Assembly: GCA_018401385.1 (NCBI GenBank)
Contig: JAGYKZ010000018.1
Coordinates: forward strand, 1-32,446
From: Roseicyclus sp.
GTDB taxonomy: Bacteria; Pseudomonadota; Alphaproteobacteria; Rhodobacterales; Rhodobacteraceae
Direction of reading: 5' to 3'
Length of the DNA: 32,446 bases
Position 1 is the first letter of the stretch, and each line of letters begins with the position of its first letter. The notes under the pieces were generated by a model that saw only the letters and a list, made by a program, of their open reading frames with translations, was not told the origin of the DNA and made no database searches. The translations under genes and the position numbers were made by a program. Of the stretch, positions 1 through 32,446 are shown one piece after another.

Positions 1-218
1 CCGTCAAAGTCGCGGTGTAAAACGGGCAGCGCATCGGGGCAGGCCGCAAGCGCCTGTTGCGGGTCGGTGATCCGTGCCACAGCCGCGCCATGGCCCGCAA
101 AATGCCCTGCATCGCCAATCACGAAAAATGGCAATTCCGTTTTGATCGCCACCCATGCCTTGGCCGCGATTTCGGGGCCGATGCCTGCAGGCTCCCCACA
201 GGTGAGGGCAAGGGGCAT
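1..218 (-). CDS. pdxA: 4-hydroxythreonine-4-phosphate dehydrogenase, N-terminal part (runs off window)
   Basis: Only the first 72 or so codons are inside the window; the gene continues beyond base 1. The protein opens MPLALTCGEPAGIGPEIAAK, which is the characteristic PdxA start: a beta strand, then (D/E)PAGIGPE. PdxA is a cytoplasmic, metal- and NAD-dependent enzyme that oxidises 4-phosphohydroxy-L-threonine in the DXP-dependent pathway to pyridoxal phosphate. The ATG at 218 lies four bases past the surA stop codon, so it is the last visible gene of the leftward lptF-lptG-surA-pdxA operon. In E. coli surA-pdxA is followed by ksgA, which would be expected just outside. Identification is firm despite the short piece; the state of the rest of the gene is unknown. 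Confidence 0.9.
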   Translation of the reverse strand, partial: MPLALTCGEPAGIGPEIAAKAWVAIKTELPFFVIGDAGHFAGHGAAVARITDPQQALAACPDALPVLHRDFD

Positions 219-222
219 AGGA

Positions 223-1482
223 TCAATCCAAGGTGCGGATGATCGCATCTGCCCGCAGTTCTTCGAAATAGCCCGAGGCGTAGCTTTCCAACCGTTGCGA
301 GAACAGGGCTTGACGCACCTCCTCGCGCGCGCCCTCCTCCAGCTCGACCGTGCGGTTGCACAGCCACACCATCAGCACATCTTGCCCGTCATTGCGGCGC
401 AACGTGCTGGCGCTTTCATTTGGGTCGAGGCGCGACAGAACGGCGGCAATGTCAGCGGGCACTTGGCCGCTTGGCACGCTGACCCGCTCGAACTGGCCCG
501 GGATGGTGCCATAAAGATCATCGCAGCGGTCGTTTTGCGCCGCAATCTGTACCGCACGCTCTGCTGCATCTGCGCCTGTCAGCAGCACGGTTGCATAATC
601 ATAGGCACTGGCGCTTGGATAGCGATAGGGGGCCTCTTCAAACCCCAAGACCTGAAACAGACCGATCCCAGGCCCCAAAGGCACAGGTTCGGTCACATCG
701 CCAATATCAAGCGTCACCAAAATCGCGGCCAATCCCTGCGGCAGGGTGGAAAGCGGCCGCCAGTCCAACGCACCGCCATCCACAGCCGTAGGTGCGGCGG
801 AGCGGGTGCGCGCGGCCTCGGCAAAGGCGGCGGTGCTGCCATCGACCTGCTCGGCAATGCCCAACAATTCGGCGCGCAACTCCTCGACATTATTGCCCTC
901 AATCGGCAGGATCAATTCGGCCAAGCGGATTTGCGCACCATCTCCGCTGGAGCCAAGGGCCAAGGCACGGTCAATCTCCGCTTCGCTGATCTGGGCGCGT
1001 GCGCCAAACCGTGCGCGCAGCGTTTCGCGCCACAAAACGCCTGCGCTGATGAAATCGCGCAAAGTCTCATAGGCGATGCCCTCTTCCGCCAAACCATCAA
1101 TCAAGCCCTGCCCATCCAAATTGGCGCGCGCGGCAAATTCTTCGATACCCGCGAAAATTTGATCTTGCGTGATTGTGATGCCAGCCGCAGAAGCGGCCTC
1201 GATTTGCAGCCGCTCCTCGATCAAACTGTCACGCGCGCGGGCTTGCAGATCACCTGGTGCATTGAGGATGCTCAGGAATGCGGCACGCTGGTCGATTTCG
1301 AACTGGGTGATGACCCGATCATTGACAGACACAACCGGCGTGAAATCCAGCGTTTGCGCGGCCATATTCAACGGCAGAATAATCAGGGCACAGCCCAAGG
1401 ATGCGGCCAACAATGCCTTGCGCGCGGCGATGATGCCTAACAGTCGGCCAAGGATCTCGGGGGATGGGCGATCTGAATTCAT
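223..1482 (-). CDS. surA: SurA-type periplasmic chaperone / peptidyl-prolyl isomerase
   Basis: The 419-residue protein has an N-terminal hydrophobic export segment at about residues 26-42 ending near MAAQ, then a SurA N-terminal chaperone domain beginning with VVSVNDRVITQFEIDQR, the usual family opening. A divergent parvulin-like (rotamase) domain follows at about residues 178-285. It should act in the periplasm, escorting outer-membrane proteins to the BAM complex. The start at 1482 is supported by AAGGA five bases upstream. The gene sits between lptG and pdxA, but the expected lptD directly upstream is missing, leaving a 117-base gap. The PPIase half is weakly conserved, as is common in alphaproteobacterial SurA, so isomerase activity cannot be asserted. 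Confidence 0.9.
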   Translation of the reverse strand: MNSDRPSPEILGRLLGIIAARKALLAASLGCALIILPLNMAAQTLDFTPVVSVNDRVITQFEIDQRAAFLSILNAPGDLQARARDSLIEERLQIEAASAAGITITQDQIFAGIEEFAARANLDGQGLIDGLAEEGIAYETLRDFISAGVLWRETLRARFGARAQISEAEIDRALALGSSGDGAQIRLAELILPIEGNNVEELRAELLGIAEQVDGSTAAFAEAARTRSAAPTAVDGGALDWRPLSTLPQGLAAILVTLDIGDVTEPVPLGPGIGLFQVLGFEEAPYRYPSASAYDYATVLLTGADAAERAVQIAAQNDRCDDLYGTIPGQFERVSVPSGQVPADIAAVLSRLDPNESASTLRRNDGQDVLMVWLCNRTVELEEGAREEVRQALFSQRLESYASGYFEELRADAIIRTLD

Positions 1483-1599
1483 CTTATCCTTCTTCGGTTT
1501 GTTGCGCTGTCTTTGCGCGCCATGCCTGTTCCTGCGTCAAGCCTACAAGAGGTGGGCCAGAGTGGCGAGGGGAAATTCATCCGCCATACTCAAACGGGC

Positions 1600-2694
1600 C
1601 TAGCCATCTTCCATATGTAAAATCACACCAAGAGCCAGAAGTGACCCTGCCAGTGGCGGTGTCCACGCCACGAGATAGGCGGAGAGCTGACCGTTTTCGC
1701 CCAAAACCTGCGCAAAACTGCGCAGAAAATACAGGCCAAAGCCCATCAAAATTGCGCTCAAAACCAAGGGACCTGTGCGGCCAAAGCGGGTGTGGCGCAT
1801 GGTCAGGCTTGCGCCGATCAAAACCATCGTCATCAGCATCAGCGGATTGGCCAATTGCATCTGGAACCACACCCGATGTGACAGACCCGCAAAACCCGCT
1901 TCGGCCAATTGATCAATGAAAGCGGGCAGGGCGTAAATCGACACGTTGCTAGGGTCCCCAAAGGAATCAAGGATTTGCTCGCGGGTCAAGGTCGAGGCCA
2001 CGCTATATTGCGCGAAACTGCGCGCGCTGGCTTCGGGGTTTATCACCGTCAGGTCCCAGATTTTCGCCGCGCTCATTTGCCATTCTTGCGCCACAAGCCG
2101 CGCCGTGTCCGCATCGATGCGTTCCTCAATGCGCCCGTCAGGGTCAAAATTGAAAAAGGTGACATCAAAAAGCTCGGTTCCATCACTGTTGGCGCGCATG
2201 GCATTGATCACGGTCTGTTTTGCGCGCGTGCCTTGGCGCAGCCACAGCCCCTCTTGGGTGATGGCAAGGGTGCGTTCTTGCGCGCCGCGCACCTGTGCCA
2301 GTTTACGCTCATGGGCAACCTGCGTATCCGCCACGATGGGGTTGAGCACCAAGATGCCGAAAACACCAATCAGGGCCGCCACGCTGATGGGGGCCATCGT
2401 GGCCCGAAGCGCAGAGCGGCCCGATGCGCGCACCACCACCAATTCGGAGCTGCGCGCCAGTGACAGGAAAAACACCAAGGTCGCCAGCATGACCACCAGC
2501 GGAAACAGGGAATAAAGCGCTGAGGGCATATTGAGCAGCGCAAGCGTCAGCGCGTCACCCAGATCCCCATTATTGAGCGCAATCCGCCGCATCTGCTCGG
2601 TCAGATCCACCACCAGATGGATCACGGCGAATATGGCCAACACCGTAAGGAAATTTTTGAAATAGCGCTGCGCGAGGTAAAGTTGCAGGATCAT
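1600..2694 (-). CDS. lptG: LPS export ABC transporter permease LptG
   Basis: A 364-residue YjgP/YjgQ-family inner-membrane protein. It has hydrophobic helices near the N-terminus (about residues 10-30, 55-80 and 95-118), a central periplasmic beta-jellyroll region (about 130-260), and three C-terminal helices, which is the standard LptF/LptG plan. With LptF and the ATPase LptB it extracts lipopolysaccharide from the inner membrane and passes it to LptC/LptA. Its ATG overlaps the lptF stop by four bases (ATGA), indicating translational coupling. The second position in the pair and the neighbour order make LptG the better name, although the two paralogues are similar. The reading frame is clean, unlike several genes elsewhere in the window. 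Confidence 0.92.
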   Translation of the reverse strand: MILQLYLAQRYFKNFLTVLAIFAVIHLVVDLTEQMRRIALNNGDLGDALTLALLNMPSALYSLFPLVVMLATLVFFLSLARSSELVVVRASGRSALRATMAPISVAALIGVFGILVLNPIVADTQVAHERKLAQVRGAQERTLAITQEGLWLRQGTRAKQTVINAMRANSDGTELFDVTFFNFDPDGRIEERIDADTARLVAQEWQMSAAKIWDLTVINPEASARSFAQYSVASTLTREQILDSFGDPSNVSIYALPAFIDQLAEAGFAGLSHRVWFQMQLANPLMLMTMVLIGASLTMRHTRFGRTGPLVLSAILMGFGLYFLRSFAQVLGENGQLSAYLVAWTPPLAGSLLALGVILHMEDG

Positions 2695-3854
2695 GCGCTG
2701 CCCTCCAACAGATCAGGGCGCCGCATGGGGCGTAAATGCGCGGTTTTATATACCGCCAGCAACACCGTCCCAAAAACCGCCGCGCATAGCAGCGGTTGCA
2801 CATAGGCCAAAGGCGCCAAATGCGGCGCGTTGATGACCTGAGCGCTCAACAGGTTTTTGCTCATTTGCAGTGGGATCACCAACCCCACGGCAAGCAGGAT
2901 CTGCGCCCATAATCCAAGCCGCGAAAAATTGCGCAGCATCAGGCAACTGGCCGCGATCAGCGGCACGAAAAACGCAAACAAGGCTTGGGAAAAGCGGTAA
3001 TGCAATTCCCATTTGATCCGATCAAGGGGGATCCCCGCGCGATTGGCCAAATCCGCATCCGCATCCATCAGCGCGGGCGTGGGCATGGCCCGTTCATTGT
3101 CGGGCAATGTTTCGCCCGTATCATCCCCCGCGCCATCCGTGGCGCTGCGGGCTTGCGTGATGTCATAATTGAGCCGCTCGAAGGTGAGGTTGCTCAGGCG
3201 ATTGGTGGCGCGCTCCAGTGTCAATGTGCGCCCAGAAACCAAGATCATGCGTGCATTTACATCATCGCGCAGCAAATAGCCGCGATCCGCCCGATGCGTA
3301 ATGTCGCGCGCCCCATCACGGCGATCTTGGATGAAAATCCCGCGCAATTCACCCTCGGGCGAAATCTCGCCAATATAGACAGTCACGCCTGCAATCGGGG
3401 ATTGAAACACGCCAGAGCGCAGCAATTGCGCGACCATGTCATTGCCCAATATCGCGGTTCTTTCGCGGAATTCGGCATTGGCGCGCGGGGCCAACACATG
3501 GGCCAAACCCGCGATCAAAAGCGCCAAAACGATGCCGAAATAGAAAATCGGACGCAGCAGGCGCAAGGGTGAGATACCCGCCGTTTGGAAAATTACAAAT
3601 TCGCTATCCGTGATCAGGCGGTTGAAGACGTAAAGCGTGGCCACAAACCCCGCCACGGGCAACACCAGCATGATAATCGGCGGCAGGGCGAGGGTTGTCA
3701 GCTCCAAAAACACAAGGATGGTCTGCCCATCTGAAATAAGCTGATCGAACAGGTCAACGCCGCGATTGATCCAATAGACAGACACCAGAACAAGCGCAAA
3801 GAAACCAAAAAAGCTGAGACACATCAGCAGGATATATCGATCATATCGTGTCAC
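2691..3854 (-). CDS. lptF: LPS export ABC transporter permease LptF
   Basis: A YjgP/YjgQ-family permease of about 387 residues, first gene of the leftward envelope operon. The conserved opening is TRYDRYILLMCLSFFGFFAL followed by VYWINRGVDLFDQL, then paired helices, a long periplasmic domain and three C-terminal helices. I chose the GTG at 3854 because family members begin at this (M)xRYDRY motif and because AAGG lies about seven bases upstream. In-frame ATGs at 3893 and 4016 would add 13 or 54 residues. They lack a good Shine-Dalgarno, and the longest version would run into the divergent pepA promoter. It partners with LptG in the LptB2FG complex. Start choice is the main uncertainty. Confidence 0.9.
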   Translation of the reverse strand: MTRYDRYILLMCLSFFGFFALVLVSVYWINRGVDLFDQLISDGQTILVFLELTTLALPPIIMLVLPVAGFVATLYVFNRLITDSEFVIFQTAGISPLRLLRPIFYFGIVLALLIAGLAHVLAPRANAEFRERTAILGNDMVAQLLRSGVFQSPIAGVTVYIGEISPEGELRGIFIQDRRDGARDITHRADRGYLLRDDVNARMILVSGRTLTLERATNRLSNLTFERLNYDITQARSATDGAGDDTGETLPDNERAMPTPALMDADADLANRAGIPLDRIKWELHYRFSQALFAFFVPLIAASCLMLRNFSRLGLWAQILLAVGLVIPLQMSKNLLSAQVINAPHLAPLAYVQPLLCAAVFGTVLLAVYKTAHLRPMRRPDLLEGSA

Positions 3855-3960
3855 ACGCAGCTGCCTTGTCTTGCGGCCCCAGAAACGGGCCATATTGGGT
3901 GTTTTTATGGTGTATCGGAAGGCTTGGCGCAAGGACAGTGCGATCTGCCGCTGCCGCATC

Positions 3961-4006
3961 TGGTCAAGCGCAATTTTGCGCCCTAGTGTTGCATCAAATC
4001 GCAACA
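3961..4006 (+). promoter_or_regulatory. Putative pepA promoter with two inverted repeats
   Basis: TGGTCA at 3961-3966 and TAGTGT at 3984-3989 are separated by 17 bases, a plausible sigma70-type pair about 40 bases before pepA. The spacer holds GCGCAA-TT-TTGCGC (3968-3981), and a second inverted repeat TGTTGC-N8-GCAACA (3987-3992 and 4001-4006) covers the likely transcription start. The region lies between the divergent lptF and pepA. This is pattern matching only; no regulator is identified. Confidence 0.3.
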
Positions 4007-4027
4007 TCAGCCGCAAGTGAGGTTTTT

Positions 4028-5485
4028 ATGACCCAACCATCCCCGACCCAATTCTGTGCCATTGATCTTGAGGCGTTGCCCGCCGTGACGGGCCATGTCG
4101 CCATTTTGGTCACGCCGGAGGGCGGGATGGATGGCACGGGGCGGCGGGTCAATCGCCTGAGCAAGGGTGCCGTTGCGCGTGCGCTTGCCAGTGACGCGTG
4201 GGAAAAGCTGTCTGACGGCGATGTGATGAGCGTGGCTTATCCTGTGGGGATGGCCGCCGATGCGGTGCATCTGCTCAAATTGGCGCGCCGTGTCACGCCG
4301 CGCGAGGGGCGCCGCGCGGGGGCGAAGCTGCGTGTTGCAGCGGCCAAAGCGGCCTTGCATCTTTATGTGGGCAATTTCACCCGCAGCGCGGATCTGGCGC
4401 TTGGGGCTGTGCTGCGCGGATATGAATTTGGCGATCATAAATCAAAAACCCCCGATGCCTATGGCCCCGTCACGCTATATGGCAGCAAACCTGATGAGAT
4501 CGCGACCAAAGCCGCGCCGCTTTTGGCCGTGGCTGAGGGGGTGTTTTTCACCCGCGACTTGGTCAACGCACCCGCCAATGTGCTGACCACAACACGGTTC
4601 GCGGAACATCTGAGCGACCTTGGTGCCCTGGGCGTCAAGGTGGAGGTGCTCGATGAGCCAGATCTGGAAAAGCTCGGAATGCGCGCGCTTTTGGGCGTAG
4701 GCCAGGGATCGGAAAGCCCCTCCAAGGTTGTGGTGATGGAATGGCACGGTGCAGGCGATGCGCAGCCCTTCGCCCTGGTGGGTAAGGGGTGGTGTTTGAC
4801 ACGGGCGACAACAAACCCGCTGGCAGAAGATATGACCATGGATATGGGCGGCGCGGGCGTGGTTGCCGGCGTGATGAAGGCGTTGGCCTTGCGCAAGGCG
4901 CGCGCCAATGTCGTGGGCGTGGTTGGTTTGGTGGAGAATATGCCCGATGGCCGCGCGCAGCGCCCGGGCGATGTGGTTGTCTCGATGAAGGGCGACACGA
5001 TTGAAGTGATCAACACCGATGCCGAAGGCCGCCTCGTGCTGGCCGATGTTCTGTGGTATGCACAGCAGCGTTTCGCGCCGCGCGCGATGATAAACCTGGC
5101 CACATTGACAGGCGCGATCATCATCGGGCTTGGCCATGATAATGCGGGTGTGTTCGCCAATGACGAAGCACTGTGCAATGCCTTTCTCAAAGCGGCGCGC
5201 GGCGAAGATGAGGGCGCGTGGCCCATGCCCCTTGATGACAGCTATGACGCCCTGATCAAAAGCCGCATCGCCGATATCAAGAACACAGGCGGCAGGCCAG
5301 CAGGCTCCATCACGGCCGCGAAATTCCTGCAACGCTTTGTAAAGAAAGAAACCCCGTGGATTCACCTTGATATTGCGGGCGTGGCCTCCATTCCCAAGGA
5401 CAGCACATATGCCCCCGCAGGGGCAACGGGCTGGGGCGTGCTGGCGCTGGACCGATTGATCCAAGATATGTTTGACGAGGGCTGA
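4028..5485 (+). CDS. pepA: Leucyl aminopeptidase (M17), active-site segment damaged
   Basis: A 485-residue M17 cytosolic aminopeptidase, which removes N-terminal residues using two divalent metals. The catalytic NTDAEGR motif is intact at residues 329-335 (D331, E333 and R335 correspond to E. coli D352, E354 and R356), as is the GKG lysine K253. The segment between GKG and DMGGAG should carry FDTGG...KP, with a metal-ligand Asp and second catalytic Lys. In this frame it reads WCLTRATTNPLAE instead. Bases 4795-4806 do encode FDTG, but one frame over, so a base is missing in the G run at 4786-4789. Another roughly 11 bases are lost before 4835, which restores the frame. As written the enzyme would be inactive. 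The start at 4028 has AGG upstream; the stop overlaps holC by one base. Confidence 0.9.
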   Translation: MTQPSPTQFCAIDLEALPAVTGHVAILVTPEGGMDGTGRRVNRLSKGAVARALASDAWEKLSDGDVMSVAYPVGMAADAVHLLKLARRVTPREGRRAGAKLRVAAAKAALHLYVGNFTRSADLALGAVLRGYEFGDHKSKTPDAYGPVTLYGSKPDEIATKAAPLLAVAEGVFFTRDLVNAPANVLTTTRFAEHLSDLGALGVKVEVLDEPDLEKLGMRALLGVGQGSESPSKVVVMEWHGAGDAQPFALVGKGWCLTRATTNPLAEDMTMDMGGAGVVAGVMKALALRKARANVVGVVGLVENMPDGRAQRPGDVVVSMKGDTIEVINTDAEGRLVLADVLWYAQQRFAPRAMINLATLTGAIIIGLGHDNAGVFANDEALCNAFLKAARGEDEGAWPMPLDDSYDALIKSRIADIKNTGGRPAGSITAAKFLQRFVKKETPWIHLDIAGVASIPKDSTYAPAGATGWGVLALDRLIQDMFDEG

Positions 5486-5955
5486 TGTCCGAATTGTGGT
5501 TTTATCATCTGACCCGTTCGCGGATGGAGCAGGTGTTGCCCATGTTGGTGGAGCGCGCCTTGGCCCATGGTTGGCGCGTGGCGATCCGTGTGGATGAGGC
5601 GGCCATGGTGACGCGGGTGGATGATCTGTTGTGGCAGGCCGCGCCACCTGAGCGGTTCTTGCCTCATGGGCTTGCCCTTGCCGCCAATGCAGCCGCGCAT
5701 CCAGTGGTGATCGGGCAGGGAGATGTGGCGGTCAATCAGCCTGATTACCTGATCGCGCTGGGCGGTGCCGCCGTCGCGCCCGAGGACTGCGCCGCGCTGC
5801 GGCGCGCTGTTTTGCTGTTCGATGGCCAAGACGAGGTCGCACTCAATGCGGCGCGCGCGCATTGGCGCGCCTTTGTCGAGGCGGGCATTTCCCTGCAATA
5901 TTGGTCGCAGGAAAGCGGCACATGGCAGATGGCGCGCCAGCATCCACAACCCTAG
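5485..5955 (+). CDS. holC: DNA polymerase III chi subunit
   Basis: A 156-residue cytoplasmic protein matching HolC in length and opening (SELWFYHLTRSRMEQVLPML), with the conserved central pattern of a short helix, WRV, LDxLLW-type segment (VDDLLWQ) and a FLPHG-like turn, then a PDYLIAL strand. Chi links the clamp-loader complex to single-stranded DNA-binding protein through the SSB C-terminal tail. Its ATG shares one base with the pepA stop (TGATG), so the two genes are translationally coupled. pepA-holC is a recurrent pair in proteobacteria. No disruption is seen. No obvious terminator follows. Confidence 0.9.
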   Translation: MSELWFYHLTRSRMEQVLPMLVERALAHGWRVAIRVDEAAMVTRVDDLLWQAAPPERFLPHGLALAANAAAHPVVIGQGDVAVNQPDYLIALGGAAVAPEDCAALRRAVLLFDGQDEVALNAARAHWRAFVEAGISLQYWSQESGTWQMARQHPQP

Positions 5956-6082
5956 GTAGAAGATTGATTTCCCCAAAAGAATCGCGCTGCATTTGACGAA
6001 ATATTAGGGTTTGCGCCCTTAGAACGCCCCTTGCCGCGTGCGATGCGCCCGTGGCCGTTATGATGAGGGGAGGCCTTCGCCC

Positions 6083-7570
6083 ATGGTCGTGCATAATTTT
6101 GAAAAGCAGTTGTCGGAATTCAACCTTGCCGGGGCGGAGCTGGCGTTGCTGGCCGAGGTTGGTCAGATGATCGGCGGGGATCTAGATGAGGTTCTCACAG
6201 AATTCTATACCACGGCCCTCAGCGACCCTGCCTTGTCGCAATATTTCAAATCCGAGGCTTCTGTGACCCATGCGCGTGCCGCGCAAAAGACGCATTGGGA
6301 GAATTTGTTTTCTGGCCAGTTCGATACGGACTATTTCCCATCGGTGCAGCGCGTTGGGACGGTTCATGCGCGCATCGATCTGCCACTATTCGCTTATGTC
6401 TCCGCCTATGCCAAGGCCACGGGACGGATGTTGGAGGCGGTGGTGCGCAGGGCGCAAAAACCCGCAAGGCGTTTTGGTGTTAGTGGTGGCGCGGACCCGC
6501 GGCTTGGCGCGATGCTGTCGGTTCTCAGCCGCGCATGTGCCTTTGATTTGCAATGCGTGATCGAGGTAACAGTCGGCATTTGGCGCGATGAACAACAACG
6601 CGCTTTCGATCATATCGAAACGGCGGTCAGCGCCCTGTCACGCGGGGAATTGGGGCATATCATCCCCGACCCCGAATATAGCGATTATCCAAAGCGCTAT
6701 AACCCCATTCGCAACGCGTTCAATGCCAGCCTGTCGCGCTTGGGGGCGATTGTGCGCGATGTCGGTGCTTCGATGGATAAGCTCATGCAGGAGACCCATG
6801 CGGTCACGCAAGCCGCACATGAATTGTCGGGGCGCACATCGTCACAGGCCGCCTCATTGGAGCAGACCGCCGCCGCGATGGAGGAATTGACCGTCTCAGT
6901 GCAGGGATCGGCCCAAAACACCCGCGCCGCCGCCGATGTGGCCCGCGATGCCCGTCAAGAGGTGAGCCATGGCGCACAGGTTGTCGCCAATGCATCACGG
7001 GCGATGGAAATGATCAAATCCTCCTCGGATCGGATTTCGCAAATCACGGGTGTCATCAACGATATATCATTCCAAACCAATCTCTTGGCCTTGAATGCGG
7101 GGGTTGAGGCCGCGCGGGCAGGCGAGGCGGGACGCGGCTTTGCGGTGGTCGCCTCCGAGGTGCGCGCCTTGGCGGCAAAATCCAGCCAAGCGGCGCGCGA
7201 GATTGACCAATTGATCAGTGAAAGTGCGGCCCATGTGTCCTCGGGTGTTGGGTTGATGGGCGAAGCGGGCAGCACGTTGGAGAGTATCGTCACCAGTTTT
7301 GAACGTGTTTCCGTTCTGGCGGGCGAGATTGCCGCCGCCGCACAGGAGCAATCCACGGGTCTGGGTGAGGTCAATCTATCGGTGGGCCAGATGGATGAAA
7401 TCACCCAGAAAAATGCGCAAATGGTCGAGCAAACCAACGAGGCGCTTCATAAGCTGAGTGCGCAAGCCAAGGATGTGCAGCGATTGCTTTCGGGCTTGTC
7501 CATCGATCCCCAGACAAAAGGAATGGGCGCGGGCGCAGCCCCGCGTGGCACATCGGGCTTGGCCGCCTGA
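6083..7570 (+). CDS. Soluble globin-coupled methyl-accepting chemotaxis protein
   Basis: A 495-residue cytoplasmic receptor with no membrane segment. Residues about 20-180 form a globin-coupled-sensor domain. H95 in [15 protein letters not shown] sits where the proximal haem-ligating histidine of HemAT-type sensors lies. A linker of about 40 residues leads to an MCP signalling domain whose hairpin tip ([20 protein letters not shown], then [12 protein letters not shown] near 354-365) is classic. Such proteins report oxygen or other haem ligands to CheW/CheA. No che gene is in the window and there is no C-terminal CheR/CheB pentapeptide. The start at 6083 was chosen over 6038 because GGGGAGG lies about nine bases upstream and the family begins near here. 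It appears to be a single transcription unit, 127 bases after holC. Confidence 0.92.
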
Positions 7571-7630
7571 TCGCAGACCGGGGTTGGGGTGCCATATCCG
7601 CGCATAATCGGGACAGGTTGCTGGCCCATT

Positions 7631-8221
7631 TTATCGGGTCAGGGTCATTTTGCCCTGTTCGATGGTAATGCGCGAAAAGCGTTGCAGAAAATCCATACCC
7701 AACAGGCTGTGCTCCATCGCGCCGCCATTGACCATCGCGGCCACATCGTGGCTGAGTTCCGTGCCCAAGCCAAGCTCCGCAATCCGCACGGGCGCGGTCG
7801 AGATACGCCCATTGGCGGTGTTCGCACGCCCCGAAAAAATCAGCCCCTCAACGTCAAACCCCGCGCGCAGCGCATCATCGCGCGACAGCACAATCTGGCT
7901 TGCGCCCGTGTCGATCAAAAACAAGACGGGCTGCGCGTTCACTTGCAAAACAAGATAGTAATGCCCGTCAATCGCACGGGGCAGAATGATCTCTGCGCCC
8001 TGCGCGCGGAATTGGGCCAAGCCATTTGATGCCTGACGAAAATCATTCCACAAACCCACCGCCGCGATCATGCCGATGAAGATAAAAAACCACAGCGCGC
8101 CATGGCGCATCATCCGACCGAATGAACGGCGATAGGCCACAAGCGCATATCCCAGAAGCGCCACAAGCAACGCGCCCAGATAGGCCAGTTGCGGGATATT
8201 TTGCCAATCCATCGCGCCCAT
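7631..8221 (-). CDS. Membrane-anchored retropepsin-like aspartic protease (TIGR02281 family)
   Basis: A 196-residue protein. Two hydrophobic helices (about residues 12-28 and 40-58) anchor it in the inner membrane. A single retroviral-type aspartic protease fold follows, with the catalytic triad FLIDTGASQIVLS near residue 105 and the flap/ILGMDFL-like element (LLGMDFLQRF) near the C-terminus. As in retropepsins, activity would need a dimer. TIGR02281 proteins are common in alphaproteobacteria and largely uncharacterised; the substrate is unknown. The gene starts nine bases after the marC stop, so the two are probably cotranscribed. A second ATG four codons in (8212) is an alternative start. 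It converges on the chemoreceptor gene with about 60 bases between stops. Confidence 0.85.
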   Translation of the reverse strand: MGAMDWQNIPQLAYLGALLVALLGYALVAYRRSFGRMMRHGALWFFIFIGMIAAVGLWNDFRQASNGLAQFRAQGAEIILPRAIDGHYYLVLQVNAQPVLFLIDTGASQIVLSRDDALRAGFDVEGLIFSGRANTANGRISTAPVRIAELGLGTELSHDVAAMVNGGAMEHSLLGMDFLQRFSRITIEQGKMTLTR

Positions 8222-8230
8222 ATTTGGCCC

Positions 8231-8848
8231 TCACAGAACCTGCAAATCACGCATCCCGTCAATCACGAATTGCACCGATAATGCGGCCAGAAGCATCCCC
8301 AAAAGGCGCGTGACCACATTGATCCCCGTTGGCCCCAAGGCGCGTTCCAAGGGCGTGGAGAGCAAAAACAACACAAACACGCAAATCAAAACCGCCAGCA
8401 TCACCCCATGCACGGCCAGAACCCATGTCCAATCGCCGCCCGATTGCCCCGTCAATAGGATCATTGTGGCCAAAGCGCCCGGACCCGCAATCAGCGGGGT
8501 CGCCAATGGAAAGACGCTGGGATCATCGCGATGGGGTTGATCGGCTTGGCCCTGACGGCGCGCACTGCGCCGCTCGAACAGCATATCAAGCGCGGTCAGA
8601 AACAGCAAAATTCCCCCTGCAATGCGGAAGGCGGGCATGGAGATGCCCAGAAAATTCAACACAGCCTCTCCCGCCAGGCCAAAAAGCGTCAGCAAGCCAA
8701 AGGCGGTCAGCGTGGCGCGCAAGGCGATTTTGCGCCGCTCTGACACACCGACCCCTTGGGTCAAGGCCACAAACAGCGGGGCCAGACCAATCGGGTCGAT
8801 GATGACGAAAAGCGCCACAAATACGGGGATCAGATTTGCCAATTCCAT
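8231..8848 (-). CDS. MarC family integral membrane protein (UPF0056)
   Basis: A 205-residue protein with six predicted transmembrane helices and the MarC signatures: a FVIIDPIGLAPLFVALT segment in the first third, AGGILLFLTALDML in the third helix region, and PLIAGPGALATMILL after the hydrophilic loop. The loop (about residues 92-112) is rich in Arg, Gln and Asp. MarC proteins were once linked to multiple antibiotic resistance, but their transport role is unproven, so no function is asserted. It is immediately upstream of the aspartic protease gene. The upstream gap to the ABC-F gene is under 50 bases on the same strand, so it could be read from the ABC-F promoter. Confidence 0.88.
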   Translation of the reverse strand: MELANLIPVFVALFVIIDPIGLAPLFVALTQGVGVSERRKIALRATLTAFGLLTLFGLAGEAVLNFLGISMPAFRIAGGILLFLTALDMLFERRSARRQGQADQPHRDDPSVFPLATPLIAGPGALATMILLTGQSGGDWTWVLAVHGVMLAVLICVFVLFLLSTPLERALGPTGINVVTRLLGMLLAALSVQFVIDGMRDLQVL

Positions 8849-8895
8849 GCGCTATCCCTGACCGCTGTGGGGCGAAAGGTCAAATAAAATCGGGG

Positions 8896-10803
8896 TTATG
8901 GGTGCGATTGAGCCAAGGCTGCATCCAGCCGTGCCTGCGCCGCAACCCAAAGCGCCTCGGCCCGGGCCAAACCCTCCTCGATTTCGGTGAATTTCGCCTG
9001 CCATAGGCCAGATCATCAGCCCGCGCCGCCGTGTAAAGCGCGGGGTCCGCAAGCTTTGCCGAAAGTTTTTCGTGCATCTCCATGATCTTGTCGACCCGCG
9101 CTTCGGCACGGCGCAATTCGGCGCGCATCTCTTTGAGGGCATCATGGCTGCTGCGCGGGGGTGGGTGATCGGCGGGTGCTGTGGCCGCAGCGGATGGCGG
9201 CGCGGCCTTCGGAGGCGATGCTTTCACCTTCGTGGCTTTGTCCTCGCGCGGGTTCAACAGGCCCGCACGATAGCTGTCCAAATCCCCCTCATAAGGCGCG
9301 ACCCTGCCGCCCGCCACCAACCACAACCGATCTGCCACAAGGCCTAAGAGATGCATATCATGGCTGACCAAGATAACCGCGCCTGAATAGGCGGACAGCG
9401 CCTCGACCAGCGCCTCGCGGCTTTCGATGTCGAGGTGGTTCGTGGGTTCGTCCAAAATCAGCATATGCGGCGCGTCCAACGTGGCCAGCAACAGCGAAAG
9501 CCGCGCCTTTTGCCCGCCCGACAACTGCCCCACCCGTGTTTCCGCCTGTGCCGCGCCAAGACCAAACCCCGCCAACCGCGCACGGTGTCGGGTGGGCGCC
9601 TCATCCAGACGGGCACGGCGCAAATGATCGAGCGGGGTTTCGTCAATATGCAGCTCATCCACCTGATGCTGCGCGAAATATCCCACCCGAAGTTTGGAGG
9701 AGGTGGTCACCGTGCCCGACATCGCCGCCAATTTGCCCGCAATCAACTTGGACAGGGTCGATTTCCCCTCGCCATTGCGCCCAAGCAGGGCAATGCGGTC
9801 ATCTTGGTCGATGCGCAAATCGAGCTTTGTCAGAACCGCCCTCCCGTCATAGCCCACGCTTGCCCCGTCCAACCGTAGGATCGGGGGCGACAGCGCCTCG
9901 GGTTCTGGAAAGGTGAATACGGTGCGTGCGGCATCCTCGGGCGCGCGGATGGTCTCCATCCGTTCCAACATCTTCAGGCGCGCTTGCGCCTGTTTCGCCT
10001 TGGACGCTTTCGCCCGAAACCGATCCACGAAGCTTTGCAAATGCGCGCGCCGTGCATCTTGTTTCTTGGCCTCGGCCGATTGCAACGCGCGCTGTGCGGC
10101 ACGGGTCTTGATGAAATCATCGTAGCCGCCTGCGTAAAGCGTCAGTTTTTGATCGGTCAAATGCAGGATATGGCCGACCGCACGGTTGAGCAGCCCGCGA
10201 TCATGGCTGATCACCAACACCGTGTGCGGATATTTGGCCAGATAGGTCTCCAACCAAAGCGCGCCTTCAAGGTCAAGGTAATTGGTCGGTTCGTCCAACA
10301 ACAGGAAAATCAGGGGCGGAGAAAAGAACCGCGGCCAGCGCCACGCGCATCCGCCAGCCGCCCGAGAAGGCCGAGCAGGGCATCGCTTGGGCGGTGCTGT
10401 CGAACCCAAGCCCCTTGAGAATGGTTGCGGCGCGCGCCTCGGCCGACCATGCGTCAATATCGGCAAGGCGCATTTGCACCTCGGCAATGCGCGCGCCCGC
10501 AGCGGTTTCCGCCTCCGCCATCAGGGCGGCGCGTTCCGTGTCCGCCGCAAGCACCGTGTCCAACAGTGACACATCGCTGCCTGGCACCTCCTGGCTGACC
10601 CCGCCAATGCGCGCGCGGGCGGGGATTTCGATGCTGCCGCCATCGAGGGACAGCTCCCCTTTGATCAGGCGAAAGAGCGTGGTTTTTCCCGCCCCATTGC
10701 GCCCGACAAGTCCCACCTTGTGACCTGCGGGTATGGTCGCGCTGGCCCCCTCGAACAAGGGGCGCCCCGCCATCGAAAAAGAAAGATCAGATATCCGTAA
10801 CAT
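8896..10803 (-). pseudogene. ABC-F family ATPase, disrupted by two frameshifts
   Basis: Across three frames this is a full-length ABC-F protein of about 635 residues. Domain 1 has Walker A GRNGAGKTT and signature SAFSGGWRMR. Domain 2 has Walker A GRNGEGKST, signature LSGGQKAR and Walker B MLILDEPTNHLD. A charged linker lies between and a coiled-coil tail follows. ABC-F proteins bind the ribosomal E site or give ribosome protection; they do not transport. The first break is one extra base in the TTTT run near 10310, just before LLLDEPTNYLDLE. The second is one missing T near 9003 (TATGGCAG for TATTGGCAG). Restoring it gives a tail ending at the TAA at 8896. The start at 10803 (MLRISDLSF) is the family start. 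Two single-base homopolymer changes with everything else intact point to sequence error or very recent loss. Confidence 0.88.
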
Positions 10804-10906
10804 AGGCGGCTCTTGCACGGCTTGTCGCGCGCTGTCAATCGCGCCTTTCCTCTCGCGGCAGCCCATGCTATGGCCGCGCCAAATTCACCCACTCATGGAG
10901 AGAGCA

Positions 10907-11329
10907 ATGGCTGTGCAACGCACATTTTCGATCATCAAACCTGATGCAACCAAGCGCAATCTGACGGGCGCAATCAATGCCAAGATCGAGGCGGCGGGGC
11001 TGCGTATCATCGCGCAAAAGCGCATTCACCTGACCCCCGCACAGGCGGGCGTGTTCTATGCGGTGCATAAAGAGCGCCCCTTCTACGGTGAATTGTGTGA
11101 GTTCATGGCCTCCGAGCCGGTTGTTGTTCAGGTTCTCGAAGGTGAGAACGCGATTGCGAAATACCGCGAAGTGATGGGCGCAACCGACCCTGCAGAAGCG
11201 GCAGATGGCACCATCCGCAAGGATTTTGCCCTCTCAAAAGGTGAAAATTCCGTTCACGGTTCGGATGCACCCGAAACCGCCGCCGAAGAAATCGCGTATT
11301 TCTTCGCGGGTCTGGAATTGGTGGGCTAA
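10907..11329 (+). CDS. ndk: Nucleoside-diphosphate kinase
   Basis: A 140-residue enzyme with the full Ndk pattern: [17 protein letters not shown] at the N-terminus, the ERPFYGEL loop, [17 protein letters not shown], and the active-site histidine in [19 protein letters not shown] near residue 117. It transfers the gamma phosphate among NTPs and NDPs through phospho-histidine. The start at 10907 gives the conserved [14 protein letters not shown] opening and follows a purine-rich GGAGAGAG. It is divergent from the ABC-F gene and convergent with the TfoX-domain gene, so it is probably monocistronic. No anomalies seen. Confidence 0.96.
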
Positions 11330-11353
11330 ACCGCCCCCTGCATCGTCTCAGCG

Positions 11354-11389
11354 GGTCGCGCTTCTTGCGGGGTGCGGCCTTTTATTTTT
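11354..11389 (+). terminator. Putative intrinsic terminator after ndk
   Basis: GGTCGC (11354-11359) can pair with GCGGCC (11374-11379), including one G-U pair, and is followed directly by TTTTATTTTT. The T-rich tail overlaps the stop codon of the convergent TfoX-domain gene. Confidence 0.5.
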
Positions 11390-11720
11390 CGCGCAGGCCA
11401 AGGATGTCCATCTGGCGTTCAAACGCGGCCTGGTCGGGATCATGGGCCATGCCGCATATGGCATCGAACCTTTGGCGCAAGCGCGCTTTCTCGGCACCTT
11501 TGCAGTCGTTCCATGGCCGCCCCTGTAGTGCCATATGCAGCACATAATACATGATGAAATGGGGCCGCAGCCCTGTTTTCAGCATCGCGGCATAGGCCTG
11601 ATCGGCGCCCATCTCGCGCAATTGACGCACGGTTGTGATGCCCGCTTTTGTCAGATTATCGGCCATAGCAGGGCCGATATTGCGCAAGGATTGCAGGTTG
11701 TCGGCACTTGGCTGTGTCAT
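11382..11720 (-). CDS. TfoX C-terminal domain protein
   Basis: A 112-residue protein made of the TfoX C-terminal (helix-hairpin-helix-like) domain: LQSLRNIGPAMADNLTKAGI followed by TTVRQLREMGADQAYAAML and a C-terminal ALQGRPWND segment. The same architecture occurs at the C-terminus of Haemophilus TfoX/Sxy, the competence regulator, but stand-alone alphaproteobacterial copies have no established function and the TfoX N-terminal domain is absent here. Its length matches other stand-alone copies. It converges on ndk with the stops about 50 bases apart. A competence role should not be assumed. Confidence 0.85.
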   Translation of the reverse strand: MTQPSADNLQSLRNIGPAMADNLTKAGITTVRQLREMGADQAYAAMLKTGLRPHFIMYYVLHMALQGRPWNDCKGAEKARLRQRFDAICGMAHDPDQAAFERQMDILGLREK

Positions 11721-12055
11721 TTATGGCCCCAGTTTTGGCGTGATTGCGCCCGTCATATCCAAAATTATGCTTAAAAATGATGCAAAATGAGCGGATTTCC
11801 GCCAAAAATTGTTTCATTCGGCATATTACATAAAAAAGTCATAAAATATTGATAATTGCGGCCCTGTGGTGTGATACCAAAATGCCGCAGCTTTGGCTTG
11901 CGCGTGGGGACGCGCAAACGCCGCCGCACAGAAGGGGTGATGCGCGCTGATCCGTTTGGGCGGGTCTGTGCCGCGAATTTTTTTTAGCACCCGCGAAGGT
12001 GGCCAAGGCGAACGGAATGCACAACCGCGGCGATGACCGGCGCATGAGGGGAACA
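11721..12055. other. AT-rich intergenic region with a perfect hairpin and a T8 tract
   Basis: No convincing gene. Bases 11765-11870 are distinctly AT-rich for this genome. A perfect 8-bp stem with a GGGG loop lies at 11898-11917 (TTGCGCGT/ACGCGCAA). Further right a weak GCGG-N7-CCGC stem (11960-11974) precedes eight T (11978-11985), which could end a short rightward transcript. The combination could be a small RNA or the leader of the small gene at 12056, but nothing confirms either. Confidence 0.3.
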
Positions 12056-12220
12056 ATGGGGTTGGACTTTAAAAAAGGGAAGCAGCGAAAATCACGGTTT
12101 GGTTTGTTGCTGATATTGATCGCCCTAGGGGCCGTGCCAAGCCAGTTGGCCGTGGCCGATGTGGCGAATATCGGCCCTCAGGCGTTATCGCTGGCGCAGC
12201 CTGTCATCACGGCCCGATAG
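12056..12220 (+). CDS. Small hypothetical exported peptide
   Basis: A 54-residue reading frame whose first half is a typical export signal: a basic N-region (DFKKGKQRKSR), a hydrophobic core (FGLLLILIALGAV) and a small-residue stretch near LAVADVA where signal peptidase could cut. About 20 mature residues follow. GAGGGG four bases upstream of the ATG is a good ribosome-binding site, which is the main reason for listing it. I do not recognise the sequence. It lies just before the damaged Hint/T1SS locus, so it could also be the 5' end of a longer gene cut short at the TAG, for example an outer-membrane component of that locus. No downstream frame extends it convincingly. Confidence 0.4.
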   Translation: MGLDFKKGKQRKSRFGLLLILIALGAVPSQLAVADVANIGPQALSLAQPVITAR

Positions 12221-12327
12221 GGGGGCGCCCAACTCGGCGTCACCCTGCCATGGTGCGGGGGTTTTGGCGTCCCAAAGATTGCCCTTCAGCACATCGGATC
12301 AGGGTCATTATTCTTTGGTAGGACCGC

Positions 12328-12816
12328 TTACGCGGCCGTGCAGACCCTGACATCGTGCTTGATTTCATAGCCTTGCAGCAATGGTTTTTGGTGCCGCTGA
12401 TGCCGTTTGACCAGTGCCTTGGCCTGTCTGCCCTCGACCACGGGGCGGCAGGTTTTCGGTGCACCCTCAGCGCGGGTCAGATGGGGGAACAGGGTGGTGA
12501 TTTCCTCCCACGCGGGCTGCCCAAGCGCCATTTGAGCTTGGGTTCCAAGATGCAAGCTTTCGCTTGGCACGCCGTTGGAAAATACGATCTCGTGTCGATC
12601 GAACAGCAGGTGATAATAGGTGACTTCTTCGAAATCTTCGGCCCGCGCGATTCCCAAAAGACCTAGAAGCTTGACCGCGGGAACCAGAATTTCGGACGCG
12701 TTCGCCATACGCTCGGCCACGCGGGAGGCGACCAAAAGCCGGTGCTGCGGCGAGAGGATCAAATCCCCGGTTTGCGCGGCAAGGCCTGTGGCCTGTGGCG
12801 GGATGCGGATGGGGCG
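12328..12816 (-). pseudogene. Hint_2 domain protein, C-terminal half only
   Basis: The leftward frame from about 12816 reads RPIRIPPQATGLAAQTGDL, then LSPQHRLLVASRVAERM, LVPAVKLLGL, YYHLLFDRHEIVFSNGVPSE and a tail CRPVVEGRQAKALVKRHQ, ending at a TAA at 12328. This is the second half of the Hint_2 (hedgehog/intein-like) domain found in many Rhodobacteraceae exoproteins, with its normal C-terminus. The first half of the Hint domain, any upstream repeats and the start codon are missing. Upstream of PIRI the sequence is instead the antisense of the T1SS ABC gene. Hint_2 proteins are typically exported by type I systems, so this was probably the cargo of the adjoining transporter. The in-frame ATG at 12876 lies within the ABC gene and is not native. 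Confidence 0.75.
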
Positions 12817-14358
12817 CTTTTGGCGATTTGTCTGGAATTTGTGCTGCGGGTGACGCGGGCGCGCCTGATCGATCATGCGGGGCGGGATGTCGAAATTGCG
12901 GTGAACCGCGACCTGTTCGAGCGGATTTTATCCTTTCGCTTGGATCAGCGGCCCATGTCGGCAGGGGCCATGGTCAACACGATGCGTGAATTCGCGGCCG
13001 TTAAGGAATTCTTTGCCGTCTCCGCCGTGGGGGTGGTCACGGATTTGCCCTTTGTGCTGATTTTCTTTGCCGTGATCTACCTTGTCGCGGGGCCATTGGT
13101 TGGGATTGTCGCGCTTGGCGGATTGGCCATGGTGGGTTTGGGGCTAATTTTTCAGCGCCGCATCCATCAGTTATCCCGCGACCTATTGGGCGGTTCCACC
13201 GCCGCCTTGCGCGTGATGACCGAAGCCGCTTATGGCGCAGAGGTGTTGCGCAGTCAGCAGGCCGAACCGCGCTTTCGCCAAATTTGGCAGGAGGTGGTGA
13301 CGCTAAACGCCAATCAATCCTCTCAACACCGCAGAGTTTCCGCCTTGCAAAGTTTTGGCGCGATGTCCTTGCAAATGATCACCTATGTTGCCGCCATCAC
13401 GGGTGGGGTCTATCTGTTTTTTGCGGGCACGATGTCGGTTGGCGGTATTATTGCTGTGTCAATATTGACCAGTCGCAGCCTTGCCCCAATGGCGCAATTG
13501 TCGATGAGCCTATCGCGTTGGCAGAATATGAAAGCCGCGCTTGAGGCCTTGGACGCGATTGCCAATGCACGGCTTGAGCGGGCCGAGGGCCAAACCTTTA
13601 TACGCCGTGCCCAGATTTCAGGCGACTTGCGCTTGCGCGATATCCAGATGGCTTACCCGCAGGTGGATATGCCGCAATTGACGCTTGCGGATATCGAGAT
13701 CAAACCACAAAGCCGTCTGGCGGTTTTGGGCGAGAACGGATCGGGGAAATCCCTGATGCTGCGGTTGCTGTCGGGGCTGTATCATCCGCAATCGGGCAGC
13801 TATCTGATCGATGGGATCGAGGCACGGCAAATCGATCCTGATGATCTGCGCCGCAATATTGCCTATTTGCCGCAAGACCCACGCTTGTTTCAGGGCAGTT
13901 TGCGGGATAATTTGAAAATCGGTGCTTTGCGGATCAGTGATGCACAAATGTTCGAGGCGTTGGAATTTGCGGGCCTCAGCGATGTGATCTCCGCCTCGAC
14001 ACGCGGCCTTGATCTGGAAATCAGCGATGGCGGCGAGGGGCTGTCTGTGGGGCAGCGTGCGGCCTTGGGTTTGGCGCGGGTGTATCTGCAAGATCCCGCG
14101 ATTGTCCTGCTTGATGAGCCGACCGCCGCCCTTGACAGCCGTGCAGAGGCGGCGTTCGTGGCCCGCCTCAAGGGATGGTTGGTTGGGCGCACCGCGATCA
14201 TATGCACGCACCGCATGGCCGTGATGGATGCAGTGGAGGATGTTTTGGTCCTGTCAGCGGGGCGGGTTTTGGCCCATGGTCCAAAAGAGGCCACGCTGAA
14301 GCAATTCGCGCGCGCGCCAAAAGGGGCTGAAAAAACAGGCTCAGGGGGTGCTGCATGA
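12742..14358 (+). CDS. Type I secretion ABC transporter (permease/ATPase), N-terminally truncated
   Basis: From about 12817 (LLAICLEFVLRVTRARLIDH) the frame follows LapB/HlyB-type T1SS ABC proteins: remaining transmembrane helices, then an ATPase with Walker A GENGSGKS (13729-13752), Q-loop LPQDPRLFQ, signature LSVGQ (14041-14055), Walker B IVLLDEPTAALD (from 14101) and the switch histidine in CTHRM. Family members are around 700 residues. Here the N-terminal C39-like domain and first helices, roughly 200 residues, are absent. They are replaced by antisense of a Hint gene. The ATG at 12742 is simply the first in-frame start in that foreign stretch, so a stable transporter is doubtful. The stop overlaps hlyD by four bases (ATGA). 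Confidence 0.8.
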   Translation: MLRREDQIPGLRGKACGLWRDADGALLAICLEFVLRVTRARLIDHAGRDVEIAVNRDLFERILSFRLDQRPMSAGAMVNTMREFAAVKEFFAVSAVGVVTDLPFVLIFFAVIYLVAGPLVGIVALGGLAMVGLGLIFQRRIHQLSRDLLGGSTAALRVMTEAAYGAEVLRSQQAEPRFRQIWQEVVTLNANQSSQHRRVSALQSFGAMSLQMITYVAAITGGVYLFFAGTMSVGGIIAVSILTSRSLAPMAQLSMSLSRWQNMKAALEALDAIANARLERAEGQTFIRRAQISGDLRLRDIQMAYPQVDMPQLTLADIEIKPQSRLAVLGENGSGKSLMLRLLSGLYHPQSGSYLIDGIEARQIDPDDLRRNIAYLPQDPRLFQGSLRDNLKIGALRISDAQMFEALEFAGLSDVISASTRGLDLEISDGGEGLSVGQRAALGLARVYLQDPAIVLLDEPTAALDSRAEAAFVARLKGWLVGRTAIICTHRMAVMDAVEDVLVLSAGRVLAHGPKEATLKQFARAPKGAEKTGSGGAA

Positions 14359-15508
14359 CTGCGTCTCGGACCACGCCCGCGCAGGAGCGTCCGCGCACCG
14401 TTCTTTATGTCGTTATCTTGGTGGTGCTGACCTTTCTGTTGTGGAGCTATTTTGCCCCTTTGAACGCGGTGGTGCGGGGCATGGGGCGGGTTGAGCCGCG
14501 CGATGCCACCCAGACGATCCAAAACCTTGAGGGTGGGATTGTGCGCGAAATTCTTGTGCGCGAGGGGGACGAGGTGCGTGCGGGTCAAATTCTTGCGCGG
14601 ATGGAGGAGACCGCCTATCGCAGCGCCTTCGCGGAATTGTCAGGGCGTGCGGATTTGCTGGAAATGCAAATTGCGCGGCTTTTGGCCGAAGGGGATCGCA
14701 CCCGCGACCAATTTGAGGTCGCCCCTGATTTGGCCGCGCGCAGCCCCGAGGCAGCCGCCATTGAGGCCACACTGTTCGCTGCTCGGCGCGCACAATATTT
14801 GGATACGGCCCAGGATTTAGATGACATCCGTGCAGAACGTCAGGCGGAGTTGGATGTGCTTGCCCCAATGTCGGCGCGCGGTGCCATCCCCGAGACCGAT
14901 GTGATCCGCGCGCGGCAGGCGCTTTTGGCGGTGGATCAGCAAATCACCGAGCATCACACGGGCTTTGGCGGGTGCAAACCCCGTCCGGAGCGGCAGAATT
15001 TGGCGCAGCTGCGTCAATACGCGTGCGCCGCGTAATTGGAGCGTGTGGAGTTGGTGCGCCGAATGGCTGGACGCTGAACCGTGTGGTGGTGCAAACCGCA
15101 GGCGGCGTTGTTGCACCAGGTGCCCCGATTTTGGAGATCATCCCGCTGGACGAGCGGCCCATCGTGGCGGGGCGGATTTTGCCCCGCGACATTGGCCCCG
15201 TTTATGTCGGGATGCGTGCCAATGTCAAACTCACCGCCTTTGACTACCGCGATTACGGCAGCATCACGGGTGCCGTCACCCATATCAGCGCCGATACGAT
15301 CATCGATCCTGATGTGCGGGATGCAGAACCCTATTATGAAATCCTTGTGGAATTGACGACCCAAAGCCTGACAGGCCCCGCAGGCGAGGTATCCCTTCGT
15401 CCAGGTATGCAGGCCGAAGTGGAATTGGATGCGGGTCAGCGCACCGTGTTTCAATATTTGTTCCACCCGCTGCTGCGCGTCTCCGAGGCGTTTTCCGAGC
15501 CAGATTAA
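14355..15508 (+). pseudogene. Type I secretion membrane-fusion protein (HlyD family), frameshifted
   Basis: The N-terminal part is intact to about 14955: a single transmembrane helix (residues about 15-33), the lipoyl half-motif QNLEGGIVREILVREGDEVR, and the first arm of the periplasmic coiled coil ending AVDQQITEHHTGF. Bases 14960-15080, the second arm, contain several missing or altered bases and an in-frame stop (15033-15035). From about 15076 another frame resumes with TLNRVVVQTAGGVVAPGAPI, the beta-barrel (LTAFDYRDYGSITGAVTHIS) and the normal family C-terminus. HlyD-type adaptors bridge the inner-membrane ABC protein and a TolC-like outer-membrane channel. It is coupled to the ABC gene upstream. 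The clustered small indels look like local sequence error, but as written the protein is truncated. Confidence 0.82.
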
Positions 15509-15945
15509 ACTGTGAAACTGGTTTTGTTGCCCAAATCCACCGTCTAGGGCTTGCGGGATCACGAGCGCGCCTTGTCACCCGAATCGACATCAGCGCGGCT
15601 TTTGGTCGTGGCACGGGGCGCACCAACCTCGATGCAACCAATGATTGATCGGGGCTGCTGCATTTTTAATCAAATCAAACGCAAAGCGCCCATTTTACCC
15701 GCATCATCCGCCGGATCAGGCAGATTGAAGCGCAGGATATTGTGGAAGGCAGGGGCAGGTCGCAAGCCTGAACGGGCTGGATGGTGTCCAGCTGCGAAAA
15801 CCGCCTGACCGCGCCAATCCTGCAAGAAAGAAACGGCCAGGCAGTCACAACATGATCTGTTGCCCGTCTGATATGGGGTTTCTTGGCCGTTTTGACAAGT
15901 TTCCCAACAGTCGGCGCGCAGGATGAACCAAGGAAACTGCGTATC
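15509..15945. other. Intergenic region upstream of urtA
   Basis: I see no gene on either strand; the short frames present resemble nothing I know and lack ribosome-binding sites. The only structure noted is the inverted repeat listed separately near the urtA end and a TTGACA at 15892-15897 without a convincing -10 element. Confidence 0.4.
15831..15892. promoter_or_regulatory. 9-bp inverted repeat upstream of urtA
   Basis: AAACGGCCA (15831-15839) and TGGCCGTTT (15884-15892) are perfect inverted copies 44 bases apart, about 60-115 bases before the urtA start. The right arm overlaps a TTGACA hexamer by one base. The spacing suggests two operator half-sites or chance rather than a terminator. 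No regulator is identified. Confidence 0.25.
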
Positions 15946-17223
15946 ATGGCTTTTAAACCTCTCCTCGCATCAGCCGCCGCAATGGCGCTTTTGGCCACCC
16001 CAGCACTTGCTGATTGTCCCGTAAAGGTGGGCGTTCTGCATTCGCTTTCGGGCAGTATGGCGATTTCTGAAACCACCCTTCGGGACGTGATGTTGATGCT
16101 GATTGAACAGCAAAACGCGGCGGGCGGCCTGTTGGGCTGTCAGATTGAACCCGTGGTGGTTGATCCTGCTTCGGACTGGCCGCTCTTTGCAGAACGGGCC
16201 CGCGAATTGCTCACAGTGAACGAAGTGGATGTGATTTTCGGCGCATGGACATCGGTCAGCCGTAAATCGGTGCTGCCCGTGTTGGAAGAACTCAACGGCT
16301 TGATGTTCTACCCTGTGCAATACGAGGGCCAAGAAAGCTCGCGCAATGTGTTCTATACAGGCGCTGCCCCGAACCAACAGGCGATCCCCGCAGTCGATTA
16401 TTATTTGGAGGAATTGGGCGTCACCAGTTTTGCGCTTTTGGGCACGGATTACGTCTATCCGCGCACCACGAACGCCATTCTTGAATCCTATCTGCTGTCG
16501 AAAGGCATCGCGCCCGAAGATATCTTCGTCAACTACACCCCTTTTGGTCATGCCGATTGGTCCACGATCGTGTCGGACGTCGTGGCATTGGGTGCAGGCG
16601 GCAAACAAGTCGGCGTGATTTCCACGATCAACGGTGACGCGAACGTGGGCTTTTACACCGAACTGGCCGCCCAAGGCGTCAGCGCCGATGATATCCCCGT
16701 CGTCGCCTTTTCGGTGGGTGAAGAGGAATTGTCGGGTCTCGACACATCCCGTCTGGTGGGCCATCTGGCGGCGTGGAACTATTTCATGTCCGCTGATACG
16801 CCTGAGAACGAAGCCTTCATCGAAGCGTGGCACGCTTATATTGGCGACACGGCACGCCCCACCAATGACCCGATGGAGGCGCATTACATCGGCTTCAATA
16901 TGTGGGTGAACGCGGTGACCGAGGCAGGCACAACCGATGTGGACGCGGTGCGCGCAGCCATGTGGGGGCAGGAATTCCCGAACCTGACAGGGGGCACGGC
17001 GGTGATGCTGCCCAATCACCATCTGGCCAAGCCCGTTTTGATCGGTGAAATCCGCGCCGATGGTCAATTCGACATCATCAGCCAGACGGGCGAGGTGGAA
17101 GGGGCCGCATGGACACCGTTCTTGCCCGAAAGCGCCACGCTGACCTCTGACTGGGAGACGCTTGGATGTGGGATGTATGACACGGCCACCTCCAGCTGTG
17201 TGCAATTGACGTCCAATTACTGA
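15946..17223 (+). CDS. urtA: Urea ABC transporter substrate-binding protein
   Basis: A 425-residue periplasmic binding protein with a signal peptide (residues 1-22, core LLASAAAMALLATPALA). The mature protein follows the UrtA/FmdD branch of the type-1 periplasmic binding fold: VKVGVLHSLSGSMAISET, the WPLFAERARELL segment, FGAWTSVSRKSVLPVLEE, LMFYPVQYEGQESSRNVFYT and LGTDYVYPRTTN are near-invariant in urea receptors. It delivers urea (or short amides in FmdD-like relatives) to UrtBC. AAGGAAA about ten bases upstream supports the start. It heads urtA-urtB-GNAT-urtC-urtD-urtE; a hairpin follows its stop. Urease genes are not in the window. The frame is intact. Confidence 0.95.
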   Translation: MAFKPLLASAAAMALLATPALADCPVKVGVLHSLSGSMAISETTLRDVMLMLIEQQNAAGGLLGCQIEPVVVDPASDWPLFAERARELLTVNEVDVIFGAWTSVSRKSVLPVLEELNGLMFYPVQYEGQESSRNVFYTGAAPNQQAIPAVDYYLEELGVTSFALLGTDYVYPRTTNAILESYLLSKGIAPEDIFVNYTPFGHADWSTIVSDVVALGAGGKQVGVISTINGDANVGFYTELAAQGVSADDIPVVAFSVGEEELSGLDTSRLVGHLAAWNYFMSADTPENEAFIEAWHAYIGDTARPTNDPMEAHYIGFNMWVNAVTEAGTTDVDAVRAAMWGQEFPNLTGGTAVMLPNHHLAKPVLIGEIRADGQFDIISQTGEVEGAAWTPFLPESATLTSDWETLGCGMYDTATSSCVQLTSNY

Positions 17224-17232
17224 TGCAATGGC

Positions 17233-17262
17233 AGGGATGCGCGGGTGGTCTCGTGCATCCCT
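17233..17262 (+). terminator. Intergenic hairpin between urtA and urtB (attenuator or mRNA stabiliser)
   Basis: AGGGATGC (17233-17240) and GCATCCCT (17255-17262) pair perfectly, and the stem continues inward with G-U, C-G and G-C pairs for 11 bp around an 8-base loop. Only a short T run follows, so it is more likely a partial terminator or RNase barrier that keeps binding-protein mRNA in excess than a full stop. Confidence 0.55.
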
Positions 17263-17289
17263 TTACGACCTCGAGCAAGGCAGATCCTC

Positions 17290-19254
17290 ATGTCGATTTC
17301 CAGATGGCTTTGGCCTTTGTGCTGCGCCCTTCTTGGTGTGATGATATACGCGATGCCATTGGCGGCACAAACCACGCTGCAAGGCGTTCTTCAGGCCAAT
17401 CGCGCCGAGGTGGCCAATCCCTCCCGCGCAACGGTGGGGCAGGTTCTTGCGGCACTGCTGGCGGCAGATGCGCCCCAGACCAGTGAATTCTTGCGCCAAT
17501 GGCAGGAGCGCATGGTGGTGGAAGACCCGCAAACGGGCCTGTTTTATTTCACCCAAGAGGCCGAGGATCGGCAGATCATATTGATTGACGTTGACAGTGG
17601 TCTCGAAACCGCGCGAGTGGGCAGCCGCGATGTGAACGCGATCCGCCCCAATGCGGGTGTGCGGCGCGAAATCGGGGCGGCCTTGGTGCGGTTTGAGCTG
17701 TCCGCGCCTGATCCCGCGCGCAGGCTGGCCGCATTGGAGGCGATTGGGCGCAGTCCCGATGCGGAGCAAATCCCGCTGTTGCAGGCCTCTATCGCGGATG
17801 AGCCAGACGCAGATATCCGTCTGCGCAAAGAACGCTTGCTCGACCTGTTAAACGTGCGTTTCGCGCCTGATACGGCCACGCGGCTTGATGCGATTGCGGG
17901 GCTTTCGGGCGATGTCTCGACCGAGGCGCGGCGGGCGCTTAATCAAATCTTGGTCACGGAGCGTGGGTTTGATGCGGCCTTGCCCGATGATGCGAATATT
18001 GCACGGCTGGTGGTCCCTGGTGTGGATATGTCACTGGATGATGCCTATGACACGCTTGTGGACGCGGGGCTTGCCCCCGTGCGCAGCACCCGCACCACCA
18101 TACGCGATGCGCTGCTGCAACATATCCATGACGGGATGGTGGGTGGTGTGCCGCTGCAACGCCTGTCGGATCCCGTGCAACGGCAGGTGGCCTATGCGGC
18201 GCTTGCGGCGCAAGGCATGGTTCCGCCCTTGGTGGAGGAGGCGCAGATTGCCACCACCTTGGCGGGCTATGTGTTCTATGACCGCTACCTGGAGTCCGAC
18301 CCCGCCATAACCGATGCGGCGCAAGCAGCCTTGGACGCCACCCAGACGCGGCTCAAGTTGTTTCAGGGCTTGGCCATTCTGCTCGATGCCTTGTCGCTGG
18401 CCTCCATCTTCTTTCTGGCCGCCATCGGGCTTGCCATCACCTTTGGGGTGATGCGCGTGATCAATATGGCGCATGGCGAGTTTATCATGATGGGTGCTTA
18501 CACGGGCTATGTCGTGCAAACCATGATCGCCGATTATACCCTCAGCTTGATCGTGGCGCTTCCTTTGGCCTTTATCGTGGCCTTCGGGGCAGGGGTGACG
18601 ATGGAGCGCTTGGTGATCCGCCACCTGTACACGCGGCCCTTGGAGACATTGTTGGCCACCTTTGGCATTTCCATCGCGTTGCAGCAAATGGCCAAGAATA
18701 TTTTCGGCACGCAAGCGCGCCCCTTGACCGCGCCCGATTGGTTGGCAGGGGCCATCAGCCTTAATGATGTGGTCTCCATCAGCACGATCCGCGTGGCGAT
18801 TTTCGTCCTAGCCTTGATCTTCTTGGCGGCGCTGTTGGTGATGCTGAAGCGCAGTAGGCTGGGCTTGGAGGTGCGGGCGGTGACGCAGAACCCCGGCATG
18901 GCCGCCTCGATGGGCATCAATCCTGACCGCATCAATATGCTGACCTTCGGCCTTGGCTCGGGGATCGCAGGGGTCGCCGGTGTCGCCATCGGCCTTTACG
19001 GGCAGGTCACCTCGGAGATGGGCGCCAATTACATCGTGCAAAGCTTTATGACGGTCGTTGTGGGTGGCGTTGGCAATGTTTGGGGCACGCTGGCAGGCGC
19101 GGGGCTGATCGGCTTTTTGCAAAAGGGCATCGAATGGTTCAACCCGTCCAACACATTGGCCGCCCAGACCTTCATGGTGCTGTTCATCATCCTTTTCATC
19201 CAAGTACGACCCAGGGGCATCATCGCCCTCAAGGGGCGCGCAGCGGGGGAATGA
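17290..19254 (+). CDS. urtB: Urea ABC transporter permease UrtB
   Basis: A 654-residue protein. It begins with a signal-like helix (residues about 5-25), followed by a long periplasmic domain to about residue 365, the extension typical of UrtB. This contains HEAT-like helical pairs such as RRLAALEAIGRSPDAEQIPL. The C-terminal 290 residues are a LivH-type branched-chain permease with about eight helices and the diagnostic GVMRVINMAHGEFIMMGAY and GMAASMGINPDRINMLTFGLGS segments. With UrtC it forms the urea channel. The ATG at 17290 was preferred to 17245 because the signal segment starts there, although no strong Shine-Dalgarno is visible. One base separates its stop from the GNAT gene. No damage is seen. 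Confidence 0.94.
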   Translation: MSISRWLWPLCCALLGVMIYAMPLAAQTTLQGVLQANRAEVANPSRATVGQVLAALLAADAPQTSEFLRQWQERMVVEDPQTGLFYFTQEAEDRQIILIDVDSGLETARVGSRDVNAIRPNAGVRREIGAALVRFELSAPDPARRLAALEAIGRSPDAEQIPLLQASIADEPDADIRLRKERLLDLLNVRFAPDTATRLDAIAGLSGDVSTEARRALNQILVTERGFDAALPDDANIARLVVPGVDMSLDDAYDTLVDAGLAPVRSTRTTIRDALLQHIHDGMVGGVPLQRLSDPVQRQVAYAALAAQGMVPPLVEEAQIATTLAGYVFYDRYLESDPAITDAAQAALDATQTRLKLFQGLAILLDALSLASIFFLAAIGLAITFGVMRVINMAHGEFIMMGAYTGYVVQTMIADYTLSLIVALPLAFIVAFGAGVTMERLVIRHLYTRPLETLLATFGISIALQQMAKNIFGTQARPLTAPDWLAGAISLNDVVSISTIRVAIFVLALIFLAALLVMLKRSRLGLEVRAVTQNPGMAASMGINPDRINMLTFGLGSGIAGVAGVAIGLYGQVTSEMGANYIVQSFMTVVVGGVGNVWGTLAGAGLIGFLQKGIEWFNPSNTLAAQTFMVLFIILFIQVRPRGIIALKGRAAGE

Positions 19255-19255
19255 G

Positions 19256-19723
19256 ATGCGTATCGAGGTTTTGTCCACACCGACCCCTGCCTTTGAACAG
19301 CTTGTCGCAGTTCACACCAGCTTTTGCGATGGCACCGCCCCGCCCGAAAGCTGTCATCGCCTGCCAGTGTCGGCGTTATTTGCAGACGATATCACTGTTT
19401 GGATCGCTCTTGATGGCGAAGAAATGATCGGCATGGGTGCGCTGAAGCGCTTTTCCAACTTCGATGGCGAGATCAAGTCGATGCACACAAGCGCTGCTGC
19501 GCGCGGCAAGGGCGTGGCCAAAGCCTTGCTTGTTGCCATCGAAACACAGGCGCGCGCGCATGGCTTGGGCCAGCTGTGGCTGGAAACGGGTGTCCACCCG
19601 AACTTTGCCGCCGCCCGCGCGCTCTATGCGGCGCGCGGTTTTGCCGAATGCGCGCCCTTTGGTGATTACAAATACGATCCGCATTCGATTTTTATGACAA
19701 AACCCCTTGAGGCTGCACGATGA
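19256..19723 (+). CDS. GNAT family N-acetyltransferase embedded in the urt operon
   Basis: A 155-residue GNAT-fold enzyme. The acetyl-CoA pyrophosphate loop is ARGKGVAKALL at about residues 83-93, preceded by the strand IKSMHTSA. The C-terminal LWLETGV...AARALYAARGF region is the standard motif B. It resembles the YafP/ElaA-like group of small acetyltransferases; the substrate cannot be told. Its ATG lies one base after the urtB stop and its stop overlaps the urtC start (ATGA), so it is tightly built into the operon although UrtB and UrtC partner each other. Canonical urt operons go directly from urtB to urtC. The frame is intact. Confidence 0.88.
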   Translation: MRIEVLSTPTPAFEQLVAVHTSFCDGTAPPESCHRLPVSALFADDITVWIALDGEEMIGMGALKRFSNFDGEIKSMHTSAAARGKGVAKALLVAIETQARAHGLGQLWLETGVHPNFAAARALYAARGFAECAPFGDYKYDPHSIFMTKPLEAAR

Positions 19724-20881
19724 CCCGTCAATTCTTCGCTCAAAACCCGTCCGTGCCATGGTTTTTGGCGCTTTTGACGATCTTTACCCTGATGGTCAGT
19801 GTCTTGTCCGAGGGGATGGGGGTTGGCGTTTTGTCCACCTCCTTGGTGAAAATTCTTGGGATGACGCTGTGCCTTTGTTTGATTGCCATCGCGATGGATG
19901 TGGTCTGGGGCTATTGCGGCATCCTGTCCTTGGGCCATTTCGCCTTTTTCGGGCTTGGCGGTTATGCGATTGGAATGTGGCTGATGTATGCCCGCACCGA
20001 AATCGTCATCCGCGACAGCATGGAGGGGACCGTCCTGCCCCCGACAGCGGAGGAGCTGTCAGAGGCGGTCGCCGCGCAGATCTTTGGCGTGGTGGGGTCT
20101 TCGGATTTGCCGCTGATTTGGAGCTTTGCCCATTCCCTGCCTGCCCAATTGGCGCTGGTGGTTCTGGTGCCGGGCGTTTTGGCTTTGGTCTTTGGTTGGC
20201 TGGCCTTTCGCAGCCGTGTCACGGGGGTCTATCTCTCGATCCTGACGCAGGCCGACCTTTTGGCGCTGTCGCTTTATCTGTTCCAAAACGATACGGGGCT
20301 GCGCGGCAATAACGGTCTGTCGGGGTTGCAGAATATTCCGGGCTCGATGTGCTACAGGCGGTTCTTGCGGTCTGGTTCCTTTGGGCTTCGGCACTGGCCT
20401 TGGGTTTGGGTTATCTTTTTGTTCGCTTGGGTTGTTTCGGGCAAGTTTGGCTCCGTCATCATCCGCGCCATTCGTGACAATGAAAGCCGCGCGCGCTTCC
20501 TTGATATCACGTTGAAGCCTATAAACTTTTTTGTTTTCACCCTTACCGCGATCATTTCCGGATTGCGGGGGCGCTTTACTATCCGCAGGCGGGCATCATC
20601 AACCCCGGCCGAATTGGCCCCAATCGCCTGATCTACTTGCCGTCTGGGTCGCCATCGGCGGGCCGGGCGGCTTTACGGCGCGGTGATTGGCGCGGCTTTC
20701 GTCTCGCTTCTGTCCAGTTGGCTGACGGGCGGCGGCGCGCCCAATATCGAATTTGGCGCGTTTCGCCTGATGTGGGCCGATTGGCTGGTCTTTTTAGGGT
20801 TGGGATTTGTGGCCGTCACGCTGTTCTTTTCCCAATGGCATTGGCGGCCTGTTTGATCGTTTGGTGAGGAAACCGTCATGA
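19720..20881 (+). pseudogene. urtC: Urea ABC transporter permease UrtC, multiple frameshifts
   Basis: Intact for about 207 residues through GVYLSILTQADLLALSLYLF and NNGLSGLQNIPG, then broken near 20341. Hopping frames recovers the rest: WVVSGKFGSVI, RAIRDNESRARFL, LFVFTLTAIISG, YYPQAGIINP, GAVIGAAFVSLLSSWLTGGG, and an end at a TGA (20879-20881) overlapping urtD. At least eight lesions are visible, nearly all single-base changes in short runs: GG to G near 20503, an extra T near 20528, AA to A near 20572, an extra C near 20608. The full extent (about 387 residues) matches UrtC, a LivM-type permease. Conserved codons between lesions argue for sequence error rather than old decay. As written the protein stops at 20631. 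Confidence 0.88.
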
Positions 20882-21616
20882 GAACATTGCTTGAAGTGCG
20901 CGATGTCTCGGTCAGCTTTGACGGGTTCCGTGGATCAACAATCTGTCTCTCTTGCCATCGGCGAGCCAGAGTTGCGCGCCGTGATTGGGCCGAACGGCGG
21001 GGCAAGACAACATTCATGGATATTGTCACGGGCAAGACGCGGCCCGATACGGGGCAGGTGGTGGGGCGAGCGTCAGGATCGACCTGTTGCGCCTGAGCGA
21101 AAGCCAGATTGCGCGTGCGGGCATCGGGCGGAAATTCCAAAAACCGACCGTTTTCGAGGATCAATCGGTCTGGGCCAATCTCTCCATGGCGTTGCGCAAC
21201 AAGCGCGGGCCATTCGGTGATGCTGTGAAAGAGACGCCCCAAGATGCGGTGCGCATTGCCGAATTGGCCGATGAGATCGGCCTGAGCGACCGCCTTGCGG
21301 ATCGTGCGGGCGATCTGAGCCATGGGCAAAAGCAATGGTTGGAAAATCGGGATGCTGCTGGCGCAGGAGCCGCGCCTGTTGCTGGTGGATGAAACCCGCC
21401 GCAGGCATGACCCCCACTGAACGGGAACACACCACCGATTTGCTCAAACGCGCGGCGCAGACCCGCGCGGTGATGGTGATTGAACATGATATGGAATTCA
21501 TCCGCCGGATTGAGTGCCGGTGACTGTGTTGCATGAGGGCGCTGTTTTGGCGGAAGGGATCGCTGGATCATGTCACCGCCAATCAACAGGTGATTGATGT
21601 GTATTTGGGGCGTTGA
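20878..21616 (+). pseudogene. urtD: Urea ABC transporter ATPase UrtD, multiple frameshifts
   Basis: The start overlaps the urtC stop (ATGA) and reads MRTLLEVRDVSVSFDGF before a frame break near 20929. Further pieces in other frames are AVIGPNG, KTTFMDIVTGKTRPDTGQVV (Walker A region, with two bases missing inside GNGxGKT), ARAGIGRKFQKPTVFEDQSV, IAELADEIGLSDRL, DLSHGQKQWLE (signature), RLLLVDE (Walker B), MTPTEREHTTDLL and VMVIEHDMEFI, ending VIDVYLGR at the TGA at 21614. The order and about 245-residue extent are those of UrtD, the LivG-like ATPase of the urea transporter. Lesions are mostly one-base losses in runs. Confidence 0.86.
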
Positions 21617-21619
21617 ACC

Positions 21620-22313
21620 ATGCTGGATGTAACTGATCTTCGCTGCATTACAGCGGCTGCAATTCTGTAGGATGTCCTCGCTGCCGCACAAAAAGGGGCG
21701 GTGACCGCGGTGATGGGCACCAATGGGGTGGGCAAAAAACCAGCCTTTGCGCGCCATTGCAGGGCGGCACCCCATTCGGGCGGCCAGATCACGCTGGACG
21801 GCAGGCGATGGGCCATATGACGGCGGTTCAGGCCGCGCGTGCGGGTATCGCCTATGTGCCCGCAAGGGGCGCGAGATATTCCCGCTCTTGAGTGTTACGG
21901 AGAATTTGCAGACGGGTTTTGCCTGTTTGCCCCGTGCCAAACACCGCATTCCCGACCGGATCTACGATCTATTTCCTGTCTTGAAGCAGATGGAGCACAG
22001 GCGCGGCGGTGATTTGTCAGGGGGACAGCAGCAGCAGCTTGCCATTGCGCGTGCGCTGATCTCGGAGCCGCGTGTTTTGTTGTTGGATGAGCCGACCGAG
22101 GGCATCCAGCCCAATATCATCAAGCAGATTGGCAAGGTGATCGAGACCCTGCGCGCGGAAGGGGAGATCGCGATTGTTCTGGTCGAGCAATATTTTGATT
22201 TCGCCTATGGGTTGGCGGATCGCTTTTGCGTGCTGAATCGTGGCCGCGTGGTGCTATCCGAGGCCGCAGCCCAAGTGACCCGCAAAGACATCTTGGATCG
22301 CGTGGCGCTGTAG
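21620..22313 (+). pseudogene. urtE: Urea ABC transporter ATPase UrtE, 5' third frameshifted
   Basis: It begins MLDVTDLRC three bases after the urtD stop. Between 21640 and 21880 the expected features appear in scattered frames: GAVTAVMGTNGVGK (Walker A, with an extra A in the following AAA run), LRAIAGRHPI, ITLDG, GIAYVP. From about 21870 to the end one frame is clean: REIFPLLSVTENLQTGFACL, signature DLSGGQQQQLAIARAL, Walker B VLLLDEPTEGIQPNIIKQIG and the C-terminus. The intact block by itself would lack Walker A. The extent of about 231 residues is normal for UrtE, the LivF-like second ATPase. It is the last gene of the urt operon and no terminator is evident after it. Confidence 0.87.
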
Positions 22314-22360
22314 CGATGCGCTTGGGTGGATCTATCGGCGCGGGGCGCTCTCAAAACGAA

Positions 22361-22389
22361 TTGACCAAGCCCTGCTTTGTGCCTAGCCT
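22361..22389 (+). promoter_or_regulatory. Putative sigma70-type promoter for the peptide transporter operon
   Basis: TTGACC (22361-22366) and TAGCCT (22384-22389) are exactly 17 bases apart, located about 60 bases before the start of the solute-binding-protein gene and after the urt operon has ended. The match to the -35 box is 5 of 6. Confidence 0.45.
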
Positions 22390-22446
22390 TGCTCAGTCAC
22401 GATGGGATCATCAGAGTCCCGCGGATATTCCAACAGGAGATGTTCA

Positions 22447-24027
22447 ATGAAAAATACTTTGTCTTTCAAGCGTTTGATGGCCAGCGCGACAGCATTGGCA
22501 TTGTTGGCGGGGGCGGCGTCAGCCGACACGTTGCGCTGGGCGCGGGTCGCCGATGCGCTGACGCTGGATCCCCACAGCCAGAATGAAGGTCCAACATCCA
22601 CCTTGCTGCACCATATTTACGAGACTTTGGTGGCCCGCAACACCGATGGCAGCCTTGCGCCGCGTTTGGCAACGGAATGGTCGATTCACCCCGATGATCC
22701 AACCGTGTGGGTGTTCAAGCTGCGCGAGGGCGTGACCTTCCATGATGGCAGTCCCTTCACGGCCGAGGATGTTGTTTTCTCGATGGAGCGGGTGAAGCAT
22801 CCAAGCTCGGGTTTCCAAGCCCTGCATTCCGCCGCCGTCAGCGCCACCGCCGTGGACGATCATACGGTTCATATCCAGATGACCGGGCCATCGCCGCTAT
22901 ACGTTCAGAACCTGACAAATTTCTTCATCATGGACAGTGGCTGGGCCGCGGCAAATGATGTTGTGGTGCCGCAGAATTTCGCCGCAGGTGAGGAGAATTT
23001 CGCGGTGCGCAACAGCAATGGCACGGGCGCCTATCAATTGGTCAGCCGCGAGCCTGAGGTGCGCACCGTGTTGGCCGCCTATGAAGGGCACTGGGCCGAT
23101 ACCCCCGATGTGACCGAGATCATCTACACCCCGATTGCCGAAGCCGCGACCCGTGTTGCCGCCCTGCTGTCGGGTGAGGTGGATTTGGTGCAAGATGTGC
23201 CCGTGCAAGATATCGCGCGGCTGGAGCAAACCGATGGCATCACCATCACCACAGGCCCAGAGAACCGCAATATTTTCTTTGCCTATGATATGGCCTCCGA
23301 CAAGCTGATTTCGGCCAATGTCGAGGACAACCCCTTTGCCAAGCCGCAAGTGCGCGAGGCGATGGCCTTGGCGCTGGACCGTGATGCCATCCAGCAAGTG
23401 GTCATGCGGGGCCAGTCGCAGCCCTCCGCCGCCCCATTGCCACCTTTTGTCAATGGCTGGCGCGAGGATCTGGACGCTTATTCCGCGCCCGACTATGAGC
23501 GTGCTGCGGCCCTCATCGCCGAGGCGGGCTATCCCGATGGCTTCTCGGTCACGCTGAACTGCCCCAATGACCGTTACCTCAATGACGAGGCGATATGTCA
23601 GGCGGTTGTGGGGATGCTTGGGCGCATTGGCATGGAGGTGAACCTCGTGTCGCAAACGCGCTCGCTGCATTTCCCGCTGATCGAGAATTGGGAAACCGAT
23701 TTTTATCTTTTGGGCTGGGGCGTGCCTCCGTTTGACAGCGCCTATGTGTTCAACTTCCTTGTGCACACCCGCGAAGAGGGCTTTGGAAGCTTCAACGGTT
23801 CACGCTATTCCAACCCTGAGTTGGACACGAAAATCGAAAGCCTTGCGACCATGACGGATCTGGTGGCGCGCGATGCGTTGATCGCCGAGATTTGGGATCA
23901 GGTGATGGCGGATCGGGTGTTCTTGAATGTCCATAACCAAGTGCTGGCTTACGCGATGCGCGATGGGGTCACCGTGCCTGTGCATCCAGAAAACCAACCC
24001 AATATGGCCAATGTGACGCTGAACTAA
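22447..24027 (+). CDS. Peptide/nickel-type ABC transporter substrate-binding protein (SBP_bac_5)
   Basis: A 526-residue periplasmic receptor with a signal peptide (core ATALALLAGAASA, cleavage near residue 26). Family marks are LRWARVADALTLDPHSQNEG, the LATEWSIHPDDPTVWVFKLR strand with REGVTFHDGSPFTAEDVVFS, and ALALDRDAIQQVVMRGQ; all are standard for DppA/OppA/GsiB-like cluster-5 proteins. The ligand may be a dipeptide, oligopeptide, glutathione or another small molecule and cannot be fixed from sequence. AGGAGA about seven bases upstream supports the start. It heads an operon with two permeases and two ATPases; a strong hairpin follows its stop. The frame is intact. Confidence 0.93.
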   Translation: MKNTLSFKRLMASATALALLAGAASADTLRWARVADALTLDPHSQNEGPTSTLLHHIYETLVARNTDGSLAPRLATEWSIHPDDPTVWVFKLREGVTFHDGSPFTAEDVVFSMERVKHPSSGFQALHSAAVSATAVDDHTVHIQMTGPSPLYVQNLTNFFIMDSGWAAANDVVVPQNFAAGEENFAVRNSNGTGAYQLVSREPEVRTVLAAYEGHWADTPDVTEIIYTPIAEAATRVAALLSGEVDLVQDVPVQDIARLEQTDGITITTGPENRNIFFAYDMASDKLISANVEDNPFAKPQVREAMALALDRDAIQQVVMRGQSQPSAAPLPPFVNGWREDLDAYSAPDYERAAALIAEAGYPDGFSVTLNCPNDRYLNDEAICQAVVGMLGRIGMEVNLVSQTRSLHFPLIENWETDFYLLGWGVPPFDSAYVFNFLVHTREEGFGSFNGSRYSNPELDTKIESLATMTDLVARDALIAEIWDQVMADRVFLNVHNQVLAYAMRDGVTVPVHPENQPNMANVTLN

Positions 24028-24046
24028 GGCCATTTCAAAAGACGAC

Positions 24047-24079
24047 CCTCCCGCGCGGGCCTGTGGCTGGCGTGGGGGG
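24047..24079 (+). terminator. Intergenic hairpin after the binding-protein gene (attenuator or mRNA stabiliser)
   Basis: CCTCCCGCGC (24047-24056) pairs with GCGTGGGGGG (24070-24079) over 10 bp with two G-U pairs and a 13-base loop, 20 bases after the binding-protein stop. It is followed by CTTT only, so a partial terminator or 3' stabiliser is more likely than full termination. It mirrors the urtA-urtB hairpin. Confidence 0.55.
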
Positions 24080-24139
24080 CTTTGAAGGCTGCACGCTGAT
24101 CTGAACGGTGATCTGCACGCGGCGAAAAGGGACGACACG

Positions 24140-25129
24140 ATGCTTGCATTCATCCTGCGGCGCATTTTTCAATCTGTGATCGTGATGCTGACGGTGGCCT
24201 TGGTATCGTTTGCACTGTTTCGCTATGTGGGTGATCCTGTCACATCCATGGTGGGGCAGGAAACCTCGCTCGAAGATCGGGCCGCGCTGCGCGATGCTTT
24301 GGGTCTTAATGATCCGTTTTTCATGCAGTTTGCGCGTTTCCTCGGCAATGCGGTGCAGGGGGATTTCGGCATTTCATACCGCCTACAAGAGCCGGTCATG
24401 GGGTTGATCCTGTCGCGCCTGCCCGCCACCTTGGAATTGGCGCTGATCTCGGGCGCTTTGGCCTTTGTCTTCGGGGTGGGGTTTGGGGTTTATACCGCAC
24501 TTCGGCGGCGTGGGATCATTTCCAACGCGATTATGACCCTGTCCTTGATCGGGGTCTCTTTGCCGACCTTTCTGATCGGGGTTTTGCTCATCTGGATTTT
24601 TGCGGTCGAGTTACAAATCCTGCCCAGTTTTGGACGGGGCGAGGTGATGGAGTTGCCGGGCGGCTGGTCTACGGGGCTGTTGACACCCTCGGGGCGCGCC
24701 TCGCTGATCCTGCCTGCCATCACCTTGGGCCTGTATCAAATGACCCTTATCATGCGCCTTGTGCGTGCCGAAATGTTGGAGGTGCTGCGCGCCGATTATA
24801 TCCGCTTTGCCCGCGCCCGTGGCCTTAGCGACCGTGCCGTGCATTTTGGCCATGCGTTGAAAAACACGCTGGTGCCTGTGATCACCATCACGGGGCTTCA
24901 GCTTGGCTCCATCATCGCCTTTGCGATCATCACCGAGACCGTCTTTCAATGGCCGGGCGTTGGCGCCTTGTTCATCAATTCGGTGCGCGTGGTCGATGTG
25001 CCGGTGATGGCCGCCTATCTGATGCTCATCGCATTGGTTTTCGTCATCATCAATTTGATTGTCGATTTGCTCTACTATGCGGTTGATCCGCGTCTACGGG
25101 TCGATCGCGGTGCGGGTGCTTCGACATGA
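24140..25129 (+). CDS. Peptide-type ABC transporter permease (DppB-like)
   Basis: A 329-residue inner-membrane permease with six helices: the first at about residues 9-29, the rest beginning with the PATLELALISGALAFVFGVG segment. The cytoplasmic coupling loop, the EAA-type motif contacted by the ATPases, is IRFARARGLSDRAVHFGHAL. The FGISYR and FQWPGVGALFINSV motifs are typical of DppB/GsiC-like proteins. It pairs with the next permease to form the channel. GGGACG upstream is a weak ribosome-binding site. The stop overlaps the next gene by four bases (ATGA). The frame is intact. Confidence 0.92.
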   Translation: MLAFILRRIFQSVIVMLTVALVSFALFRYVGDPVTSMVGQETSLEDRAALRDALGLNDPFFMQFARFLGNAVQGDFGISYRLQEPVMGLILSRLPATLELALISGALAFVFGVGFGVYTALRRRGIISNAIMTLSLIGVSLPTFLIGVLLIWIFAVELQILPSFGRGEVMELPGGWSTGLLTPSGRASLILPAITLGLYQMTLIMRLVRAEMLEVLRADYIRFARARGLSDRAVHFGHALKNTLVPVITITGLQLGSIIAFAIITETVFQWPGVGALFINSVRVVDVPVMAAYLMLIALVFVIINLIVDLLYYAVDPRLRVDRGAGAST

Positions 25130-26028
25130 TCTCACGTTTGAGCGCCGGTTTGATCCGCGCCTATCAAAGCGATTTGGCCTATAATTTCCGAAAATCACCC
25201 GTGGCGCTGGTGGCCGCTTTTGTGGCGCTGACCTTGGTTTTGGCGGCGGTTTTCGCGCCCCTGCTTGCGCCCAGCAACCCCTATGATCCCGCAAGTCTGA
25301 ATTTGATGGATGGGTTTACCCCGCCGATGGTCGAGAACGCGTTTACGGGCAACAGCTATCTTCTGGGCACGGACAACCAAGGCCGCGATGTTTTGTCGAC
25401 CATTCTCTATGGCGCGCGGTTATCCTTGTTCGTGGGGGTGATGGCCGTGCTCTTTGCCATGCTTCTGGGCATCGGGGCTGGCTTGGTTGTACAGCCGATT
25501 CCCAGGTGAATCACGGTTTTGATGCGTGTCGCGGATGTGCGGCTCTCCCTTTCCCTCAGTCAAATTACACTTACTGATCCCCGGTCGCCGCACGTTCCCC
25601 AGTCCCCTGGCCAGCGCGACACAATGTGATTGGCGGTCTGGAAATCACTCTATGGCCTGTCGGATTGGGTGCAATATGCCGCGTGGTGCGCAGCGCCACA
25701 ATGGTGGAAAAACAAAGGAATATGTCCAAAACGCCGTATCATCGGGGTACGCCCCGTTGGATCCCCGGCGCGGCATATCCTGCCCGTGGATGGGGCCTGT
25801 TTTGGTGATTGCCACGATTGGTCTATTTTTAGCCCATCCTTGCGGAGGCCACGCTTTCCTTTCTCGGTGTGGGCGTCACACCAGCCAAACCCATCCGCCG
25901 ACACTGATCCACCATCAAGCGCCATCTCTATGCCTAAGTGATGGATCGCCTGCACCTCAGTGCACTTGGCATCGCGCTGTCGGTCATCCTGGGCGATTGG
26001 TTGCGCGATGCTGAACGAGTTACGCTGA
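25126..26028 (+). pseudogene. Peptide-type ABC transporter permease (DppC-like), heavily disrupted
   Basis: The first 120 codons are clean: a cytoplasmic lead, a helix (VALVAAFVALTLVLAAVFAP), NSYLLGTDNQGRDVLSTILY and a second helix, all typical of DppC. From about 25490 the frame is lost. Fragments in shifting frames recover MRVADV, DWVQYA, SATMVEK, the coupling loop remnant VIGVRP..HILP, GPVLVIATIG, EATLSFLGVGVTP and ILGDWLRDAL, ending at a TGA (26026-26028) that overlaps the next ATG. The total span fits a 300-residue DppC. Damage here is denser than in urtC and includes apparent substitutions, so real decay is harder to exclude. As written it ends at 25509. Confidence 0.82.
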
Positions 26029-27018
26029 TGCTCTGAGCCGCTGTTATCTCTGCGCGCAATCTTAGTGTTGGCGGAATTTCCAAGCCCGCATGATTACTGC
26101 ACCGCCAGCCAGATCCGCTTCCCAAATCACCGAAGGCACGGGCGAGGTTTTGGGAGCTTGTCAGTGAATCCGGTGCAGGCAAGTCGATGATTGGATCGAC
26201 ATCCCATCGGGCTAATGCCTAAATTGGTTGCGAGCGGGAAATACGCCTGTCAGGCCAACGGATTGACACCTTGGCCGTCCCAAATGCGCGCCTTGCGTGG
26301 CAAGCGCATCGGATGGTGTTCAGGACCACTGGCCAGTCTAAATCCGCTATCCATCGCCCGGGCAACTGGTGGAGACGATCCGCACCCATTGCCTGTCACC
26401 GCCACACAGAGGCGCCACCCCAGCCATCGCATTCGCGCCAGATCGCATGCGGCCTTCCACCACGCTTCGCCAGTCGCGCTTCTGCATCATTTTTCAGGTG
26501 GAATGCGCCAAAGGGTGGTGATTGCCTTGGCGCTTTGTGCGCAACCTGATTTGGTGATTGCCGGATGAACCGACCACCGCGCTGGATGTTTCCGGTTCAG
26601 GCCCCGTTATCGACCTGTTAAAGGATATCTGTGCCAGCGCGCTCGCCATGGTCCTCCTCCTTACCCCGGCAGAAATGCCAGGTGATCGCGCAAACGGCGG
26701 ATCACCACCAACACTTCGATTTACGGGGCTATAGCCGAGATTAGTCCTGTGGCAGATGTGAGTCACCGCCCCTCCCTTCCTATACGCGAGGTTAGTGGTC
26801 GATCCCAGTTTGCGCGAGGAACGCGCGCAGCGTACCGTCCCAGCGCCATGCCACGCTTGGATGCGATTTCTACAGGCTGTGCGTTTCATCCGCTGCGATG
26901 TGGCAGCGGCGGCCTGTGCCACCACCGCCCCGCGATGATCCGCCCTCATGTCGGCCCGTTCTGGGGCCCGTTCTGGGGCCCGTTCTGGGGTTCGCTCTGC
27001 GGCCTGCCTATTGCTTGA
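26028..27018 (+). pseudogene. Peptide-type ABC transporter ATPase (DppD-like), heavily disrupted
   Basis: An ATG at 26028 shares a base with the previous stop (TGATG) and begins an MLEPLLSLR-like lead with an indel. No long frame survives, but landmarks occur in the right order: Walker A ESGAGKSMIG near 26165, GLMPKLV near 26213, LRGKRIG, ASLNPLSIA near 26335, signature FSGGMRQRVVIALALCAQPDLV (26490-26560), DEPTTALDVSG near 26568, IDLLKDICA, PYTRG-like remnants and MPRLDAISTGCAFHP near 26850. The span of about 330 codons matches the DppD/OppD family. The last 60 bases carry a 12-bp repeat encoding GPFW units. It presumably served with the next ATPase as a heterodimer. Confidence 0.78.
26953..26988 (+). 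repeat. 12-bp tandem repeat, three copies
   Basis: The unit GGCCCGTTCTGG occurs three times in exact tandem, followed by a degenerate fourth. In the frame that ends at 27018 it reads GPFW repeated. It lies at the very end of the disrupted ATPase gene. Confidence 0.85.
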
Positions 27019-27027
27019 TGACACATC

Positions 27028-27087
27028 GCGCAAAGGGGATGAGCGCAAAGGGGATGAGCGCAAAGGGGATGAGCGCAAAGGGGATGA
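27028..27087 (+). repeat. 15-bp tandem repeat, four copies, each with Shine-Dalgarno and ATG
   Basis: The unit GCGCAAAGGGGATGA is repeated four times without mismatch. Every unit contains AAAGGGG abutting an ATG, and the ATGs (27039, 27054, 27069, 27084) are all in frame with the following ATPase, encoding MSAKG units if translated. The last AAAGGGG is six bases before ATG 27090. Confidence 0.9.
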
Positions 27088-27089
27088 GC

Positions 27090-28109
27090 ATGGCGGATGA
27101 GGTGATCTTGTCGCTGGATCGCGTGACACGGCGGTTTGATATTTCGAAACCCTTTCTCAATCGGATCACCGAAGGTGTGGGAAAGCAATATTTGACCGCC
27201 AATGCCGATGTCAGCCTGAGCATCGCACGTGGCGAAACCTTTGCGCTGGTGGGCGAATCTGGCTCGGGCAAGTCCACGATTGCAAAGATGATCATGGGGC
27301 TGATGCCGCCAAGCGCAGGTGAAATCCGCTTTGACGGGGATTTGATTGACCCGCGCCAAGGCATCGCGCGCGCCACAAGGCGGCGCTTTCAGATGATTTT
27401 TCAAGATCCGTTTGCCAGTCTCAATCCGCGGTGGCGCGTTGGGGATATCATCGCGGAACCGATCCGCACCTTTGATCTGATGCCCAAGGCCGATGTGGCG
27501 GGCGAGGTGGCGCGGCTGTTGGAGGTGGTGGGCCTCGCGCCCCGCGATGCGGAGAAATATCCGCATGAATTCTCAGGCGGTCAAAGGCAGCGGATCGCGA
27601 TTGCCCGCGCGCTGTCCTCCAAGCCCGAATTCATCGTCTGTGATGAGCCGACATCGGCGCTGGATGTGTCGGTGCAGGCGCAAATCCTGAACCTGATGCG
27701 GGACTTACAAGATGCCTTTGGCCTCACCTATCTGTTGATCAGCCATGACCTCAGCGTTGTGCGCCATATGGCGGACCGCATCGGCGTGCTCTATCTTGGT
27801 CGTTTGGTCGAGGTTGCGCCCAGTGCCGATCTCTTTGCCGCGCCACAGCACCCTTATACGCGGATGTTGCTGGACGCGGTGCCGGATCTGACCCGCGTGG
27901 GTGCACGCGCGCGCGCCGTTGTGGGCGAAATACCCAACCCGATTTCACCACCTTCGGGCTGCGCCTTTCATCCGCGCTGCCCCTTGGCGCAGGACATCTG
28001 CAAGACCACCGCGCCAGAGGCACGTCATTTGGGCGACACTGGCCGTATTGTGGCCTGCCATATGGCCGATGGGGCCGATGGGGCCGATGGGGGGGCTGGC
28101 GCAAAGTGA
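27090..28109 (+). CDS. Peptide-type ABC transporter ATPase (DppF-like)
   Basis: A 339-residue ATPase with Walker A VGESGSGKST, Q-loop MIFQDPFASLNPRW, signature EFSGGQRQRIAIARAL, Walker B FIVCDEPTSALDVS and the switch histidine in LLISHDLSVV. It ends in the oligopeptide-transporter C-terminal domain (HPYTRMLLDAVPDL, GCAFHPRCPLAQDIC). It would power the adjacent permeases. The ATG at 27090 (MADEVILSLDRV) has AAAGGGG six bases upstream. An alternative start at 27018 overlaps the previous stop (TGATG) and would add 24 residues made of MSAKG repeats. The last residues, ADGADGADGG, come from a 9-bp repeat. The frame is intact, unlike its two upstream neighbours. Confidence 0.92.
   Translation: MADEVILSLDRVTRRFDISKPFLNRITEGVGKQYLTANADVSLSIARGETFALVGESGSGKSTIAKMIMGLMPPSAGEIRFDGDLIDPRQGIARATRRRFQMIFQDPFASLNPRWRVGDIIAEPIRTFDLMPKADVAGEVARLLEVVGLAPRDAEKYPHEFSGGQRQRIAIARALSSKPEFIVCDEPTSALDVSVQAQILNLMRDLQDAFGLTYLLISHDLSVVRHMADRIGVLYLGRLVEVAPSADLFAAPQHPYTRMLLDAVPDLTRVGARARAVVGEIPNPISPPSGCAFHPRCPLAQDICKTTAPEARHLGDTGRIVACHMADGADGADGGAGAK
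28064..28090 (+). repeat. 9-bp tandem repeat, three copies
   Basis: GGCCGATGG occurs three times in tandem at the 3' end of the DppF-like gene and encodes the repeating A-D-G tail. Confidence 0.8.
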
Positions 28110-28207
28110 TGGACCCATATCATCACCCATCTGTAAGTTGCGCCTTGTGCGCGGGCAGCGCGATTTAAAATACGGTTGCCTCTGGTGCAAAGCGGGCCTA
28201 AGCAAAA

Positions 28208-28245
28208 GCCCTGCAACGGTGCTTTCATAGCTCCTGGTGCAGGGC
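28208..28245 (+). promoter_or_regulatory. Leader hairpin abutting the DUF3311 ribosome-binding site
   Basis: GCCCTGCA (28208-28215) and TGCAGGGC (28238-28245) are perfect 8-bp inverted copies with a 22-base loop. The right arm ends directly before the purine-rich AGGGGGAGA that precedes the DUF3311 start at 28263, so folding could affect ribosome access. An A+T patch (TTTAAAATAC, near 28165) upstream might be a promoter element. No known riboswitch class is recognised. Confidence 0.4.
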
Positions 28246-28262
28246 AGGGGGAGAATGAAATC

Positions 28263-28496
28263 ATGTCGCAACATTCCACCAACACAGCATCGCGCGCGCC
28301 GCAAATCTGGGCGCTGCTGATGGGGGTATGGATCTTTCTAGGCGGGATGGTGCCTTATGGGCTGCTGTCTCAATCATCCCTTGCGCAATGGACCTTCGCC
28401 TTTTGGACTTTGTTTGGGCTGGGGGTGATCGCCCTGATCCTGTGGCCCGTTCTGCGCTGGCGCAGCGCCGCATCTGACAAAGGGGGCGCCAAATGA
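28263..28496 (+). CDS. DUF3311-type small membrane protein, symporter partner
   Basis: A 77-residue protein with two transmembrane helices (about residues 14-37 and 44-66) and short charged ends, matching the size and layout of DUF3311 proteins encoded just before sodium/solute symporters. Its own function is not established; by context it is a subunit or assembly partner of the symporter. GGGGGAGA lies upstream of the ATG and the stop overlaps the symporter start by four bases (ATGA). The in-frame ATG at 28176 was rejected because it sits before the leader hairpin and has no ribosome-binding site. Confidence 0.8.
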   Translation: MSQHSTNTASRAPQIWALLMGVWIFLGGMVPYGLLSQSSLAQWTFAFWTLFGLGVIALILWPVLRWRSAASDKGGAK

Positions 28497-29959
28497 TCGC
28501 CCCCCTGTCGATATGGAGTCTGCTTGCGGTTTTCGCCCTGCTGGGTCTGGGTCTGGCGCTGTTGGCCGCACGGGGCAATCGCGGCACGGCGGAGGATTAT
28601 TACCTCGGAGGGCGGCGCATTGGCGGGATGGTATCTGGGCTGTCTTATGCCGCGACCACCTATTCCGCGTTCATGTTGGTCGTCCTCACAGGGCTGACCT
28701 ATCGCGGCGGCGTGGGCGCACTGGGGTTTGAGCTGATCTATTTCGCGGGCCTTGGGCTGCTTGTCATTTTCGCGCCGCGCTTTTGGCTTGTTGGGCGCAA
28801 ATGGGGCTTTGTGACGCCTGCCGAAATGTTGGCGCGCCGCTATGGCAGCCCTGCTTTGGGGCGGCTGGTGGCGGGTGTCGGTCTGGTCTTTCTGCTGCCT
28901 TATTGCACCACGCAAATGGCGGGTGTGGGCCTGTTGCTGTCTGGGGTGACGGGGGCGGAAATCTCGCTGTTTCAGGCGGTTTGCGCAGGCGCGGCTCTGG
29001 CGGTGATCTGGACATTGCCCGCAGGTTTGCGCTCGGTCGCTTGGACCGATGCGGCCTTGGCGGCGCTGATGCTGATATCAGGCCTTTTGGCGGTCTATTT
29101 CGCGATCACGGCGATGGGCGGGGTGTCAGATTTCGTGGCGCAACTGGGCCAAGAGCGCGCCGATTGGCTGTCTGTGCCGGGTCCAGGGCTGTGGTCCTTG
29201 CCCACGTTCTTGGCGCTCTCAATCCCGTGGTTCTTCTTTGCGCTCTCCAACCCGCAAGTGGCGCAGCGCCTCTTTATCTTGCGTGATATCAGGGCGATGC
29301 GCGCAATGATCCTGTGGGTTTTGGGATTTGGATTGGTCTTTACCTTCATCGCGGTGATCTGGGGCTTTGCGGCGCTTATCCTCGCACCCGATCTGGCGCA
29401 ACCGGCCTTAGCCACGCCCGCGCTGCTGACCTCGGGCGCGATCCCGACCTTCGTGGCGATTTTGCTGATCCTTGGGATCATGTCTGCGGCGGTGACCACG
29501 CTTGACTCCATCGCCCTGACCGCAGGCGCGATGGTCGCCCGCGATCTGGCCGCCGAGGCGCGCGAGGGGCGGCAAATCTTGATCGGGCGGATCACTGTGC
29601 TGGTGGTGATCCTCTTTGCCGCAGGCTTCGCCCTCGTCAATGCCAAGATTGTAGAGCAATTGGCGGCGCTCTCCGCTGTGGGGCTTTTGGTTACCGTGCC
29701 TGCCATCATCGGCGCGTTTTTCTGGAACCGCGCCACCGCCTTTGGGGCGATGGCCTCCATCGCGCTCGGGGCAGGCTTGGCGGTGATCTTGGTCATCGGG
29801 CAGGGGATGAGCGTGTTCAACCCCATGCTGGCCCTCTCGGTCGGGGGGGCAACGGCGGTCAGTTTCATCGCCGCAAGCCTCGCCTCCCGCCCCAAGGACA
29901 GCGCACTTGATTTCAAAGCCGCAATCGCCGAAGACCTCGCTCAGATGCGGATTTGGTGA
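28493..29959 (+). CDS. Sodium/solute symporter (SSS family)
   Basis: A 488-residue polytopic protein with about 12-13 helices. SSS hallmarks are the EDYYLGGRRIGGMVSGLSYA motif at about residues 34-53 with AATTYSAFML after it, FVTPAEMLARRYGSPALGRL, and the Na+-site helix region ILGIMSAAVTTLDSIALTAG near residue 330. Substrates in this family range from pantothenate and proline to monocarboxylates. The DUF3311 partner is a recurring association in the monocarboxylate/MctP-like and PanF-like branches, but the substrate cannot be assigned. It is translationally coupled to DUF3311. The frame is intact and no clear terminator follows. Confidence 0.9.
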   Translation: MIAPLSIWSLLAVFALLGLGLALLAARGNRGTAEDYYLGGRRIGGMVSGLSYAATTYSAFMLVVLTGLTYRGGVGALGFELIYFAGLGLLVIFAPRFWLVGRKWGFVTPAEMLARRYGSPALGRLVAGVGLVFLLPYCTTQMAGVGLLLSGVTGAEISLFQAVCAGAALAVIWTLPAGLRSVAWTDAALAALMLISGLLAVYFAITAMGGVSDFVAQLGQERADWLSVPGPGLWSLPTFLALSIPWFFFALSNPQVAQRLFILRDIRAMRAMILWVLGFGLVFTFIAVIWGFAALILAPDLAQPALATPALLTSGAIPTFVAILLILGIMSAAVTTLDSIALTAGAMVARDLAAEAREGRQILIGRITVLVVILFAAGFALVNAKIVEQLAALSAVGLLVTVPAIIGAFFWNRATAFGAMASIALGAGLAVILVIGQGMSVFNPMLALSVGGATAVSFIAASLASRPKDSALDFKAAIAEDLAQMRIW

Positions 29960-30104
29960 CGGTGGGGTAAGGGCGCCGGACCCGTGGGCAAGGGATCTAG
30001 GCACATCCCCATCGCCATTGGATAGACCGTGGGCAGTAAACCACGCCCGACCTTGGCCCAACGGACCAAAGTGCCAATTATCAAACAAACAGAGGAAAAT
30101 TAGG

Positions 30105-30171
30105 CTCCGGCGGGGGATCGAACCACCGACCAATTGATTAACAGTCAACTGCTCTGCTGAGCTACGCCGGA
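30105..30171 (-). tRNA. tRNA-Asn (GUU), D-loop and T-arm abnormally short
   Basis: The reverse strand gives a 7-bp acceptor stem (TCCGGCG with CGCCGGA), a D-stem GCTC/GAGC, an anticodon stem GTTGA/TCAAT and loop CTGTTAA, so the anticodon is GTT. The D-loop is only AGCA, lacking the conserved GG pair and neighbour (expected AGCGGTA). The T-arm reads GGTGG-TTCGAT-CCCC, two bases short of a normal 5+7+5 arm. The total is 67 bases instead of about 72. CCA is not encoded (GCCT follows). As written it could not form the D-loop/T-loop elbow. If this is the only tRNA-Asn gene, the sequence is probably wrong here. Confidence 0.85.
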
Positions 30172-30249
30172 ACACGTTGGGCCGTATAGCAGCCACGTTT
30201 TGCGCGTCCAGTGCTTTGGGGCGAAAAAATTGCCGTTTTGGGTTAAATT

Positions 30250-31077
30250 CCCGCACAACATCCCGCGCTGATAGACATCGCAGAAGGCCGGTTTTACAAC
30301 TAATCAAGACAATGATATGGGCTGAAATATTGCGTTCGGCCATGGGGTGCAATCAGCAGGGCGCTGGGTCAGGAGGTGGCTCGCCGGCGCGCAAAGCCCA
30401 AGGGTGGGGATGCGGCCCGAGGGCGGCGAGATCTGCGCGTGGCGCGCCATACGTGCGCGTGCAGTTCACCGCAGCGCGCGTGCCAGATCTCCTCTTGCCC
30501 ACCTGGCGCCAAAGCCCCGCTTTGGTGCCGCGCGGTGATCTTAACAAACGCGCCAGATCGGCCCGCAAATCCCCATCGACGCGAGATCAGCGTGCTTTGA
30601 ACCTGCCATCCGCCACATCGCCACCCGACTCTTACGATCCTCGAACGCCCGAAATTCACATGATTGCCCATATGGCCTGCTGTGATGGGCGGTGATACGC
30701 CAGTCAACCGTTTGATCACCGTGCCATTGGGCGAGCGGATATCGGGCGCCAGCCCGATCAGCCCCTTCACCTGCCAGATCGGGCCGCGCGCAGCCATATC
30801 CCCATGGTTGCGGCCAAAACAGGCGCGCCTGTGACCGCCGCAAGGGAACGCAGAACGCTATGGTCAGATGCGCGTGGGTGACGAAAATATGGCTGATGCG
30901 CGCGCCTTGTGGCAGGGCCTGCATAATCGCCGCCAGGTGGGGTTTTGAGGCGGGTCCAGGATCAATCACCGCGATCTCCTTTGTGCCAACCAAATAGGTC
31001 CAGGTCCCCTCGGCAGTCATGGGCGAGGGGTTGGGGGCGCAAATCCCGCGCAGATTGGGGGCAAGCGTGGTGATCAT
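30250..31077 (-). pseudogene. Metallo-beta-lactamase-fold hydrolase (LACTB2/GloB-like), frameshifted
   Basis: It starts MITTLAPNLRGICAPNPSPM with TYLVG and IAVIDPGP, the usual opening of LACTB2-like MBL hydrolases, and continues to IFVTHAH. The zinc motif should be HAHLDHS; one G is missing in CATCTGACCATAGC, so the frame reads HAHLTIAF. Later family pieces appear in other frames: PDIRSPNGTVI, GHMGNHVNF, STLIS, GAP, RARCGELHAH, MARHAQIS and near the end HPMAERNISAH. The 3' end is not certain, so the left boundary is approximate. Such enzymes hydrolyse thioesters, RNA or other esters; no substrate is assignable. It is divergent from the histidine kinase gene. Many small indels, as elsewhere in the window. 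Confidence 0.72.
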
Positions 31078-31093
31078 GAGGGCTGATTTTCCT

Positions 31094-31123
31094 TTGGCGC
31101 TTCGCCTGTGCCAAGGCTATAGA
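31094..31123 (+). promoter_or_regulatory. Putative promoter giving a leaderless histidine-kinase mRNA
   Basis: TTGGCG (31094-31099) and TATAGA (31118-31123) are 18 bases apart. The -10 box ends only six bases before the ATG at 31130, so transcription would begin at or next to the A of the start codon. No good Shine-Dalgarno precedes the ATG, which fits a leaderless message. Confidence 0.4.
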
Positions 31124-31129
31124 TGGCCC

Positions 31130-32446
31130 ATGTTGACGCGATTGATCAAGAAAATGCTGCCACGCGGCCTTTATGGGCGGGCCGCGCTGATCATGCTTGT
31201 GCCGATTTTGACCATCCAGCTGGTGGTGTCCGCCGCGTTTTTGCAACGCCATTTTGACGGGGTGACACGGCAAATGATGGCGGGGGTGGCGGTTGAGCTG
31301 CGCTTTATCGTCCAAGAGATTGACCGAGACGGGATTTGGGCGGGGCGCAATGTGGCCGCCCCTTTGGAGATCGCGCTTTATGAGGGGGGGGACAAACCCT
31401 TTGACGGCCCATTGATGGAGGCGCGGCTGTTCTATGATCTGTCAGGGCGCAGCGTGATCGAAGTGTTGCGCCGCGCTGTGCCAGAGGTGACATGGATTGA
31501 TCTGGCCAGCAATGATCGGCAGGTGAAGCTTGGCCTGAGCCTTGCCGATGGCACACGGGTTGATGCCGAGATTGCGCGGCGGCGTGTTTCGGCCTCCAAC
31601 CCGCATCAATTGTTGGTGTTGATGGTGTTTACGGGCATTTTGATGACCACGGTGGCGTTTTTGTTTCTGCGCAATCAATTGCGCCCCATTCGCCGCTTGG
31701 CCCGTGCGGCCGAAGATTTCGGCAAAGGCCGCGTGGTCGATTACAGCCCCGCAGGTGCTTTGGAGGTGCGCAGTGCAGGGCGCGCCTTTTTGGATATGCG
31801 CAATCGCATCGAAAGCCAGATCGAGCAACGCACCATGATGCTTTCGGGGGTCAGCCATGATTTGCGCACCCCTCTGACACGGATGAAACTGGGTCTGAGC
31901 GTGATGGAGGACGGCGAGGATGTCAGCGCATTGCTCCGCGATGTGGCGGAGATGGAAACCTTGCTTGAGGCCTTTCTCGATTTCGCGCGGGGTGATGCGT
32001 TGGATGATCTGGCGGAATTGGATATTGACCAATTTCTGCGCGGGATTGTTGCCGATGCCAAGCGGGCGGGATGCGATATTCATTTCGTGCGCGCCACGCG
32101 TAATGCGGGTTTGGCCGATTACAGCGCCACATTGCGTCCTGCCGCGCTGCGCCGTGCCTTGGACAATCTGATTTCCAATGCGCAGCGCTACGGCAGCACC
32201 GCGCGCGTGACCCTGTCGCCCGGGCCACGTCATTGGCGCATCGCGGTCGAGGATGATGGGCCGGGCATCCCCGCCGATCAGCGCGCGGTGGCCATGCGGC
32301 CCTTCGTGCGGTTGGACGCGGCCCGCAATCAAGATCGCGGCTCTGGCGTGGGTTTGGGGCTGGCCATCGCGCAGGATATCGCGCGGCGGCATGGCGGGCG
32401 GCTCAGTCTGGGGAAAAGCGCCGATCTTGGCGGGTTAAAAGCCGAG
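31130..32446 (+). CDS. Sensor histidine kinase (EnvZ-like), 3' end outside window
   Basis: 439 codons run in one frame to the window edge. Transmembrane helix 1 is at about residues 19-39 and helix 2 at about 162-184, enclosing a periplasmic sensor region of about 120 residues, then a HAMP linker (LRPIRRLARAAEDFGKGR). The H-box SGVSHDLRTPLTRMKL carries the phospho-acceptor H243. The ATPase has N-box DNLISNAQRYG from residue 345, G1 box DDGPGIP and G2 box GSGVGLGLAIAQ. The H-box with an Asp after His and a following RTPLTR is that of EnvZ/OmpR-class kinases. The partner response regulator is not visible. Nothing indicates the stimulus. Only a few C-terminal residues and the stop should be missing. 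Confidence 0.93.
   Translation, partial: MLTRLIKKMLPRGLYGRAALIMLVPILTIQLVVSAAFLQRHFDGVTRQMMAGVAVELRFIVQEIDRDGIWAGRNVAAPLEIALYEGGDKPFDGPLMEARLFYDLSGRSVIEVLRRAVPEVTWIDLASNDRQVKLGLSLADGTRVDAEIARRRVSASNPHQLLVLMVFTGILMTTVAFLFLRNQLRPIRRLARAAEDFGKGRVVDYSPAGALEVRSAGRAFLDMRNRIESQIEQRTMMLSGVSHDLRTPLTRMKLGLSVMEDGEDVSALLRDVAEMETLLEAFLDFARGDALDDLAELDIDQFLRGIVADAKRAGCDIHFVRATRNAGLADYSATLRPAALRRALDNLISNAQRYGSTARVTLSPGPRHWRIAVEDDGPGIPADQRAVAMRPFVRLDAARNQDRGSGVGLGLAIAQDIARRHGGRLSLGKSADLGGLKAE

Follow-up and report, generated by a model that had tools for sequence, protein, structure and literature searches.

The window analysed here, the whole 32,446-nucleotide stretch of Roseicyclus sp. DNA taken from contig C90 of a draft genome (G000; 2.1 Mb, 197 contigs, 69% complete), carries surA, lptG and lptF with no lptD between lptG and surA. 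We conclude that the native lptD was very probably deleted after a diverged, horizontally transferable LptD, hereafter the variant, had taken over its function. "Displaced by the variant" is more exact than "moved", because the variant is strongly diverged and comes from a separate LptD clade. The initial annotation had offered a moved lptD as one option, and it was right that the only LptD found in the genome lies elsewhere, but the divergence and separate ancestry of that gene fit displacement better. In most Gram-negative bacteria LptD is essential, its gene usually keeps its place in a conserved operon, and the protein is a target for antibiotics. Here lptD resembles an accessory surface-antigen gene: it occurs on a plasmid, is tied to O-antigen genes and is exchanged between species, and the native copy has been lost in three lineages.

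The features of the window that bear on this are the following.
223..1482, minus strand: surA, periplasmic chaperone, intact (SurA_N 4.4e-8 and Rotamase 8.9e-10)
1483..1599, no strand: 117-bp spacer, the empty native lptD site; relatives carry lptD here, and no LptD remnant was found by profile search
1600..2694, minus strand: lptG, LPS export permease, intact (PF03739 7e-65)
2691..3959, minus strand: lptF, LPS export permease, intact (PF03739 3.4e-56; start codon chosen by the analyst)

The initial annotation had reported that lptD is missing from a 117-base gap between lptG and surA and that LptF and LptG are intact. The gap is indeed exactly 1483–1599, and both permeases are complete PF03739 proteins. 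Its statement that the gap holds frames of at most 14 codons needs correcting, as longer mechanical frames are present, such as one of 33 aa at 1479–1580 on the minus strand, with nothing to suggest that they are genes. The profile that found no remnant in 1483–1599 was built from Rhodobacteraceae LptDs, and neither a consensus promoter nor a consensus terminator was found in the same interval. By eye, TTCCCCTCGC-like and CTCTTGTAGG-like words in the spacer look alike across four species and are perhaps part of a surA promoter or leader.

To place this junction we compared relatives, one genome per species. LptD lies behind lptG in 11 of the 15 lptG regions fetched, two of them with partial genes (G022 is cut by a contig end, and G033 has an N-terminal piece), and the four regions that lack it come from the window's genus (G001, G002 and G003) and from G014. 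A second set of 16 genomes with an lptG locus has LptD there in 12; it is missing in G395, G203 and G191, and in G351 the contig ends at that point. The usual gene order, with lptD between lptG and surA, is therefore as the initial annotation had described it. Two of these loci are unusual in other ways. The G033 piece belongs to a 1106-aa frame (L060:1443-4763) whose LptD similarity ends after about 343 profile positions, and which is either a chimera, a frameshift or an altered barrel, while the G191 region (L177) has a run of N inside lptG with surA directly after, in a genome without a convincing LptD.

The junction without lptD is common to all four genomes analysed from the window's genus, G000 to G003, so the gap is neither chance nor an assembly fault. 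The window's LptG is 96% identical to that of G003 and 88% identical to those of G002 and G001. That lptD was dropped from the contig during assembly might be suspected in a 69% complete draft of 197 contigs, but the identical junction occurs in G001, G002 and G003, each 99% complete, with G002 a single contig of 2,663,031 bases. We regard an assembly error as vanishingly improbable, and the suggestion that about 2 kb had been lost from the sequence fails on the same evidence. Searched against plasmids, the surA-lptF DNA of the window matched once, over a short stretch.

The rest of the LPS pathway is in place. LpxC was found in all four genomes of the genus (in two pieces in G000), a PF03739 search returned exactly two LptF/LptG genes in each, and LptA was found in G001–G003, with LptC and LptB adjoining lptA in G002; LptA was not found in G000, whose assembly is incomplete. 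Because LpxC, LptF/LptG and one LptD are present throughout and LptA in the three near-complete genomes, LPS export has evidently been kept, although the translocon may work in a different way; altered LPS export was one of the options in the initial annotation. Loss of LPS was rejected in view of LpxC and the other Lpt parts. Elsewhere, G048, G055 and G058 have a detectable LptD and no detectable LpxC (G048 is a single-contig genome rated 100% complete); either LptD persists there although the LpxC step is absent, or their LpxC has diverged very far.

Pfam does not see the LptD of the window's genus. PF04453 detects LptD in 51 of 61 genomes, comprising 51 of 57 outside the genus and none of the four within it. 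By contrast, a profile made from 15 native Rhodobacteraceae LptDs (A1), run on G000–G003 down to E 10, found one diverged LptD locus in each, away from lptG (E 1.9e-100 to 4.0e-117), and also matched C-terminal pieces in the three complete variant genes of the genus. The search of the rest of the genome that had been proposed as a check thus ended at a single locus, on contig C11 of G000 (3.8 kb), where the gene runs off the contig end. A hidden native lptD was considered and rejected, as A1, run on G000–G003, finds no locus other than that of the variant; a further profile, A2, was run on G000 and G003 only. The best NCBIfam LptD model matched 5 of 5 variants scanned at 3.9e-10 to 1.1e-15, far below its full-length cut-off, and the native LptD of G006 likewise falls far below that cut-off. 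The G002 variant protein matched no Pfam family at E <= 0.001. We read the Pfam miss as probably reflecting the limited reach of the models; in practice, Pfam scores such genomes as lacking lptD although the gene is present.

A PDB sequence search with the variant profile returned nothing at E <= 1, and fold search alone gave matches. For a model of the G002 variant, of middling quality (pTM 0.59), Foldseek ranks 1–38 were all LptD, LptDE or LptD-assembly entries (best E 1.4e-30; alignments of at least 800 columns for ranks 1–15; TM-scores of about 0.4–0.5 for full-length entries); these include 4q35 and 4n4r, whose titles do not name LptD and which we take to be LptD entries. With VIA, rows 1–28 were LptD, LptDE or LptD-assembly, the best at Z 20.1 with an rmsd of 10.1 over 468 residues, and unrelated barrels began at Z 14.0. 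The modelled fold is an LptA-like jelly-roll followed by a large barrel. In an alignment of 80 LptDs (13 of 93 collected rows were dropped as duplicates or partial, the cut G000 copy included), the first CxxC cysteine is present in 80, the second in 77 and the NEC cysteine in 79. All six complete variants have the NEC cysteine, and all six also have a cysteine near the C-terminus. By profile and predicted fold, then, the variant is an LptD homologue, and we infer that it inserts LPS, since no other LptD was found alongside LPS-export genes that are otherwise normal.

The variant appears to have a longer barrel. The stretch between two C-terminal alignment anchors measures 96–97 residues in all six complete variants, against 39–50 residues in 71 of the 74 other LptDs; the remaining three (L132, L133 and L134, all Methylocystaceae) have 82 and are perhaps an independent barrel enlargement. 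Counting long barrel strands by hand from strand lists, with short strands left out, gave 28 for the variant model (pTM 0.59) and 24 for a native model (pTM 0.65) by the same method, and the four extra strands fall in the extra stretch of about 58 residues in these models. According to excerpts of PMC4353691, the LptDs of Salmonella and Shigella have a 26-stranded barrel, and core plus O-antigen is held to pass through it. The modelling suggests a barrel of 30 strands for the variant.

In the window's genus, the variant lptD sits among glycan genes. G002 encodes, in this order on one strand, a GT4 glycosyltransferase, a Wzy_C protein of the O-antigen ligase family, LptD and an RfaH/NusG-like protein, with divergent genes for GT11, GT25 and Polysacc_synt_2; the order in G003 is the same, and all the G002 cluster genes have counterparts in both G001 and G003. 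G001 has an additional 277-aa frame between Wzy_C and LptD, the start of which looks like a sugar-nucleotide transferase. Contig C11 of G000 holds the end of GT4, Wzy_C and LptD, and then stops. The variant gene is thus downstream of the Wzy_C gene and, in the three of four genomes where the sequence continues, just upstream of the RfaH-like gene, whose product scores 123.8 against a curated cut-off of 144.5. A search for E. coli-type ops sites for RfaH gave two loose matches only, to which we give no weight. Judged by its gene content, with ligase/polymerase, glycosyltransferases and sugar-modifying genes together, the locus is classed as an O-antigen-type gene cluster.

Two other origins for this locus were rejected. 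It is not an LptF/LptG/LptD cassette at a new place, since the upstream genes are Wzy_C and a glycosyltransferase and each genome has exactly two LptF/LptG genes. A search for a phage origin gave three weak matches only and no PHROG family. An LptD-like match also lies in a 7.8-kb record titled Bacteriophage sp. (MT837069.1:5451-6356; 33%, 1e-42); this is more likely to be bacterial DNA than a phage gene.

Within the genus, lptD has been exchanged between species together with the neighbouring glycan genes. G001 and G002 are sisters by LptG, SurA and LptF (97.3, 93.4 and 89.6% identical), and remain similar in LptA (92.9%), LptB (95.7%) and the genes beside the cluster (DctM 95.4%, TAXI 93.1%, RfaH 89.4%). 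Inside the block, identity between the two falls to 60.5% for LptD, 49.2% for Wzy, 37.8% for GT4, 64.1% for GT11, 67.4% for GT25 and 61.2% for Polysacc_synt_2. The same proteins are 80.5, 78.2, 85.6, 94.0, 82.8 and 91.4% identical between G002 and G003, which outside the block are further apart than G001 and G002 (LptG 88.0%, SurA 73.6%). No such conflict is seen between G000 and G003 (LptD 92.6%, Wzy 84.8%, LptG 95.7%). AU tests, with groups chosen once the first tree and the identities were known, reject a clade of G001+G002 for LptD (p 0.0004) and one of G000+G002+G003 for LptF-LptG-SurA (p 0.0019). The drop in identity falls between rfaH and lptD, and lptD therefore lies inside the exchanged block.

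What this linkage means can be read in several ways. The longer barrel may be suited to the polysaccharide that the linked genes produce, in which case the translocon would travel with it as a matched set; this is among the more speculative of our proposals, and we hold it with somewhat less than even confidence. At least as probable, though also short of even, is that the O-antigen linkage has no functional meaning and that lptD merely sits in a recombination hot spot, exchanged by position only. RfaH, encoded on the opposite flank of lptD, stayed out of the exchange (89.4% identity), and one variant, that of G395, is not among glycan genes, as such hitch-hiking would allow. Against it, the linkage to glycan genes recurs in the window's genus, in G203 and on a Marivivens plasmid, there with LptC and Kdo transferase nearby, and the extra stretch is common to all six complete variants. 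A further, rather unlikely, explanation is escape at the cell surface, in which phages that use exposed LptD loops and O-antigen as receptors favour joint variation of the two. Solved structures show phage proteins bound to Shigella LptD (by PDB entry titles), and the exchanged block alters both LptD and glycan genes.

The variant also occurs beyond the genus. When a variant profile was searched against 394 genomes of the family (a draw from which G001 and G002 were absent, with at most two candidates per genome scored), G003 and G000 came top, followed by G144, G203 and G395 (6e-251 to 6e-172). The next match, at 1.2e-105, was a native gene behind lptG in G171. Spread outside the family was looked for and rejected: among 385 genomes of the class, only G000 itself matched at E <= 1e-100. 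Eleven of the 394 family genomes, some of them rated 94–99% complete, gave no match to the variant profile (G256, G379 and G163 among them). The native profile found no convincing intact LptD in these same 11, only a scar in G014 and weak N-terminal matches in G191 and G331, and an LptG search in nine of them had no match in seven.

A search of 72,556 plasmid records gave 27 matches, one of them of the variant type, on a 169-kb plasmid of Marivivens sp. JLT3646 (NZ_CP018573.1); its LptD is 44% identical over 96% of the query. The surrounding module contains a Kdo transferase, kdsB, an O-antigen ligase, LptC, a MraY/WecA-type glycosyltransferase, LptD, RfaH, mannose genes and a polysaccharide-type ABC transporter pair. 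In G203, the variant lies beside a Wzy_C-like gene (22.3, below the Pfam cut-off of 31.7), with glycan genes on the same side; the opposite flank carries genes for acetate kinase and sulfotransferase. In G395, its neighbours are cytochrome c maturation genes, and lptG is about 65 kb away. The G144 copy (L195:306-2648) is on a contig with the Marivivens plasmid backbone and is interrupted by two in-frame TGA codons; it adjoins fructose-bisphosphatase, without the Kdo, ligase and LptC genes that separate the two on the Marivivens plasmid. This genome also has an intact native lptD behind lptG, and all seven genomes of the G144 genus have a native-type LptD, with the variant as an addition in G144 only.

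Within the Rhodobacteraceae, the eight variant LptDs group together as a single clade (SH-aLRT 100) with a long stem (0.99). They are not native-type, lying away from lptG-surA and outside the native clades. Their nearest relatives are the native LptDs of G111, G171, G194, G270 and G235 (SH-aLRT 86), and the G395 variant branches outside all the others on a long branch. Of the seven variant-bearing genomes, six have no second LptD (the G000 copy is cut by the contig end, and G203 has a stump besides); in the seventh, G144, the native gene is intact and the variant broken. Native lptD is thus gone in three variant-carrying lineages: the window's genus; G395, where the interval from lptG to surA holds no lptD; and G203, where a decayed native stump covers profile positions 602–696 (E 1.5e-21) and contains stops. 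In G014, a native C-terminal stump of about 33 codons remains behind lptG (G014:C13:16553-16663, L058; E 8.2e-7). No variant LptD was found in its assembly, which is 98% complete, though LpxC, LptA, LptF and LptG are present, and both an assembly gap and a still more diverged LptD are possible. On a tree of LptF and LptG from 28 genomes (G203 represented by LptG only, and two genomes left out of the count), the empty native site takes three changes (3–3 in bootstraps), which we read as three probable losses: in the window's genus, in G395 with G014, and in G203.

A simple relocation would have moved native lptD into the glycan cluster in the ancestor of the genus, where it evolved fast, with the Marivivens and G203 copies transferred later from the genus. 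A within-genus move of this kind keeps some room because the variants are closest to native LptDs from relatives of the genus, and LptF and LptG likewise place G111, G171 and G194 close to it. However, the LptF and LptG tree separates G395 and G014 from the window's genus and joins them to G111, G171 and G194, and yet among the variant LptDs that of G395 is the outermost. The native site was emptied in separate lineages, and G203 and G144 hold native and variant side by side as distinct genes. Overall, we consider relocation unlikely.

The history that we favour is displacement. A mobile LPS/O-antigen module would bring in a second LptD, and with two translocons present either could become dispensable; the variant broke in G144, and the native gene was lost in three other lineages. 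Displacement would thus have passed through a two-gene stage, which we infer; G144 holds both genes, but with the variant broken. Once the native gene was gone, the essential translocon would be tied to its new surroundings, the glycan cluster in the window's genus, and recombination of that cluster between species would then exchange lptD together with the neighbouring glycosyltransferases. Three observations do not fit this account so readily: the G395 variant is beside cytochrome c maturation genes rather than glycan genes, G014 lost native lptD with no variant in its assembly, and the copy that broke in G144 was the variant, with the native gene intact.

One could also suppose that the variant exports another lipid-linked glycan and that LPS reaches the surface without LptD. 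The strong divergence and longer barrel would agree with this, as would G014, which apparently has no LptD at all and yet keeps LpxC. However, no LptD other than the variant was found in genomes that encode LpxC, LptA, LptF and LptG. Six of the seven variant genomes lack native lptD or retain it only in decayed form, and in the seventh it is the variant that is broken. We think this highly improbable.

Going beyond displacement, LptD may have joined an O-antigen "serotype cassette": a mobile module would deliver polysaccharide genes, a regulator and a translocon that match one another (with LptC and Kdo transferase added on the plasmid), and the translocon's barrel would have grown from 26 to about 30 strands so that this polysaccharide can get through. 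The housekeeping lptD would repeatedly have become dispensable through modules of this kind. We offer this as a tentative proposal, rather more doubtful than not. If it is true, an essential envelope gene was lost and then swapped along with surface antigens. The system makes it testable whether the translocon must match the polysaccharide and whether barrel size limits what passes.

Known systems share parts of this arrangement. O-antigen loci are exchangeable between relatives, and polysaccharide plasmids of roseobacters ("rhamnose operon", "biofilm") are known; as in the window's genus and on the Marivivens plasmid, a glycan cluster is exchanged among relatives or carried by a plasmid. We know of no such locus or plasmid that carries the outer-membrane LPS translocon itself, and a literature search of incomplete coverage found no description of LptD in O-antigen clusters or of LptD displacement. 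The Marivivens module shares with the window's genus the LptD clade and a nearby O-antigen ligase and RfaH; it differs in being plasmid-borne and in including Kdo transferase, KdsB and LptC. GfcD, the proposed exporter of lipid-anchored group 4 capsule polysaccharide, resembles the variant as an outer-membrane barrel encoded with the genes of its polysaccharide, and excerpts of the source propose a lateral gate for it (PMC11494523). GfcD differs in having two barrels, of 12 and 13 strands, and those excerpts liken it to LptD only by analogy (PMC11494523). With canonical LptD of Rhodobacteraceae and E. coli, the variant shares the jelly-roll and barrel fold of the model, the CxxC pair and the NEC cysteine, at 27–30% identity to eight full-length native Rhodobacteraceae LptDs. 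Unlike canonical LptD, it is missed by PF04453, has about 58 extra residues before the NEC motif and is not encoded at lptG-surA; in the window's genus its gene belongs to a glycan cluster and is exchanged with it between species.
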